Virus record (IMG/VR): IMGVR_UViG_3300049793_000050
Coordinates: 1-52,541 of that record
From: a virus
DNA length: 52,541 nt
Reading direction: 5' to 3' (one strand)
Translations under genes and position numbers: made by a program
In this document: piece after piece, positions 1 through 52,541 of the stretch
How the letters are laid out: each line of letters begins with the position of its first letter
Numbering within the stretch: position 1 is the first letter of the stretch
The notes under the pieces: model-generated
The model's database searches: none
Seen by the model: only the letters and a program-made list of their open reading frames with translations
Told to the model about the DNA's origin: nothing

Positions 1-59
1 GCCACGCGCAGATTATTTCCCCTTTTTCAGCAAGATTCAGCAGCAAATCGAGGTGCCAG

Positions 60-407
60 ATGGCAGGAGTCAAAGGAAAATCAGGCGGTGCTCGCTCTGG
101 TGCCGGTGGCGCTCGCCCTAATTCTGGCGGTGCTCGGCCTGGTGCTGGGCGGAAGAAAAAACCTAAGACGCCTCCAGCCGAGATCGCGGAATGCGACATG
201 CTCACGCTGCTGCAAGATGTGGCACTCGGGCGGGTTGAGGCAAGTACGGTTCAAGTTCGGGCCGCAATCGCCGCCGTGCAGTACACGCACACGAAGAAAG
301 GCGACGGCGGCAAGGGCGAAGAAAAAGCAGACGCAGCTAAAAAGGCTGGCGCCGGCAAGTTTGGGGCATCTGCGCCGCCGAGGTTGGTAAGCAGCCGTGG
401 TTCCTGA
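60..407 (+). CDS. terS: Terminase small subunit (putative)
   Basis: Probable DNA-recognition subunit of the packaging motor, 115 residues. The N-terminus is a Gly/Ser/Arg-rich low-complexity segment ending in GAGRKKKPK, a pattern common at the start of small terminases of HK97-like phages. It is followed by a short helical segment (about residues 43-80) and a basic Ala/Lys/Gly-rich tail. It overlaps the large terminase by 11 bases, which supports the pairing. The start codon has a GAGGTG ribosome site just upstream. The family is assigned from context and composition rather than a strong motif. Confidence 0.75.
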   Translation: MAGVKGKSGGARSGAGGARPNSGGARPGAGRKKKPKTPPAEIAECDMLTLLQDVALGRVEASTVQVRAAIAAVQYTHTKKGDGGKGEEKADAAKKAGAGKFGASAPPRLVSSRGS

Positions 408-2061
408 GTACAGTACGGCCTGCCTTGATTGGGCCGATAGGATCCGCACCGGAAAATCGATTATCCCGCCTCCGATATTCCCCGAGGAAGCGGCAGCGTC
501 GGTAGCGGTAATGCGCGAATTGCGGATTGTTGATGCCCCCGGCAGTCCGACGATGGGCGAGGCATGCGCCCCTTGGGTCTTTGATCTGGCCAGCGCAATT
601 TTCGGGTCATACGATCCAGAAAGCGGCAGGCGGCTGATCAAAGAAGTGTTTGTATTGGTCAGCAAGAAGAACTCAAAAAGTACCGTTGCCGGCGCCGTGA
701 TGTTGACGGCGCTAACGAGAAATTGGCGCCAATCGGCGCAGTTCGTCATTCTTTCGCCAACCATTGAGGTTGCATCGAATTCATACGCTCCCGCCCGCGA
801 TATGGTCGCCAAGGATGAGGAGCTCGACGCGCTGGTGCATGTGCAGTCGCATGTGAAAACCCTGACTCACAGGGAGAGCAATGCAACCCTCAAGGTTCTG
901 GCTGCTGACAGCAACACGGTTGGCGGGCTTAAGGCGGTCGGCGTCCTGGTTGATGAGTTGCACCTGTTCGGTAAGGTCGCATCTGCCGAGAATATGTTTC
1001 GCGAGGCGTTCGGCGGCCTAGCATCGAGGCCAGAAGGCTTCATTATTTACCTGACCACACAGAGCGACGAGCCGCCTGCTGGCGTGTTTAAGCAGAAGCT
1101 TGACTACGCCAGGGCGGTAAGAGACGGAAAGATTGTTGACCACGGATTCTTGCCAGTCATCTTCGAGCATCCCGACGACATGGTTGCGTCTGGCGAGCAT
1201 CTGCTGCTGGAAAACATGTGGATGACCAACCCAAATATTGGGTATTCGGTAGATCAAGAATTCTTGGAGCGCGAATTTAAGAAGGCGTCACTGGCTGGCG
1301 GCGATTCATTCCGCGGCTTCATGGCGAAGCATGCGAACGTAGAAATCGGCCTAAACCTCCGCTCTGACCGCTGGGCCGGCGCCGACTTCTGGGAGGCGGC
1401 CACGATCCCAGGGGCGAGTCTTGGCCTTGATGATCTGATCGAAAAATCAGAGGTAATTGATATCGGGATTGACGGCGGCGGACTGGATGATTTGCTCGGA
1501 ATCGCGGTTATCGGTCGGTGTGCGGAGACGCGGCGCTGGCTGACATGGACGCATGCATGGGCGCATCCATCCGTGCTTGAGAGGCGCAAAGAAGTCGCGT
1601 CCCGCTTGCTCGACTTCGAAAAAGATGGCGATTTGACGATGGTAAAGCACATTGGCGACGATGTGACGGACGTTGCTGACCTGTGCGCACGCATCGAGGC
1701 ATCTGGCAAGTTAGACCAGATCGGCTGCGACCCGGCGGGCCTTGGCGGCATTCTGGATGCACTGATGGACGCCAAGATACCGGAAGAGAAAATAATCGGT
1801 ATCTCGCAGGGTTGGAAAATGACCGGCGCCATAAAAACGGCCGAGCGCAAGTTAGCCGAGGGCGTGCTGGTGCATGGCGGCCAAAAGATGATGGCATGGT
1901 GCTGCGGGAATGCAAAGGTTGAGCCGCGCGGCAATGCGGTCATCATCACAAAACAGGCGGCAGGGTACGCCAAGATCGATCCGCTGATGGCGATGTTTAA
2001 CGCCGTCTCTTTGATGGCGTTGAATCCTGCAAGCGAAAAATCATTTTGGGAAGCCGCATGA
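397..2061 (+). CDS. terL: Terminase large subunit
   Basis: ATPase and nuclease that packages DNA into the prohead, 554 residues, normal length for the family. The N-terminal ATPase has a Walker A variant SKKNSKS at about residues 89-95 and a Walker B strand VGVLVDE at 181-187. A TTQSDEP segment near 220 fits the coupling motif. The RNase H-like nuclease starts around residue 353 with IDIGIDGGG (Asp359) and has a later acidic CDPAG segment. The start is GTG at 397, overlapping the small subunit gene, consistent with coupled translation. HK97-type Terminase_1 family. Confidence 0.95.
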   Translation: MVPEYSTACLDWADRIRTGKSIIPPPIFPEEAAASVAVMRELRIVDAPGSPTMGEACAPWVFDLASAIFGSYDPESGRRLIKEVFVLVSKKNSKSTVAGAVMLTALTRNWRQSAQFVILSPTIEVASNSYAPARDMVAKDEELDALVHVQSHVKTLTHRESNATLKVLAADSNTVGGLKAVGVLVDELHLFGKVASAENMFREAFGGLASRPEGFIIYLTTQSDEPPAGVFKQKLDYARAVRDGKIVDHGFLPVIFEHPDDMVASGEHLLLENMWMTNPNIGYSVDQEFLEREFKKASLAGGDSFRGFMAKHANVEIGLNLRSDRWAGADFWEAATIPGASLGLDDLIEKSEVIDIGIDGGGLDDLLGIAVIGRCAETRRWLTWTHAWAHPSVLERRKEVASRLLDFEKDGDLTMVKHIGDDVTDVADLCARIEASGKLDQIGCDPAGLGGILDALMDAKIPEEKIIGISQGWKMTGAIKTAERKLAEGVLVHGGQKMMAWCCGNAKVEPRGNAVIITKQAAGYAKIDPLMAMFNAVSLMALNPASEKSFWEAA

Positions 2062-2216
2062 AATTCATTCAATCACATCTGCCGGACGCGCTCATGGTCG
2101 TCGGTGTTGCGGCGATCGCCGGCGGTGCTGGGCTCATTTACGCACCAGCCGGGTGGATTGTCGGCGGCGCTTTCGCCCTTGCTGCCGGCGTCATGGCTGC
2201 GCGGGCTGGCAAATAA
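2058..2216 (+). CDS. Small membrane protein between terminase and portal
   Basis: A 52-residue frame starting ATG at 2058 that overlaps the terminase stop by four bases (ATGA). It ends TAA at 2214-2216, sharing one base with the portal start (TAATG). Two hydrophobic segments rich in Ala, Gly and Val (about residues 11-28 and 31-49) predict a two-helix membrane peptide. Tight overlaps on both sides argue that it is translated. Its function is unknown. Confidence 0.6.
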   Translation: MKFIQSHLPDALMVVGVAAIAGGAGLIYAPAGWIVGGAFALAAGVMAARAGK

Positions 2217-3466
2217 TGGGATTTCTTGCCGACGCCTTTTCGCGTAAGTCGCTGGGGCCGATGGATATCTTCCGCGAGATGCTTGGCCGCAGTCGCTCGG
2301 CCGGCGGCAAAGTGGTCAGCGTCAAGACGGCGCTTGAAGTGGCGGCGGTTTTTGCCTGCCTGCGCGTCAGGGCTAATGGCGTAGCGCAGGTTCCTTTGAA
2401 GCTAATGCGCGAGAGTGCAGATGGAAAGAGCCGGTTACCGGCTAAGGATCACCCGCTGTACAACATTCTCGAATGCCGTCCAAACGACTGGCAAACCAGC
2501 TTCGAATACCGCGAAATGATGATGTTGCACATCGGTTTATGCAATGAGCACTTCTCATTCATCAACCGATCGAACCGCTCCGGCATCATGGAATTGATCC
2601 CGTTCGAGCCTGGTTGCGTGACCGTGAAGCGCGCCGACGATTATTCCTTGACCTACGATGTGGCTGCACAAAACGGGAGTGCTCAAACTTTCCCGGCAAA
2701 GGCAATTTGGCATGTGCGCGGCCCATCTTGGAACTCATGGTCTGGCATTCCAGCAGTACAAATTGCGCGCGAAGCGATTGGGCTATCAATTGCGGCCGAA
2801 GAGCAGCAGGCGCGCATGCAGAAAAATGGAGTGCGCTCATCAGGCGTCTACTCGGTGGAAGGTACGCTCGGAGACGGTCAATATAAAGCGCTGAGAAAGT
2901 GGATCGACGACGAGATGGGCGGCGTCGAGAATGCTGGCAAGGCGATGATATTAGATCGCGGCGCGAAGTGGCTCAATAACAGTATGACCGGGATTGACGC
3001 GCAGACAATGGACATACGCCGATTCCAAGTTGAAGAAATGTGCCGCGCGCTCGGCGTGAATCCGATTATGGTTTTTGCTGAGAGTAAAAATACGACCTAC
3101 GCCAGCGCCGAGCAGATGTTCCTCGCACATGTTGTCCACACCGTCGCGCCTGATTACGCGCGCATCGAACAGTCGATCAACGCTAATTTGTTGACCGACG
3201 CCGACCGTAAAGATGGGTTATACGCAAATTTCGTGGAAGAGGGATTGTTGCGCGGTTCGATGGTGGAAACCAAAGATACGCTGCTCGGTTATACGAACGG
3301 CGGGCTGATGACGCCAAACGAAGCGCGCGCCAAGCTCGACATGAACCCGGATGCGGATCCGGCCAGCGACAAATTGAGAATACCGGCAAATATCACCGGC
3401 ACCGTGCCACCCGTTACACCTATTCCCGGCGCTGCGCCGAACGACATACCGAAAGGAACGCCATGA
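2216..3466 (+). CDS. Portal protein, HK97 family
   Basis: Dodecameric portal through which DNA enters and leaves the capsid and to which head-completion proteins bind; 416 residues. The start chosen is ATG at 2216 (MGFLADAF), which abuts the preceding stop. The longer upstream frame translates to Arg/Cys-rich sequence that does not look coding. HK97-type portal features include VFACLRVRANGVAQVPLKL near residues 45-63 and IRRFQVEEMCRALGVNP in the C-terminal third. The end overlaps the protease start by four bases. The last ~30 residues are Pro/Thr-rich and probably disordered. Confidence 0.95.
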   Translation: MGFLADAFSRKSLGPMDIFREMLGRSRSAGGKVVSVKTALEVAAVFACLRVRANGVAQVPLKLMRESADGKSRLPAKDHPLYNILECRPNDWQTSFEYREMMMLHIGLCNEHFSFINRSNRSGIMELIPFEPGCVTVKRADDYSLTYDVAAQNGSAQTFPAKAIWHVRGPSWNSWSGIPAVQIAREAIGLSIAAEEQQARMQKNGVRSSGVYSVEGTLGDGQYKALRKWIDDEMGGVENAGKAMILDRGAKWLNNSMTGIDAQTMDIRRFQVEEMCRALGVNPIMVFAESKNTTYASAEQMFLAHVVHTVAPDYARIEQSINANLLTDADRKDGLYANFVEEGLLRGSMVETKDTLLGYTNGGLMTPNEARAKLDMNPDADPASDKLRIPANITGTVPPVTPIPGAAPNDIPKGTP

Positions 3467-4269
3467 ACCCATTAAAAACCATCGCCAAGTCCGACACTGA
3501 GCTTCGCGTCGGGAACTATCTCGTTTTGTTCGGTGGGCGCGACCTGGCCGGCGAATTCTTCACCAAAAGCACGCGCTTCGAGTCGAACTACACCGACCTT
3601 GGCATGCTGTACGAGGATTTCGAGCACGGAATGGATGCTGATGGCGCCGGCAACGACTCAAATAATGTGCTCGGCATCGTTGACTGGAAGTCGGCAAAGG
3701 TTGATGAGAACGGTATTTTCGTCGAGCGCATCCTGAATCGGCGCGCTGAGTACATGCAATACCTCATGCCGCTGATTGATATGGGCGTTATGGGTACGTC
3801 GAGCGAGGCAATCGGCGGCGGCGTGCGCAAGAAGAGCAATGGCGAAATCGTTGAATGGCCTTTGATGCGCGATTCACTCACCGTGACGCCGATGGAGCCG
3901 CGCATGGTCAGCTCAAATATTCTCACTGCAGCGAAGGCGCTGGTCGATATTTTCCCGCACTCGAAATCACTGAACTTTCTGGCCAATCGGTCCGAAACCA
4001 GCACCGAAACCATTAAATCCATCGCCTCGATGGGTGACATGGAGGACTACCTGCGCGACGCAGGCGGTCTAAGCCGCACCGAAGCAAAAGCAATACTGTC
4101 GCAAATGAAGTCGCTGGGCCGGCGTGACGCCGATGCCGGCGGAATGCAGGAAATCGCGGACGCCTTGAAACGCCGAAGCGAACGAAGCCTTAGCCAGCGT
4201 GATGCTGATGAGGGTATGCAGCGAATTGCCGCGGCATTGAAGCGCCGCAGCGAAATCTTGACCGCATAG
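3463..4269 (+). CDS. Prohead maturation protease
   Basis: Serine protease of the herpesvirus-assemblin/HK97 prohead fold that removes the scaffold-like delta domain of the capsid protein; 268 residues. A catalytic His is likely in FEHG (His55) and the nucleophile in GTSSEAI (Ser113 or Ser114). The segment SLTVTPMEPRM near 138-148 fits the conserved region that follows in the family. The C-terminal ~80 residues carry an imperfect duplication around the phrase QEIADALKRRSERSLSQRDA. Position between portal and capsid is canonical. Confidence 0.92.
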   Translation: MNPLKTIAKSDTELRVGNYLVLFGGRDLAGEFFTKSTRFESNYTDLGMLYEDFEHGMDADGAGNDSNNVLGIVDWKSAKVDENGIFVERILNRRAEYMQYLMPLIDMGVMGTSSEAIGGGVRKKSNGEIVEWPLMRDSLTVTPMEPRMVSSNILTAAKALVDIFPHSKSLNFLANRSETSTETIKSIASMGDMEDYLRDAGGLSRTEAKAILSQMKSLGRRDADAGGMQEIADALKRRSERSLSQRDADEGMQRIAAALKRRSEILTA

Positions 4270-4300
4270 GTCTCATTCAATCAATCAAAAAGGAATCACC

Positions 4301-5530
4301 ATGGAAATCAAGGATATTGTAGCTCTGATCGAAGATCAGGGCAAGGCGTGGGACGGCCTCAAAAAAGCCAACGACGAGCGCCTTGCGGCAATTGAGTCGA
4401 AGGGCTATGCGCCCGCCGACCTGACTGAAAAAGTCGAAAAGATCAACGCAGAACTCGCTGCCATCGGCAAGCAAATGACCGACGTCGAAAAGAAGGCAAA
4501 TCGGCCACACGCTGGCGAAGGTCGTCGGGATGACACGCCAGAACAAGCCGCATACCGCAAGGCATTCGGCGACTACCTGCGTACAGGTGAAGGCGATTCG
4601 CGCGCGCTGAAGGAGCAGGGCCGCAAGGCGATGAATTCCAACTCGGATCCAGATGGTGGCTATCTCGTATTGCCGGAAATGGACCTAGCCATCGACCGCA
4701 TCGCGCAAACGATGGGCGCCATGCCTCGGCTGGCTGACGTAATCACGATCGGTACACAGAAATGGGAAAAGCTGGTCAAGACTTCCGGCATGGCGATGCG
4801 CCGTGTCGCGAACGGCGGCACTGGTGGCGAAACAACCGAGCCGAAATATGCAAAAGTTGAAATCGAAGTATTCCCGGCCGAAGTCGAGCCATGGGTATTC
4901 AACGAACAACTGGACGATTCGCGCATCAATCTGGAATCCGATCTGTCTGACGAAGCTGCAATCGGCTTTGCCGAGGGTGGAAATTCAGAATTCATCATCG
5001 GCAACGGCGTCGGCTGCGCGCGCGGTATCACCGCTTACACCAACGTGGCGAACTCGGCCTACGCCTGGGGTAGCGTCGGCTTTATCCGGTCCGGCAAGTC
5101 GGCGGCGTTCATGTCGGTCGCTCCATCGGATCGCGTCATCGGATTACAGCATGCGCTGAAGGCGCAATACCGCAATGGCGCTGTATGGTTGACCAACGAT
5201 ACGACCCTGGGTGTGATGCGTCAGATGAAAGACGGCTCCGGATCGTACTACCTGTGGCAGCCGGACCCATCCGCGGCATTCGGCGGCCGCTTCCTCGGCA
5301 GCCCGGTGGAAATCGATGACAACATGCCGAACCTCGGCGCCGGTTCGTACTCGCTCGCCTACGGCAATTTCAAGCGCGCCTACAAGATCGTCAACCGCGC
5401 CGGCACGACTCTGATCCGAGACAACATCACGCTGAAGGGCCAAACAAAGTTCAATTTCCGCCGTCGCTTCGGCGGAGGCATCGTGAATTATGAGGCCTTG
5501 AAGCTCATGAGCTTCACGACCGGATCTTAA
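4301..5530 (+). CDS. Major capsid protein, HK97 fold
   Basis: Forms the icosahedral shell; 409 residues. Residues 1 to about 75 are charged and helical (MEIKDIVALIEDQGKAW onward) and fit the delta/scaffold domain. A likely cleavage region lies near residue 100-110, just before the conserved DPDGGYLVLPE start of the mature fold. The rest contains typical HK97 capsid landmarks such as AEVEPWVFNEQLLD-like sequence and a C-terminal FRRRFGGG segment. A strong ribosome site (AAAAAGGA) precedes the start at 4301. A terminator follows 26 bases after the stop. Confidence 0.95.
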   Translation: MEIKDIVALIEDQGKAWDGLKKANDERLAAIESKGYAPADLTEKVEKINAELAAIGKQMTDVEKKANRPHAGEGRRDDTPEQAAYRKAFGDYLRTGEGDSRALKEQGRKAMNSNSDPDGGYLVLPEMDLAIDRIAQTMGAMPRLADVITIGTQKWEKLVKTSGMAMRRVANGGTGGETTEPKYAKVEIEVFPAEVEPWVFNEQLDDSRINLESDLSDEAAIGFAEGGNSEFIIGNGVGCARGITAYTNVANSAYAWGSVGFIRSGKSAAFMSVAPSDRVIGLQHALKAQYRNGAVWLTNDTTLGVMRQMKDGSGSYYLWQPDPSAAFGGRFLGSPVEIDDNMPNLGAGSYSLAYGNFKRAYKIVNRAGTTLIRDNITLKGQTKFNFRRRFGGGIVNYEALKLMSFTTGS

Positions 5531-5556
5531 GTTCGTCGCTCTCATCCATCCAAAAG

Positions 5557-5581
5557 AAAGCCCGCTCAATGCGGGCTTTTT
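5557..5581 (+). terminator. Intrinsic terminator after capsid gene
   Basis: A nine-base stem AAAGCCCGC pairs with GCGGGCTTT across a TCAAT loop and runs into a T tract. It probably reduces read-through from the highly expressed capsid gene. Confidence 0.85.
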
Positions 5582-5606
5582 CATTTGAATCGAAAGGTAA
5601 TTTGTC

Positions 5607-6038
5607 ATGAATGATTTACACAATAGGATCCGTACCAAGAACGTGGTCACTGCGGCCGCGATCGGGGCCAACGCCACGAAATCCGGCATCGTCATCGATC
5701 GTCAGGGTTACGGCGGCGTCGAATTCGTCGCTGCCTACGGCTCGGTCACGACCACCGGCACGATCGTCACCCTGGTTGTCAAAGAAGGCGATGTCACCGG
5801 CACGATGACCAGCGTCGCAGATGGCGATTTGGGCGGCACTGAAGCACTAGCTAGTTTGCTGGCAGCCACGCCACGCACCGCCGGCACCACCAAAGAAGTA
5901 ACGAAGCGCGTCGGCTACAAGGGCAACAAGCGCTATGTCACGGTTGACGCCGTTCAGTCTGGCGTGACTTCGGTCGGTTGTGTCTCGGTCACGGCGCTGC
6001 TGCACAGCCCGTATAACTCGCCACAAACCAACCCGTAA
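5607..6038 (+). CDS. Putative capsid decoration / head-associated protein
   Basis: A 143-residue protein placed directly after the capsid gene behind its own ribosome site (GAAAGG). It is Gly/Thr/Val-rich with predicted beta structure throughout (GVEFVAAYGSVTTTGTIVTL, then VGYKGNKRYVTVDAV). It has no transmembrane segment and no catalytic motif. Homologous-looking small beta proteins in this position in other phages are head-associated, often decoration proteins. The role is inferred from position and composition only. Confidence 0.55.
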   Translation: MNDLHNRIRTKNVVTAAAIGANATKSGIVIDRQGYGGVEFVAAYGSVTTTGTIVTLVVKEGDVTGTMTSVADGDLGGTEALASLLAATPRTAGTTKEVTKRVGYKGNKRYVTVDAVQSGVTSVGCVSVTALLHSPYNSPQTNP

Positions 6039-6121
6039 TTCAGTCACGGCCGGCAGCTTACCATGCCGGCGCCGGATCCGTAACCGGCACCAATTCAACC
6101 CTCTGGTAAGAGAGAACATAA

Positions 6122-7543
6122 ATGAGCTTAAATTCAGGCGAACGCCAAGTATCCCCGAGTATTCACGGCATCAGGCGCGATCACGTCGCACGGTACGAAT
6201 GGGCGGCAAAGCAACTGCCGCATTGGTGCGGCGAACGCATCCCTTATTACATAGAAAGCACGCCAGATATACAGCGAAGGTTTGAGCGAAAAACAAACTG
6301 CAAGGTAATCGACTTTGCTTGCGGCATCGGCTACGGCGCGCGGATTTTGGCTGATGCCGGTCATTCCGCGCATGGCTTCGACATTGACGCCGAAGCGATC
6401 ACCTACGCGAACGAGCATTATCGAAGCCAGAACGGGAGAACTGATTTTTCAATCGGCAACGGCAACGCCCCCGGCGAGCTCGGAGAATACGACGCCGCGA
6501 TCAGTTTTGAGACGATCGAGCACATTGAAGACCCGCGACCGCTATTAATAGCGCTGCGCAAGTCGGCGCCGGTGCTGATTGCCAGCGTGCCGAATGAAGA
6601 TGTGATGCCATGGCAGCGCGCGGATGGCGCGACTACGGCATTTCACTTTCGGCACTACACGAAACGTGAATTTAACGACCTACTAACGGAATGCGGATGG
6701 CATGTGACCGGATGGCACGGGCAGGCAGGGCCGGAATCCGAAGTGGAGCTCGATATGCCTGGGCGCACGCTGATTGCCGTGTGCGAGCGCGGCGAATTGC
6801 CAAAGCAGGAAGATATTCCGCAAGAGCGTCACATTGCCATTCTCGGCCTCGGCCCATCGCTGGACCAATATCTGGAAATCACCAAGCGCCGCGGCGGACG
6901 GTCGAATTTCTGCGATGAGACATGGGCGATCAATGCGCTCGGCGACGTGTTCGCCTGCGACTTGGTATTCCACATGGACGATATCCGGATTCAGGAAATC
7001 AGGACCGAGGCCGCGCCAGCATCGAACATCGCGGCGATGGTGCGCTGGATAAAAACCAGCCCCGTCCCTGTTGTAACCAGCCGCATACATCCGAACTATC
7101 CAGCACTGGTCGAATTCCCGCTTGAGGACGTGCTGAACAATCTCGGCCATGATTATTTCAACAGCACGGCCGCCTATGCGATCGCATTCGCAATCCATAC
7201 GCGGGCGACTGAAATCAGCATTTTCGGCATGGATTTCAGCTACCCGAATGTACATGACGCTGAGAAGGGGCGGGCCTGCGTCGAATTCTGGCTCGGGCAG
7301 GCGCACGCCAGAGGCATCAAGTTGAACATGCCGAAAAACACAACGCTGATGGATGCCATGTATCCGAGAGCGTCGAGACTATACGGTTACGACACGCTCG
7401 ACGTAGCATTTAACCTGCAGGCAGACGGGACCGTAAAGTTGGGATTCAATCCACGCGAAACACTGCCGACCGCAGAGCAGATCGAGCGCAATTACGACCA
7501 TTCAGCGCCCATCGAAAAACAGCACCAAACCATGAAAGATTGA
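6122..7543 (+). CDS. SAM methyltransferase fused to 'morphogenetic protein' (DUF115-like) domain
   Basis: A 473-residue two-domain protein. Residues about 55-225 are a class I SAM-dependent methyltransferase with motif I VIDFACGIGYG (62-72), an acidic GFDID after strand 2 (85-89) and a FETIEHIED motif (129-137). Residues about 235-450 begin HIAILGLGPSLDQY and contain INALGDVF, VFHMDDIR and ISIFGMDFSYP. This resembles the phage 'morphogenetic (norphogenetic)' proteins and, more remotely, DUF115/MptE-like Rossmann enzymes that act on sugars or nucleotides. It sits inside the head module behind a GAGAGAAC ribosome site. Substrate unknown; a role in modifying a virion or cell-surface component is inference. 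Confidence 0.65.
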   Translation: MSLNSGERQVSPSIHGIRRDHVARYEWAAKQLPHWCGERIPYYIESTPDIQRRFERKTNCKVIDFACGIGYGARILADAGHSAHGFDIDAEAITYANEHYRSQNGRTDFSIGNGNAPGELGEYDAAISFETIEHIEDPRPLLIALRKSAPVLIASVPNEDVMPWQRADGATTAFHFRHYTKREFNDLLTECGWHVTGWHGQAGPESEVELDMPGRTLIAVCERGELPKQEDIPQERHIAILGLGPSLDQYLEITKRRGGRSNFCDETWAINALGDVFACDLVFHMDDIRIQEIRTEAAPASNIAAMVRWIKTSPVPVVTSRIHPNYPALVEFPLEDVLNNLGHDYFNSTAAYAIAFAIHTRATEISIFGMDFSYPNVHDAEKGRACVEFWLGQAHARGIKLNMPKNTTLMDAMYPRASRLYGYDTLDVAFNLQADGTVKLGFNPRETLPTAEQIERNYDHSAPIEKQHQTMKD

Positions 7544-7544
7544 C

Positions 7545-7913
7545 ATGACAGGCAAAGTGCATGAAGGAATGTTCGGCGACTCGCTGGAGGTGGAAAGCGG
7601 CGGCGTCATCGAGATTAAGGCCGGTGGCCGCATCAATGTCGAAAGCGGCGGCGTATTGAATCTGGCATCCGGCGCGGTCATTAAGTCGGATGGCGCGCAG
7701 GGCGCCGCTCTAACCGCGCAACTGACTGCTATCACGCATACAGCGCCCAGCGGACCGGACTATGCGTTGCAAAATCTCGTGCAAAACACAGGCTTCGGCT
7801 TTGCAACGGCAGATGAAGGCAACAGCGTTTTGAAGGTGATCGCCAATCTACAAGTACGGCTCGCGGAGGCTGAGGCGCGCCTTGAAGCATCCGGCCTTAT
7901 TGTGGCGAACTGA
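7545..7913 (+). CDS. Head-fibre-like structural protein
   Basis: A 122-residue protein with a short beta-solenoid-like repeat near the N-terminus: SLEVESGGVIEIKAGGRIN followed by VESGGVLNLASGAVIKSDG, giving a pattern of alternating Val/Ile and Gly. The C-terminal ~30 residues (VLKVIANLQVRLAEAEARLE) predict a coiled coil, probably for trimerisation. This architecture matches small trimeric head fibres or decoration spikes. Its position between capsid and connector genes agrees. Weak family evidence; structural role likely. Confidence 0.5.
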   Translation: MTGKVHEGMFGDSLEVESGGVIEIKAGGRINVESGGVLNLASGAVIKSDGAQGAALTAQLTAITHTAPSGPDYALQNLVQNTGFGFATADEGNSVLKVIANLQVRLAEAEARLEASGLIVAN

Positions 7914-7915
7914 TT

Positions 7916-8134
7916 ATGCTACATCACATCATCATTGACTTCCCGGGAAGTCAAGACGGCAGAATCACAGAGAGTTTCTACGCTGGTACGACGGTTGAAT
8001 TGTCTGACTATTTGGCCGCAATCGTGGTGCCGGCCGGGTGGGCGCGTCCAGTCAGCGCGACCATTGATGTCGAAAGTAAGCCGATGGCGGAACAACCAGC
8101 TGTGACAACCATGAAACGCGGCAAGGCAAAATGA
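7916..8134 (+). CDS. Small phage protein of the head module, unknown function
   Basis: A 72-residue protein beginning MLHHIIIDFPGSQDG. The N-terminal two thirds predict a small beta domain and the C-terminus is basic and probably flexible. It starts two bases after the preceding stop and overlaps the connector gene by four bases (ATGA), so it is part of the translationally coupled head operon. No motif recognised. Confidence 0.55.
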   Translation: MLHHIIIDFPGSQDGRITESFYAGTTVELSDYLAAIVVPAGWARPVSATIDVESKPMAEQPAVTTMKRGKAK

Positions 8135-9102
8135 CTATCGTTGTCTACGCCGGCCCGGCCACGGAGCCGCTGACAGTTGCCGAGGCAATGGCCCATTGCC
8201 GCATCGATTCAAGTAATCAGGAGCCGGCACCTGGCGTCGTCACTGCGGCGCTTGCGTCTCCCGCGGTTGCTGGGAGCGTTAACAACGGCGCGCATCGCTA
8301 TTTGGGTGTATTCCGCAATGCGGACGGACATACGCAGGCTGGTACGATCTCGGCAGCGGTGACGGTGGCGGCGAATGGGGCAAACGGAAAGATCGAACTT
8401 ACCGCATTGCCGGTCGGCGGTTCCCTGATGACATACCTGGACATTTACCGCACGGCAGCGGGCGGATCGACCTACCTATTTTTGGCCGCTCTCACCAACG
8501 GCACGGCTACCTACACAGATAATATCGCCGATGCCAGCTTGGGTGCCGAGGCTCCCGCTACGAACACCACAAGCGACCCGCTGCTTGGCCTGCTGATCGC
8601 TTCCGCGCGCGCGGCTGCCGAGACGGAGCTGCACCGCTCCTTGGTGACGCAGACGCGCGACATGTATCTGGACGAATTCCCGAACGACTGGATTTATGGT
8701 GCAACGTTCGACTGCAAAGGCAGCGCAATATTACTGCCGCCGCTGCAATCTGTGACCAGCATCACCTATGTCGATACGAATGGCACCACGCAGACCCTGG
8801 CGGCCGATCAGTACTTGGTCGATGCCAAGAGCCAGCCCGCTCGGATAACACCCACTTACGGCCTGACATGGCCATCAACGCGGAAGCAGAACAACGCCAT
8901 CACGATTAGGTTTGTTGATGGGTATGGCGCGGCCGCCGCAGTACCACAATGCATAAAGAACTGGATGCTGGTCCGCATCAAAACGCTGTGGGACAACCGA
9001 GAACAAATCGTGGTCGGGCCTACTGGCATGGTGCAGATTCCGCCATCGTTCATCGATTCGCTGCTGGACAGCGAGCGAGTCTACGGCAGGCTGTTTGCAT
9101 GA
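8131..9102 (+). CDS. Head-tail connector (gp6-like) with inserted Ig-like domain
   Basis: HK97 gp6-type adaptor that docks under the portal; 323 residues, much longer than the usual ~100-200. The family start EPLTVAEAMAHCRIDSS lies at residues 12-28. The expected continuation of the helical core, DPLLGLLIASARAAAETEL, appears only at residue 149. The ~120 residues between them are Gly/Ala/Thr-rich beta sequence (SVNNGAHRYLGVFRNADG, LDIYRTAAGGSTYLFLA) typical of phage Ig/Fn3-like decoration domains. The C-terminal part (VRIKTLWDNREQI) is again typical of gp6-like proteins. Confidence 0.85.
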   Translation: MTIVVYAGPATEPLTVAEAMAHCRIDSSNQEPAPGVVTAALASPAVAGSVNNGAHRYLGVFRNADGHTQAGTISAAVTVAANGANGKIELTALPVGGSLMTYLDIYRTAAGGSTYLFLAALTNGTATYTDNIADASLGAEAPATNTTSDPLLGLLIASARAAAETELHRSLVTQTRDMYLDEFPNDWIYGATFDCKGSAILLPPLQSVTSITYVDTNGTTQTLAADQYLVDAKSQPARITPTYGLTWPSTRKQNNAITIRFVDGYGAAAAVPQCIKNWMLVRIKTLWDNREQIVVGPTGMVQIPPSFIDSLLDSERVYGRLFA

Positions 9103-9416
9103 GTCGCGCGCGCGACAAGCGCATCCGCATCGAAGCGGCAGCGACGGTGCAGGACGCAAACGGAGAAATGGTGCCGGGATGGGTATTCTTCGCCGTGATG
9201 TGGGCGAACGTCTTTGATATTTCAGGCAAGGAGTATGTGGCCGCCGGCGCGACGCAGAACCCGGTGCAAACCAAGATGGATATTGCATACAAGGCAGGGA
9301 TTGTGCCGAACATGCGCGTTTTGCTCGGTGCCGATATTTACAACATAGAAGCGGCGCTCGGGCAGGACCATGTTGACCTACTTTTGATGTGTTCTCGCGG
9401 GGTCAACAATGGTTGA
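9099..9416 (+). CDS. Head-closure / head-tail joining protein
   Basis: A 105-residue small beta-barrel protein of the SPP1 gp16 / Phage_head-tail_adaptor group, which plugs the connector after packaging. ATG at 9099 is preferred because it overlaps the preceding stop (ATGA). Upstream in-frame sequence lacks similarity to this family. The segment WANVFDISGKEYVAAGATQN is characteristic, and so is the late YNIEAALGQ. It overlaps the next gene by eight bases. Confidence 0.8.
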   Translation: MSRARDKRIRIEAAATVQDANGEMVPGWVFFAVMWANVFDISGKEYVAAGATQNPVQTKMDIAYKAGIVPNMRVLLGADIYNIEAALGQDHVDLLLMCSRGVNNG

Positions 9417-9864
9417 GATTGGATCAAACCTGACCGGCGACCTATCCGGCGCGCTCGACAAGTTCGAGAAATCGATACAGGAGAAGGTGTTATTTTCCGG
9501 AGTCGCCGCGATGGCGAAAGTGATTTATGAGCAAGCCGTGGAAAATTGCCCGGAATCCGCAGAGGCCCACATATTCAGGGGCTCATCGTATGCCAAACAT
9601 GGCACTGAGTACCTGTTCTATCCCGGCGATTTGAAGAAATCAATCTACCGCGTGTATTCGCCGGAAAAGTCAACGCAAGAACTGAAGACTTACCGCATCA
9701 GCTGGAACAAAAAGATCCCTTATGGGTATTGGGTCGAATTCGGCAACTCGCGCATGCCCGCACATCCGTTTATTCGCCCCGCATTCGACCGCGTTGACGA
9801 TGCTATAGAAGCCGGGAAAGCGCGTATGGGAGAAAGAATGGTCGAGATCGCGAGTGAAACATGA
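9409..9864 (+). CDS. HK97 gp10-family tail completion protein
   Basis: A 151-residue protein acting at the head-tail junction, putatively with the tail terminator. The hallmark is the C-terminal run PYGYWVEFGNSRMPAHPF followed by IRPAFD (about residues 104-128), the conserved core of the HK97-gp10 family. It overlaps both neighbours. Start ATG at 9409. Confidence 0.88.
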   Translation: MVEIGSNLTGDLSGALDKFEKSIQEKVLFSGVAAMAKVIYEQAVENCPESAEAHIFRGSSYAKHGTEYLFYPGDLKKSIYRVYSPEKSTQELKTYRISWNKKIPYGYWVEFGNSRMPAHPFIRPAFDRVDDAIEAGKARMGERMVEIASET

Positions 9865-10217
9865 CCGTCGAAGCCACAATATTTAGCGCGCTGACCGGGC
9901 TCGTATCAGCTCGGTGCTATCCGGATGTCGCGCCGGAACTGACCGTGCGGCCGTATATCACATACCAGCAGTTCGGCGGCGTCTCTGTCAACTTCGTGGA
10001 GCAGACTACCCCATCAAAGGAAAACAGCAAATTTCAGGTGAATTGCTGGGCTGATACGCGCGCGGCGGCCAAGGCGCTCAACAAGCAGGTATCAGCAGCC
10101 TTGCGAGGTACTGCTGCGCTACAGACGACTGTTCTCGGTGAGCCTGTGGCGACGTATGAGCCAGATACAAAGCTGCGCTGCTCTCGGCAAGATTTCTCTT
10201 TTTGGTTCACATCATAA
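9861..10217 (+). CDS. Tail terminator / completion protein, DUF3168 family
   Basis: A 118-residue protein that probably caps the tail tube before head attachment. The layout is typical of DUF3168: short N-terminal helix (EATIFSALTGLVSA), YPDVAPE, PYITYQQFGG, and a final strand RQDFSFWF. It overlaps the gp10-like gene by four bases and is followed by an intrinsic terminator, closing the head-completion block. Confidence 0.82.
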   Translation: MTVEATIFSALTGLVSARCYPDVAPELTVRPYITYQQFGGVSVNFVEQTTPSKENSKFQVNCWADTRAAAKALNKQVSAALRGTAALQTTVLGEPVATYEPDTKLRCSRQDFSFWFTS

Positions 10218-10247
10218 GTTTTTAACCGCCTTCGGGCACTCCAAACC

Positions 10248-10271
10248 AGCGGCCTTCGGGTCGCTTTTTTT
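10248..10271 (+). terminator. UUCG-tetraloop terminator before tail tube gene
   Basis: AGCGGCC pairs with GGTCGCT across a TTCG loop, with one G-T wobble, followed by seven T. A 24-base exact copy is present at 22632-22655. Confidence 0.85.
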
Positions 10272-10293
10272 ATGTTCGATTGAAAGGTAAATC

Positions 10294-10944
10294 ATGAGTA
10301 TAAGTCTCCCTAACGGCGCGCTCGTTGCTATCGCCGCCTCCTACGGCACCGTCAAAACGCTTGACGCACTCACCAATGCAAACCCCGGCGTCGCAACGCT
10401 GGAAGCAAGCCACGGCATCATCGTCGGCGACATCATGGAAGTTACTTCCGGCTGGTCGCGCCTGACCGACAAGATTGTGCGCGCCTCAGTGGTTGCCACG
10501 AACGCCATCACATTTGAAGGCATCGACACTTCGCTGACTTCGATCTATCCGGCTGGCACCGGCACAGGAACAATTCGCGAAGTCACCGGCTGGACGCAGC
10601 TCTCGCAAATCCTGAGTTCATCGTCCAATGGTGGCGAGCAGCAGTTCCTCGAATACCAACTGCTGGAGGCCGATGCCAAGAAGCGCATCCCGACGTTCAA
10701 AAATCCGGCCGGCCTGTCATTCAGCATCGCGGACGATCCTTCGCTGGCTGGCTACATCCTGGCAGCTGTCGCCAACGATGACCGCTTGCCGCGCGCCGTG
10801 CGCGTCACACTGCCCAGCGGCTCCAAGATTTATTACAACTGCTACATCTCGCTCAACAAGACGCCATCGCTGTCGGTCAATGAAGTCATGGCCTGCGAAG
10901 TCACGCTGTCGATGTTGGCAGAACCAGTTAGATATGCCAGTTAA
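10294..10944 (+). CDS. Major tail tube protein
   Basis: Polymerises to form the tail tube; 216 residues. It is rich in Thr, Ser and Gly with beta-sandwich pattern and the typical phrases EASHGIIVGDIMEVTSGWSR, REVTGWTQLSQI and SLNKTPSLSVNEVMACEVTL of siphovirus tail tube proteins. The order (DUF3168, tube, chaperone, tape measure) confirms the assignment. A good ribosome site (GAAAGG) precedes ATG 10294, and the gene is insulated by an upstream terminator. Confidence 0.88.
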   Translation: MSISLPNGALVAIAASYGTVKTLDALTNANPGVATLEASHGIIVGDIMEVTSGWSRLTDKIVRASVVATNAITFEGIDTSLTSIYPAGTGTGTIREVTGWTQLSQILSSSSNGGEQQFLEYQLLEADAKKRIPTFKNPAGLSFSIADDPSLAGYILAAVANDDRLPRAVRVTLPSGSKIYYNCYISLNKTPSLSVNEVMACEVTLSMLAEPVRYAS

Positions 10945-10971
10945 GAAGTGAAATGAAGGCGTAAAATAGAC

Positions 10972-11005
10972 GAGCCGCATCGGTGCTGAAACACCTTTGC
11001 GGCTC
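10972..11005 (+). other. Long stem-loop between tail tube and HNH gene
   Basis: GAGCCGC (10972-10978) pairs with GCGGCTC (10999-11005), with an inner GGTG/CACC stem. Unlike the other junctions it has no T tract, so it may be a former terminator interrupted by the following HNH insertion, or an RNA-processing element. Confidence 0.55.
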
Positions 11006-11035
11006 TAACCAATCAACCTATCTAACAGGTAAATC

Positions 11036-11752
11036 ATGGCTGACGCTATTTTATCCGAAAAGACATGCCGTAAATGTGGCGTGAAATTTTCCGGGGTGCG
11101 ATGCAAGGACTGCCAAAAGCTTCAAATGGCGAAATATTATGAGGCTAACAAATCCACCATTCTTGAGCGCTGCAAAAATTATCGTTTGTCTAAGCCGGAT
11201 GAAGTAAGGGCATGTATATCTGCTTGGTATTTGGCAAACAGAGATAGAGCACTCGCAAATGCAGCGGAATATAGGCTGTCTCATAAAGGGCAAACTAAAG
11301 CGTATGGCATCGCTTGGAATGCAGTCAATCCAGGCAGATCAAAAGCTAGGTCGGCAAAGTGGGCATTGGAAAATAAAGACCGCAGAAGATCCACCAATGC
11401 AGCGTGGTACGCAGCGAATAAATTAAAAATAAATAAGCGCAACTCCGCTTGGAAGCGCATCAACCCAGAAGTTGTGCGCATATACGCGCACAACAGGCGA
11501 ACGCGCATGCGAAACGCAGGGGGAAAGCTGTCTCTAGGCCTTGCTAAGAAGTTGTTTAAGCTACAGCGCGGAAAATGCATGTGTTGTGGAAGAGCGCTTG
11601 GCAAGAATTATCACCTCGACCACATAATGCCAATTGCGATGGGCGGGGCAAATGAGGATTGGAATATTCAGCTCTTACGGCAAAAATGCAACAATCAGAA
11701 AAGCGTAATGCACCCAACAGATTGGATGCAAAGACGAGGGTTTCTAATTTAA
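11036..11752 (+). CDS. HNH homing endonuclease (free-standing)
   Basis: A 238-residue nuclease. The C-terminal HNH fold has two zinc knuckles and catalytic His residues: CMCCGRALG, then YHLDHIMPIAMGG, then the final CNNQKS. The N-terminus has another CxxC pair (TCRKCGVKF, RCKDCQK). The middle is built of five to six repeats of about 24 residues with pattern AWxxxNxxxxxxxxAxYR, as in other free-standing HNH proteins where such repeats may contact DNA. It interrupts the conserved tube-chaperone gene order and has lower GC than its neighbours, which suggests independent acquisition. Confidence 0.85.
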   Translation: MADAILSEKTCRKCGVKFSGVRCKDCQKLQMAKYYEANKSTILERCKNYRLSKPDEVRACISAWYLANRDRALANAAEYRLSHKGQTKAYGIAWNAVNPGRSKARSAKWALENKDRRRSTNAAWYAANKLKINKRNSAWKRINPEVVRIYAHNRRTRMRNAGGKLSLGLAKKLFKLQRGKCMCCGRALGKNYHLDHIMPIAMGGANEDWNIQLLRQKCNNQKSVMHPTDWMQRRGFLI

Positions 11753-11768
11753 AGAACAGGATACAAAA

Positions 11769-12077
11769 ATGAAGCTTAAGTTAATAGCAAACCCTACTTT
11801 TAAGGCCAAGGTTTCGGTTCCGATGGCCGGTGGCGAATCGGTCGACGTTGAAATGACGTTCAAGCATCGCACCAAAACCGCGCTCGAGGAATTCATTCAA
11901 GCGCGCGAGGGAAAGGGTGACGTCGAGTTGTTCCTGGAGATGGTGACCGCATGGGAGTTAGAGGAAGCGTTTGATGCCGATTCCGTCAAGCTCCTGCTCG
12001 AGAACTACGCCGGCGCGGCCGTTGCAACATTCCGCAAGTACATCGATGAACTGGTGGCAGCAAAGGCAAAAAACTAA
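11769..12077 (+). CDS. Tail assembly chaperone, upstream product (gpG-like)
   Basis: A 102-residue chaperone that coats the tape measure protein during tail assembly. Helical C-terminal half (LFLEMVTAWELEEAFDAD, LLENYAGAAVATFRKYIDEL). The gene ends in a perfect -1 slippery heptamer A AAA AAC (12068-12074) immediately before its TAA stop, so a fraction of ribosomes should continue into the downstream frame to make the gpGT-like product. The order between tube and tape measure is canonical apart from the HNH gene. Confidence 0.85.
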   Translation: MKLKLIANPTFKAKVSVPMAGGESVDVEMTFKHRTKTALEEFIQAREGKGDVELFLEMVTAWELEEAFDADSVKLLLENYAGAAVATFRKYIDELVAAKAKN

Positions 12078-12400
12078 AAGCGGCGGCGCGGGCTCTCTAC
12101 ACTGCGTCGCCGACCGAAGCCGAGTGCGCAAGTTTCGGGCTAACGGTAGAGGAAGCGAGCGGGCCGCCGGTCGAAATCTGGCCGGATAACATCGCTTCGG
12201 TAAATGTCTTTATTGCGATGTCAACGCAATGGCGCTGGACTGGCGGCAAGTCATCGCAGCGGGTCGGGCTTGACTATAACGCGCTGCCTACCGTCATGCG
12301 CATGGCCGGCGTGACGGCCGCCGAGCGCGCGGACGTGTTTGATGGCGTGCGCATCATGGAAGACGTAGGGTTGGAAACGATGCGAAACAGCAAAAAGTAA
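12074..12400 (+). CDS. Tail assembly chaperone, -1 frameshift extension (gpT-like)
   Basis: This frame has no start of its own near the junction. It is open from the slip site to TAA 12398-12400 and adds 108 residues, giving a 210-residue GT-type fusion. The extension contains VEIWPDNIASVNVF and QWRWTGGKSSQRVGLDY, resembling DUF1799-type C-terminal chaperone domains. An internal ATG exists at 12218, but expression by -1 frameshifting at 12068-12074 fits the known mechanism in lambda-like tails. Confidence 0.85.
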   Translation, partial: LKAAARALYTASPTEAECASFGLTVEEASGPPVEIWPDNIASVNVFIAMSTQWRWTGGKSSQRVGLDYNALPTVMRMAGVTAAERADVFDGVRIMEDVGLETMRNSKK

Positions 12401-12448
12401 ATGGCAAGTTGGGCGTAATATATCCATCCAATCAATGACGGGGGATAT

Positions 12449-12826
12449 ATGAAAAGTATTGCTCTTTGTCTACTCGCTGTTCTCGCCGGATGCGCCACTC
12501 AGAATCGGGCGCCGCCGCCAGTGGTCAACGTGGCGACGCCAACCTGTATCAGTAAGGTGCATTGCGATGCGATGTGGACACAAGCGCAGCGCGCCATTGA
12601 GACGGCAACCGGCATGCAAGTGCGGCTCGTCACCGATGGGCGGATCGCTACCTACCCGCCGAGAACATACAACCAGATGGGCGGTGAGGTTATGAAATAT
12701 CCGCTCGGTGGCGATGCTTACGAAATGCGGGCGTCGTTTTATTGCTATGGACAGACAGAGTGCGGCGATGTGCGGGCGATCTCCACCAACCTGTTTAACA
12801 GTATGGTGGGTCGCAGGAAATATTAA
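12449..12826 (+). CDS. Lipoprotein (phage moron), paralogue 1
   Basis: A 125-residue predicted lipoprotein: basic start MKS, hydrophobic core, then lipobox LAGC with Cys15 as the lipidated residue. The mature part contains conserved cysteines (CISKVHCDAMWTQAQ, FYCYGQTECG) and a TGMQVRLVTDGRIATY segment. It resembles the lipoprotein at 39429-39809 in length, lipobox and the order C-x5-C, W-x-x-A-Q, TxxGxxIxTY. It has its own GGGGG ribosome site and its own terminator, so it looks like a moron inserted between chaperone and tape measure. Superinfection exclusion is a plausible but unproven role. Confidence 0.7.
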   Translation: MKSIALCLLAVLAGCATQNRAPPPVVNVATPTCISKVHCDAMWTQAQRAIETATGMQVRLVTDGRIATYPPRTYNQMGGEVMKYPLGGDAYEMRASFYCYGQTECGDVRAISTNLFNSMVGRRKY

Positions 12827-12849
12827 ACGCAGCTTCAGCGGTCAAATAC

Positions 12850-12873
12850 AAGGCGCCTTCGGGCGCTTTTTTT
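12850..12873 (+). terminator. UUCG terminator after lipoprotein gene
   Basis: GCGCC pairs with GGCGC across TTCG, extended by AAG/TTT pairing and followed by seven T. It separates the lipoprotein gene from the tape measure gene. Confidence 0.85.
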
Positions 12874-12886
12874 ATGGGCAAATCCA

Positions 12887-15800
12887 ATGAGCAGTTCGGT
12901 TATCGGCCAAGGTGTAATTGAGCTTGTCGCAGACGCGCGCAAACTGAAAGCCGGGATCGAGGATGCTAAAAAATCAATTCGCACGCTCGGCGATGGCCAG
13001 AAGGATATCAACGCCGCGGCCTCGCAATCGATCGACAAGTACATTGGCAAGCTGAACCAGCAAAATGCGTTGTATGGCAAGACGACGCGCGAAACTGAAC
13101 TCTACAAATTGGCGTTGCGCGGCGCGTCGAATGAGCAGATCAAGTCCGCCGATGCAGCCCTCACATTGAGCGCTGCGCATGAGCAGAATGCACGGTCAAT
13201 CGCAACACTCAAAACTGGATTCATCGCTGCGGCTGCGGCTGGCACGCTCGTTGCCGGCGCTCTAATTATGTCGATCAAGAGTGCGATTGACGCCGCCGAT
13301 CACCTAAACGACCTGTCGAAGAAAACCGGGATTGCAGCCGATACGCTGGGCGGGTTGGGCTTTGCTGCCAGCCAGGCAGGCGGCGACCTGGAGAGCGTTT
13401 CGGCGGCGGCCGGCAAGCTGAATAAATCGATTGCGGAAGCGGCTGGCGGCAACAAGGAGTTTGGCGTCGCGTTCAAGGCGCTCGGCATCAATATCAGAGA
13501 CGCGTCTGGCCAATTGAAAACGGCTGATGTTGTTATGTCCGAGATCGCGACTAAGTTCGCGGGATTCGAGGACGGCCCGGAAAAGGCGGCGCTTGCATTG
13601 CGCCTGTTTGGCAAGACCGGGGCCGACATTATTCCGCTGCTCAACGATGGCGGCAAGGCGCTACAAGAGAACGTCGAATATTACAAAAAATATTCAGGCG
13701 TCACGAAAGAGGTTGCGGAGCAATCAGACCAGTTTAACGACACGCTCGGCAAACTACATCTCCTAAGCGGCGCATTTGGGCAGCAACTCGCGGCCCAGGT
13801 ATTGCCAGCTATGCAAGGCATGGCAGACGAGTTGCTTCAGATGAAAGAAAGTGGGACGGGGCTCGCACTTCTAATCCGCGATCTCGCCGGAGAAATTAAC
13901 GGGGTAGCCAGAGAACTGATTACAGGCAGAAAAGAAGCCACATCGTTCTGGGACGCGATCTGGACTTTCGGCACGATCAATCCGTTTGCCGATCTCGGAA
14001 CCAATATCAAATCCTACAGGGAAGATATTGAGAGCATGACTGCCGCGATCGAGCGATATAAGCGGGCAGGCTCCGATACATCGTCACTCGAACAGTCGAT
14101 CAAGACAGTCCAGAAGAAACTGAAGTTCGTCACCGCGCAGCAAGCAGGCGAGGCTGTGGCTGATAGCAGGGGCGATTATTCGAACGAGGGCCGGATTCCA
14201 TCGATCGCGGAAGCGGCAACGCCAAAGAAGAAGCCGCGCGCGCCGGTTCTCCCTGGCTCCGGCACAGGGGCCGCTGCTGCCGCAGAGGCGAAAGCACAAC
14301 TCGCGTTCGACCTAGCGCAGATCAAAAAAGCCAGCGAGGCAAATACCGATGCCTTCTCGAATGCCGAGAAGATCATGGAGGCCCGTCGCGCCGCGGACCT
14401 GATCGATGAACGTCAATACTATGCAGCGAAACTCGGCTTCCTGAACCTCAACAGCGCCGAGCAAGAACGTGAGTTGCAAAAGGAAATCGCACGCCGGCAG
14501 GCTTCCAAATTGGAGGGTAAGGACCGGATCGACAATGAGCGCAAGATTGTCGAACTACAGGGGCAGTTATCGAAAGTGCGCGCCGATGCGGTTGCCAATG
14601 TCGAGGTACTGGCAACTCAAGAGGTTGCGGCAAACAAGAAGATAGCGCAATCCTACGTCGATGCCACAATCGCCGCGCAGGCCTATCTCAACACAATCAA
14701 CAAGCAGAACCAACGCGAAATTGATGGCATCGGCAAGGGTGTCAAGTTTCGCGACAACCAAGCCGGCCGCAATGCGATCGAGGACAAGCAGACCACGCAA
14801 GTTCAGGCGCTTGAAAGCGATAAACGCAACCATCGCATCGATGATAAGCAGTTCGACAACTACATGGCGGTCGTCAATGAGACTTACGCCGCCGAAATCG
14901 ACGCCTACGATAAGCGCACCGCCGCGCTCAACGCGAAGCAATCAGATTGGATCAACGGCGCGACCGAAGCGCTGCAGAATTACTATGATGAATCGAAAAA
15001 CATCGCCAAGCAGTTCGAGGATGCATTTACCAACGCGTTCAAGGGGCTGGAAGATGCGCTCGTAAAATTCACCGAAACCGGAAAGCTCGACGCTAAGAGC
15101 CTGCTCAGCTCCATCGCATCGGATGTCAACCGGAGCGCGATCAAGCAATATGTCACTGGCCCACTAGCCAAGCTGACAAACGATGCCATCGGCGGCGGCA
15201 AGTCATCGCCCGCCATTGACCCGCTGACCGGCCAGACACTCTCAATTAACGCATCGACCACAGCACTTGACTTGCTGGCAGCCGCAGCCCGCAACGCAGC
15301 CGCAGCGATCGGTACGCCCGCCGCATCATCTACAACGCCATCTATTGCCACAACCGGCGACTTCGCACGGTATGACCGGGCGCAGATCGACCCAGCATCG
15401 ATCGCAACCACTGGCGACTTTGCGCGCTACGATCGCGGGCAGACTGGTGAGCAATCTATTTCCGCCCTGTTCAGCGATACGGCAAAGACGAGCAAGGACG
15501 CCCAGGAGGCTGTCGACGGCCTCGGCAAGAGCACCACGTCAGCAGCATCCGACCTTGCCAAGCTCGCGGCAGCAGCAGGCCAAGGTGGCGGCGCACTGTC
15601 GCTTCTGCCGAGTATCGTCAACCTGTTCCAAGCAGCCGTCGCGTCAAGCAGTGCCAGCAGCTCGGGCGGCGGGCTGGGCGGCTTGTTCGGCAGCCTGTTT
15701 AGCAGCGGGGCCTCCTCTTCCGCATCATCCTCCGTCGCCTCCGATGCGATCACCAGTTACTACTTCCACACCGGCGGCATCGTCAATAATTCCGGTTCCT

Positions 15801-16474
15801 CGATCTCGGCATCACCCAGCATGTTCTCTGGCGCGACCCGGTATCACACTGGCGGCATCGCAGGAAAAGCCGCGGACCAACTGAAAGCGAACGAGATCCC
15901 GGCAATCCTGATGGGCGGGCCAAAAGGAACGCGCGAAGAGGTGCTGCACGCATCCGACCCGCGTCATCGCGACAATATCGACCCGAAGATGCTCGCGCAG
16001 ATCACGAGCGGCGACACCAGCAACATGCGCGGCGGCGACCAGTATTCGAGCCTGATGCGCAGCATTGCCAACACGATCAACGAAGGCGATACGCACACGA
16101 CGCTGACCAACCTCATGCAGCGCATCGGTGTCGACCATCCTCGCATCGCGCCGAACTTGGCGCAATCGATTGCGGCAATGGATGCCATGCCAGTCCGCGG
16201 CGCGCGCGAACTCGGCGGGCCGGTATCCGCCGGCGGGCTATACCGAGTCAACGAAAAGGGTCCGGAACTACTGCAAGTCGCCGGCAAACAATATCTCATG
16301 ATGGGCAGCCAGGCCGGTCATGTCGACGTCAACACTGGCAATCAAGGCAAAGGCGGCGATACGGTCCTGCACGTCAACGTCACACCGCCAGCCGGATCAT
16401 CGCCCGCCTCGGCTGCGCAATGGGGCTCGGCAGCCGGCCGCCAGATACAGCATCACCTGCGGAGAAATAGCTGA
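12887..16474 (+). CDS. Tail tape measure protein
   Basis: Sets tail length and is ejected with DNA; 1195 residues, which at about 0.15 nm per residue suggests a tail near 180 nm. Residues about 1-100 are helical. A hydrophobic segment GFIAAAAAGTLVAGALIMSI lies near residue 108. The lambda-type tape region (DLSKKTGIAADTLGGLGFAA) follows, then a long coiled-coil region (about residues 480-730). A Gly-rich C-terminus carries two FHTGGI/YHTGGI repeats. The phrase SIATTGDFARYDR is duplicated with a 57-base period at 15341 and 15398. It overlaps the DUF2460 gene by one base. Confidence 0.93.
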   Translation: MSSSVIGQGVIELVADARKLKAGIEDAKKSIRTLGDGQKDINAAASQSIDKYIGKLNQQNALYGKTTRETELYKLALRGASNEQIKSADAALTLSAAHEQNARSIATLKTGFIAAAAAGTLVAGALIMSIKSAIDAADHLNDLSKKTGIAADTLGGLGFAASQAGGDLESVSAAAGKLNKSIAEAAGGNKEFGVAFKALGINIRDASGQLKTADVVMSEIATKFAGFEDGPEKAALALRLFGKTGADIIPLLNDGGKALQENVEYYKKYSGVTKEVAEQSDQFNDTLGKLHLLSGAFGQQLAAQVLPAMQGMADELLQMKESGTGLALLIRDLAGEINGVARELITGRKEATSFWDAIWTFGTINPFADLGTNIKSYREDIESMTAAIERYKRAGSDTSSLEQSIKTVQKKLKFVTAQQAGEAVADSRGDYSNEGRIPSIAEAATPKKKPRAPVLPGSGTGAAAAAEAKAQLAFDLAQIKKASEANTDAFSNAEKIMEARRAADLIDERQYYAAKLGFLNLNSAEQERELQKEIARRQASKLEGKDRIDNERKIVELQGQLSKVRADAVANVEVLATQEVAANKKIAQSYVDATIAAQAYLNTINKQNQREIDGIGKGVKFRDNQAGRNAIEDKQTTQVQALESDKRNHRIDDKQFDNYMAVVNETYAAEIDAYDKRTAALNAKQSDWINGATEALQNYYDESKNIAKQFEDAFTNAFKGLEDALVKFTETGKLDAKSLLSSIASDVNRSAIKQYVTGPLAKLTNDAIGGGKSSPAIDPLTGQTLSINASTTALDLLAAAARNAAAAIGTPAASSTTPSIATTGDFARYDRAQIDPASIATTGDFARYDRGQTGEQSISALFSDTAKTSKDAQEAVDGLGKSTTSAASDLAKLAAAAGQGGGALSLLPSIVNLFQAAVASSSASSSGGGLGGLFGSLFSSGASSSASSSVASDAITSYYFHTGGIVNNSGSSISASPSMFSGATRYHTGGIAGKAADQLKANEIPAILMGGPKGTREEVLHASDPRHRDNIDPKMLAQITSGDTSNMRGGDQYSSLMRSIANTINEGDTHTTLTNLMQRIGVDHPRIAPNLAQSIAAMDAMPVRGARELGGPVSAGGLYRVNEKGPELLQVAGKQYLMMGSQAGHVDVNTGNQGKGGDTVLHVNVTPPAGSSPASAAQWGSAAGRQIQHHLRRNS

Positions 16475-17100
16475 TGCCGATTATTGTGCTTTCGGACGTG
16501 ATCCTGTCCAACTCCGTCATTTCGGCGGGCGTGCGCGGCAAGAACATGCGCCTCAATGCGCGCGTGCCGGTCGACAGCGGCGACGAGACGATCAAGATTG
16601 TATGGTCGCGCACGATGCGCCAGTTTGAGCTCGGCACGGTCCCGATGCGAATCTCCCAATGGCAGGCGATCGAAGCCCTGCACGAGATCACCGAGGGCGG
16701 CGCTTTTGGCTTCCTGATGTCGGACCCGAAAGACAATGTTGTGTCGACTGGCGTGGCGTCGGCGGTCAGCAGCACTGTATTTCAATTGCAAAAGCGCTAT
16801 ATCGATGTTGGTTCTAGCCGTTACAAGGATCGCATCATCACGCGGCCGCGCGCTGCGGGCTTCGTTATCACCAATTCCGGCACGCCGATCTCTGGCGCGT
16901 CCTACACGCTGGACGTCACCACCGGCCGCATCACGATTCCGAGCGCGCCGACTGCGGCCAATCTTGCATGGAGCGGCCCGTTCTATGTGCCGGTTCATTT
17001 CATGGAAGACACGATCGATTGGGATTTGATCGCCGGCGGATCATCCGATCAGCGCTTACTGGCCGGCCCGTCTGTAGTAGTTCAGGAAATCCGCGAATGA
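16474..17100 (+). CDS. Distal tail protein, DUF2460 family
   Basis: A 208-residue protein of the DUF2460 family, equivalent to ORFG12 of gene transfer agents, which forms the first ring below the tail tube. Family phrases visible are SVISAGVRGKNMRLNARV, IVWSRTMRQFELGTVPM and ITEGGAFGFLMSDPKDN. The order DUF2460, DUF2163, NlpC/P60, J-like protein is a widely shared tail-tip operon in siphoviruses and GTAs. Confidence 0.88.
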   Translation: MPIIVLSDVILSNSVISAGVRGKNMRLNARVPVDSGDETIKIVWSRTMRQFELGTVPMRISQWQAIEALHEITEGGAFGFLMSDPKDNVVSTGVASAVSSTVFQLQKRYIDVGSSRYKDRIITRPRAAGFVITNSGTPISGASYTLDVTTGRITIPSAPTAANLAWSGPFYVPVHFMEDTIDWDLIAGGSSDQRLLAGPSVVVQEIRE

Positions 17101-17954
17101 CCAACGCGATATCAGCCGAACTCGACGCGTTCTATGCGGCCGGCGGCCCCACGATCGCGCGCATCGTCAAAATGACGCGCCGTGATGGGCTCGTGCTGGC
17201 CGTCACGCTCGACCACGATCAAGACATCACGTTCGAAGCAGTCACGTACAAGCCAGTGTTCGGCATGTCGCCGAGTACGGTAGAAACGAGCTCATCGCTC
17301 AATGTTGATAACCTCGACGCGAAGGGTGCATTGCTGGCGCTCGGCATCAATGCAGCCGATATCGACGCTGGCCTGTGGGACTTGTGCGACGTGCGTGTGA
17401 TGCGCGTCAACTGGGCTGATTTGACGATGGGCGCAGAGAAGATAAAGCGCGGTAATTTTGGCGAGATATCCATCGGGCGCGGCACTTTTTCCAATGAAAT
17501 CAGGGGAATCACGCAAAAGCTGGCGCAGACGCTCGGCGATGTCGTTTCGCCGTCCTGCAATGCCGACCTTGGCGATACTCGCTGCGGCATTGAAATGGTC
17601 GAAGGATCGCGCAAGTTCTCCGGCGTGGCTGTCAGCACCATCGTCGCCGCGCAGCGCGCATTCACTGCCTCGGGGCTGACACAAACCGCCGGATTTTTCG
17701 ACGGCGGAAAAGTCACCTGGACGACAGGATTAAACACGGGATTGTCGAAGGAAATCAAGACGCACACGGCCGGTGGACACATCGAATTGCAAGAGCCGAT
17801 GCCGTATTCAGTGGCTATCACGGATCAAGGCACGTTCTTCACCGGCTGCCTGAAACGCTTCACCGAAGATTGTCTCGGCAAGTTCAACAATGCACCGCGC
17901 TTCCGGGGGTTTCCTTCGATCCCCGGTCAAGATCAAATGTTCAAGGGCGTATGA
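17097..17954 (+). CDS. Tail hub protein, DUF2163 family (putative Fe-S protein)
   Basis: A 285-residue hub subunit related to GTA ORFG13 and functionally to lambda gpL. The start at 17097 (MTNAISAELDAF) overlaps the previous stop (ATGA). The C-terminal half has two cysteine pairs, SCNADLGDTRCG and GCLKRFTEDC. Cysteines in the equivalent region of GTA and lambda hub proteins are reported to bind an iron-sulfur cluster. The four are all present here, so cluster binding is likely by analogy. Confidence 0.88.
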   Translation: MTNAISAELDAFYAAGGPTIARIVKMTRRDGLVLAVTLDHDQDITFEAVTYKPVFGMSPSTVETSSSLNVDNLDAKGALLALGINAADIDAGLWDLCDVRVMRVNWADLTMGAEKIKRGNFGEISIGRGTFSNEIRGITQKLAQTLGDVVSPSCNADLGDTRCGIEMVEGSRKFSGVAVSTIVAAQRAFTASGLTQTAGFFDGGKVTWTTGLNTGLSKEIKTHTAGGHIELQEPMPYSVAITDQGTFFTGCLKRFTEDCLGKFNNAPRFRGFPSIPGQDQMFKGV

Positions 17955-18358
17955 CGACACGAGCCGAAATCACCGCCGCCGCGCTGTCAATGGTCGGCAC
18001 GCCATTCCATGCGCAAGGCCGGATGCCTGGCGTCGGGCTCGACTGCCTCGGCGTCATCGTGTGCGTGGCGAAGGCTTGCAATATCCCGCACCAAGACCGC
18101 ATCGCCTACCCGATGCGCCCGAACGGCGAACTGATGCCAGAACTGGACCGGCAATTCATGCGCATACACGGCGAGCCACAAGAGGGCGATGTCTTGCTGA
18201 TGGCGTTCGACGGCGAGCCGCACCACGTCGCCATCGTGGTCAGCGAAGGCCGGATCGTGCATGCCTACAGCACCGTGCGCAAGTGCGTCGTGCAGGCTTA
18301 TACCGATCACTGGCGCGCGAAAGTCAAAGCCGTCTATCGCTTTCCGGGAGTTGCATAA
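17951..18358 (+). CDS. Tail-tip NlpC/P60 peptidase
   Basis: A 135-residue cysteine peptidase (GTA ORFG14 / lambda gpK C-terminal type) that probably cuts peptidoglycan during DNA injection. The nucleophile is Cys32 in GLDCLGV. His92 in HHVAIVV is the catalytic base and His104 in VHAYS is a candidate third residue. ATG 17951 overlaps the previous stop, and the longer upstream frame is rejected. It abuts the hub gene with no gap. Confidence 0.9.
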   Translation: MTTRAEITAAALSMVGTPFHAQGRMPGVGLDCLGVIVCVAKACNIPHQDRIAYPMRPNGELMPELDRQFMRIHGEPQEGDVLLMAFDGEPHHVAIVVSEGRIVHAYSTVRKCVVQAYTDHWRAKVKAVYRFPGVA

Positions 18359-21300
18359 ATGTCGGGTAGCCAAGTCCTCGGAGCTGTTGCCGGGGTCGTT
18401 GTCGGCTATTTTTTCGGGCCACAAGCAGGGTTCGCGACTTATGCCGCAGTTTCCGGCGTCGGCGCCTATCTCAGCCAACCGGATAACGTCGGCCCAAAGC
18501 TGGAGGACTTACGCGTCCAGATGTCCAGCTACGGCGCAAATATCCCGTTCGAATGGGGCGTCAATCGCCACGCCGGCACGATCATGTGGCCGAAGATCCT
18601 GGATGCGGTCGAACATCAGCATGAAGAAAGCAGCAAGGGCGGGCCGAGCAATATCACCTTTACCTACACGCTATCCTGCGCCGTGCTGGTATGCGAAGGC
18701 CCGATAGCCGGTATCCGCCGCATTTGGGCGAATAAGAAAATCGTCTATGACATCTCGGCGTCCAATACCGGCGCGACGCAAGATCCGAAGATCGGCGCCG
18801 TTCGCTTCTATCTCGGCACCGAGGATCAAGAAGTCGACCCGCTGATCGAGGCGACAGACGGCGCCAGTCCGGCTTATCTCGGCTATGCGTATGTCGTGTT
18901 TGAAGATTACGACGTGACGGAGTTGAACGGGCGGCCGCCGCAGTGGGAATTCGAGGTAGTTGAGAGCGGCGCTGGCAATTACAACGAATTCATCGCCACC
19001 CAACAAGTGCTTCCTGCGACCGGCGGCTGGCGTGATATCGCTTGGAACGGATCACTCTATGTGGCGACGTGCTACGGTTCATCGCTCGTTGGCACGTCGC
19101 CCGATGGCGTGACGTGGACGCAGCGGACATTCTCCAATAACCTGAATTTCGGCATCACCGCCGGCGGCGCGATTTTCTGCATCGTCTGTTATAACTCAGG
19201 TACTGCGGCGACATCGACCGATGGCATTATCTGGACCACGCACGCGCTACCGGTGGGGGCGAGTGCATGGCACGATGTGGCATGGAATGGCACCGTGTTT
19301 TGTGCGACCGCTGCCGGCGCCAGCTGCGCGACCTCGCCTGAGGGCGCAACATGGACCGCGCAGACGATGCCAGCGGATGCCAACTGGTTGAAAATTGTCT
19401 GGAACGGCTCGGTATTCTGCGCGATCGCTCTCGATTCGCAGGTAGCAGTCTCAGTCAATGGCGTCGATTGGGCACTCGGCGTCGTGGCGCCAATCGATGC
19501 CATGTGGCGCGACATCGCATGGAATGGGACAGTATTTTGCGCGGTCGGGGATGACGGCGCGGCTGCTACATCGCCGGACGGGCTGACGTGGACAGAGCGC
19601 ACCATGCCGCCTGGCGCGAACTGGGCCGCGATCGCATGGAACGGGGATATTTTCTGCGCGCTGGCGAACGAGTCAACGATTGCGGCCACCTCGCCCGATG
19701 GCGTGACATGGACGCAACGGGTTATGCCGACCAACTCGAAGTGGATCAGCATCACCTCGGATGGATCGACCTTCGTCGGTATCGCGTCGGAATCATCCAT
19801 TGCGGTCACCATCACGTTCGATGATACGCTGTCGCCCGCGCAGGTGCCGCTCTCCACCATCGTGAGCGATATCTGCCTGCGCGCTGGCCTGACCGCTGAC
19901 GACATCGATGTAACGCAATTAACCGACCTGGTGGACGGTTATATTGTACCGAGACAGATGACCGCGCGCGCCGCGATCGAGCCATTGCAGGCGGCGTTCT
20001 ACGTTGATGCGGTCGAGTCCGACGACAAGATCAAGTTTGTTAAACGCGGTGCTTCGTCCGCTGTAACAATTCCGCAGGCCGAGCGCGCCGCGCATGAATT
20101 CGGGCAGACCATGCCGGATGCGCTGTCGATCGTGCGCGCATTCGAACTTGAGCTGCCGTATCAGTGCGATGTTGAATACCCAGATGTCGATGCGGATCAT
20201 CTGGTCGGCAATCAGTACGACCGCAGGATCACGAAAGATAGCAAGCAAAAAATCAACCTGCAACTGCCGATCGTGATGACGGCCGTCAAGGCCAAAGAGA
20301 TTGCGCGCGTGACGCTGTATCAGGCGTGGCTGAATCAGTCATACCGCTGGACGACAACAAGGAAATATGCGAAGTACGAACCGACCGATGTAGTCTCTTT
20401 GCCGACCGATGCCGCATCGTACACCGCCGTCATCACGAGTAAAAAAGAGCAGCCGAACGGCGTGATAGAGTGGGAAGGCCGCATGACGGCGGTCGATGTC
20501 TACGTGCAATCGGGGGCAGATGCAGCGCCGGCGAATTACATTCCGCAATCGGTATTCAGTCCGGATGTTACGACGCTGGTGCTGCTCGATATCCCCTTGC
20601 TGCGCGACGAAGACGACAGCGCAGGGTTTTACGTGGCGATGGGCGGTAGTGCAATACGGGTGCCGCTCGTGTTATTGCCGCTGCCAATTCCGACCCCGCC
20701 GCCAGACCCGGCACCCGGTCCGACGCCGACCTTGTATGTGGCGGCGACCGGATCCGATTCGAACCCTGGCACGCTAGCCTCACCATTCCTGACGATCGCG
20801 CACGCGGCTTCGGTCGCGGTGCCGGACGACGTGATATCGGTCGCGAGCGGCACCTATACCGGAAACCTCACGACCAGCGCCAGCGGCACGGCCGGACATC
20901 CAGTGACATACATCTCGGCCGTCAAGTATGGCGCGAAGATCATCGGCACAGGGACAGGGATTCACTGGACGGATAACGGCGACTACACCGATATCTCAGG
21001 ATTCGATGTAAGTGGCTCTGGCCGACTCGGGATATACACCACGGGCGATCACGTCACGGTTCATCACTGCTACGTGCACGACATCATGCTGACCGGCGGC
21101 GTGACCGGCGACGGCGGGGCAGGCATCCAGATGTTCGGCGCGTTCTCGACCGCGCATCACAATAAAGTCGTGCGCATCGCGGCTGGCGTGTCATCTGTTA
21201 CCGTGCAGGGTATTTACCTGCTTGGCGCGAGTGCGAATGCGTACGACAACATCGTCGGCGATATTTCGGCTTACGGTATCCACCAATGGCACGGCGGCAC

Positions 21301-21748
21301 GACTTCGACGTTCGACAGCAACACGGTATTCAACTGCGGCGGCGGCGGCATCCTGATCGGCGCCGGCGATTCCGGCATGTTGGCAGGAGGTTCTCAGCAT
21401 AATTTCATCACGAATAATATCGTCGCGAATTGCCCTGGGTACGGGGTGCGCGAATACTCCTACACCGGCACCGGCACGTCATACAACACTTATCGGAACA
21501 ATATCACTTACAACAACGCAGGCGGCAACGTGATGACGGCGACGGGCGATGTGATTGCCGATCTCTTCACCGCGAATCCGCTGTTCGTGAACTATCAGGC
21601 GGACGGCACCGGCGATTATCATCTGCAAGCGATTTCACCGGCGATCGGAGCAGGCAATGCGACGTATTCGCCAGCGACTGATTTCGATGACATCGCCAGG
21701 CCGCAGGGTGGCACGCCGGATATCGGGGCGCTCGAATATGTCGCATAA
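18359..21748 (+). CDS. J-like tail hub/fibre protein with inserted beta-propeller and C-terminal beta-helix
   Basis: An 1129-residue mosaic. Residues 1-205 are the N-terminal part of a GTA ORFG15/lambda J-like protein (SSYGANIPFEWGVNRHAG, EGPIAGIRRIWANKK). Residues about 221-490 are seven repeats of ~36 residues with consensus WxxIAWNGxxFCAxxxxxxxAxSPDGxTWT, read as a seven-bladed beta-propeller inserted in the hub. The J-like sequence resumes at LSTIVSDICLRAGLTADDID and runs to FYVAMGGSA. After a Pro-rich linker (about 20680-20735), residues ~787-1129 form a right-handed parallel beta-helix (YVAATGSDSNPGT start, PDIGALEYV end) like depolymerase or pectate-lyase-type domains. The rest of the J-like protein continues in the same frame after the stop. 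Confidence 0.85.
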   Translation: MSGSQVLGAVAGVVVGYFFGPQAGFATYAAVSGVGAYLSQPDNVGPKLEDLRVQMSSYGANIPFEWGVNRHAGTIMWPKILDAVEHQHEESSKGGPSNITFTYTLSCAVLVCEGPIAGIRRIWANKKIVYDISASNTGATQDPKIGAVRFYLGTEDQEVDPLIEATDGASPAYLGYAYVVFEDYDVTELNGRPPQWEFEVVESGAGNYNEFIATQQVLPATGGWRDIAWNGSLYVATCYGSSLVGTSPDGVTWTQRTFSNNLNFGITAGGAIFCIVCYNSGTAATSTDGIIWTTHALPVGASAWHDVAWNGTVFCATAAGASCATSPEGATWTAQTMPADANWLKIVWNGSVFCAIALDSQVAVSVNGVDWALGVVAPIDAMWRDIAWNGTVFCAVGDDGAAATSPDGLTWTERTMPPGANWAAIAWNGDIFCALANESTIAATSPDGVTWTQRVMPTNSKWISITSDGSTFVGIASESSIAVTITFDDTLSPAQVPLSTIVSDICLRAGLTADDIDVTQLTDLVDGYIVPRQMTARAAIEPLQAAFYVDAVESDDKIKFVKRGASSAVTIPQAERAAHEFGQTMPDALSIVRAFELELPYQCDVEYPDVDADHLVGNQYDRRITKDSKQKINLQLPIVMTAVKAKEIARVTLYQAWLNQSYRWTTTRKYAKYEPTDVVSLPTDAASYTAVITSKKEQPNGVIEWEGRMTAVDVYVQSGADAAPANYIPQSVFSPDVTTLVLLDIPLLRDEDDSAGFYVAMGGSAIRVPLVLLPLPIPTPPPDPAPGPTPTLYVAATGSDSNPGTLASPFLTIAHAASVAVPDDVISVASGTYTGNLTTSASGTAGHPVTYISAVKYGAKIIGTGTGIHWTDNGDYTDISGFDVSGSGRLGIYTTGDHVTVHHCYVHDIMLTGGVTGDGGAGIQMFGAFSTAHHNKVVRIAAGVSSVTVQGIYLLGASANAYDNIVGDISAYGIHQWHGGTTSTFDSNTVFNCGGGGILIGAGDSGMLAGGSQHNFITNNIVANCPGYGVREYSYTGTGTSYNTYRNNITYNNAGGNVMTATGDVIADLFTANPLFVNYQADGTGDYHLQAISPAIGAGNATYSPATDFDDIARPQGGTPDIGALEYVA

Positions 21749-21760
21749 CAAAGGGCTGCG

Positions 21761-22612
21761 ATGACTTGGAACGGCGCGACACTGTACAAAAGCGCGGATG
21801 GCGGATCGACCTATGACGCCGTGCTGTCGATGGCCAAGGCGGCCAGCATCGGCACGTCGGCCGGCGCACTCGGCGATTTCACCAGTGGGAACATCTTCGA
21901 CGAACTGAACACGGTCAGCGTCGTGATGAGCTCCGGTTCGCTGGTCAGTTATAGCGAGTTGCAGGCGCTGAACGGGGCCGGCTTGTGCGTGCTGGGCGCG
22001 GCAGGGCGGTGGGAAGTATTGCAGTACAAAACCGCGACACTGACAGGTGTCAACACGTACAAACTGAGCGGGCTATTGCGAGGTCGACGTGGGACCGAGT
22101 GGGCGCAAGGTCTGCATCAGGCTGGCGATACCTTCGTGCTGGCCAGCCTGACAGCATGGAGTCGCACCAATCCCGGCACCGCCGAGATTGGATTGGAGCG
22201 GATGTATAAGGGCGTCACATCCAAGACTTCGATTGCTGCCGCCAACGCGCAAAGCTTCGCGAATACTGCGGTCGGCCTGGAATGCTACGCGCCAGTACAG
22301 ATCGGCGGCGGAAGGAATGCGGCGAACGATGTAACGATCAACTGGATTCCGCGAACACGGATCGGGGGCGAGTGGCGCGATTACGTAGATGTGCCGCTCG
22401 GAGAAAGCGCCGAGGCATACCAGGTCGAAATTTGGAGCGGCGGGTACACGACATTGCTACGCACGATCACAGGCATATCCAGTCCGACCACAATCTACAG
22501 CGCCGCCGACCAGACAGCGGACGGCATCACTCCCGGCGATCCGGTGCATGTATCCATCTACCAACTGTCGGCAGTTGTCGGGCGCGGGTACGAGGCACGC
22601 GGCACCATTTAA
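21761..22612 (+). CDS. Detached C-terminal part of the J-like tail protein
   Basis: A 283-residue protein that matches the usual C-terminal continuation of ORFG15/J-like proteins: WNGATLYKSADGGSTYDAV, then YKLSGLLRGRRGTEWA. It lies in the same reading frame as the upstream gene, 12 bases after its TAA stop. ATG 21761 has an AAAGGG ribosome site seven bases upstream, so it is probably translated separately and may assemble with the N-terminal portion. Low-level stop read-through is an alternative. The split coincides with the beta-helix insertion. Confidence 0.8.
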   Translation: MTWNGATLYKSADGGSTYDAVLSMAKAASIGTSAGALGDFTSGNIFDELNTVSVVMSSGSLVSYSELQALNGAGLCVLGAAGRWEVLQYKTATLTGVNTYKLSGLLRGRRGTEWAQGLHQAGDTFVLASLTAWSRTNPGTAEIGLERMYKGVTSKTSIAAANAQSFANTAVGLECYAPVQIGGGRNAANDVTINWIPRTRIGGEWRDYVDVPLGESAEAYQVEIWSGGYTTLLRTITGISSPTTIYSAADQTADGITPGDPVHVSIYQLSAVVGRGYEARGTI

Positions 22613-22630
22613 CAATCAAGCAAACCACAC

Positions 22631-22655
22631 AAGCGGCCTTCGGGTCGCTTTTTTT
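22631..22655 (+). terminator. UUCG terminator before tail fibre gene
   Basis: AAGCGGCC pairs with GGTCGCTT across TTCG, followed by a T tract. Bases 22632-22655 repeat the terminator at 10248-10271 exactly. Confidence 0.85.
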
Positions 22656-22666
22656 ATGGGCGAACC

Positions 22667-24649
22667 ATGAGCAGCAGCACAACGCTAGTCGATACCGTCG
22701 CCAGTTCGCAGGCGCAAAAAGAAGTGACGTTGAACGCCGCGCTCGATGCGCTGAGTCAATCCATGATCTTCGGCAGGCGTGCGTCAACCACGTCCGGCCT
22801 GACCTGGGGCTATTACGGCGGCCGCTATACAAAGGCAGACGGCACGAACATTGCCGTCGCCAACGGTACGCTGACGCTGACGGCTTCGCTGACCAACTAT
22901 GTCGAGGTGAGCAGCCTGGGTGTAGTCAGCGTCAACACCAGCGCATTCACCGCCGGTAAAACGCCGCTTTATACCGTCGTGGCAGGCGCATCGACTGTCA
23001 CCAGCTACACCGATAACCGCGATGGCACGCAGGGGAATTACCTATCACGCGCCATCGCTGCAGCCTTGGCCGATGGCGACAAGGGCGATATCACCGTATC
23101 AGCATCCGGCGTGACCTGGACGATTGACAACGACGTCGTCACTTACGCCAAGATGCAGAACGTTTCCGCTACCGACAAACTGCTTGGCCGCAGCACCGCC
23201 GGCGCAGGCGACGTCGAGGAAATCACTTGCACCGCAGCTGGTCGTGCGCTGATTGACGACGCGGACGCTACCGCGCAACGTGCGACGCTTGGGCTGGTGA
23301 TTGGCACAAACGTTCAGGCCTATGACGCGGAACTCGCGGCGCTGGCCGGCCTGACATCGGCGGCAAACAAGGGCATCCAGTTCACCGGCAGCGGAACGGC
23401 GGCGACCTACGACCTGACGACAGCCGGCAAAGCCTTGCTCGATGATGCCGACGCCGCAGCGCAGCGCACCACGCTCGGGCTTGCCATCGGTACGAACGTG
23501 CAGGCGTACGATGCAGAACTGGCCGCAATCGCTGGCCTGACCTCGGCAGCAGATAAAGTTCCGTACTTCACCGGCAGCGGCACGGCAGCGCTGCTCACGC
23601 GCGATACCGACGTTAATCTGTCGGCCAATAGCGATACAGCGCTCGCCACGCAGAAAGCCGTCAAGGCCTACGTTGATGCGATAGCCACATCCGGCGCAAC
23701 AGACGTGATGATTTTCAAGGGCGTGATCGACTGCTCTGCGAATCCAAACTATCCCGCTGCTGACGCCGGCAATTTGCACAAAGTCAGCGTGGCCGGCAAG
23801 ATCGGTGGCGCGTCAGGTCCGAACGTTGAGGCTGGCGATACGCTGTACTGCATCACCGATTCCACGGCAAGCGGTAATCAGGCTACGGTCGGGGCGAACT
23901 GGAATATCTCGCAAGTCAACGTCGACGGCGCGGTCACTGGTCCAGCGTCGGCAACGGATAGCCATGTTGCGATGTTCAACGGATCGACCGGCAAGATTAT
24001 CAAGGATTCCGGCCTGACGCTCTCCGGCACTAATACCGGCGATCAAACGGCAGTCTCGGGCAATGCCGGCACCGCCACGGCACTAGCAAGCTCACGCAAC
24101 ATTGACGGTCAGGCGTTCGACGGCACCGCGAATATCACCGTCATCGCGCCGGGAACGCACGCAGCGACCGGCAAAACAACCCCAGTGGATGCCGACGAAA
24201 TGCCGCTTGTGGATAGCGCTGCATCGAACGTGTTGAAAAAGATCACGTGGGCCAACATCAAGGCCACGCTCAAGACCTACTTCGATACGCTCTATGCCAC
24301 CGTTTCGCAGCCGTTCGACCTGATGGCGTTCTATCCCGGTGTGCCGACCACCAGCGCCATCGTCACCCGCGTCCCGGTGGCGCGGGCCATCACATTCCCG
24401 GCGAATTTTTCCGGCAGCTATGCCAAGGCAGCGACGGCAGCGACGGCCAGCACAGCAATTGATGTGCAGAATAATGGCTCATCAATCGGGACCATCACAT
24501 TTGCCGCGGCCGGAACCATCGCTACTTTCACCACCGTAAGCGGTACGTCTAAATCGTTAGTGGCAGGGGATATTTTGTCGATTATCGCCCCAGCAAGTGC
24601 GGATGCAACAATCGCAAATATTGGATTCGTGTTGGCTGGAACGCGATAA
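22667..24649 (+). CDS. Tail fibre protein
   Basis: A 660-residue fibre. The N-terminus ([20 protein letters not shown]) is a conserved phage attachment segment for fibres that dock to the tail tip. Then follow low-complexity Ala/Thr/Gly fibre repeats including two tandem copies of a 62-residue unit ([20 protein letters not shown]). Later phrases such as LSGTNTGDQ and [19 protein letters not shown] are common in trimeric fibres. The C-terminal ~110 residues are a separate beta domain and the likely receptor-binding tip. It ends TAATG, shared with the next start. Confidence 0.85.
23240..23599 (+). repeat. Tandem 62-residue repeat inside tail fibre gene
   Basis: Unit 1 (23240-23425) and unit 2 (23426 to about 23599) encode near-identical sequence, e.g. 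[20 protein letters not shown] versus [20 protein letters not shown]. The copies have diverged at synonymous sites, so the duplication is not recent. Confidence 0.85.
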
Positions 24650-25359
24650 TGGCAGCGCCTACACTCGACGGCGTAGCGCATAACACAGCTACGAATGCGG
24701 CGTCTTACACGGTTACACTTACCACGACGAATGCGAATGACATCATCTGCGTGCTGGTCTATGTATCGAAAGGATCGTCCGGCACCGCGCCAGCCGTCAC
24801 ATCCGTAACAGCCAGCGGACTGACGTTCGCCAAGCGCGCATCAACCAACGGGTCAGTACAAGGGAATATGGAATTGTGGTGGGCGCTGTCGACATCAGCC
24901 CTCACCGCCAAGGTCATCACCGTCACCATACCAACAACGTACGACGATACCGCTTCGGTCGCATTCGGCGTCACTGGATGCTATACCGCGTCACCGTGGG
25001 ACAATAATTCCAACGTCCCGAAATACCTGTCGCAATTTTCAACGCCTAGCCATACCGGCGTCAGTACCAACGAGTCAAACGACTTTCTCATCTTCGCCAA
25101 CGGCAGCAACGGAGGGTGGGCTAGTTTAGGTACCATCCCTACCGGATTTACCAACGGCGACATCATCAATACCAACGGCGGCGCGCTGGCTGGATCGGTT
25201 GGGTTCGCCTACAAGGGCGTCACTGCTACGCAATCAAGCGCGACATTTACATGGGGTTCTGGCGTCCAACAGAAAAACGAATCGATCTTCGATGCGCTCA
25301 CCGCCGATGCGCCGGTAGTTCCATCTACGGCTCGACCGCAAGTCTGCGTCTGCACTTAA
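24649..25359 (+). CDS. Tail-associated beta-rich protein, possible receptor-binding accessory
   Basis: A 236-residue protein whose ATG shares a base with the fibre stop. It is Thr/Ser/Gly/Asn-rich throughout with beta-sandwich pattern (ASYTVTLTTTNANDIICVLV, VITVTIPTTYDDTASVAFGV) and no signal peptide. Similar jelly-roll-like proteins occur in phage tails and host adhesins. The coupled position after the fibre suggests a fibre tip, fibre chaperone or secondary receptor-binding protein. No catalytic motif seen. Confidence 0.5.
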   Translation: MAAPTLDGVAHNTATNAASYTVTLTTTNANDIICVLVYVSKGSSGTAPAVTSVTASGLTFAKRASTNGSVQGNMELWWALSTSALTAKVITVTIPTTYDDTASVAFGVTGCYTASPWDNNSNVPKYLSQFSTPSHTGVSTNESNDFLIFANGSNGGWASLGTIPTGFTNGDIINTNGGALAGSVGFAYKGVTATQSSATFTWGSGVQQKNESIFDALTADAPVVPSTARPQVCVCT

Positions 25360-25369
25360 TTTCAACCAG

Positions 25370-25390
25370 CCGCCTTCGGGCGGTTTTTTT
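25370..25390 (+). terminator. UUCG terminator
   Basis: CCGCC pairs with GGCGG across TTCG and runs into seven T, closing the fibre unit. Confidence 0.88.
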
Positions 25391-25414
25391 ACGCCTCATC
25401 AGCCAAGGAAAGTC

Positions 25415-25708
25415 ATGAGAACAGTAATCGTCACGCTTCAAACCGCCGTATCGCAACTCCCAGAAGGCACAATACCGGGCGGCATCAAGATCAGCTTTAC
25501 CGGTGGCGTAGTTCCGCCGCAGACCGTCGCATCTCCCTATTCCGCAACATTCAACAACGTCCCAGCAGGCGACTACATCGTGATCGCGCAGGCAGTTGAC
25601 AGCGCCGGCCAGCCTTTGGGCGACGCCAAGCAATCGACTCAATTCCATGTCTCCGCCAGCACTGTTGGCGTTGATGTTCCGATGCAGGTAACGGTCGCCG
25701 TCCAATAA
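25415..25708 (+). CDS. Small Ig-like/beta-sandwich protein
   Basis: A 97-residue protein that looks like a single beta-sandwich: MRTVIVTLQTAV, PYSATFNNVPAGDYIVIAQA, and a closing VGVDVPMQVTVAV strand. The phrase PAGDYxVxA is typical of Ig-like/CarboxypepD_reg-like folds found in phage tail accessory proteins. It is flanked on both sides by terminators and has an AGGAAAG ribosome site. Possibly a virion decoration protein. Confidence 0.55.
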   Translation: MRTVIVTLQTAVSQLPEGTIPGGIKISFTGGVVPPQTVASPYSATFNNVPAGDYIVIAQAVDSAGQPLGDAKQSTQFHVSASTVGVDVPMQVTVAVQ

Positions 25709-25714
25709 TTCGAC

Positions 25715-25738
25715 GCCCGCTTCGGCGGGCTTTTCTTT
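25715..25738 (+). terminator. UUCG terminator before lysis genes
   Basis: GCCCGC pairs with GCGGGC across TTCG, followed by TTTTCTTT. It separates tail genes from the lysis cassette. Confidence 0.8.
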
Positions 25739-25747
25739 GGGGTAGTC

Positions 25748-25951
25748 ATGCCAGATGAATCAATTGCAGTAGCCGCCGCGAAAGTGGCCCCGCCGGTAAT
25801 CATCACTGGCATCAATACTATTTTTGGATTCACTTTGAATGATTGGGTTGCGATCACCGCCATCGTGTATGCGGTACTGCAGACGATATTTCTAGTGGTC
25901 GACCGCATGAAGAAGCGTCGTAACAAGCGGAGGATTGATGGCGAAAAATAA
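25748..25951 (+). CDS. Putative holin / small membrane protein
   Basis: A 67-residue protein with one clear membrane helix (DWVAITAIVYAVLQTIFLVV, about residues 31-50), a weaker hydrophobic N-terminal segment, and a strongly basic tail (MKKRRNKRR). The charged C-terminus and position at the head of the lysis cassette fit a holin or antiholin. It overlaps the next gene by 14 bases. Confidence 0.6.
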   Translation: MPDESIAVAAAKVAPPVIITGINTIFGFTLNDWVAITAIVYAVLQTIFLVVDRMKKRRNKRRIDGEK

Positions 25952-26237
25952 ATTATTGGCCAGCCTGTCGATCCTGATCCTGCTGCTGATCGGCCAATGC
26001 GCGGCCCTGTTGGCCCCGTTCCGTGCGGCCTGGTCACTCCTGACCGGCAAGCCCGAACAGGCGCTGGAAATCGCCAAAGGTTACGACCTGCTCGGCAACA
26101 CGGTATTGAACGGCGCCGCCGGCGAATACATCAGCACTCGAGCGAACCGGGCCAAGTTGCAGGGCAAGCGCTGGGGCTGCCTGCTTTGCCGCTTGCTGGA
26201 CTGGATCACCGCAGACCATTGTAAAAACTCGGAATAG
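25938..26237 (+). CDS. Lysis-region membrane-anchored protein, unknown
   Basis: A 99-residue protein with a strong N-terminal hydrophobic helix (LLASLSILILLLIGQCAALL), followed by a soluble part ending RWGCLLCRLLDWITADHC. ATG 25938 follows a GGAGG-type site; a TTG three bases upstream is less likely. Families like this recur in phage lysis cassettes beside holins but have no assigned role. Could be a pinholin, antiholin or membrane-tethered regulator. Confidence 0.5.
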   Translation: MAKNKLLASLSILILLLIGQCAALLAPFRAAWSLLTGKPEQALEIAKGYDLLGNTVLNGAAGEYISTRANRAKLQGKRWGCLLCRLLDWITADHCKNSE

Positions 26238-26245
26238 GAGTAGGT

Positions 26246-26464
26246 ATGTTAGTCGAAAACTGGCAGGAAATTTTAACGAAGGCGTGGAGCGTCAAGTTCA
26301 ATATCGCCGCTACATTGTTCGGCGCCGCGGAAGTCGTGGTCGCGCTGGTGCAGCCGGCCAGCATCCCGCATGGCGTGTTTGCTGGGATCGCTGCGACGAT
26401 TTCGATTCTCTCGAACGTGGCGCGGTTGATGGCGCAAAAGGAGCTGGCAAGTGGCGACAAATAA
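26246..26464 (+). CDS. Holin (DUF7940-like)
   Basis: A 72-residue protein starting MLVENWQEILTKAWSVKF, an amphipathic N-terminal segment characteristic of a holin group seen with GH24 endolysins. Two membrane helices follow (FNIAATLFGAAEVVVALV and GVFAGIAATISILSNVARL). It overlaps the lysozyme start by 14 bases, which supports a holin-endolysin pair. Confidence 0.75.
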   Translation: MLVENWQEILTKAWSVKFNIAATLFGAAEVVVALVQPASIPHGVFAGIAATISILSNVARLMAQKELASGDK

Positions 26465-26906
26465 GCAGCGCGCGGCCTGGTGCGCCATTGCGGTGACCTG
26501 TGTTTCAGGCTTTGAGGGATTGCGCCAGGTTGCCTATTCCGACCCGGTAGGAATCCCAACAATTTGCTTTGGCGAAACCAAGGGCGTGCGTTTGGGCGAC
26601 CGCGCCACGATGGATGAGTGCAAGGGGATGCTGTCCGATTCGCTCGAGATTGCCAACCGCGGCGTCGATTCCTGTGTCCGTACTTATCTGCCAGATACCA
26701 GGCGCGCGGCCTTTGTCAGTATGACGTACAACATCGGCGTCGGCAATTTCTGCAGCTCAACTCTAGTGCGCAAGCTGAATTCGGGCGACGTTGTTGGCGC
26801 CTGCAATGAAATGCCGCGCTGGAACCGGGCGAAAGGCATTGTCCTGCCTGGGCTGACCAAACGGCGGGCATCAGAACGTGAAATGTGCCTGAAAGGATTG
26901 ATGTGA
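26451..26906 (+). CDS. Endolysin, GH24 lysozyme
   Basis: A 151-residue peptidoglycan hydrolase of the T4/P22 lysozyme family. The catalytic triad spacing matches T4 lysozyme: Glu22 in GFEGLR, Asp31 in YSDPVGIPT, Thr37. The N-terminus (AAWCAIAVTCVSGF) is mildly hydrophobic, so a weak signal-anchor-release function is possible, but it is shorter than typical SAR segments. GTG start at 26451 inside the holin gene. Confidence 0.92.
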   Translation: MATNKQRAAWCAIAVTCVSGFEGLRQVAYSDPVGIPTICFGETKGVRLGDRATMDECKGMLSDSLEIANRGVDSCVRTYLPDTRRAAFVSMTYNIGVGNFCSSTLVRKLNSGDVVGACNEMPRWNRAKGIVLPGLTKRRASEREMCLKGLM

Positions 26907-27295
26907 CCATACAAGCCAAGTTAATCGCCGCGCTGGCGCTGCTGATCGCCCTGATCGGCTCCCATTGGTACGTCCTGAACATGGGCCGGCGCTTGGAGCG
27001 CACCGATTGGCTGGCGGCACAGATCAAGGCCGACGCTGCAGCTACAAGCAAATACAACGCAGTCGCACAACAACTGGAGAGCGCCAAAAATGAACGCCAG
27101 ATCGTTACGCAAACCATCACCAAGCAGGTTATCAAGCTGGTCGACCGTCCCGTGTATCTTAATTCTTGCCTTGATGATGACGGGCTGCTGCTCGCTCAAG
27201 CCGCAATCACAGGCAAAAATCCCGGCCAGCCTGCTTCAGCCGTGCCAACCACTGGTGCAACTGGAAGGAAAGACGGGCAAGGACTTGCTCGTTAA
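26903..27295 (+). CDS. Rz: Rz-like inner-membrane spanin
   Basis: A 130-residue i-spanin. GTG 26903 is preferred because it follows a GAAAGG ribosome site at six bases and overlaps the lysozyme stop; a GTG 18 bases earlier is also in frame. One N-terminal membrane helix (LIAALALLIALIGSHWYVLN), then a periplasmic coiled-coil-like segment (LERTDWLAAQIKADAAATSK onward). The o-spanin gene is nested in another frame of its 3' half, the classical Rz/Rz1 arrangement. Confidence 0.85.
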   Translation: MTIQAKLIAALALLIALIGSHWYVLNMGRRLERTDWLAAQIKADAAATSKYNAVAQQLESAKNERQIVTQTITKQVIKLVDRPVYLNSCLDDDGLLLAQAAITGKNPGQPASAVPTTGATGRKDGQGLAR

Positions 27296-27368
27296 TATCA
27301 CCGACAACGCGGCGATTTATTGGGCTTGCTCGGACAGTAAGGATGCGCTGATTCGTGCGGTGAAATAA
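27090..27368 (+). CDS. Rz1: Rz1-like outer-membrane spanin lipoprotein
   Basis: A 92-residue lipoprotein overlapping Rz out of frame. After a basic start it has a hydrophobic core and lipobox LMMTGC (Cys33), then a short Pro/Gln-rich periplasmic part (PASLLQPCQPLVQLEGK) and a DNAAIYWACSDSKDALI tail typical of Rz1 equivalents in proteobacterial phages. The true start may be further downstream, closer to the hydrophobic core. Forms the spanin complex with Rz. Confidence 0.85.
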   Translation: MNARSLRKPSPSRLSSWSTVPCILILALMMTGCCSLKPQSQAKIPASLLQPCQPLVQLEGKTGKDLLVNITDNAAIYWACSDSKDALIRAVK

Positions 27369-27377
27369 TCGGTAATT

Positions 27378-27845
27378 TCACGATACGGAATCGCCTTCTA
27401 AAAGTTCCCCAGCATCCTTGACCATGTGGGCGATGTTATATCGTGGGTTGAATCGGGCAATGTATTCACGCTCAAACAAGTCTAAATTGCAGGCATCAAC
27501 GGGAACAAAGCAAATGCGCTCGAATTCTTTGGCGCTCATGACGTGATCCGACATCCTGCTGAAAAAGTTCGTGGTTTTTCCAACATACACAACGCTGTCG
27601 CCGTCGACTAGAAAGTAAATTCCAACGCCATGCCTTGGAAAAATATTCTTCGCCTTGATCGCGGTAATTGCAAGGAAGGGGCCTTTCGCATGAGGCGGTT
27701 TTTTCATGCTCGCTATGACAACTGGGTTGCCGTGCAAATTGGTCGCGTGCTTTACTCCATAGCGCTTCAACCAGTATAGTTGCGCCTTCGAAGTAACACA
27801 GCCGGTAAATCTGGTTAACTCATTTTTTTGCATGTATGGCGACAC
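27378..27845 (-). CDS. GIY-YIG nuclease with N-terminal DUF4224-like domain
   Basis: A 155-residue protein. Residues 8-47 (ELTRFTGCVTSKAQLYWLKR, then a YGVKH turn and GNPVVI) match the DUF4224 pattern of a small DNA-binding-like domain usually found as a separate gene beside integrases, as here at 29671-29892. Residues about 72-145 are a GIY-YIG nuclease: GIYFL (75-79), VVYVG (85-89), catalytic Arg97, Glu125 in LFEREYI and Asn137 in RYNIAH. The GTG start has an excellent GGAGG six bases upstream. It lies on the opposite side of attP from the integrase. Confidence 0.85.
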   Translation of the reverse strand: MSPYMQKNELTRFTGCVTSKAQLYWLKRYGVKHATNLHGNPVVIASMKKPPHAKGPFLAITAIKAKNIFPRHGVGIYFLVDGDSVVYVGKTTNFFSRMSDHVMSAKEFERICFVPVDACNLDLFEREYIARFNPRYNIAHMVKDAGELLEGDSVS

Positions 27846-27999
27846 CGAGAACCTCCGTAATTGGCCATAAAATCTGTGCTATTAACGCTGCCACAATTCA
27901 TACGAAACAATGACTTACCAGCGCAAAATACTATCGGCAATAGCACAATCGAAAGTGTACAACGCATTGAATGCAAAGGGAAAAGAACAGAGTAGAAAG

Positions 28000-28049
28000 T
28001 CAGCCTTCTAAGCTGAGGGTCACAGGTTCGATTCCTGTTGGGCAGACCA
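28000..28049 (+). other. attP: attP core: 3' half of tRNA-Arg(TCT)
   Basis: The sequence contains a tRNA anticodon arm TCAGC-CTTCTAA-GCTGA (anticodon TCT), variable loop, T arm ACAGG-TTCGATT-CCTGT, acceptor 3' strand TGGGCAG and ACCA, but no matching 5' half upstream. A 3' tRNA fragment next to a tyrosine integrase is the signature of a phage attachment site that restores the host tRNA gene on integration. The left limit of identity with the host cannot be set from this window. Confidence 0.88.
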
Positions 28050-28064
28050 GCCCACAGGGCTTTT
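28050..28064 (+). terminator. Short terminator-like hairpin after attP tRNA fragment
   Basis: GCCC-ACA-GGGC followed by TTTT directly after the tRNA 3' end. It would terminate the reconstituted tRNA transcript in a lysogen and may be part of the captured attachment core. Confidence 0.55.
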
Positions 28065-28099
28065 CGCAGGAGTAGACACTAACCACTGTGCTATAAAAT

Positions 28100-28597
28100 T
28101 CAGGTTGCGCTATTCAATTCCTTTTTTCCTCCGCGGTAGATGTTAAATTCAGGCTTCAGGCTGCCAATGTAAATCTGTTCTAGGCGATCCATTTCAACAC
28201 CGGCTGCCGGTATCATATGCGTCGAGCCGAACGGGATCTCATTATTTTTGACGTGCGTGGCAATCCGCTCGGAAATATTGGCCGACCTTCCGACGTAGAC
28301 GATTTTTCCTTCGTTAATAAGAAAGTAGACACCCGATCGCGGCATCGCGGCCGACATCGATAGGATATCTGGCGCCGCCAGCAGCTTGCTATTTGGAATG
28401 CCTTCGGAGGCTTCCGTGCGCGTCACCATATACGCAAACGCTTCAAGCGCCTCTTCGAATGTCGCGCCCAGCCTGAACTTTTTCTTATGGTCCCACCACG
28501 GCTCAGTGCCCGGCGGAACCTGATAGTAGTAAGCTCCATGCATGCGCTGCCATCTGTTGGGCAGGCCTTCGTTTTCTGGATTTCTTGGTCTTGGCAT
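28100..28597 (-). CDS. GIY-YIG nuclease with integrase-type N-terminal domain
   Basis: A 165-residue protein. The first ~60 residues are almost a copy of the integrase N-terminus: 36 of the first 55 positions are identical by my count (MPRPRNPENEGLPNRW, then HGAYYYQVP, FRLG). Residues about 85-157 are a GIY-YIG nuclease: GVYFL (89-93), IVYVG (99-103), Arg111, Glu140 in DRLEQIYI, Asn152 in EFNIYR. AGGAG precedes ATG 28597. It lies between attP and int on the same strand, 16 bases after the integrase stop. Confidence 0.87.
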   Translation of the reverse strand: MPRPRNPENEGLPNRWQRMHGAYYYQVPPGTEPWWDHKKKFRLGATFEEALEAFAYMVTRTEASEGIPNSKLLAAPDILSMSAAMPRSGVYFLINEGKIVYVGRSANISERIATHVKNNEIPFGSTHMIPAAGVEMDRLEQIYIGSLKPEFNIYRGGKKELNSAT

Positions 28598-28613
28598 GCT
28601 ACTCCTTGGGCTA

Positions 28614-29678
28614 TTAAAACTTTTGTTTCAGTGGCTTTACGTGCTCCGGTTTCCGTCGATAAATCCTTTTTGTGACTGCGCTGTCAGCATGCGAAAGCAG
28701 TGACCGCGCATGTTCCAGGCTGTCCGCATCGCTCGCACACTTCGCCCGTAAATCATGCTCGGTGAATCGCTTGGTGACTTTCGTTTCCTTCAATACGCGG
28801 TCCATGAATCGCTGCCACATTGAATCCCATCCGTCTGTCGTTTCCTTCGTATCGTGAATGTAGCAAGTTCCTTTGCGCGTACAAAACAACCACGGCGCGA
28901 TATGGACCGGGCGACTCGCAAGAGCCGATTCGACCGCTGCACGCAAATCCGGTGTCCATTCGTAGATCGTAGTTTTGCCAGTGGAGCCGGTCGTCTTGTG
29001 GCGCTGAACCCGAATTCCTTGCTCTGTAAAATCTTTCGCCGGCTCAAGCCGCAACATATCGCCGCGGGAAATTCCGGTTAGCAGTTTCAATCGAATATAG
29101 TTTTGCAGCATGACCACACTGCCTTTCTTTTGTTTGCTCCCAAGCGCCAGGCATTCAATGATTTCCCAATCCTCCACATACCGATCGCGCGGACCTGGCC
29201 CCTCCATCACGATCTGGCCCTTGAACGGGTGCCGGTCGATATATCCCCATTCAACCGCCTTCGTGAAAACATGCGAAAACAGTTTTACCTCTTTCATGGC
29301 TGGAATGCGCATCTTTGCCTTATCGACATAAATGTAAAGATGCTGCGGGCGTATTGAGGAAAGCGGCATTGCGCCGAACGGCTTGCGCAGGCGAGCAACG
29401 GCACGCTGATTCTCAACCTGCGTGCGCACGGCCTTTGTTGGAACCACCTCAAGCGCATAGCGGTCCAGTAATGCGCCGATGGTCTTGGCGCCGTCGATTG
29501 ACTCAAGACGCGCCGCCCATGCCCTGTAAGCTTCGGGTAGTGTCTTGCCAAGCCTGAATGTTTTCTTTCCGTCCCAAAGCGCCTCAAGGCCTTGCGGAAC
29601 TTGGTAGTAATACGCGCCATGGGTTTTCTTCCACCGAAGTGGTAGCCCCATGTTCTCCGCATTGCGCTTCCTAGGCAT
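28614..29678 (-). CDS. int: Tyrosine integrase
   Basis: Site-specific recombinase for integration at tRNA-Arg; 354 residues. N-terminal domain (1-60) is probably the arm-type binding domain, then a SAM-like core-binding domain (about 62-155), then the catalytic domain with Arg205 (GISRGDML), a Lys near 228, His308 and Arg311 (EHDLRAK), His330 (LLSHADS) and nucleophile Tyr340 (KRIYRRK). The end lies about 560 bases from attP with the GIY-YIG gene between. The start overlaps the DUF4224 gene by eight bases. Confidence 0.95.
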   Translation of the reverse strand: MPRKRNAENMGLPLRWKKTHGAYYYQVPQGLEALWDGKKTFRLGKTLPEAYRAWAARLESIDGAKTIGALLDRYALEVVPTKAVRTQVENQRAVARLRKPFGAMPLSSIRPQHLYIYVDKAKMRIPAMKEVKLFSHVFTKAVEWGYIDRHPFKGQIVMEGPGPRDRYVEDWEIIECLALGSKQKKGSVVMLQNYIRLKLLTGISRGDMLRLEPAKDFTEQGIRVQRHKTTGSTGKTTIYEWTPDLRAAVESALASRPVHIAPWLFCTRKGTCYIHDTKETTDGWDSMWQRFMDRVLKETKVTKRFTEHDLRAKCASDADSLEHARSLLSHADSAVTKRIYRRKPEHVKPLKQKF

Positions 29679-29892
29679 TCATTGCTTCCCAATTTGGCTC
29701 GGCAGGTTTGGACGATTTTACGCCTTCCGTGTCTCCGAATTCCTTTTTGACATGCGATCGCAAGATAGCAATGCTGCCATCGGCGCGCACTTTGTGCTGA
29801 ATGCCGAGGAAGTTCAACACAGCGACTTGAGCCCTGCGGTGCGTTCTGTGCGTCAGATCCTTGATTTCAATCGGCTCTAAAAACATACCCAT
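29671..29892 (-). CDS. DUF4224 protein, possible excisionase-like partner of integrase
   Basis: A 73-residue protein with FLEPIEIKDLTHRTHRRAQV and FLGIQHKVRADGSIAILRS, the DUF4224 pattern. These small proteins lie next to integrases in many proteobacterial prophages, overlapping int, and are thought to bind DNA; an excisionase-like role is inference. ATG 29892 has GGAGG eight bases upstream, and a second ATG two codons on is possible. Its domain recurs at the N-terminus of the nuclease at 27378-27845. Confidence 0.78.
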   Translation of the reverse strand: MGMFLEPIEIKDLTHRTHRRAQVAVLNFLGIQHKVRADGSIAILRSHVKKEFGDTEGVKSSKPAEPNWEAMNA

Positions 29893-29937
29893 GACTTCAC
29901 CCTCCAAACTTCCAGCGTTCGGTTGCGCTCAAATAAC

Positions 29938-30177
29938 TCATGATCCCGGCTCCTTGGCGGCTGCTGCCAGCGTCTTCGCGCGCTTCAGCTGCTTGCAAAG
30001 CGTATCGACATCATGCGCTTGGATGCTTAGGCGCTGTCCCTGCCTGCCGATCCAGATTTCATCCGATCCATCGTAATACCCGATGCTGATCGCGCCGTCG
30101 AAGTTCTCGCCAGTTGCTTCCATGTGTGAAGTAATGACCGCCGTGCAGGTTTCGCCCACGTTGAACTCCGTTAGCAT
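29938..30177 (-). CDS. Small early protein, unknown
   Basis: A 79-residue acidic protein (MLTEFNVGETCTAVITSHME) with a beta-rich first half including DGSDEIWIGRQGQRLSI and a helical end. The start with GGGAG upstream overlaps the preceding gene by seven bases. No motif recognised; part of the early-left operon. Confidence 0.6.
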   Translation of the reverse strand: MLTEFNVGETCTAVITSHMEATGENFDGAISIGYYDGSDEIWIGRQGQRLSIQAHDVDTLCKQLKRAKTLAAAAKEPGS

Positions 30178-31082
30178 TGTGTTTCTCCCTTGGTGCTGGC
30201 TGCAATGGCGGCGCCGGTAAGCAGTGGGGCTTTTCGGTAGCATTCCACGCCGGTCACAAATTCGCCTTCCGTGACGCTTTCAGAGCAAGCGCAATTTTCC
30301 CCGCATGGCTCTGTCCTCGTTTCTGGCTCCAGCAATCCATGTTCATGCGCGATGTCTTGCAGCGTTCCGCCATCCAAGTCACCATATGGCCACACTTCCA
30401 TCACTGACTGCGCAAAGGCGCGTAACGCATCCCGCTCGGCTAAAATCGTAGGATCGCCTTCCTGCTGCGCTGGCGCACCTTGATAATCATCCGGGTCGTC
30501 GGGCATCGCGATTCCAGCAAGAGCCAACTTTGCAATCGATCCGTCTTCAACCGTGGCGGTGTTCGATTCATCCTCGTAAAAGTTCGCCGGCTCTCCGCTC
30601 ACGGCATCCCACGCGCCAGGATCATGCATCATGAAATGGTGGCCGTTCGCATAAAAATACAATGCGTCGTGCAGAATTGCGATCGTCTTCCTATCATCAG
30701 GAGTATGATCTGGCGCAGGCGGCAATCCAGACCACAGCGGATAGCCGTCGATGATAGGCTCGGCTGGCGATCCCAAAAAATACGGCACAGCCTCCATCGG
30801 CTTCGACCCGTTGACTTCCTCGCCATTGTTGAAGCGCAGTCCGCCATATGGCCCGGAGTATCGATAGGCGTAGCCGTCTGGATTGCGCTGCACTGGCGCA
30901 TCGCCTTGCACAAAATTCTTGAGCCGATCTTCGGCGGCAATCCAGTGCTGCCGATATACATCAGCCTCTGCATTCAAGTGCATGCATTTTTGCTGTAGTT
31001 CATGCATGGCGTTGGCGCACTCCCATGAAAATTTCGATCCGTGCGCTCGCAATTCGCTTATGAGTTCATTAACACAGGTCAT
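30171..31082 (-). CDS. Ead/Ea22-like phage protein
   Basis: A 303-residue early protein. Recognisable pieces are an N-terminal helical segment (MTCVNELISELRAHG), a middle region with NPDGYAYRYSG and PLWSGLPPAP, and a C-terminal module ALRAFAQSVMEVWPYGDLDG followed by cysteines in EPCGENCACSES. Such modular Ead/Ea22-like proteins vary widely between phages by shuffling and have no known function. Confidence 0.55.
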   Translation of the reverse strand: MTCVNELISELRAHGSKFSWECANAMHELQQKCMHLNAEADVYRQHWIAAEDRLKNFVQGDAPVQRNPDGYAYRYSGPYGGLRFNNGEEVNGSKPMEAVPYFLGSPAEPIIDGYPLWSGLPPAPDHTPDDRKTIAILHDALYFYANGHHFMMHDPGAWDAVSGEPANFYEDESNTATVEDGSIAKLALAGIAMPDDPDDYQGAPAQQEGDPTILAERDALRAFAQSVMEVWPYGDLDGGTLQDIAHEHGLLEPETRTEPCGENCACSESVTEGEFVTGVECYRKAPLLTGAAIAASTKGETQC

Positions 31083-31542
31083 TGCCGATTACCTCCCAAA
31101 CTGGATTTGATGTGACTGGTTTCTTGCTATGCCAGATGACGGTAACGCAACTGCTCGCTAACACGGCTCGCAATGGTGCGCCGCGCATTGATTGCTCAGA
31201 TTCCACCCACTCACGTGGTGCGGCATCATGCACATCGCCTTGCGCGAATAGCAGAGCGGTTAAGTCCGCAAGCGAGCGATCCGCACGACGCGTCGCGTCA
31301 GGCGTGTTGTTTTGCGACTGCAGCGCAAAGTCCCGCGCGTATTGCTTCGCTGCCTTCAATATCTCAACATCGCTGATCGGTGCGCGCTGCGAGAGGGCGG
31401 CTTGCCATGCATTCCAAGAATGACTCCATACATCCAGCGCGGAGCCAATTTCACCCGCTGCAACATGCGGCCAAAGCTCTGGATATTCTTCCGCGAACCA
31501 TTTGTCGTGCCCCGACTTCGGGGCGGGTTGTTGGGTGGTCAT
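31069..31542 (-). CDS. Early-left operon protein, unknown
   Basis: A 157-residue protein. It contains VWSHSWNAWQAALSQRA, a W-rich pattern common in phage Ea22-type neighbours, and ends with a beta-like VIWHSKKPVTSNPVWEVIG. It overlaps neighbours on both sides (14 and 4 bases), indicating coupled translation. Function unknown. Confidence 0.55.
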   Translation of the reverse strand: MTTQQPAPKSGHDKWFAEEYPELWPHVAAGEIGSALDVWSHSWNAWQAALSQRAPISDVEILKAAKQYARDFALQSQNNTPDATRRADRSLADLTALLFAQGDVHDAAPREWVESEQSMRGAPLRAVLASSCVTVIWHSKKPVTSNPVWEVIGNDLC

Positions 31543-31736
31543 TTCAATCCTTTAGCGTCAGGTACGTGAATCTGCCCTGCGCGATATATAACCCCGCATC
31601 GAGGGCAGCGGGCGCGTAAGGTCGCGTGAACTCGACCGATACCGTCAACAGCTCCGATGGATACCTGCATGTACTCACCGCCGCTGTAATCGTGTTCGCG
31701 TGGCTTATGGCCGAATAAAATACAGAGGATATTCAT
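31539..31736 (-). CDS. Small zinc-ribbon-like protein (DUF1660-like)
   Basis: A 65-residue protein starting MNILCILFGHKPREHDY, the N-terminal pattern of small DUF1660-like prophage proteins, and containing ARCPRCGVIYRAG, a probable half zinc ribbon. Starts at 31736, overlapping the upstream gene by four bases. Confidence 0.6.
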   Translation of the reverse strand: MNILCILFGHKPREHDYSGGEYMQVSIGAVDGIGRVHATLRARCPRCGVIYRAGQIHVPDAKGLK

Positions 31737-32605
31737 GTTTTCTCCCGCGCTGTTTGAATGATGGCACCGTGGTCGAGGGCGCTGATAGCGTCTATGCACT
31801 CATCTAAACTAGGGCCCGTCACATATCCGTTATCGCACGCACCAATAGCCGCCTCCAGTGCCGCCACCACAACGCTCTCTGGCGTGGGCTGTAGCCGCAC
31901 CCATTTCGCACCCTCGATGAAGCTTCGCGGGTCGTGTGCACCAATAGCCGCAAGGCTGCAATAGAATCCCGGCACTTCCGTGGGCGCATCCGTTGCGGTC
32001 TGCGGGGCGCTACATGTATTCAGCCTTTCGCCCAATTGAGCAAGCGCGTTCCCCGGCTTCTTCTTGTCTCGGTGCAAGATAATTTTTTCATCATCTATCG
32101 TATGGGCGCAATTGATTGCTGCGAGATATGACTCACTCCGATAAGTCGGCCGCGCTCCGTCTTGGTGCGCGAGTTGCGCTTCCTTTTCTTGCCGACGTTG
32201 CGAGATTTCGGCTAGCTGTTCAAGTGACGCAACCAAACTCATCTCTTTTGTAAGTGTGGATTCCAAATCCGCTACCCGCTGGCGCAGTTGTTCTATTTCG
32301 GCGGGGTCGGCGTGGGTGAATAACGGCGTGATGCTGTTTTCGGTGAAGAAATAGCCGCGTCCGTATTTAGGGTGTGTTCCTTCATCGCAATCAGAAAGCA
32401 GCGCGGCCTCAACTGACTCCCCTGAGTGCGTCACCACGCCGGGCAGATCGGCGGGAGTAAGTACAATATCAATACCCCACTGATTCAGTAGCCCGACCGC
32501 GTCCTCGTCAAAGTTGTTCATATTCTGCTCTGGGAACTGGTCTAGTAGAATAACCGGTACCAGTTTGTACACTGCGTCGTCGAATGATTTCGTGGTGATG
32601 GTCAT
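31733..32605 (-). CDS. Early protein with central coiled coil, unknown
   Basis: A 290-residue protein. Residues about 100-145 (EIEQLRQRVADLESTLTKEM) predict a coiled coil. The C-terminal region holds AALEAAIGACDNGYVTGPSL and SALDHGAIIQTA, phrases recurring in modular early proteins of Burkholderiales phages. Overlaps the next upstream gene by four bases. Function unknown. Confidence 0.55.
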   Translation of the reverse strand: MTITTKSFDDAVYKLVPVILLDQFPEQNMNNFDEDAVGLLNQWGIDIVLTPADLPGVVTHSGESVEAALLSDCDEGTHPKYGRGYFFTENSITPLFTHADPAEIEQLRQRVADLESTLTKEMSLVASLEQLAEISQRRQEKEAQLAHQDGARPTYRSESYLAAINCAHTIDDEKIILHRDKKKPGNALAQLGERLNTCSAPQTATDAPTEVPGFYCSLAAIGAHDPRSFIEGAKWVRLQPTPESVVVAALEAAIGACDNGYVTGPSLDECIDAISALDHGAIIQTAREKT

Positions 32606-32775
32606 TTCGTGCCTTTTAGTATTGCGATCAGTCGCGTAAAGAAACTTGGACGACGCGCTTTTGTCGTCGGACGCTCTGGCGGTTGCGGCGCAGATGATTG
32701 GATGAGCGCGGCGCGCATTGCGCTTTCATGATCAAATCCTGCGTCACGATACTTCTGATAAGTGCTTTCGATCAT
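32602..32775 (-). CDS. Small basic protein
   Basis: A 57-residue protein starting MIESTYQKYRDAGFDHESA, with a short helical N-terminus, a Pro/Arg-rich middle and a C-terminal amphipathic segment (SFFTRLIAILKG) that could touch membrane. It overlaps both neighbours by four bases (ATGA), which makes it credible despite its size. Confidence 0.55.
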   Translation of the reverse strand: MIESTYQKYRDAGFDHESAMRAALIQSSAPQPPERPTTKARRPSFFTRLIAILKGTK

Positions 32776-33527
32776 GCCGCAATCTCCTTTTCTGCCATCT
32801 CACAAAATATCCCGCACTGGACTTGCGGCTCAGTCTTGAAGTCGCCATCCCCAGGCTGCAGTTCATCCAGATAAATCCGAATCTCTTTCCGCTTAAGTAG
32901 TTTCACGCCCTTGGATCGCGAATACTCAGCCATCCGAGTGAACTCAGCCGGAAAATCGATGCGGATTTTGTTCCAGTAACCCATGCCAGCCTTGACGCAC
33001 CCAATACAGTTGTTGTGCTCATAACCCAAGTCGTACATCGCTGGGAGCGCAATCCCGGCGCGCATCACGATAGCCTTGCAATCTTCTTTGGTAAGTCCGC
33101 GATCAATAAGAATTGCCATGCTCCGGCGTTCGTTGTTCGCATCAATCCAATCGTCGTGCCGATCCTGCTCTTCGGCGGTATATCCGATCACATCGACGTC
33201 GCCATATCGCCAAAATTCAGCGGCAACCTCTTTTTTGAGTGTGCGCGTGCATACCGCGCCATAGACGCCCGCGATGTATTTCTCGCCCTCGAACGCCTCG
33301 TAAATATCTCCGTGGTATTTTTCGTTCTGCACAACCAATATAGGCACGCCAAACCATGCCTCGCATTCCTTCAGGAAGCGCGCATTGTCTGGATGCTCTT
33401 GCTTGACGTACTCATTCAGGACTATCAATGGCAACTGGGTGCCGCGCGCATTTTCTTCGATGGCGAGCTTGGCCGCCACTGCAGACGCAGCCCCGCAAGA
33501 AAAGTGACACACAATTCGATTTCTCAT
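32772..33527 (-). CDS. PAPS-reductase-like / adenine nucleotide alpha-hydrolase protein
   Basis: A 251-residue protein of the phosphoadenosine phosphosulfate reductase-like (PP-loop) superfamily. The nucleotide loop is the variant FSCGAASAVAAK near residue 9 in place of SGGxDS. A cysteine-containing CTRTLKKE follows near residue 94, and NNCIGCVKAGMGYWNK lies near 175, as in phage CysH/DndC-like proteins. ATG 33527 is chosen because the domain starts there. An ATG at 33596 overlapping the previous stop (TAATG) would add 23 residues. The substrate is unknown; nucleic acid thiolation or sulfur metabolism are options. Confidence 0.72.
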   Translation of the reverse strand: MRNRIVCHFSCGAASAVAAKLAIEENARGTQLPLIVLNEYVKQEHPDNARFLKECEAWFGVPILVVQNEKYHGDIYEAFEGEKYIAGVYGAVCTRTLKKEVAAEFWRYGDVDVIGYTAEEQDRHDDWIDANNERRSMAILIDRGLTKEDCKAIVMRAGIALPAMYDLGYEHNNCIGCVKAGMGYWNKIRIDFPAEFTRMAEYSRSKGVKLLKRKEIRIYLDELQPGDGDFKTEPQVQCGIFCEMAEKEIAA

Positions 33528-33595
33528 ATCGCTCTCAATAAAGTGGAGCCACAGCATCGCCAATGGCAGACTTGTCGCTGCGGCCCCGTGAATCA

Positions 33596-33970
33596 TTAGG
33601 CGGACTTCATCGACGGCAGCGGTGCCAAGACTTGATCGCCCTCGTTGAGATTCTGGAAATTGCCGCGCACCGTCCGCACTACCGTTTCCCAATGATTGCA
33701 GCGCATGTTCGATTGCAAAATTTCAGTGCGTGGCAACTTGCTCACATCGACCAGTGACATGACTTCACCAAAGTAGATCATGCCGCTGCGCTCCTTGATC
33801 GGCCCTGTCAACGTTTCTCCGTCGATCACGACTTCCGATTGTGAGTAGAACCGGTAGCCATACGCGCCCTTTGGAATATCTGTAATCGGCGACCTGTCGG
33901 CAACTTCGCGCGTGCTGGTCTCCGATACGAACGAGCCGGGATAGAAAAATTCAACGTAGGTCTTATTCAT
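33596..33970 (-). CDS. Conserved early phage protein, unknown
   Basis: A 124-residue protein (MNKTYVEFFYPGSFVSETST) with mostly beta pattern, including GAYGYRFYSQSEVVIDGE. Similar proteins occur in many temperate phages next to recombination genes, without assigned function. Start at 33970 chosen over an upstream ATG because of the conserved beginning. About 150 bases without a convincing gene separate it from the coiled-coil gene. Confidence 0.6.
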   Translation of the reverse strand: MNKTYVEFFYPGSFVSETSTREVADRSPITDIPKGAYGYRFYSQSEVVIDGETLTGPIKERSGMIYFGEVMSLVDVSKLPRTEILQSNMRCNHWETVVRTVRGNFQNLNEGDQVLAPLPSMKSA

Positions 33971-34123
33971 TTCATCGCTTTCTAAATTAGTTCCGGCTTC
34001 CACCGGTTCGGCGCTTTCGGCAAGACCTGCGCTCGGTCAACATGGGTCAACCTATTGAACCCTTTGCCTACCTGCGGCTCTTTCCCGCTGTCATCTACTA
34101 TCCCAAGTAGCTGGTAAAACTCG

Positions 34124-35335
34124 TTAAGCCGCTACTGCGCCTTCAAACTCACGAAGCCATTCGGCGGCGACATTAATATCCACTTCGAAATGCTTGGCAA
34201 CAGCACCGGCAAGTTCCGCGTCGGTCGGTCGCGATATCATGGTTCCGGTAGGCCGTGCATATGAAGGCGCCGGATCTAGTAGCACAGCAGACAATCCTGC
34301 GCGCTCTGTCGTGAGGGTCGGATAGGTGACGGCCAGCGCCTCATCTGCCGCATGAATTTCCTCGACGCGCTTGGCGTCGGCTTCTTCCTGCTGACGCGTC
34401 AACTCGGCTTGCGCAGCATCGCGTGCGTAAGCCGCATCCCGGAGTTCCGCCAATTCCGCCGCTTGTTCATCCATCTGGCGCTGGCGCTCGGCCTGCTCGG
34501 CGGCGAACTTGTCCTGCTGCGCCTTCAGTTCGGCCTGTGCGGCGTCGCGCTCGGCTTTAGCGATACGTTCTTGTTCGGCGGCGTGCGCGGCCATAGCGGC
34601 CCGTTCCTGTTCGATGGCGAGGCGTTCGGCGGCCAGGCGTGCGGCTTCTTCTTCGCGATCGGCCTTTTCTCCGGCGAGTTGCTGGCGCTGCGCTTCGGCT
34701 TGGAATTCCACATTGCGCTGCGCGGTTTCGGCCTTGGCGAGTTGATCGAGTGCCTCGAAACGCGCATCCTTGGCTGCGTCAATAAATTCTTCATAGCCAT
34801 CGAGCGACACGTTGACCAGACTGAAAATCATGGCGCTGATTTCTTCTGCTGATTTGCCAACTGCCGACAGTGGGAGAGAGCTGATTGCATCGATGCGCGC
34901 TTTGATGGCATCGGATCGCGCACGTTCGGCTGCGATCTTGGCGGCTTTCTCGGCTTCCTTCCTGGTCTCTTCGCCCTTGATGTCGGCGTCGAACAATTCT
35001 TCCAGTGGCGTGATGCGCTCTTCAACCTGATCGAAACCAGATTCCAGCAGCTTGCCGATTTTCGTGATTGGTTCCTTGCGGGATTTGCGCTCCTTGTCGG
35101 CAGCTACGCGCATGTCACGGAAGAGGGCGCGGCACTTGATCGCAACCGCCATGCCTACGGTCGTCTTGATGTCGTATTCAACGGTGCGCACGCTGTCGAT
35201 TGCCGTCGCAAGCTGGTCATTGAATGGCTGATAGACCTCCTTGGTATATTTCTCCGGTGAGAGGGAAATCAGGGCGAGTGCGCCGACTTGCGACGTGTCG
35301 GCAACCTTGGCGAGTTCTGTTTGTGTCGTGTTCAT
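34124..35335 (-). CDS. Long coiled-coil protein of the recombination module
   Basis: A 403-residue protein. The N-terminal 130 residues (SPEKYTKEVYQPFNDQLATA, EYDIKTTVGMAVAIKCRALF) form a helical domain. Residues about 200-335 are a long, highly charged Ala/Glu/Arg coiled coil. A small C-terminal helical domain (DAELAGAVAKHFEVDINVAA) ends the protein. Proteins of this build sit beside YqaJ exonucleases in many proteobacterial phages; function unknown, possibly a scaffold or SbcC-like helper. Confidence 0.65.
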   Translation of the reverse strand: MNTTQTELAKVADTSQVGALALISLSPEKYTKEVYQPFNDQLATAIDSVRTVEYDIKTTVGMAVAIKCRALFRDMRVAADKERKSRKEPITKIGKLLESGFDQVEERITPLEELFDADIKGEETRKEAEKAAKIAAERARSDAIKARIDAISSLPLSAVGKSAEEISAMIFSLVNVSLDGYEEFIDAAKDARFEALDQLAKAETAQRNVEFQAEAQRQQLAGEKADREEEAARLAAERLAIEQERAAMAAHAAEQERIAKAERDAAQAELKAQQDKFAAEQAERQRQMDEQAAELAELRDAAYARDAAQAELTRQQEEADAKRVEEIHAADEALAVTYPTLTTERAGLSAVLLDPAPSYARPTGTMISRPTDAELAGAVAKHFEVDINVAAEWLREFEGAVAA

Positions 35336-35344
35336 GGATTCCCT

Positions 35345-35569
35345 TTAAGGGCAGCAGCTTGGAGAGCCGCCGCATAGGTTGTTGTAGTCGTCTGAACCGG
35401 GGAATCTTTCGATTTCCGCCGGCCATTCGTAAGATCGATCGCATCGCCTGCAGGTCGCCATCACATTCCCATCGAGCATATAAAGCCCGTCTGGCAGTTC
35501 ATCTTCGATCTGCGCAATCGGCGCGTCAGCTGGGCGCTGATCGGCGAACCATTTACCAAAATCTTTCAC
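35345..35569 (-). CDS. Small cysteine-rich protein
   Basis: A 74-residue protein with a CRRC pair in the middle and Cys residues in NNLCGGSPSCCP at the end, consistent with a small zinc-binding domain. It overlaps the exonuclease gene stop region by four bases. Function unknown. Confidence 0.6.
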   Translation of the reverse strand: MKDFGKWFADQRPADAPIAQIEDELPDGLYMLDGNVMATCRRCDRSYEWPAEIERFPGSDDYNNLCGGSPSCCP

Positions 35570-36195
35570 TGAGTCACCCCGTATTTCGCAAGCAGGTTGC
35601 GGACGTTCAAATTTATCTCGGCTACAGCGTTCAGCACCTTTTCTGCCATGTCGCTGATATACGCCTCGTCGCGCTTGATGGTCTGGATATACAACTGCAT
35701 TTCAGGCGGGAACAAGGGATGAAAACTAACGAAGTCCCACTCATCGCAATCGCAGCACCACATGCCGCCCTGAACCTGTGCCATATGCTCCTCAGGCATT
35801 CCATTCAGCAGCGTGTCGAGATGCACGGTTGGTGTGTAGGGACATTTTGATTCGTAGCCTTTTCGCTTGCCGAGCAAGCCGTCCGGAGAGCATCCAACCT
35901 GCATATGTTTCGGATGCCGGATGAAGCCGACTTCGGTACAAAATGCGCCAGTACGCGCCTCGTAAGCCATGCGCGCAAGCGGCTCGTGCTGGTTGCCCCA
36001 ATCCGTCGCCTTGGAAGTCCACATAGCACCTGGTCGTCCGGTCAGCAGCTCAAGCGTGATTTCGGTGATTGCCGTCTCGCGGGACTTCAGAAATCGTTTT
36101 CCCGACTTGTCCATCGCGCTGACATCTGCGAAACGGGAGCCTGTAACCGATCCCAATCGTTCGAGCAGCCATGCTTCGGTTTTTTGTTCGCTCAT
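35566..36195 (-). CDS. YqaJ-family recombination exonuclease
   Basis: A 209-residue lambda-exonuclease-type nuclease that resects double-strand ends for phage recombination. PD-(D/E)xK core: Asp105 in GCSPDGLLG, Glu115 and Lys117 in GYESKCPY; an upstream Glu71 in GNQHEPLAR completes the typical set. N-terminal GSVTGSRFADV matches the family entry helix. It is paired with the candidate annealing protein encoded just upstream in the transcript. Confidence 0.92.
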   Translation of the reverse strand: MSEQKTEAWLLERLGSVTGSRFADVSAMDKSGKRFLKSRETAITEITLELLTGRPGAMWTSKATDWGNQHEPLARMAYEARTGAFCTEVGFIRHPKHMQVGCSPDGLLGKRKGYESKCPYTPTVHLDTLLNGMPEEHMAQVQGGMWCCDCDEWDFVSFHPLFPPEMQLYIQTIKRDEAYISDMAEKVLNAVAEINLNVRNLLAKYGVTQ

Positions 36196-36198
36196 GGC

Positions 36199-37083
36199 TT
36201 ACCCCGGCATCGAATCAAGACCGGCATCGAAATCGCTCACAGCGGCTTTTGTCGGTGTCGGCATAGGGTCGGCGGCAGGCTTTGCAATAACCGCGGCGCG
36301 TGCGGAAACCGCTGCCTTGAATGCGTTGTAAGCTTCCATGTCGCCGGTCGGCTTGATCTCGGCAAGTCCTTCCGCCCAAACCTTCTTGATCTCGGCTTCG
36401 CTGTTGGCGGCATTGGCGGCGGCTATCCACTTGGCACGCAATGCGGGGTCTGACGGCGGCGCACCGTGAGTGAAGTTCTCACGAAGAGCTTCGTCAATAT
36501 CTTCCAAATCCTGCTGGAAAATGTCGGAGCAGCCGAGCGTAGTCAGGGTCATATCGATCTGCGACCGCTTCTTTGCCATCTTGAGAACCGTGTTCGACAT
36601 ATCCGCCGGCGAGACGCGGACTTGCTCGGTCTTCTGAGTCTTGTTCTGGTATTTGCTCCACTTGACGCGGCGCAGAGACTCGTCGGTCGCTTCGAATTCC
36701 TCGACGCAGACCGCACGACGCCACGCATACTTGTCTTCACCGGTGGAGCATTCGCCGATGCCGTAGCCAACAATCTTGTCTGTTGGCGTGTGACGGCCAA
36801 GACATTTAACGCGGTATCGAATTTCGGTGACGCGGCCTTTGGTGTCTTTGGTGATGAATTCTTCGACGGTCGGTTCCGCAGAAATCCTGAACGTAGAGAG
36901 CAAGACTTCAGAGCCCGACTTGTAAAGGCTTGGTTGCTTGCAGCCAGGAATCACGCCGTAATGAACATCTTTCTTCATCACGGATTCCATTACCTGCTGG
37001 ACTACGCGCATCGTTTGCAGGGTTTCTGCTACCGATGCCGGCGCTGCTACCCGATCTTCAATCATTACTACTTGACCATTCAT
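36199..37083 (-). CDS. Putative single-strand annealing / recombination mediator protein
   Basis: A 294-residue protein of a widespread phage family with conserved KKDVHYGVIPGCKQPSLYKS and LLSTFRI (about residues 37-68), a beta-rich middle (EIRYRVKCLGRHTPTDKI) and NTVLKMAKKRSQIDMTLTTL near residue 164. It is not an obvious RecT, Erf or Bet protein, but its adjacency to the exonuclease suggests it is the annealing or ssDNA-binding partner. The C-terminal ~60 residues are Ala/Pro-rich and end in an acidic tail (SDFDAGLDSMPG), as in ssDNA-binding proteins. Confidence 0.6.
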   Translation of the reverse strand: MNGQVVMIEDRVAAPASVAETLQTMRVVQQVMESVMKKDVHYGVIPGCKQPSLYKSGSEVLLSTFRISAEPTVEEFITKDTKGRVTEIRYRVKCLGRHTPTDKIVGYGIGECSTGEDKYAWRRAVCVEEFEATDESLRRVKWSKYQNKTQKTEQVRVSPADMSNTVLKMAKKRSQIDMTLTTLGCSDIFQQDLEDIDEALRENFTHGAPPSDPALRAKWIAAANAANSEAEIKKVWAEGLAEIKPTGDMEAYNAFKAAVSARAAVIAKPAADPMPTPTKAAVSDFDAGLDSMPG

Positions 37084-37107
37084 TTTCTCTCTCCGTTTAT
37101 TTTTAAA

Positions 37108-37353
37108 CTACTTCGCCCGATTAATCGCCGCGCGCACCTTAATCATCTCGATCACAATGCCCGTATGCCGCTCGTAGTCGCCTGGATCATCAAACTTGAT
37201 CCGCTTCGCCCTGTGATCCAGCCGCGACAGTCTCGATTTCAGGCAGTACAAGTGGTGCGCTCGCTCCCATTTCGAGAGCAGGGAATGCAAGAGATTTGCC
37301 AACCTCTTCCACGCCAAGCGCCGGCCAGACCAGAGAGCCATCAGGTTTTTCAT
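37108..37353 (-). CDS. Small basic early protein
   Basis: An 81-residue, strongly basic helical protein (LYCLKSRLSRLDHRAKRIKF, then DDPGDYERHTGIVIEMI). Possible nucleic-acid binding by charge, but no family recognised. Another long open frame overlaps its first half in a different frame (see 37190-37548). Confidence 0.5.
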   Translation of the reverse strand: MKNLMALWSGRRLAWKRLANLLHSLLSKWERAHHLYCLKSRLSRLDHRAKRIKFDDPGDYERHTGIVIEMIKVRAAINRAK

Positions 37354-37446
37354 TGCATCCCCAGTTGTTAATGAGAGTTATCCAGCATTCTTTCCATTCA
37401 GCCAGATCGGCGGCATCCTTCTCGATCTGGGCTCTCTTTGCGGCGC

Positions 37447-37548
37447 TTATAATGCGCTCGCGATCAGCAACAACACGCCGACACCGATCACCACGATTGC
37501 CTGATGGCGATCAGACCAAGCACTGCCGGCGAAAAGTAGAAAGTTCAT
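37447..37548 (-). CDS. Short membrane peptide, possibly the N-terminus of a frameshifted gene
   Basis: A 33-residue frame MNFLLFAGSAWSDRHQ with a membrane helix (AIVVIGVGVLLLIASAL), overlapping the preceding gene by four bases (ATGA). Immediately after it, the -1 frame stays open from about 37510 down to 37190 and reads like protein (AAKRAQIEKDAADLAEWKEC) without a normal start codon. The two could be halves of one membrane-anchored protein. Confidence 0.4.
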   Translation of the reverse strand: MNFLLFAGSAWSDRHQAIVVIGVGVLLLIASAL

Positions 37549-37832
37549 ATGGCGCCCGCTTTGGTAAGTGCGGCTCGGATGACGGAAGAAAGCGACACCA
37601 TAGGCACGCTTTCTGCTGCCGAATCGGTGAAATCTATGATCGGCTGGCTTTTCACTGAGCCACGATTAAGTCCGGCTAAGGTCAGTTTCAGCGCAGCGAC
37701 CAGATCGTCATACGCATTGCACTTGCGCTCCAATTCGCGAGCATGTTGCGCCATCTCATTAAACGACTTTTCGCAATATCGGTACTCACCAAGCAAGTCG
37801 TTTTCTAGCGCGTCTGTTTGTGGTGTTGCCAT
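37545..37832 (-). CDS. Early-left operon protein, unknown
   Basis: A 95-residue helical protein (YRYCEKSFNEMAQHARELER). The charged helix from residue 15 to 50 could form a coiled coil. It is separated by about 119 bases, with no clear gene, from the HNH gene upstream. No family recognised. Confidence 0.5.
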   Translation of the reverse strand: MATPQTDALENDLLGEYRYCEKSFNEMAQHARELERKCNAYDDLVAALKLTLAGLNRGSVKSQPIIDFTDSAAESVPMVSLSSVIRAALTKAGAI

Positions 37833-37951
37833 GATCTTCTCCGTCGAATTAGGTTTGGAGTCCCGCCTCAGAACTTCGCCAGCGCGGGATACTGGGCCGA
37901 TTTATCCAACACGGCAGTGGAGCCTCGCGTAAGGCCAACCGTGATTACTCC

Positions 37952-38401
37952 CTATAAGTGCAGCCAGTATTTTTTGCGCTTGATGTCGCTGATCTGCATT
38001 CGAGAAACCCCGTAATCGGTAGCGATCTCCCTTAGCACTCTGAAATCTGATCGAATCGCTAGAACTTGCGCTTCGGTAAGCTTGCAGCTACCGTTGTCGG
38101 TCCCTTTTGCATAAAGACCTCGATCAACGGCGTCTTGCGAGTTCTCGGCGCACGTTCCAGCCAAAAGGCGGTCAGGATTGACACAAAGCTTGTTATCACA
38201 TTTATGGCGCACGACCAATCCGACTGGGATTTGCCCAACATATAACCCATACGCAACGCGGTGAGCGCCAACCATTTTCCCATCGCGCCGGATCTGACCG
38301 TACCCGCCGCAATTTGTAGATGCCGACCAAATCCAGCACCCAGGAGTGACGCGAAACTTCGCTTCGAACCGCTGTTTAAATGGCTTGTTTGTCATTTTCA
38401 T
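37952..38401 (-). CDS. HNH homing endonuclease with C-terminal HTH
   Basis: A 149-residue nuclease. HNH_3-type features are GCWIWSASTNCGGYGQI, AHRVAYGLYVG, VVRHKCDNKLCVNPDRL. A C-terminal module (KLTEAQVLAIRSDFRVLREI then YGVSRMQISDIKRKKYW) resembles the intron-encoded nuclease repeat HTH that grips the target site. A free-standing homing endonuclease inserted in the early operon is the likely interpretation. Confidence 0.88.
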   Translation of the reverse strand: MKMTNKPFKQRFEAKFRVTPGCWIWSASTNCGGYGQIRRDGKMVGAHRVAYGLYVGQIPVGLVVRHKCDNKLCVNPDRLLAGTCAENSQDAVDRGLYAKGTDNGSCKLTEAQVLAIRSDFRVLREIATDYGVSRMQISDIKRKKYWLHL

Positions 38402-38489
38402 CTCCGCATGTCTAGCTGTTGGTGGCTCTGGCCTATCTCAATCCTGCGAATTAGTGCCGTCTTTCCGGCTGTCTCTTGGTTTTACGGTC

Positions 38490-38509
38490 AAAGCCCCAAG
38501 TGGGCTTTT
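38490..38509. terminator. Stem-loop in intergenic stretch beside HNH gene
   Basis: AAAGCCC pairs with GGGCTTT across CAAGT. The T tract is short on the + strand and poor on the - strand, so it may be a weak terminator after the gene at 38630-38908. Nothing else is recognised in 38402-38629. Confidence 0.4.
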
Positions 38510-38629
38510 GGTATCGCACCGCTTTCGCGCACCGCCCGCTAACTACGACCGACTCACACCGAGCTTCAAGTTGTTTTTTTCTTGCGCCTCGCATTTCGTC
38601 TGGCTCCGACTGGTTTATTTGATTTGATT

Positions 38630-38908
38630 TCAATTCTTCCGCGCCTGCAGCAATCCCTGCAGCACGCTCACTGTCTCTGGTGTAGCTGTCGCAATCAGCA
38701 GTGCTTCGCAGCGTCGGTCAGCGGCGCGGCGCAGAGGCAGGCCGCCCATGAGGCGCTTGACGAATAACGCCAGCCGTGCGTCTTCCTTGCGAGCTTCCTC
38801 GGCCTTGAATTCGACTTCGCGCGCAGCTTCCATCGCCGCGCGCGCCATCTGTTCGCGCTCCGTTGCGTAGAGGCTGACTACTACGCCGTCTGTGACTCGT
38901 GCTCCCAT
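38630..38908 (-). CDS. Small helical early protein
   Basis: A 92-residue protein. ATG 38908 (MGARVTDGVVVSLYATEREQ) has a GGAG site seven bases upstream; a TTG four codons earlier is less likely. The middle is a charged Ala/Glu/Arg helix and the end (ALLIATATPETVSVLQGLLQ) another helix. Unknown function. Confidence 0.55.
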   Translation of the reverse strand: MGARVTDGVVVSLYATEREQMARAAMEAAREVEFKAEEARKEDARLALFVKRLMGGLPLRRAADRRCEALLIATATPETVSVLQGLLQARKN

Positions 38909-38948
38909 TTTTTTCTCCAAGTTGTGATCAAGTGAAAAAGACGATTTG

Positions 38949-39068
38949 TTACTTGCTGAACGTCACCAATGCCGCGCTCCGCAATTCGCTCGTCAGGTCG
39001 CTGCCGATGATCCATGCAGCACCCAGCGTCAAGCCGATGATTACGACCGCAAAAATGAACTCCTTCAT
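38949..39068 (-). CDS. Small membrane protein
   Basis: A 39-residue frame MKEFIFAVVIIGLTLGAAWI with one membrane helix and a short polar tail. It starts 10 bases after the preceding gene ends, inside the P-left operon. Small size limits confidence; function unknown. Confidence 0.45.
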   Translation of the reverse strand: MKEFIFAVVIIGLTLGAAWIIGSDLTSELRSAALVTFSK

Positions 39069-39077
39069 GGCGATTCC

Positions 39078-39254
39078 TTAAGCGAAAACTTGGTGTTTCA
39101 GAACCGGCTCGTCGCACTCAACTGTGCGGGCTGCATCAACCAAGTCCCATCCGAGGGCGCGCCGAATTTCCTGCATCGATGGCAGCGGGCGATGGCCTAA
39201 TTGCCGCTGCTGCATGAATTCGCGGGCTTTTTCTTTCGTGACGTTGGTTTGCAT
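39078..39254 (-). CDS. First gene of the early-left operon, small protein
   Basis: A 58-residue protein (MQTNVTKEKAREFMQQRQLG) whose ATG 39254 follows an AGGAG site. The phrase PLPSMQEIRRALGWDLVDAA resembles a small helical DNA-binding unit (LexA-type HTH entry LPSMQEIRRALG), so a regulator role is possible. It is the first gene after the promoter at 39295-39323, the position where lambdoid phages place antiterminators. Confidence 0.55.
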   Translation of the reverse strand: MQTNVTKEKAREFMQQRQLGHRPLPSMQEIRRALGWDLVDAARTVECDEPVLKHQVFA

Positions 39255-39294
39255 AGCTGGCTCCTTGGTGGGGTGCGCTGAACGGTATGAATTT

Positions 39295-39323
39295 ACTATA
39301 GCAGCGCTACATTTAAAAAGCAA
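39295..39323 (-). promoter_or_regulatory. Early leftward promoter (P-left) with two operators
   Basis: On the - strand, -35 TTGCTT (39323-39318), 17-base spacer, -10 TATAGT (39300-39295). A palindrome TAGCAGCGCTA (39299-39309) overlaps the -10 and a second site TAGCAATGCTT (39324-39334) abuts the -35. The -35, spacing and operator type match the rightward promoter at 41057-41085. Confidence 0.82.
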
Positions 39324-39374
39324 TAGCAATGCTTGATATAATGTGAAAATAATTTCAGGCGCCAAATTCGAGGC

Positions 39375-39398
39375 GAAAAAATACCCCGGCTAGCGGGG
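39375..39398 (-). terminator. Intrinsic terminator of the lipoprotein transcript
   Basis: CCCCG/CGGGG stem (39384-39388 with 39394-39398) followed on the - strand by a T-rich run (39375-39383). It isolates the lysogenic-side transcript from P-left. Confidence 0.78.
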
Positions 39399-39428
39399 CA
39401 TCGTTTCTATGTGGAGGGTGACTGCGGT

Positions 39429-39809
39429 TTAATTGCCTCTGACAAACCCTTTAAAGGAGACTACAGCTTCGTAGATATTGGGGTTGCATCCGAACATGTT
39501 GTCACAAGACGGCTTGATTAGAATTTGCGCCGATCCGTCGCCGCGCGGGAGTCTGGAAACGGAGTAAGCAAGTTCAACCTTATGACCGAACGGCCCATAG
39601 GTTTGAATGACAGCATCGCTCACCGTTTGGATTTTGTACCCACTATGCATAGACACCCAAACCTGCGCGCGCTGCCAGTAAGTATTGCATTCGGCGTTGT
39701 CAATGCAGATGAGCGGTCTTTCTGCGTCATACCTTGTGCTTGGGTTTATGGGTGTGGCGCACCCTGCAAGGAGGCCCAATAGCGTCGCTGTCATGGCAAT
39801 TTTCTTCAT
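39429..39809 (-). CDS. Lipoprotein in immunity region, paralogue 2
   Basis: A 126-residue predicted lipoprotein with lipobox LLAGC (Cys17). The mature part has CIDNAECNTYWQRAQVWVSM, SGYKIQTVSDAVIQTYGP and a late cysteine pair in SCDNMFGCNPN, matching the cysteine and aromatic layout of the lipoprotein at 12449-12826. A GGAG site lies upstream and a terminator downstream. Placement next to the repressor region suggests expression in the lysogen, where a surface lipoprotein could block superinfection. That role is inferred. Confidence 0.7.
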   Translation of the reverse strand: MKKIAMTATLLGLLAGCATPINPSTRYDAERPLICIDNAECNTYWQRAQVWVSMHSGYKIQTVSDAVIQTYGPFGHKVELAYSVSRLPRGDGSAQILIKPSCDNMFGCNPNIYEAVVSFKGFVRGN

Positions 39810-39900
39810 TATATTTTTCTCCTGCTTGGCATGGCGGTATGTCGATGCGCCGAAACCAACTCTCTCATACCATTCGCATATTGGCTTTGCGTTTTATCAA

Positions 39901-40170
39901 CTAGCCTTTATCGCACTCTGCCGGCATGCTGACTTCGATACATATTCGCCCCGGCTCATTGCGGCTGAGAAGCTCCCGAACGAGGTCGGCGGTCGATACC
40001 CGGCTCAAACTTCCGGGCGAATCGAAGCTGGCACTAAGGCGCGCCACGATTTCGCTATTCATCGACTGGTTGCCGCTCATCGAGCGCTTGTTCTCATCCA
40101 CCACCTGTTGCAGCAGTTGTTTTAGTTTGTCTGGTACGCGCAGGGCGACTGGATTTATATCTCTTAGCAT
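39901..40170 (-). CDS. Arc-like ribbon-helix-helix regulator
   Basis: An 89-residue protein. INPVALRVPDKLKQLLQQVV and NSEIVARLSASF give the Arc/MetJ-type ribbon-helix-helix pattern: a strand, then two helices with an NSEI-type turn. A GTG at 40188 would add six residues. Upstream lie an ACAC-AA-GTGT inverted repeat (near 40170-40185) and GCTATTTATAGC (40220-40231), possible operators. Probably a regulator of the lysis-lysogeny region. Confidence 0.68.
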   Translation of the reverse strand: MLRDINPVALRVPDKLKQLLQQVVDENKRSMSGNQSMNSEIVARLSASFDSPGSLSRVSTADLVRELLSRNEPGRICIEVSMPAECDKG

Positions 40171-40442
40171 GGACACAAGTGTATCCACGCCATAATTTTC
40201 CAGTTAGTAACACTGTGGTGCTATTTATAGCCCGCAAGGTTGAGATATAGGAATAGAATAAATTTCCTGCTGTTGCGCCCGCCCAATAAATTTGGCGTAG
40301 GATTAAATGCCTGCGCAAAACAATGTATGGGCGTACAGTATAAGCTGGGCCAAGGGGCGAATTGTTGCAAATGTTGCAGGTTGCTTCCAACAGCGAAGAC
40401 AGGTGTATTTTTGCGATTCGTTATTCATTTTAGGCCGCGATA

Positions 40443-40715
40443 ATGAACATTGATTTAGACAAACTGCGCGCACTCTTTCTGATGCTGGACGACCAGCGTC
40501 AGCAGGACGTTGCATTGATGTTGATGGCGCTCTCGGTAGCGTTCCCGCGCACCGAGCCGGTCAAGCTAAGCCTTGTTCCGCGCCTTGATGGCCGATTTCG
40601 GGAGCCCGGCAGCGACCACAAGCAGCGTTTTCCTACTATCTGCCTTGGTGGCGCGGTAGAGGCTGAGCAACTCGGCTTCGTCGTCAGTGATCCATTGCAT
40701 GCGATACGGAGGTAG
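40443..40715 (+). CDS. Small protein convergent with and overlapping the repressor 3' end
   Basis: A 90-residue frame. The first ~40 residues (MNIDLDKLRALFLMLDDQRQ) look like a genuine small phage protein. From 40566 on it runs antisense through the last 150 bases of the CI-like gene and that part looks like shadow sequence. It may be a true gene truncated or extended when the modules were joined. The 247 bases upstream (40196-40442) hold TTGC-rich direct repeats near 40365-40384 but no other gene. Confidence 0.38.
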   Translation: MNIDLDKLRALFLMLDDQRQQDVALMLMALSVAFPRTEPVKLSLVPRLDGRFREPGSDHKQRFPTICLGGAVEAEQLGFVVSDPLHAIRR

Positions 40716-41006
40716 TGGCTTTAATTGGGGCTGCGCTTCTATATTGCCGGCCGCCAGCATCTTCGCCGCAGGGCTTGTTTGCGCCATCGCGCCAGCCGCC
40801 TCTGCGGCTAATCTCGGGCTGATTTCTTCCAGTCCACATCCGAACGCCTTCGCGTACACAAGCGCAGCATCTAGGCTGATAGGGCGCAATCCATTTATAT
40901 GCTGATAGATGATTGACTGACCGCCTTTTAAGGCGTGGTCGCGCGCAAACGCGGCCCGATTGACGCCGCGAAAGCGTGCCGCCAGTTGTGCCGCCTCTTG
41001 TTCCAT
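40566..41006 (-). CDS. CI-like repressor
   Basis: A 146-residue repressor candidate. The N-terminal XRE-type HTH spans about residues 8-65 (AAFARDHALKGGQSIIYQHI, then NGLRPISLDAALVYAKAF). The C-terminus (MQWITDDEAELLSLYRATKA) is the short helical end seen in peptidase-less phage repressors, so RecA-stimulated self-cleavage is not expected from the sequence. ATG 41006 has a GGAG site. It diverges from the Cro-like gene, with operators between them. Confidence 0.8.
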   Translation of the reverse strand: MEQEAAQLAARFRGVNRAAFARDHALKGGQSIIYQHINGLRPISLDAALVYAKAFGCGLEEISPRLAAEAAGAMAQTSPAAKMLAAGNIEAQPQLKPLPPYRMQWITDDEAELLSLYRATKADSRKTLLVVAAGLPKSAIKARNKA

Positions 41007-41022
41007 TATTAAATTCTCCATT

Positions 41023-41033
41023 AAGCAATGCTA
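41023..41033. promoter_or_regulatory. Operator just upstream of the repressor gene
   Basis: AAGCAATGCTA, containing the palindrome AGCAATGCT (41024-41032), the same class as the sites at 39299, 39324 and 41071. It lies in the repressor leader, so repressor binding here could autoregulate. Confidence 0.65.
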
Positions 41034-41056
41034 TATAAATAAATATATAGCTTGGC

Positions 41057-41085
41057 TTGCTTTTTTGCTGTAGCAATGCTATTGT
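41057..41085 (+). promoter_or_regulatory. Early rightward promoter (P-right) with operator
   Basis: -35 TTGCTT (41057-41062), 17-base spacer, -10 TATTGT (41080-41085). The perfect palindrome TAGCAATGCTA (41071-41081) covers the spacer end and the -10, so bound repressor would block polymerase. The downstream start codon at 41092 is only seven bases after the -10. Confidence 0.82.
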
Positions 41086-41091
41086 CTATGC

Positions 41092-41376
41092 ATGCCTACT
41101 AAATCCAACGAAGCAATCGCGCGTGCATGCGCCTATGTCGACGGGCAAGCCAAGCTTGCCGAGCGCCTGCATGTTTCCCCATCCGCCGTCAACCAATGGG
41201 TCAACGGCACGCGTCCAATTCCTGCAATCCATTGCCCAGAAATCGAGAAACTTTGCGACGGGACGGTTTGCTGCGAAGAATTGAACGACAAGGTTGATTG
41301 GGCGTATGTCCGCTCTACCAAATATCCATCAAACAAAAAGAAGGCCCGCGCACAGGATCCTAACGCAAGGGGATGA
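41092..41376 (+). CDS. Cro/YdaS-like regulator, probably leaderless
   Basis: A 94-residue protein with an HTH (IARACAYVDGQAKLAERLHV, then SPSAVNQWVNGTRPIPA) of the YdaS_antitoxin/Cro-like type, followed by a basic tail (YPSNKKKARAQ). It is the first gene from P-right. Its ATG coincides with the predicted transcription start and has no ribosome site, so a leaderless message is expected. Probably represses the CI side during lytic growth. Confidence 0.8.
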   Translation: MPTKSNEAIARACAYVDGQAKLAERLHVSPSAVNQWVNGTRPIPAIHCPEIEKLCDGTVCCEELNDKVDWAYVRSTKYPSNKKKARAQDPNARG

Positions 41377-41518
41377 ACGTCGGTTGGCAGGACTGATTTT
41401 TAGCACGAGTTTTCATACAAAAAATTTTAATTCAAAACAGACCTTCAACGATGCTCATTTCGCATGAAGGCCACAGAAGCACAACGCAATAGGGTGGATT
41501 GCTGATACGGAGCATCTC

Positions 41519-41926
41519 ATGAACACACTTGACCTGCGCATCAAACGACCGTTGAAACTGCTCACTGAAAACGATTGGGCGGCCTGGACTTCCGAATCGA
41601 AAGTCATTGCCGACATGCTCAAGATGAGTGGGCTGCAAGACAAGACGGTCGCGATCGAAATCGGGATCGACAGCGCCACGCTCTCCAAAGCACAGACCGG
41701 CCAAGCTCGGCTATCCGAAGCGCACATGGACGCGCTGATGGACGCCTGTGGCTCCGAGGCATGGCTTCAGTATTGGAACCTGAAGCGCGGCTATGACCCG
41801 CGCGTCCTGCGTCGCATCGAGACTGCTCTGGAATTAGAAAACCGGCAACTGCGCGAGCGCCTTGAGAAGCTTGAGTCTGACCGCGAAGTCGAGTTGGCTC
41901 TATTCGCCAGGATAAAGACAGCATGA
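41519..41926 (+). CDS. Early HTH regulator with C-terminal coiled coil (possible CII-like)
   Basis: A 135-residue protein. Residues about 28-85 contain ADMLKMSGLQDKTVAIEIGI then DSATLSKAQTGQARLS, an HTH of the type used by CII-like phage activators. The C-terminus (RIETALELENRQLRERLEKL) is a heptad coiled coil for oligomerisation. GGAGC precedes the ATG. Position directly after cro fits CII. The gap 41377-41518 has an AT-rich stretch but no clear promoter. Confidence 0.68.
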   Translation: MNTLDLRIKRPLKLLTENDWAAWTSESKVIADMLKMSGLQDKTVAIEIGIDSATLSKAQTGQARLSEAHMDALMDACGSEAWLQYWNLKRGYDPRVLRRIETALELENRQLRERLEKLESDREVELALFARIKTA

Positions 41927-42123
41927 CCAACCTAAAAATTCAAAGCGAAGCCGATACCCGCAACGAAGCCTTGGAAGAGGCTGCGACGACATGCGAGCTA
42001 CTGACGACAACTGGATCCAGCGTTGAATGGGGCATAGGCACGATGGACTGCGCACGAGCAATCCGCGCACTGAAAACAGCACCGGTTACACAGATCGTTG
42101 TTCGCAACTGCACCGTTCATTGA
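41923..42123 (+). CDS. Small early protein, unknown
   Basis: A 66-residue protein (MTNLKIQSEADTRNEALEEA) overlapping the regulator by four bases. Acidic helical first half, VTQIVVRNCTVH end. No family recognised; coupled translation supports it. Confidence 0.55.
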   Translation: MTNLKIQSEADTRNEALEEAATTCELLTTTGSSVEWGIGTMDCARAIRALKTAPVTQIVVRNCTVH

Positions 42124-42132
42124 GAGGCCTGT

Positions 42133-42336
42133 ATGTGGACCGTTGAATACGTAAGGGCGCGCGACCAGCGCTACTACCAAAAGAACAAAGAGGCCATCAT
42201 GGCGCGCCGTGCAGCCAAGGCAGCAATCAAAGCGGCGATGGCACCAGAAAAGGCATCCGTCTCCGTTGTCAACGGTTGGCCTGCGCTCAAGACGCCAAGC
42301 CTCAACAAGATCGCGTTGCAGAAGGAGCCTGCATGA
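42133..42336 (+). CDS. Small basic early protein, unknown
   Basis: A 67-residue protein (MWTVEYVRARDQRYYQKNKE) with a strongly basic Ala/Lys/Arg middle, resembling the basic repeat units of HNH-associated regions but lacking a nuclease. Overlaps the next gene by four bases. Function unknown. Confidence 0.52.
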   Translation: MWTVEYVRARDQRYYQKNKEAIMARRAAKAAIKAAMAPEKASVSVVNGWPALKTPSLNKIALQKEPA

Positions 42337-42545
42337 GCGCCGAAACCGAAACGCACAGCCCCGAGCAGCGCCCGGAATCGGTCGGCGTCTACCGGCGCAC
42401 TTGGAATGAATACGAGCGCTTCTCGTATTGGAATGGAATATTTTGGGGAGTGCTCGTCAACACGGCTGAGCGTGCCATCGAGTACCAGCATCAAAAAAGC
42501 AGCGAGCAGAACCTGCCTTGGTCTGAGTTGGGAGTGGCGGTATGA
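42333..42545 (+). CDS. Small early protein, unknown
   Basis: A 70-residue protein with aromatic-rich centre VGVYRRTWNEYERFSYWNGI. ATG 42333 overlaps the previous stop (ATGA) and follows a GGAG site. No family recognised. Confidence 0.55.
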   Translation: MSAETETHSPEQRPESVGVYRRTWNEYERFSYWNGIFWGVLVNTAERAIEYQHQKSSEQNLPWSELGVAV

Positions 42546-42593
42546 CTAAATCGCGCATCCGATTCATAAAATTTATTTAATTGGGAGCTATGA

Positions 42594-43343
42594 ATGCGAG
42601 TAGATAACGAAATTTTGAACGTCTTGAGCAACGCTGAAACAAATGGCGCGGTGTTGAAATTAGTCGGCCAGCTTGATCGTGCGCTGTACGCCCGCACGAA
42701 CAAGGTGCTCGAAGCCGCGGGAGGTAAGTGGAACCGCAAGGTAGGCGGGCACACATTCGACGCCGACGCAGCCGACGCGATGGATCAAATCATCTTGACC
42801 GGCGAGGTCGCAAGCATTAAGACAAAGGCGCAGCAATATGGATATTTCCCAACGCCAGCAACCATAGCGGCGCGAGTGATCGAACTGGCTCAAATCAAAC
42901 CAGGAATGCGGGCATTGGAGCCAAGCGCCGGCAAGGGCGCGCTGGCATACCAGGCGGCGGATGCTGGTGCGCTGGTCGATTGCTATGAGCTCATGGATGT
43001 TAATTTTGCCGCTATTGCCGGCGACGTACGACTGGGCGCTATCCGTAATATGGATTTTCTTGCGCAGGCGCCGGAAGCATCATATGACCGCGTGGTGATG
43101 AATCCGCCATTTGATAAGCAGGCTGATATCCGCCATGTGCTGCACGCGCTCAAGTTCCTCAAGCCTGGTGGCCTGTTAGTGTCGGTGATGGCGTCCGGCG
43201 TCACGTTCCGCGACAACAAGCTGACGACGGAATTCCGCGACCTGATCCGTGCGCGCGGCGGCGAGATTGAGGCCCTCCCAGAGGGATCGTTTAAATCCTC
43301 TGGGACGATGGTCAATACAGTCATCGTAACAATTCCTAATTAA
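42594..43343 (+). CDS. Orphan DNA adenine methyltransferase-like protein
   Basis: A 249-residue class I methyltransferase. SAM motif I is ALEPSAGKGALAY (about 107-119), motif IV is NPPF (170-173), the signature of N6-adenine or N4-cytosine enzymes, and YGYFPTPATIAARVIELA before motif I is typical of phage/plasmid orphan methylases. The N-terminal ~80 residues form a small conserved helical extension. No restriction partner is visible nearby, so anti-restriction or epigenetic roles are more likely. Confidence 0.83.
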   Translation: MRVDNEILNVLSNAETNGAVLKLVGQLDRALYARTNKVLEAAGGKWNRKVGGHTFDADAADAMDQIILTGEVASIKTKAQQYGYFPTPATIAARVIELAQIKPGMRALEPSAGKGALAYQAADAGALVDCYELMDVNFAAIAGDVRLGAIRNMDFLAQAPEASYDRVVMNPPFDKQADIRHVLHALKFLKPGGLLVSVMASGVTFRDNKLTTEFRDLIRARGGEIEALPEGSFKSSGTMVNTVIVTIPN

Positions 43344-43349
43344 AGCCGC

Positions 43350-43433
43350 ATGAGCGCATTCGTCATCAACAGCAACGAGTCCCTGCAGCGCGTATTAGGC
43401 GACTTGCGCGAGATGGGGCGTAATCATGGCTGA
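43350..43433 (+). CDS. Mini-frame before DUF1367 gene
   Basis: A 27-residue frame MSAFVINSNESLQRVLGDLR that overlaps the DUF1367 gene by eight bases. It looks like the N-terminal fragment of a longer phage protein, perhaps a NinB-like recombination protein, cut short. Could be a leader peptide for coupling. Confidence 0.35.
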   Translation: MSAFVINSNESLQRVLGDLREMGRNHG

Positions 43434-43887
43434 AATTGTCCTTATGCGCACACCACACGGCGCGCTGATACCGGCTGATCAGCAATCAATGGACGCGATC
43501 GCGAAGCTGAAAGCAGGCGTCGGAATTCGTGCGAGTTTCAAGAAAGAAAACAACCTTCAATTTCACCGTAAATTGTTCGCGCTGGTCAACCTTGGTTTTG
43601 ATTCATGGGAGCCTGCCGACGTGAAATACAAGGGGTCGAAGATTGAAAAGAATTTCGACCAATTCCGCGACGATATTACGATTCTTGCGGGATTTTATAC
43701 AACGTCCGTGCGGCTCAATGGTGATATCAAATTCACAGCTAAGAGCTGGAGCTTTGCGTCAATGGAGCAGGATCATCGCGAGGAACTTTATAGCGCCGTC
43801 ATCAATGTAATTCTGTCGCGCATTCTCACGAAGTACACCCGCGAAGACTTGGATGCCGTGGTCGATCAAGTATTGAGGTTTGCATGA
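43426..43887 (+). CDS. DUF1367 phage protein
   Basis: A 153-residue protein of the DUF1367 family seen beside nin-region genes in lambdoid phages. Landmarks are ALIPADQQSMDAIAKLKAG, FHRKLFALVNLGFDSWEP and WSFASMEQDHREELYSAVIN. Function unknown, probably in recombination or replication given its constant neighbours (NinG here). Confidence 0.85.
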   Translation: MAEIVLMRTPHGALIPADQQSMDAIAKLKAGVGIRASFKKENNLQFHRKLFALVNLGFDSWEPADVKYKGSKIEKNFDQFRDDITILAGFYTTSVRLNGDIKFTAKSWSFASMEQDHREELYSAVINVILSRILTKYTREDLDAVVDQVLRFA

Positions 43888-44066
43888 AATCACACGACAC
43901 AAAGACGCATAAGAAGTTTTCTGTTGGCGATACTTTTGGAAGGTTGACGATCGAGTCGCATGGCGTAAAGGCTAACTGCAAATGCCAGTGTGGAAATTCT
44001 GTTGTTGTCGTGTCGGCAGTCTTTTCTTTCTCGCGGGTAGCGTTCTCTCACTCGTGGCGGCGCTGA
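43884..44066 (+). pseudogene. Truncated AP2/HNH-type homing endonuclease N-terminus (probable remnant)
   Basis: A 60-residue frame whose FGRLTIESHGVKANCKCQCG resembles the zinc-binding entry domain of AP2/HNH-type phage nucleases, where a second SCGC pair is expected further on. Here the sequence drifts into VVVVSAVFSFSRVAFSHSW and stops, so the second zinc half and nuclease are missing. It overlaps the DUF1367 stop by four bases and may still be translated. Confidence 0.5.
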
Positions 44067-44067
44067 A

Positions 44068-44427
44068 ATGAAGCAGCTTGCCCTGATCTGCGACACGTTG
44101 TATTTGCGTCCATGGCAATCGACCATGGATGACCCGCTGCAGCAAGTGCGCTCCATTGCGTATCGGGCGCGCAACGGCATGGGGGGTAATCGAGCGGTAC
44201 GCGACACAGAAAATGAGCTGCTCAAGCTCTATGAAGGAAAAAAATTAACAAGCAAAGAAATCAATGCCTTGAACGAAAAATTCAATCTCACCTATTTGCT
44301 CGGCCTATACGTTGGCGGGGGATATAACCCGAAACACACACAAGAGAAATTCGAGTTGTTGCGATCAGAAATACAGTTGCTTATCAAGCGCGTCGTTCTG
44401 GATCTGCTGACGGATGTGCCGGCATGA
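44068..44427 (+). CDS. Early-right operon protein, unknown
   Basis: A 119-residue helical protein (LYLRPWQSTMDDPLQQVRSI, LTSKEINALNEKFNLTYLLG). It overlaps NinG by four bases. No family recognised; it could be a NinG-associated nin-region protein. Confidence 0.55.
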   Translation: MKQLALICDTLYLRPWQSTMDDPLQQVRSIAYRARNGMGGNRAVRDTENELLKLYEGKKLTSKEINALNEKFNLTYLLGLYVGGGYNPKHTQEKFELLRSEIQLLIKRVVLDLLTDVPA

Positions 44428-45020
44428 AGCGCACCGCCAAGCCTCGCACCTGCAAGAACAAAGCCTGTGCCGACAAGTTTGTGCCGACAAGACCACTACA
44501 AAACGCTTGCTCGATCGGTTGCGCCATCATCATCGGTCGCGACAAGATAAGGGCTGATGCAGCCAAGGTTGCCAAGCTGGAGCGCCAGAACGACAAGGTG
44601 CGCAGGGAGGCGCTTAAGGATATTCCGGAGCTAAAAGCAGAGGCGCAAGAGGCGACCAATGACTTGGTGCGCTACCGCGATCGCAACAAGACATGTATTT
44701 GCTGCGGCGGCATGCCAAAGACCTCTGGCGCCCTGACTGGTGGCGCTTGGGATGCATGCCACTACAGGAGCCGCGGGAGTGCCGACCACTTGCGCTACAA
44801 CCTGGACAACATCCATCGCGGTCTGAAGGATTGCAACAAGTACGGCCATACCGATTATCGCGGCGGGCTGATCGCGCGCATCGGCATTGCGCGCGTCGAG
44901 GCGCTGGAATGCGATCAAACGGTTGTGAAATGGACTGCCGACATGCTGCGCGAGATCCGTGATAGTCGCCGCGCGCAGTTGAGGGCATTGAAGGCGAACG
45001 AATTTATGGAAGCAGCATGA
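44424..45020 (+). CDS. ninG: NinG/Rap recombination nuclease
   Basis: A 198-residue homologue of lambda NinG (Rap), a structure-specific nuclease for recombination intermediates. N-terminal zinc-finger-like cysteines (RTCKNKACADKF, NACSIGC), central basic coiled region, then the HNH-like core TCICCGGMPKTSGALTGGAW, DACHYRSRGSADHLRYNLDN and the GLKDCNKYGHTDYRGGLI phrase specific to the family. Confidence 0.93.
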   Translation: MKRTAKPRTCKNKACADKFVPTRPLQNACSIGCAIIIGRDKIRADAAKVAKLERQNDKVRREALKDIPELKAEAQEATNDLVRYRDRNKTCICCGGMPKTSGALTGGAWDACHYRSRGSADHLRYNLDNIHRGLKDCNKYGHTDYRGGLIARIGIARVEALECDQTVVKWTADMLREIRDSRRAQLRALKANEFMEAA

Positions 45021-45076
45021 GCGACGTGGCCATGCTTGCGGTACTGAAAAATAAAGAATTAAAAGCGGGGGAGTGA
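45017..45076 (+). CDS. Mini-frame between ninG and HNH gene
   Basis: A 19-residue frame (MSDVAMLAVLKNKELKAGE) overlapping the ninG stop by four bases and sharing one base with the HNH start at 45076. It carries the HNH ribosome site (GGGGGAG) in its own 3' end, so it may be a coupling leader. Confidence 0.35.
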   Translation: MSDVAMLAVLKNKELKAGE

Positions 45077-45363
45077 TGCGGGACTACTGGATAGACCATA
45101 ACGGTAAGCAGTGGATTGTTCCGCAGATTAAGGGGCGCCTGAAATTTCGCATTCCTTCACATGCAGCGCTGAAAGAATTCGTGCTGCATCGCGCCGGGTA
45201 TAAATGCGAGCAGTGCGGCTTCGATAATCTCTTGAAATTGATTGCCGATCACATCATTTCCCGTCGCAATGGCGGACAACATCATCCAGACAATATGCAG
45301 TGTCTGTGCGAATCATGCAACGCGCGTAAGGTTGGGTTGGTCGATGCGAGGCTTGGAAAGTGA
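45076..45363 (+). CDS. HNH endonuclease, small
   Basis: A 95-residue HNH nuclease: KCEQCGFDN zinc pair, then LIADHIISRRNGGQHHPDNM and CESCNARK. A GTG three bases before ATG 45076 is possible. It is coupled to the replication gene by a GTGA overlap. Could be a recombination nuclease working with NinG or a small homing nuclease. Confidence 0.85.
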   Translation: MRDYWIDHNGKQWIVPQIKGRLKFRIPSHAALKEFVLHRAGYKCEQCGFDNLLKLIADHIISRRNGGQHHPDNMQCLCESCNARKVGLVDARLGK

Positions 45364-46175
45364 ATTACTACTCCTACCACATCGGCGATTTCAATAACGC
45401 TACACGGCACCTGACCCGTATCGAACGCAGCATCTATCGCGACATGCTTGACCTGTATTACGACACCGAGCAACCGCTTGTCATAGATCGCGTTGCTTTG
45501 TGCCGGAAACTGCTTGCACGCACAGAGGAAGAATCAACAGCTGTTGAACAGGTGTTGAACGAGTTCTTCACGAAAACTGAACAAGGTTGGTATCACAGCC
45601 GGTGCGAAGAGGGCATCGAAGAGTACCGCAAGAATATTAGCGGGAAATCTGCGGCTGGCAAGGCAAGCGCAGCAAAGAGAGAGGCTGAAAGACTAGCAAA
45701 ACTCAACGAGCGTTCAACAGGCGTTCAACATCCGTTGAGCAAATGTGCAACGGATGAGCAACTAACCATTCCCCAAGAACCACTCCCCATTCCCCAAGAA
45801 CCAGTTTTAAAACCTTCCGCGAAAAATCGCGGTGAGGAATATCCGCCTGAATTCGAGGAAGCATGGGCAGCCTATCCGAAGCGCCCAGGTGCCAGCAAAG
45901 CCGATTCATTGAAGGCTTGGTCTGCGCGCATCAAGTCCGGCGCCACTGCCGCCGATATTCTGGCGGGCGTGATTCGCTATGCCGCTTACGTGATCGTCAA
46001 ACAAACAGAGCCGGAATTTGTGAAGCAGCCAGCGACGTTCTTCGGCCCAGGCGATCACTTCAAGGCCGATTGGACGATTATGCAGCCGCGCGGGTCGCCC
46101 ACAAAAGAATCCAGGCACAGCGGCTTTGACAAAATAGACTACTCGGAGGGGATAGAAAATGGACGAATCACTTAA
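45360..46175 (+). CDS. Replication protein with DUF1376 domain (O-like)
   Basis: A 271-residue replication initiation or helicase-recruiting protein. Residues 1-90 are the DUF1376 domain (YSYHIGDFNNATRHLTRIER, YRDMLDLYYDTEQPL). A linker follows, containing a repeated PIPQEP phrase. The C-terminal domain (EFEEAWAAYPKRPGASKADS, KQPATFFGPGDHF) is that of phage replisome-organiser proteins. GTG start at 45360. The origin may lie within the gene, but no clear iteron set was found. Works with the DnaC-like loader encoded next. Confidence 0.85.
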   Translation: MNYYSYHIGDFNNATRHLTRIERSIYRDMLDLYYDTEQPLVIDRVALCRKLLARTEEESTAVEQVLNEFFTKTEQGWYHSRCEEGIEEYRKNISGKSAAGKASAAKREAERLAKLNERSTGVQHPLSKCATDEQLTIPQEPLPIPQEPVLKPSAKNRGEEYPPEFEEAWAAYPKRPGASKADSLKAWSARIKSGATAADILAGVIRYAAYVIVKQTEPEFVKQPATFFGPGDHFKADWTIMQPRGSPTKESRHSGFDKIDYSEGIENGRIT

Positions 46176-46941
46176 AAAAATCGACGCCTCAACCGAATCA
46201 AAGCCCGATTCATGCGCAACCCATGGTGAATTTGTAAGCACGGCTTTTAAGTTCGGCGAGCGCGTCATGCATTGGTCTGGATGTCCTCAGTGTGGGCGCA
46301 TTCATTCCGAAAAAGCGGCCGCAGACGCGGTGCAGTTGGAGGCAAAAGAGCGGCAAGCGCGCCTTGAGGCAAGACTGAGCAAGTCGGGCATCCCGATCCG
46401 GTATCGCGCCAAAGACTTCGCATCCTATGTTGCCGGTTCAGACAAGCAAGAAAAGGCGCTGTCGATCGCAATGGAATTCGCAAGCAATTTCAAGCACCAC
46501 GTTGAAGCCGGCACGGTCGTTGTGTTCTCCGGCTTACCGGGAACCGGGAAAAGCCACCTTGCCACGGCGATCGCGCAAGAGGTGATGAAGTCGCATACGG
46601 TGCTGTACACCTCGGCAATCGATGCGGTGCGCATGATCCGCGATACCTGGCGCCGCGATTCCCCGCGGACGGAAAGCCAAGTGCTGCAGGAATTATCTGC
46701 CCTCGGCTTGCTGGTTCTGGACGAGGTCGGGGTCCAGTACGGTAGCGAAGCGGAGCAAGTGACCCTATTCGACATCATCGACAAGCGCTACCGGGATCTA
46801 ATGCCAACCATTTTGCTGACGAACTTGAACAAGACCGGCATGAAAACGTTTCTTGGCGATCGCAGTTTTGACCGGCTACGCGAGGGCGGCATCTGGATCA
46901 CATTCGATTGGGATTCGCAACGCGGAAAGGTGGCAGCATGA
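46159..46941 (+). CDS. DnaC-like helicase loader ATPase
   Basis: A 260-residue AAA+ loader. N-terminal zinc-type cysteines and histidine (CATHGEF, WSGCPQCGRIH), then Walker A GLPGTGKS (125-132), Walker B LLVLDEVG (184-191), a sensor I-like ILLTNLN and an arginine-finger region near DRLREGG. It loads the host DnaB helicase at the phage origin, guided by the DUF1376 protein, whose gene it overlaps by 17 bases. Confidence 0.92.
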   Translation: MDESLKKIDASTESKPDSCATHGEFVSTAFKFGERVMHWSGCPQCGRIHSEKAAADAVQLEAKERQARLEARLSKSGIPIRYRAKDFASYVAGSDKQEKALSIAMEFASNFKHHVEAGTVVVFSGLPGTGKSHLATAIAQEVMKSHTVLYTSAIDAVRMIRDTWRRDSPRTESQVLQELSALGLLVLDEVGVQYGSEAEQVTLFDIIDKRYRDLMPTILLTNLNKTGMKTFLGDRSFDRLREGGIWITFDWDSQRGKVAA

Positions 46942-47105
46942 AATCCAAATCCTACGAAGCCGGCCATCTCGCCTCGTGCGGCCCGCTGAACTTGCCAAAG
47001 ACGCCTGAGCGCAACGAAAAATTGAGCCGCACGGCATTGAAGCGCCGGTCTATCTCCAGGTTGCCGAAGGTGGCGTTGAACTGGATGAAGCGGGAGGCAG
47101 CATGA
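46938..47105 (+). CDS. Small basic protein, unknown
   Basis: A 55-residue basic protein (MKSKSYEAGHLASCGPLNLP) overlapping both neighbours by four bases. The central part is rich in Arg/Lys/Ser (RTALKRRSISRLPKVALNWM). No family recognised. Confidence 0.52.
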   Translation: MKSKSYEAGHLASCGPLNLPKTPERNEKLSRTALKRRSISRLPKVALNWMKREAA

Positions 47106-47407
47106 GCGCCATTTTCCTCAGCGGACCCATGAGCGGAATTGAAAATTTCAACTATCCAGCCTTCAACGCAGCCGCCGCCAAGCTGCGCGCGCAAGGTCAT
47201 TCCGTCCTAAATCCCGCGGAAAATCCGGTCCCGTCCTGCGGCACCTGGGCCGGCTACATGCGCCTATCGATCGCCCAATTGATGCGCTGCGAGATTGTGG
47301 CGGTTCTCGATGGATGGCAGGACTCAAGCGGTGCGGTGGTAGAGGTCGAGCTCGCCATGAAATTGGGGATTCCTGTGCGCGATGTGATGACTATGGAGCC
47401 TGCTTAA
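47102..47407 (+). CDS. DUF4406 nucleoside 2-deoxyribosyltransferase-like protein
   Basis: A 101-residue protein of the DUF4406 family: FLSGPMSGIENFNYPAFNAA, NPAENPV, and a late GAVVEVELAMKLGIPV. The fold is related to nucleoside 2-deoxyribosyltransferases. In phages the family is common and may act in nucleotide salvage or sensing. Coupled to both neighbours. Confidence 0.87.
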   Translation: MSAIFLSGPMSGIENFNYPAFNAAAAKLRAQGHSVLNPAENPVPSCGTWAGYMRLSIAQLMRCEIVAVLDGWQDSSGAVVEVELAMKLGIPVRDVMTMEPA

Positions 47408-47652
47408 TGGACGCGAAATACATAGTTATCCGCTCCGGCGGCTTCGAACTACTTTTCAACTTCCCGCCGCTAATCCAGCACGCAGCCATGCTCCTGACGC
47501 TGAAGCGCGGGAATGCGGACTACGCCGGCGCCGAAGTCGTCTCAGCCGGATTTATCACGCCAGCCGGAGGGTGCCACGGTCGCAGCATATCGCTTGGCGT
47601 TGAGTCGCGGCCGGAAGCGGATACGAAGCTGCTGCAGCGGGGGTGTGTGTGA
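47407..47652 (+). CDS. Small early protein, unknown
   Basis: An 81-residue protein (MDAKYIVIRSGGFELLFNFP) whose ATG shares a base with the previous TAA. Beta-alpha pattern with AEVVSAGFITPAGGCHGRSI. Small proteins with this start are common in proteobacterial phages, function unknown. The 3' end contains the ribosome site of the next gene. Confidence 0.55.
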   Translation: MDAKYIVIRSGGFELLFNFPPLIQHAAMLLTLKRGNADYAGAEVVSAGFITPAGGCHGRSISLGVESRPEADTKLLQRGCV

Positions 47653-48374
47653 GCGCGCCTGTGATTATCGGCGATGCCACGCTGTACCTCGGCGATGTTT
47701 CCGAGATATTGCCCGACCTGCAGGCTGACTTGGTAATTGCAGATCCTCCATATGGAATTGGGGAATCTGGACGCAAGAATGCGACGCGCGGCAAGCCATT
47801 TGGCGGAAAACCACAAGGAAAGAACACGCGCGGCACCGCCATCCCGCCGCGCGACTATGGTGCATATGACTGGGATGAGGTGCCGCCAGATGCGGATGAA
47901 CTCGCTATGACAGTCGGGGCCGGTAGAAACTGCATTATATGGGGTGCCAATCATTTCGGCATGCCAGCTGCGTCAAAGTGGCTGGTTTGGGATAAGTTAA
48001 ACAGTGGAGATTTCGCAGACTGCGAGATTGCATGGTCCAATCTACCGGGCGCAATTCGGATCTTCCGCCATATGTGGAATGGAATGTTGCGCGACTCAGA
48101 GCGCGAGACGCCGCGCGTCCATCCTACGCAGAAACCAATTGCCTTGATGGGCTGGTGTTTAGATCAAGCCCCGGCCGCGAAGGTAATCGGAGAGCCTTGG
48201 ATGGGTTCCGCTCCTGCGGGCTGTGCCGCACTTGCTCGAGGCCTGAAGTGGTGGGGCATCGAAAAGAGCGAGCGAAACTTCGACATCGCCTGCCAGCGGA
48301 TTGAGTCCGCTTACGCACAGGGCAAGCTATTCGCGCCCGAACCCATGAAACAGACGCAGGAGACATTCCTATGA
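47649..48374 (+). CDS. DNA methyltransferase, DPPY type (beta-class-like order)
   Basis: A 241-residue N6-adenine or N4-cytosine methylase. Catalytic motif IV DPPYGIGES lies near the N-terminus (residues 32-40) and the SAM motif near the C-terminus, the beta-class order (THPTQKP-like VHPTQKPIALM precedes it). Motif I is altered: the usual DPFxGSGTT is EPWMGSAPAG here, so activity should be checked. GTG 47649 is chosen (GTGA overlap, GGGGG six bases upstream); GTG 47643 is possible. Confidence 0.83.
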   Translation: MSAPVIIGDATLYLGDVSEILPDLQADLVIADPPYGIGESGRKNATRGKPFGGKPQGKNTRGTAIPPRDYGAYDWDEVPPDADELAMTVGAGRNCIIWGANHFGMPAASKWLVWDKLNSGDFADCEIAWSNLPGAIRIFRHMWNGMLRDSERETPRVHPTQKPIALMGWCLDQAPAAKVIGEPWMGSAPAGCAALARGLKWWGIEKSERNFDIACQRIESAYAQGKLFAPEPMKQTQETFL

Positions 48375-48493
48375 ACCCCGCAATCACCATCATCCTAGAG
48401 CTCATCGCCTGCGCCCTGTTCGCCACATTCGGCTTCTGGCTATTGGCTGAGATTTGCGAGGCCGTTGAATTCATGTCTGGAGGATGGAAATGA
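48371..48493 (+). CDS. Small membrane protein
   Basis: A 40-residue protein (MNPAITIILELIACALFATF) with one membrane helix, coupled by overlap to the methylase (ATGA) and to the next gene. Function unknown; small membrane peptides at this place may be exclusion or toxin-like peptides. Confidence 0.5.
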   Translation: MNPAITIILELIACALFATFGFWLLAEICEAVEFMSGGWK

Positions 48494-48792
48494 AAATTAA
48501 CTTAAACGATGTTGTACGAGTGAAGCTTACCGATCATGGGCGTGCGGTACTCGCAACAGACCATGCTGGATTCTGGTCGGGGCGCGGGTTTTCTTATCCG
48601 TACCTACAGCCCAAGGAGGACGCTGACGGCTGGAGCAAATGGCAACTATGGTCGCTGATGAAGGCATTCGGGCCGCATATTGGCATGGGCCTTGACAACT
48701 GTTTCGATTTAACGATTCAGACTATTGATAAAGAACTCCCTGCGCAGTCGTCTTTAGACCCCATGAAGAGCGTTCGGGATATATGCAGATGA
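48490..48792 (+). CDS. Early-right operon protein, unknown
   Basis: A 100-residue protein (MKINLNDVVRVKLTDHGRAV) with the phrase DADGWSKWQLWSLMKAFGPH. ATG 48490 has GGAGG at the right distance, better than ATG 48484. Proteins with this start recur in phages near late regulators; function unknown. Confidence 0.58.
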   Translation: MKINLNDVVRVKLTDHGRAVLATDHAGFWSGRGFSYPYLQPKEDADGWSKWQLWSLMKAFGPHIGMGLDNCFDLTIQTIDKELPAQSSLDPMKSVRDICR

Positions 48793-48816
48793 CCAACAAC
48801 CGAAAGGAGAAATAAC

Positions 48817-49002
48817 ATGTTTGCATGGCTGCGAAAACTAAGAAATCGCGGAGCGGTAAAAGAGCCGAAGGTCGTCGCGCACGAGCCGCCGAAGCCTGCC
48901 CCGGTTCGTTATGAAGAGTACCTGATGCGGAAAGCGAGACAGCAAGCGAGAATCCGGCGCGCTCAGGATGATTTCAACAAATCGGGCTACGGCAATGGCT
49001 GA
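48817..49002 (+). CDS. Small basic protein, unknown
   Basis: A 61-residue basic protein (MFAWLRKLRNRGAVKEPKVV) with a helical Arg/Gln-rich C-terminus (YLMRKARQQARIRRAQDDFN). GAAAGGAG precedes the start. It overlaps the next gene by eight bases. Confidence 0.52.
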   Translation: MFAWLRKLRNRGAVKEPKVVAHEPPKPAPVRYEEYLMRKARQQARIRRAQDDFNKSGYGNG

Positions 49003-49510
49003 CAAGTTCGACTTGCTCGAGCTGCACTTGGTCGGCGGCAGGTTGCGCCCAGAACGGAGCTACGCCTGTCCGAGCAGCCCAGGCGCGAACTACTATGGCG
49101 ACCCATCACGAATCGCCTTCAACATGAAAAAACGACAAGGGGAAGACATGGATAGGCCGAGCGATCGCGAAAAGGCGGATCAGTTGTTGATCGAGTGGTT
49201 CCGATGGTCGGCAATCTACCGGCCAAATCTCGGTGTGCCCCGTGTGGCGCCGTACTGTCAACAGTCCACCACGTCGAAGCAATACGACGACCCGGGCGAC
49301 TTGATGTATGACCGCGTGTACCAGACCGAAATGAAGGCAGTTGATTTTTGTATAGATGCGATCGCCGTACCTATGCAACAGGCAATTGGCACTGAAATGC
49401 GGAATCGGCAGGTTAAGGCGCGCGTGTGGCGCGACCCGGGAAACAAGTCATTCTCGGCGGCGCTGGATGCCGTGATCGTGGTCATGCGCAAGCGCGGGCT
49501 GTTCGATTGA
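48995..49510 (+). CDS. Conserved phage protein, possible Q-like late regulator
   Basis: A 171-residue protein starting MADKFDLLELHLVGGRLRPE. The conserved part is KADQLLIEWFRWSAIYRPNL, GVPRVAPYCQQ and FCIDAIAVPMQQAIGTEMRN. Proteins of this type sit at the end of early operons just before late genes in Burkholderiales and related phages, where Q-type antiterminators are expected. No zinc ribbon is present, so the functional call is contextual only. Confidence 0.5.
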   Translation: MADKFDLLELHLVGGRLRPERSYACPSSPGANYYGDPSRIAFNMKKRQGEDMDRPSDREKADQLLIEWFRWSAIYRPNLGVPRVAPYCQQSTTSKQYDDPGDLMYDRVYQTEMKAVDFCIDAIAVPMQQAIGTEMRNRQVKARVWRDPGNKSFSAALDAVIVVMRKRGLFD

Positions 49511-49713
49511 AAATATTTGACATCCACGGCAATATATTCCACACTACGCGCGTGGTGGGAGAGTTGCCACCAAAAATTGCCAGTTACCTTCGCGGGTCGC
49601 TGGCTTTTTGCATTGGAGCCCGCCATGACCGACGATCTGAAGCGCCAGCTAGGCATCGGACAGAGCAGCATGGCGCGGCGCCTGAAGGATTACGCCGATC
49701 CATTCGAGCCTGA
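49507..49713 (+). CDS. Possible TTG-initiated small protein
   Basis: A 68-residue frame from TTG 49507, overlapping the previous stop. Its first ~35 residues (KIFDIHGNIFHTTRVVGELP) look coding, but the rest overlaps the next gene out of frame and is Arg/His-rich shadow-like sequence. Low confidence. Confidence 0.28.
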   Translation: MKIFDIHGNIFHTTRVVGELPPKIASYLRGSLAFCIGARHDRRSEAPARHRTEQHGAAPEGLRRSIRA

Positions 49714-49795
49714 ACAGCCGAAGCCAACTCCTGATCTAGAGACAGACGCCGATGCTTGGGCGAAAAGCGTCAAGGACTTGCTGGGGCAGCCATGA
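49625..49795 (+). CDS. Small protein, unknown
   Basis: A 56-residue protein (MTDDLKRQLGIGQSSMARRL) with a short HTH-like helix pair (LGIGQSSMARRLKDYADPFE) and a Pro/Asp-rich tail. GGAG precedes the ATG, and it overlaps the next gene by four bases. Confidence 0.52.
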   Translation: MTDDLKRQLGIGQSSMARRLKDYADPFEPEQPKPTPDLETDADAWAKSVKDLLGQP

Positions 49796-49992
49796 CGCAG
49801 ACCGAGCATGCCATCGGCAACCTGGCGGATATCTTCGCCAAGCATGGAAAGCTACCGTTCTCGACTTGCGTGCGCTCGCTAGAGTCACTGGTACGGCTGG
49901 CGATCGCCGATCATGTCGCCGCACCGATTCGGGCTGCGCAGGCTGACATGGATAAGGTAGATCAAATAAGAGTTAATAGCGCCTTGAAGTGA
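49792..49992 (+). CDS. Last gene of early-right operon, small protein
   Basis: A 66-residue protein (MTQTEHAIGNLADIFAKHGK) with helical pattern, overlapping the previous gene by four bases. Its stop codon marks the start of the structured non-coding region. Function unknown. Confidence 0.52.
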   Translation: MTQTEHAIGNLADIFAKHGKLPFSTCVRSLESLVRLAIADHVAAPIRAAQADMDKVDQIRVNSALK

Positions 49993-50249
49993 GTTGATTC
50001 CTGCGCAACCTAGCGCGAGCCGTTCACAGGTTTAGTGGTGGGGCTACCGTTCGAATCGGTGGCTCGGCGGTGTAGGGATGGAATCAACTCTCTTGAGGGT
50101 GAAAGCCAGCGAACTAAACCAGTGCCGACGATACATCGGCGCCGCAGGTCTGCGGCAATACTGGCAATTACTCGCTGCCGCCACGTTATGCCCGATGCGC
50201 CCTGGCGCTATGGATTTGAACCGGGGCTAGTGGCTTCCCCCAACCTTTT
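49991..50249 (+). ncRNA. Highly structured non-coding region (candidate RNA)
   Basis: No gene is visible here, but pairing is dense. GAGTTGATTCC (49991-50001) is the exact reverse complement of GGAATCAACTC (50080-50090). Inside, CGAGCC (50016-50021) pairs with GGCTCG (50061-50066) around a T-arm-like ACCG-TTCGAAT-CGGT hairpin (50046-50060). GGTTTAGT (50029-50036) pairs with ACTAAACC (50113-50120) outside the first helix, which would make a pseudoknot. Two more hairpins follow at 50124-50140 and 50141-50156. Could be a late-region leader/antitermination RNA or a new small RNA; the identity is unknown. Confidence 0.55.
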
Positions 50250-50325
50250 GCCGATTTAGCTCATCTGGTAGAGCGCCGGTTTTGTAGTCCGGATGTGATG
50301 GGTTCGAGTCCTGTAGTCGGCACCA
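50250..50325 (+). tRNA. tRNA-Thr (anticodon TGT)
   Basis: A 76-base cloverleaf with encoded CCA: acceptor GCCGATT/AGTCGGC, D arm GCTC...GAGC, anticodon loop TTTGTAG giving TGT, T loop TTCGAGT. The anticodon stem has a T-T mismatch at its loop-proximal pair and the T stem uses wobble pairs, so it is somewhat degenerate, but all invariant positions are present. Reads ACA codons. Confidence 0.9.
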
Positions 50326-50364
50326 ATTCAAGTGTCTCCCTCCGTCCCGCAAGGATGGATCTTT

Positions 50365-50387
50365 GCCCGCCCTGCGCGGGCTTTTTT
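50365..50387. terminator. Terminator downstream of tRNA-Thr
   Basis: GCCCGC pairs with GCGGGC across CCTGC, followed by six T on the + strand. It lies at the convergent end of the leftward cassette (its last stop is at 50386-50388). Confidence 0.82.
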
Positions 50388-50571
50388 ATTGATGGAGCCG
50401 TTGGAACGCGGCAAACACGGCGTCCGACATGCTGACCGTACCAGACTCGAAATACTGCCACTGGCGCAGGGATAGCCCGACCAGTTGCGCGGCGGCAGAT
50501 TGGGATAGTGCGCCACGCGCCGCGATGATTTGCGCGGGCGTGACGTTCGATTGGCGTTTTTTGTTAGCCAT
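50386..50571 (-). CDS. Small XRE-type HTH protein, probable cassette regulator
   Basis: A 61-residue protein with VTPAQIIAARGALSQSAAAQ and LVGLSLRQWQYFESGTVSMS, a single HTH of the XRE type with recognition helix around LSLRQWQYFES. It is the last gene of a leftward cassette whose promoter spacer is a perfect palindrome, so autorepression is a natural guess. Confidence 0.72.
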   Translation of the reverse strand: MANKKRQSNVTPAQIIAARGALSQSAAAQLVGLSLRQWQYFESGTVSMSDAVFAAFQRLHQ

Positions 50572-50573
50572 GA

Positions 50574-50849
50574 TTAATACGCTGCCAACTCGTCGTAGTT
50601 TGCCATGTACCGTTTTCCGTCTGCATCAATGATCTGATGGCTGTAGTCACCGAGCGCGCGTGAAGCCTTGCAAGCTGCAACCTCAGTCTTGTGCGTGGAA
50701 TATCCCTTGCCGCCGTAGTAAGCGGCGCAAACCACTGCATATTTACAGTCTTTGCCGAACTTGATTTCGCGATCGCAAGAATCGCTTGCAAGATCATGGA
50801 TGCTGCCAGTGTTGCTCATTTTTGCAGGGATTGTGTAAGTTGTTGTCAT
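50574..50849 (-). CDS. Leftward cassette protein 2, unknown
   Basis: A 91-residue protein (MTTTYTIPAKMSNTGSIHDL) with several cysteines (SCDREIKFGKDCKYAVVCAA, later ACKAS) and a beta-alpha pattern. GGAGATC precedes the start. It ends three bases before the HTH gene. No family recognised; product of a moron-like unit. Confidence 0.55.
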   Translation of the reverse strand: MTTTYTIPAKMSNTGSIHDLASDSCDREIKFGKDCKYAVVCAAYYGGKGYSTHKTEVAACKASRALGDYSHQIIDADGKRYMANYDELAAY

Positions 50850-50876
50850 GTTGATCTCCTGTTTGGTTGGTCGTTT

Positions 50877-51146
50877 TTATGCGTACTTCGCTTTTTCTGC
50901 GGCTTCGGCGCGGCGCATTGCTTCGTATTCGGCGCGGATCAGGTTAGCAAGTGGAGCGGCGCCAGACCACATTAATGTGTTTCCGCGAGTGCTGAGTCTG
51001 TCGCAAATTTGCGATCCTCCGGCATCACGAACGTACCCGCCAGCCAGAGGGGCAACGAATTCAGATTCGATAACATCGCCAGAAATACCACATTCGTATT
51101 TGATGGTGACGCGGTTCGCTGCGGTTGCTTTGATGACTGTTTTCAT
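50877..51146 (-). CDS. Leftward cassette protein 1, unknown
   Basis: An 89-residue protein (MKTVIKATAANRVTIKYECG) with a beta-rich first half and a helical charged C-terminus (EYEAMRRAEAAEKAKYA). GGAGAG precedes ATG 51146. First gene after the 51184-51212 promoter. No family recognised. Confidence 0.58.
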   Translation of the reverse strand: MKTVIKATAANRVTIKYECGISGDVIESEFVAPLAGGYVRDAGGSQICDRLSTRGNTLMWSGAAPLANLIRAEYEAMRRAEAAEKAKYA

Positions 51147-51183
51147 GATGCTCTCCGGTGTGGTTTGCGCTGCTGATGAATAC

Positions 51184-51212
51184 ATAATATACGCAATTAT
51201 TGCGTAGTGCAA
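51184..51212 (-). promoter_or_regulatory. Palindrome-controlled leftward promoter
   Basis: On the - strand, -35 TTGCAC (51212-51207), exactly 17 bases, -10 TATTAT (51189-51184). The whole spacer, 51190-51206, is the perfect palindrome TACGCAATTATTGCGTA (centre T 51198). A dimeric repressor bound there would shut the promoter completely. Confidence 0.88.
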
Positions 51213-51242
51213 GGACTATTTTAGTTATCTGAAAGGCGTGCC

Positions 51243-51302
51243 ATGTCCGCATTCGCGATGCTTATGATCTGGTTCGGCATGTTCTTCCCTGCATGGGTAT
51301 GA
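51243..51302 (+). CDS. Tiny membrane peptide
   Basis: A 19-residue frame MSAFAMLMIWFGMFFPAWV, almost entirely hydrophobic, with an AAAGG ribosome site and an ATGA overlap with the next gene. It may be a translated membrane peptide or a coupling leader. Compare the peptide at 51538-51615. Confidence 0.42.
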   Translation: MSAFAMLMIWFGMFFPAWV

Positions 51303-51478
51303 GCCGCACCTCAGACGCCGTGCGCGATTTGGCTGCAGCGATCGAGAACGTGGCGCCAGGCCATCACGCGCTGTATGTCCAGGCACTGGAAGCGGTCGCC
51401 AATGTTGCCCGAGCGGAGCTGGTGTCAGACCTTCAAATCGGCTTTTCGACGTCGGATGAGGTGGAGATTCGGCATTGA
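51299..51478 (+). CDS. Small helical protein, unknown
   Basis: A 59-residue helical protein (MSRTSDAVRDLAAAIENVAP). ATG 51299 overlaps the tiny peptide stop; ATG 51293 two codons earlier is possible. A terminator follows after 22 bases. No family recognised. Confidence 0.5.
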   Translation: MSRTSDAVRDLAAAIENVAPGHHALYVQALEAVANVARAELVSDLQIGFSTSDEVEIRH

Positions 51479-51500
51479 TGGGTAGTACAGATTGATTCAG

Positions 51501-51527
51501 GCCCGCCATGTGCGGGCTTCTTTATTT
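51501..51527 (+). terminator. Weak intrinsic terminator before terminase-proximal genes
   Basis: GCCCGC pairs with GCGGGC across CATGT, followed by TTCTTTATTT. The interrupted T tract suggests partial termination. Confidence 0.65.
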
Positions 51528-51537
51528 AGGGTTGCCA

Positions 51538-51615
51538 TGATGCTGGTCACAATGCTGATGATCATCTACGGCAGAACACCGCAGCCAGTGTCGCGCAATT
51601 GGCCGTACAAGTAGC
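51538..51615 (+). CDS. Tiny hydrophobic peptide before HNH gene
   Basis: A 25-residue frame MMLVTMLMIIYGRTPQPVSR that ends one base before the HNH ATG. The hydrophobic start resembles the peptide at 51243-51302. Possibly a translated leader. Confidence 0.35.
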
Positions 51616-51616
51616 C

Positions 51617-51949
51617 ATGAGCAAGCAAGCACCAAGGCTGCATACCCTTAAGCCTCGCCTCCAGGCGGCGAACACCAACCGCCTGACCGTGATGGCACCC
51701 AATCCAACGTCGACGCCGCGCTTACGTGGGCGCGCTGCCGTCGACAGGCGCGCACGTTGGCTAAGTCTGCATCCTCTCTGCGTTGAGTGCGAGAAGGTGG
51801 GCAGGGCGACCGCTGCTGACGTGGTTGACCACGCCATCCCATTGTGGGAGGGCGGCAAGGACGACGAATCGAACTTCCAAAGCCTGTGCCAGACGCCTTG
51901 CCATGACGCAAAGACTTCCGCAGAGGCAACGCGCAGGGCTCGCGGGTAA
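51617..51949 (+). CDS. HNH endonuclease of the packaging region
   Basis: A 110-residue HNH nuclease: HPLCVECEKVGRATAADVVD, then HAIPLWEGGKDDESNFQSLC and TPCHDAKT. The N-terminal 50 residues are basic and may bind DNA. In HK97-like cos phages an HNH protein adjacent to the terminase is needed for cos cutting and head packaging, and this gene's position matches that role. Confidence 0.9.
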   Translation: MSKQAPRLHTLKPRLQAANTNRLTVMAPNPTSTPRLRGRAAVDRRARWLSLHPLCVECEKVGRATAADVVDHAIPLWEGGKDDESNFQSLCQTPCHDAKTSAEATRRARG

Positions 51950-51967
51950 CAACCACAAAGGAATAGC

Positions 51968-52501
51968 ATGACATGTATCGTTGGCCTAGTTCACGATGGC
52001 AAGGTATTGATCGGCGGTGATAGTGCTGGCGTGAGTGGCTACGATCTCAGGGTAAGGGCAGACCTAAAGGTATGGTCAAAGGATGGCTGGGCTTTTGGCT
52101 TCACATCAAGCTTCCGCATGGGGCAACTGCTTCGTTATTCATTAGCCATTCCGCAGCGCCATCCAGATACCGACCTGATGCAGTTCATGGTGACATCATT
52201 TGTCGATGCTGTGCGCTCCTGCCTCAAGCTAGGTGGTTACGCCAGCCTGAAGGATAGCGTTGAGGAAGGCGGGACATTCCTCATTGGGCATGCTGGCCGG
52301 CTATTCAGTATCGAATCAGACTATCAAGTGAGCGAAGAGTCAAACGGCTTCAGTGCCTGCGGGTGTGGTCATGCATACGCTTGCGGCTCGATGTACTCCA
52401 ACTCACATATGGAGCCAGAAGCAAGAGTGCAGCAGGCTCTCGATGCTGCCGAGGCCATGTGTGCAGGGGTTCGCGGGCCGTTCTCTGTCGTCAGTGCATG
52501 A
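51968..52501 (+). CDS. Proteasome-fold Ntn hydrolase
   Basis: A 177-residue protein of the proteasome beta/HslV-like Ntn hydrolase superfamily. After removal of Met1, Thr is residue 1, Asp falls at 17 (IGGDSAG) and Lys at 33 (ADLKVWS), exactly the catalytic spacing of proteasome beta subunits. Later family-like strands are GGTFLIGHAGRLFSIESD and SACGCGHAYACGSMYSN near the expected Ser/Gly loop. Close relatives occur in other phages next to terminase genes. The substrate is unknown; a capsid- or terminase-related protease, or a subverted host function, are options. Confidence 0.85.
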   Translation: MTCIVGLVHDGKVLIGGDSAGVSGYDLRVRADLKVWSKDGWAFGFTSSFRMGQLLRYSLAIPQRHPDTDLMQFMVTSFVDAVRSCLKLGGYASLKDSVEEGGTFLIGHAGRLFSIESDYQVSEESNGFSACGCGHAYACGSMYSNSHMEPEARVQQALDAAEAMCAGVRGPFSVVSA

Positions 52502-52510
52502 CGGGGGCAG

Positions 52511-52526
52511 GTTGCATCTCTGCAAC
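52511..52526. other. Hairpin at the right end, presumed cos-proximal
   Basis: GTTGCA pairs perfectly with TGCAAC across TCTC, 15 bases from the window end. It lies between the proteasome-fold gene and the small terminase (which starts 60 bases into the window if the ends join). This is where cos should be, so the hairpin may be a terminase-binding or terminator element. There is no T tract. Confidence 0.45.
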
Positions 52527-52541
52527 TTAGTTGCCGGAAAC

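Follow-up and report, generated by a model that had tools for sequence, protein, structure and literature searches.

The tail hub of this virus is encoded as two polypeptides by adjoining open reading frames, the first of which carries a β-helix beyond its hub portion. The likely explanation is that the hub gene was cut by an ancestral fission, that the two chains reassemble non-covalently, and that the helix would be a later passenger on the new chain end. The central tail hub is usually viewed as one indispensable chain. The window, meaning the whole stretch of DNA analysed, comprises 52,541 nt (positions 1 to 52,541 of IMG/VR record IMGVR_UViG_3300049793_000050).

The genes of the window follow an RcGTA-like baseplate order. 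Starting at the 5′ side there is a baseplate hub gene (16968–17954, + strand; PF09931 and PF09356) and an NlpC/P60 peptidase identified by family match (17870–18358). These are followed on the + strand by chain 1 of the hub (18359–21748, 1129 aa), chain 2 (21761–22612, 283 aa) and, directly 3′ of chain 2, a tail fibre gene (22667–24649) with PHROG tail-fibre matches. The fibre gene likewise directly follows chain 2 in the relative L006 (ORF 8849–10279). The order hub, peptidase and megatron is that of RcGTA g13–g15 (PMC7296036), and the place of the fibre in it is taken from vBDshSR4C_014–017 (PMC10276861).

Chain 1 begins with an adhesin-like N-terminal part, and continues through a propeller-like peripheral domain, the central hub domain, the initial strands of the fibre-binding domain, a Pro-rich linker and the β-helix before terminating at TAA. 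The peripheral domain (18974–19813, + strand) has Asp-box-like repeats (TSPDGVTWT...WNGTVFCA) and is placed as the peripheral domain of RcGTA is; its predicted fold is a propeller. The GTA TIM-barrel family was not found within it, where a weak match to DUF6242 stands alone and there is no NCBIfam match. The central domain together with the two strands that open the fibre-binding domain (19814–20653, + strand) ends ...LLDIPLLRDEDDSAGFYVAMGGSA and is 64–69% identical to its relatives. The linker joining the hub part of chain 1 to the helix is recognized from its sequence (20654–20728, + strand), and starts at the position where stop and start codons overlap in relatives whose chain 1 ends ...MGGEA. 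The right-handed β-helix with a choice-of-anchor Q end follows (20729–21745, + strand; PF13229, PF22842 and NF041518), and the TAA occupies 21746–21748. The succession of hub, Pro-rich linker, complete β-helix and stop described in an earlier sequence-only reading of this DNA is thus present in a single open reading frame, and the family matches agree with it.

By homology the split hub is a megatron of the RcGTA Rcc01698 type, from a siphophage-like virus. Chain 1 matches PF13550 (Phage-tail_3) over residues 532–688 (E 5.7e-26), and chain 2 matches PF23666 (Rcc01698_C; E 3.5e-26) with 91.8 bits, above the Pfam gathering cut-off of 27. PHROG 4271 covers the central and fibre-binding regions with E-values of 3.7e-105 and 7.1e-66, which marks the protein as a megatron homologue; chain 1 also matches PHROG 1101. 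Profile searches return RcGTA Rcc01698 (6tba_8A, E 3.1e-98) and the megatron of roseophage R4C (8gtc, E 9.1e-65). The NCBIfam model of the GTA megatron (NF048004) is matched by residues 4–222 of chain 1 and, from model position 1020, by chain 2. The scores of 254.8 and 185.7 bits, respectively, lie below the 800 bits that its equivalog cut-off requires of a whole protein, as would be expected of a hub that is split and has a different peripheral domain; the strict name does not apply. Nor is the hub a single polypeptide as megatrons are, given the stop at 21746–21748 and the retention of the split in five relatives.

The two chains are adjoining parts of one hub, since chain 1 matches PHROG 4271 over profile positions 740–1019 and chain 2 takes up the profile at 1022 (to 1306). 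Rcc01698 is divided into iris/penetration (1–46), adhesin-like (47–229), peripheral (230–744), central (745–984) and fibre-binding (985–1304) domains, the last being held via a 20-residue linker and a contact with the peripheral domain (PMC7296036). Chain 2 covers Rcc01698 1025–1301, with W3 aligned to W1025, and the cut therefore lies ~38 residues into the fibre-binding domain, leaving the first strands of that domain with chain 1. Chain 2 encodes the remainder. Its restart 12 nt past the TAA in an unchanged frame, noted before, is borne out by the open reading frame at 21761–22612 and its match to PF23666. Chain 2 had also been credited with its own ATG and its own ribosome site; the former is there, while the latter is only moderate. 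The Shine–Dalgarno-like AAAGGG (21750–21755, + strand) has an energy of −4.4 kcal/mol against the anti-SD sequence, compared with −7.5 to −16.1 kcal/mol in the five split relatives, where the site is embedded with proper spacing in the last codons of chain 1 (MGG). Of the ATGs in the window, 26% have a score equal to or better than that of the chain 2 start, and similar scores are seen at the starts of several ordinary genes of the window. Taken alone, chain 2 resembles an orphan 'tail protein', which is a hazard for annotation.

Five of the closest relatives from IMG/VR (L006, L007, L022, L023 and L108) are split at exactly the junction of the window with no helix there. The stop of chain 1 and the start of chain 2 overlap as ATGA in all five, and chain 2 opens MTWxGA as in the window. 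Immediately before the stop chain 1 reads YYVAMGGEA (L006), YYVAMGGKT (L007), YYAAMGGEA (L022), YYVAMGEEA (L023) or FYVAMGGQL (L108). In a second clade (L025, L026, L030, L035, L037 and L103–L105) the cut is ~20 residues upstream of that in the window. Chain 1 ends there with ...LMELM or ...TLELM before the stop, chain 2 starts (V/M)NINMLRD, and the junctions are GTGA, TGATG or an adjacent stop and start, again with no helix at the junction. The gene is cut within the central domain in L027 and L106/L107. Three further sequences were excluded as clear splits at the junction, for a possible frameshift (L041), a 3 kb interruption (L052) and low similarity (L163).

At least 93 non-redundant relatives have a single uninterrupted gene. 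Comparison with such relatives had been proposed as a check on the split, which it leaves standing: similarity continues straight through the junction, and the helix is the sole insertion. Both chains appear to be under purifying selection, with dN/dS of 0.07–0.23 where dS is finite, although dS is near saturation. Helix-free splits at the same and at other sites, alongside intact relatives, indicate that fission of this gene recurs and that it most likely preceded the helix. A hub made from two chains thus holds as a conserved gene arrangement; a causal role of the helix and its stop in the split is not supported, since the same split occurs without a helix. No published split megatron was found in the open literature, to which the search was confined, and no nucleotide-level relative of the window was found among named phages.

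The β-helix is assigned by the families PF13229, PF22842 and DUF1565 over chain 1 residues ~790 to 1075. The first two exceed their Pfam gathering cut-offs (33.1 against 25.9 and 26.2 against 25.2 bits, respectively), and a full choice-of-anchor Q domain (NF041518) lies at the end of the helix. Homologues of 38–44% identity form the C-terminal part of chain 2 in L103–L107 and of a distinct, propeller-like protein in L100–L102. Each of them terminates at its own stop in a position aligned with the TAA of the window (for example in L100, L101, L103 and L106). This common end point indicates that the TAA is where the helix naturally terminates, and not an error. Together with the whole choice-of-anchor Q domain and the fold match to PL9 and PL6 lyases, it also indicates that the helix is complete. 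On the evidence of these homologues, the helix is a C-terminal module that is mobile and passes from one tail protein to another. No relative of it was found among named phages. Other additions to the end of chain 2 comprise DUF4874/DUF4832 in L037 and, in L109, a helix-like region of another kind.

Profile searches with the helix return 3vst and 5olq as relatives in the PDB. A separate model of the helix was built with nine sequences, and has a mean pLDDT of 54 with a core of about 70–80. Its matches, to be read with that mean pLDDT of 54, include rhamnogalacturonan lyase 5olr (Z 19.8) and Pel9A 1ru4 (Z 18.4), followed by PL6 lyases and tailspikes. The fold is that of PL9 and PL6 lyases and of phage β-helix tailspikes such as HK620 (Z 16–20), but 5olr and 1ru4 have just 11–13% identity to the helix of the window. 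The proposal that a receptor-binding or depolymerase-like helix was added at the junction accords with the modelled fold, which would be of the polysaccharide-lyase or tailspike type. The probable role of the helix is the binding or cleavage of a host-surface polysaccharide. β-Helix tailspikes are separate trimers, and are not known as extensions of a hub.

In phylogenetic trees the relatives split as in the window (group A) and the second clade (group B) are each monophyletic with full support. The fused L024 and L028 group with A and away from B (support 95/92 in the chain 1 tree and 87/87 in the chain 2 tree), so that the preferred reading is one cut for A and a separate one for B. Within group A the window falls above L108 in the combined tree (85) and is basal in the chain 1 tree (96/95), while window and L108 are unresolved in the chain 2 tree. 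The place of the window among its closest relatives is thus not firm, and gain of the helix after the split is favoured, as the simpler order of events, but not proven. Incongruence of the two trees was considered as a sign of cassette-swapping; differences are present, but lack strong support.

The opposite order, in which an intact hub gene was split by the insertion of helix and stop, the relatives then losing the helix while staying split, would fit the basal position of the window in the chain 1 tree and the clean cassette at its junction. We consider it improbable. The loss would have to be so precise as to leave the ATGA overlap and the embedded Shine–Dalgarno site in five relatives, more than one loss would be needed if the window is nested above L108 as in the combined tree, and other clades are cut without any helix at the junction.

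An AlphaFold model of the hub was folded as one read-through chain, and not as separate chains. Both hub halves are confident (residues 10–280 from chain 1 and 650–932 from chain 2, mostly with pLDDT >90), while the helix region is poorly resolved because few sequences align to it. Across the junction 535 model residues align to the R4C megatron (8gtc_M), which is the best structural match (Z 24.9). The cut lies in a turn between the strands 272–278 and 655–660. Matches to tandem FnIII proteins begin at model residues 247–256, corresponding to the chain 1 strands; these are ranges only, and suggestive. The strands at the end of chain 1 have a conservation of 0.78, compared with 0.68 for the central domain.

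In the fission reading, the ancestral hub gene would have been cut inside the fibre-binding domain. The penetration, peripheral and central parts would lie on chain 1 together with the two opening strands of the fibre-binding domain, whose remainder would come from chain 2, the neighbouring cistrons being translated in a coupled manner. The strands of chain 1 probably dock non-covalently with chain 2, as homology and the model suggest. These conserved strands would complete the chain 2 domain with no covalent link, and that domain would anchor the fibres. As the cut leaves a free C-terminus of chain 1 on a surface turn, a helix with its own stop could be appended there with the hub undisturbed.

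Read-through of the TAA, or fusion of chain 2 by another route, would give one hub with a central helix. The stop and the ATG are indeed in frame and 12 nt apart, for which the chance is 1/3. However, RNA structure is absent after the TAA (z = 0.70), in five relatives chain 2 is read in the −1 frame relative to chain 1, making such joining impossible there, and no common slippery sequence was seen by eye at the junctions of the relatives. The earlier suggestion that part of the hub is made by read-through is accordingly very unlikely. There is equally little probability that an assembly chimera or sequencing error produced the helix or the stop: the record comes from IMG/VR and the window is the one contig in which the helix was found on chain 1, but members of the helix family natively terminate at the position of the TAA, the helix matches the phage's own composition and codon usage (GC3 0.72, r 0.89), the frame of chain 1 stays open across the junction, and the start codon of chain 2 is that of the relatives.

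Compared with Rcc01698 (6tba/6teh; NF048004; PMC7296036), the window keeps the succession of adhesin-like, central and fibre-binding domains, and shares the order of hub, peptidase and megatron genes. Rcc01698 differs in being one chain of 1304 residues with no helix at the junction position and another peripheral domain. The R4C megatron has, within its peripheral domain, an additional domain that binds carbohydrate (PDB 8gtc; PMC10276861). It is unsplit, with 1447 residues, and its extra domain is located elsewhere than the helix of the window. The hub parts of the model are also related in structure to the tail-tip proteins of phages lambda (J), Chi and T1 (Z 15.7–17.5), which are distant, with 9–13% identity. 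Hubs of the same family encoded by more than one gene occur in Xanthomonas phage Pfeifenkraut (ON189044) and Stenotrophomonas phage Sonora (MZ326860). Split hubs of this family are thus already present, unremarked, in GenBank. In these two phages the cut separates the N-terminal part from the central domain, a fibre-like gene intervenes, and the central and C-terminal parts stay together, unlike those of the window.

We put forward as a tentative generalization, somewhat less likely to be right than wrong, that cuts inside folded domains recur among the hubs of this family, that the pieces rejoin by strand complementation, and that the new ends serve as landing sites for adhesins and enzymes. 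If the landing-site reading is true, gene fission drives the evolution of host recognition by means of new termini near the fibre anchor. Recurrent, conserved cuts in the fibre-binding domain would mean that the joint between DNA channel and fibre may be non-covalent. Such cuts would offer phages a simple route to the display of new sugar-binding or sugar-cutting domains.

The hub of the relative L027 is cut within its central domain (L027:5280-5360), where one chain ends in ...FFDAVESN and the next starts with MAGKIKFVKRG, the stop and start codons overlapping as TGATG; the cut apparently falls at a hairpin turn. In L052 (2480-5760) the hub gene also ends within the central domain, where its stop codon and the start of a fibre-like ORF share the sequence TGATG, and ~3 kb of fibre-like ORFs separate the first part of the hub from its resumption. 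Either a fibre cassette has been inserted here or the assembly is rearranged. The central-domain ORF of L147 (5280-5580) stops early (after ...DYMGAEIA) and the rest of the hub lies in a different frame, possibly a further cut or a frameshift.

Long additions are found at the C-terminal end of chain 2, comprising DUF4874/DUF4832 in L037 (5929-8817) and a NosD-like helix in L109 (9-2750). In L100-L102 (4480-7062) a helix of the window's beta-helix family forms the C-terminal end of a separate protein, which also contains propeller-like sequence and a Gly-rich linker.

The peripheral domain of hub chain 1 is built from Asp-box-like repeats (SPDGVTWT, WNGTVFCA) in the window (18974-19813). Judged by sequence this domain is swapped as well, because relatives carry different propeller-like sequences there (LVIVD and THOC3-propeller matches).

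Follow-up and report, generated by a model that had tools for sequence, protein, structure and literature searches.

The DNA analyzed here, referred to as the window, is the whole 52,541-nucleotide (52.5-kb) stretch of IMG/VR record IMGVR_UViG_3300049793_000050. Four of its genes, all on the minus strand, lie around a phage attachment site. Positions 28614 to 29678 encode a tyrosine integrase (int) of the lambda-Int type with an arm-binding N-domain, assigned through PHROG integrase families and its family profile, and directly upstream of int is a gene for a separate DUF4224 protein, a putative excisionase (29671 to 29892, in a frame open to 29907). On the other side of int is nuc2 (28100 to 28597; 165 amino acids), which joins an integrase arm-binding-type N-domain (residues 1 to 62) to a GIY-YIG nuclease domain (residues ~88 to 156), followed by nuc1 (27378 to 27845; 155 amino acids), which joins an excisionase-like DUF4224 domain (residues 7 to 46) to a GIY-YIG nuclease domain (residues ~75 to 140). 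Between the two nuclease genes lies the attP core (28001 to 28049, plus strand), the 3′ half of a tRNA-Arg gene from the TCT anticodon region to CCA, identified by its sequence and by the tRNA-Arg att sites of loci L019 to L023. This att site is common to Oxalobacteraceae prophages whose integrases are 65 to 67% identical, and in L019 to L023 it adjoins int. The reading frames and the flanking of attP by two nucleases had both been called in the original prediction, and each was confirmed. The record also contains a complete tRNA-Thr(TGT) gene (50250 to 50325).

Both nucleases belong to the GIY-YIG superfamily. Pfam GIY-YIG (PF01541) scored 22.9 bits in nuc1, against a cut-off of 22.6, and 24.8 bits in nuc2; the catalytic Tyr/Arg/Glu/Asn positions are retained in both proteins, as had been noticed at the outset for Arg, Glu and Asn; and AlphaFold-type predicted models of both match the UvrC GIY-YIG domain 1yd6. 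For nuc2 (pLDDT 84) this was the best solved match, and the model places three strands and a helix ahead of the GIY-YIG fold, while for nuc1 (pLDDT 77) the match was to the GIY-YIG part and the N-domain gave weak MerR-like matches. DUF4224 (PF13986) scored 30.0 bits in nuc1 (cut-off, 22) and 37.2 bits in the 29671 to 29892 protein, bearing out the domain calls made earlier. PHROGs place DUF4224-type proteins under the family annotation "excisionase," and nuc1 matched both PHROG excisionase and endonuclease families. Membership in the DUF4224/excisionase class is indicated by profile and by position beside int, with nuc1 itself lying across attP from int.

The N-domain of nuc2 is identical to that of the neighboring integrase at 36 of the first 55 residues, as originally counted, and at 39 of 66 (59%) overall, with an E value of 1e-22 and a shuffle z score of 36 that rule out chance similarity. 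It also keeps 26 of the 32 positions that are conserved at ≥90% across 43 Int N-domains. The family profile of the window integrase matches lambda Int (1z1g) from residue 1 (E = 2.5e-8), and the N-domain of the nuc2 model matches the lambda Int N-domain 1kjk weakly (E = 0.18, probability 0.60), as the first relevant non-nuclease entry. A Pfam search with the nuc2 sequence alone gave no match to PF09003, the canonical lambda arm domain; its own link to the arm-domain class runs through homology to its integrase and the weak 1kjk fold match; two related nucleases, those of loci G311 and G312, do score above the PF09003 cut-off (41.4 and 22.2 bits, respectively), and their neighboring integrases carry PF09003 too. 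By these comparisons, the nuc2 N-domain belongs to the lambda-Int arm type.

In the closest relatives of the window, the nuclease-free loci L019 to L023, the int stop codon lies 95 bp from the tRNA T-loop in every case, and this gap holds two TTGAATAGCGCA-like copies at a spacing of 19 bp, of which the first runs over the int stop codon. The TTGAATAGCRCA-like repeats that follow int in relatives, arranged in tandem with 19-bp spacing, are predicted arm-type sites. Tandem 12-mers spaced 18 to 20 bp apart occur right after int, within its first ~60 bp of downstream sequence, in 24 of 74 prophage loci of the integrase family (L019 to L098), against a count of 1 in one control window and 0 in a second; the first copy often overlaps the int stop codon.

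Predicted arm-type sites in the window occur on both sides of the attP core and border nuc2 on both sides. On the minus strand, TTTTATAGCACA (28087 to 28098) lies 19 bp from the next copy, TTGAATAGCGCA (28106 to 28117), which overlaps the last codons of nuc2; TTTAATAGCCCA (28607 to 28618), at the junction of int and nuc2, overlaps the stop codon of int; and GTTAATAGCACA (27875 to 27886) marks the far arm, between the core and nuc1. A possible weaker site on the plus strand, AATAGCACA (27939 to 27947), is a repeat partner of the other predicted sites. Because nuc2 sits inside the int-attP interval, that interval measures ~580 bp in the window, compared with 95 bp in the nuclease-free relatives. 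With a matrix built from L019 to L023 only, the sites ranked first (28106), third (28607), sixth (28087) and eighth (27875) across the whole window. This ranking is a fairer test than the count of four att-region sites with at most one mismatch (null mean, 0.03), because the degenerate consensus behind that count was chosen after the window sites had been seen; with two mismatches allowed across the whole window, 16 matches against 13 expected were not unusual. All three members of the nuc2 family (nuc2, G308 and G693) end in a tandem arm-like pair that faces the core. Judging from these patterns, nuc2 very probably binds the predicted arm sites. Of the earlier proposal that the nucleases are targeted to attachment-site arms, the targeting itself is well supported by sequence (the lambda-Int arm type, the predicted sites and the int-adjacent fusions of many phages described below), while the choice between own and rival att sites, and cutting, stay putative. 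Predicted 19-bp-spaced arm repeats follow int in about a third of relatives, which makes binding directly testable.

A motif scan of IMG/VR for the GIY-YIG group of the window returned at least ~150 loci, a sample rather than a census, and on inspection by eye several of their N-termini appeared integrase-like or excisionase-like. We compared each GIY-YIG N-terminus with every ORF of its own locus by per-locus blastp. Among the loci listed, the neighboring integrase was matched in the window, G308, G310, G312/G313, L278, L303, L306 and L293, and the match in G318 was a small Xis-like HTH protein overlapping the start of int; the only other match was an antisense artifact in L175. As same-locus matches were confined to Int or Xis-like proteins, a generic DNA-binding domain unrelated to att sites was ruled out. 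The integrase N-domains found in the fusions represent at least four mutually dissimilar types: that of the window, G308 and G693; the lambda type (PF09003) of G311 and G312; that of G310; and that of L278, L303, L306 and L293. The nuclease N-domains of G310, L278 and L303 each resemble that of their own neighboring integrase most closely.

Fusions of the excisionase type also adjoin integrases, with DUF4224 in G309 (35 bits), AlpA in G316 (53 bits) and HTH_17 in G318 (30 bits). The sole DUF4224 found in the G309 contig (L264:4803-5300) and the sole AlpA found in the G316 contig (L269:6140-6742) are GIY-YIG fusions directly upstream of int, and these elements may have a nuclease fusion as their excisionase. 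The search that had been suggested, for GIY-YIG proteins fused to integrase N-domains or DUF4224, therefore found such fusions adjoining integrases in many phages rather than usually far from att sites and integrases. The one exception is G047 (L309:16968-17489), which joins a lambda-arm-like domain to GIY-YIG; it lies in a bacterial genome, apparently within an element remnant, and no integrase turned up in the ~36 kb to one side of it or the ~1.7 kb to the other. The particular pairing of the window is not conserved: no other contig examined was seen with both nuc1 and nuc2, and a peptide-pattern search found no relatives of nuc1. Because a class-wide genome search gave mostly UvrC-length frames, fusions appear to be rare in the sampled genomes. 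In Yuavirus BL4 and Clover (L338:3012-4321 and L007), moreover, a GIY-YIG gene immediately follows one annotated as encoding the small terminase subunit, and mobilizable plasmids, such as one of Citrobacter (L336:4830-5360), encode a GIY-YIG protein with a related linker and nuclease domain from a gene flanked by trbI and a KfrB-domain gene.

The fused copies keep the catalytic Tyr/Arg/Glu/Asn positions in nearly every case despite high divergence elsewhere. This argues against the possibility that the proteins are noncatalytic regulators whose fused domain occupies arm or Xis sites or represses its own gene, the GIY-YIG domain being a relic or a dimerization module. The start of nuc1 does lie ~30 bp from an arm-like site, and I-TevI can double as a transcriptional repressor (PMC10448857), but we regard this explanation as very improbable.

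The nuclease genes are often contiguous with int, in varying positions and orientations: downstream, upstream, divergent or across the core. Among loci with a visible tRNA-type att, the window, G308 and G310 have the order int-nuc-attP, G309 has nuc-int-attP and L003 has nuc-xis-int-attP; in G693, the nuclease is on the other side of the core and faces it. Integrases were nearby for 7 of 7 genes with class A N-termini versus 11 of 50 with other N-termini (Fisher p = 1e-4), a comparison that is partly circular because four of the class A members were found through the same-locus test. Members picked by N-terminal sequence alone escape this circularity: int is ~490 bp away in L118 and adjacent in L142, L147 and L149, and L183 is cut by the contig end. 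The 22% of other GIY-YIG genes that already adjoin integrases set the baseline. For class B, which was labeled by eye, the count was 5 of 7 (p = 0.015). The same design recurs beside unrelated integrases, which suggests that nucleases directed at attachment sites are a repeated invention of phages, although the GIY-YIG domain is too short for its tree to prove independent origins.

The original prediction also held that the DNA-binding domains had been copied from the integrase neighborhood. This was borne out in part only. In a tree of N-domains that includes 43 integrases, nuc2, G308 and G693 form a cluster of their own (support, 0.986); nuc2 thus seems to be an old fusion, not a fresh local copy of the int N-domain, and this grouping rules out a recent in-place duplication of int. 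Identity between nuc2 and the G308 and G693 nucleases is now 42 to 50%, with catalytic residues retained. Likewise, the DUF4224 domain of nuc1 and the separate Xis-like protein share only ~21% identity.

Presence of the nucleases is sporadic, and 80 genome loci with integrases of the window's family yielded no GIY-YIG gene near int. The GIY-YIG gene of L003 (5686 to 6282), just upstream of xis, ends where 86% DNA identity to L002 starts, which puts the nuclease exactly at the edge of homology between these related phages. Phages are known to carry free-standing homing endonucleases, such as the Seg proteins. The sporadic distribution, the L003 boundary, the nuclease lying next to its presumed target with arm sites on both sides of nuc2, and the many relatives in the same GIY-YIG motif group that have unrelated N-termini away from integrases could all be expected of plain selfish homing genes that lodged at attP without benefiting the phage, the arm sites serving only as their own insertion target. 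We nonetheless think this quite unlikely as a full account: homing alone leaves unexplained both the repeated capture of the resident integrase domain type and the excisionase-domain fusions. It is hard to tell from a competitive role, because the activity is the same in both.

We lean, if only slightly, toward a model in which nuc1 and nuc2 are attachment-site-directed endonucleases that cut attP of related phages, in competition and homing at once. The integrase arm-binding domain would dock nuc2 on arm-type sites at attP, and the excisionase-type domain would dock nuc1, probably at Xis sites within an arm of attP; nearby DNA would then be cut by the tethered GIY-YIG domain, as it is by modular GIY-YIG homing nucleases. 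The likeliest target would be the stretch from int to attP in a related phage or satellite that occupies the same cell and shares the integration module but not the nuclease. Such a cut would put the integration locus of the rival out of action, and the nuclease would spread when the break is repaired from the genome that carries it, so that one activity would serve both ends. The resident copy might be spared, as we conjecture, because the insertion parts the arm pair from the 3′ end of int. The facts under this model, namely the domain identities, their recurrence, the int/attP adjacency, the predicted arm sites bordering nuc2 and the sporadic presence, are all read from sequence; competition and homing agree with the patchy occurrence, with an insertion bounded by arm sites and with the precedent of the Odn nuclease discussed below.

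Several observations weigh against a competitive role. Because the N-domain of nuc2 matches the phage's own integrase type, its own attP should be bound too, and the G047 fusion is of integrase type with no integrase found nearby. In G309 and G316, the only DUF4224 or AlpA found in the contig is a nuclease fusion, which points to a part in excising the element that carries it. The main rival explanation is that the nuclease assists site-specific recombination of the phage itself: recruited to the intasome by its arm or Xis domain, it would nick or cut the arms and favor integration, excision or directionality. By analogy, a GIY-YIG nuclease assists integration of Tsy, a tyrosine-recombinase transposon, its loss leaving transposition reduced, though still occurring (PMC10293859). 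Frequent contiguity with int points the same way. Against such a role stand the rarity of the nucleases (0 of 80 loci, as above) and their variable position and orientation relative to int, and the contigs without a separate Xis may be incomplete; we consider it unlikely. Integrase-type and excisionase-type fusions may also differ in role.

More tentatively, and as something we judge possible but doubtful, these proteins could form a widespread, convergently assembled class of att nucleases, in which temperate phages would repeatedly fit GIY-YIG with their own integrase-type arm domain or excisionase, as an immunity of the integration module that destroys attP of coinfecting phages or satellites on the same recombination system. 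Competition among temperate phages is usually framed as repressors, entry exclusion and defense systems; if the model is true, a nuclease guided by an integrase DNA reader makes the attachment module itself a battleground. It would also yield a rule for finding such systems: look for a nuclease carrying its neighbor's DNA-binding domain, the target site being predictable from the neighboring integrase.

In searches of open-access literature, no GIY-YIG nuclease fused to an integrase arm domain or DUF4224 was described. The lambda Int N-domain (1kjk, 2wcc) is homologous to those of the window Int family and several nucleases, which differ from lambda Int in having a GIY-YIG domain in place of the recombinase part. 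The Tsy transposon resembles the window in that a GIY-YIG gene shares an operon with genes for a tyrosine recombinase and a small HTH protein, and its GIY-YIG gene raises transposition; the available portions of that report describe no fused recombinase domain, and the nuclease there aids its own element (PMC10293859). Free-standing GIY-YIG/T5orf172 phage homing endonucleases share with nuc1 and nuc2 a modular DNA-binding domain plus nuclease, sporadic distribution, exchange boundaries and proximity to a presumed target, but no att-site target or integrase- or excisionase-derived domain is described in the available portions of that source (PMC10448857). The nearest precedent is Odn (Gp88), the origin-directed nuclease of phage ICP1, a GIY-YIG-superfamily protein that cuts a satellite's origin through a borrowed RepA_N domain (PMC8263062). 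Like nuc1 and nuc2, Odn is a small chimera: its DNA-binding domain, at the N-terminus, has a homolog in another protein of a mobile element (RepA_N, 42% identical) and takes Odn to the site of that protein (PMC8263062). Odn combines RepA_N with a nuclease of the T5orf172 subfamily and targets a satellite replication origin, whereas nuc1 and nuc2 combine DUF4224 or an Int-arm domain with PF01541, are not of the Odn type and have attP as their predicted site; the Odn domain matches a rival's protein, whereas theirs match the neighboring integrase or excisionase. A chimeric, site-directed GIY-YIG nuclease is therefore a known idea, of which the repeatedly assembled attachment-site version is, as far as we found, new.
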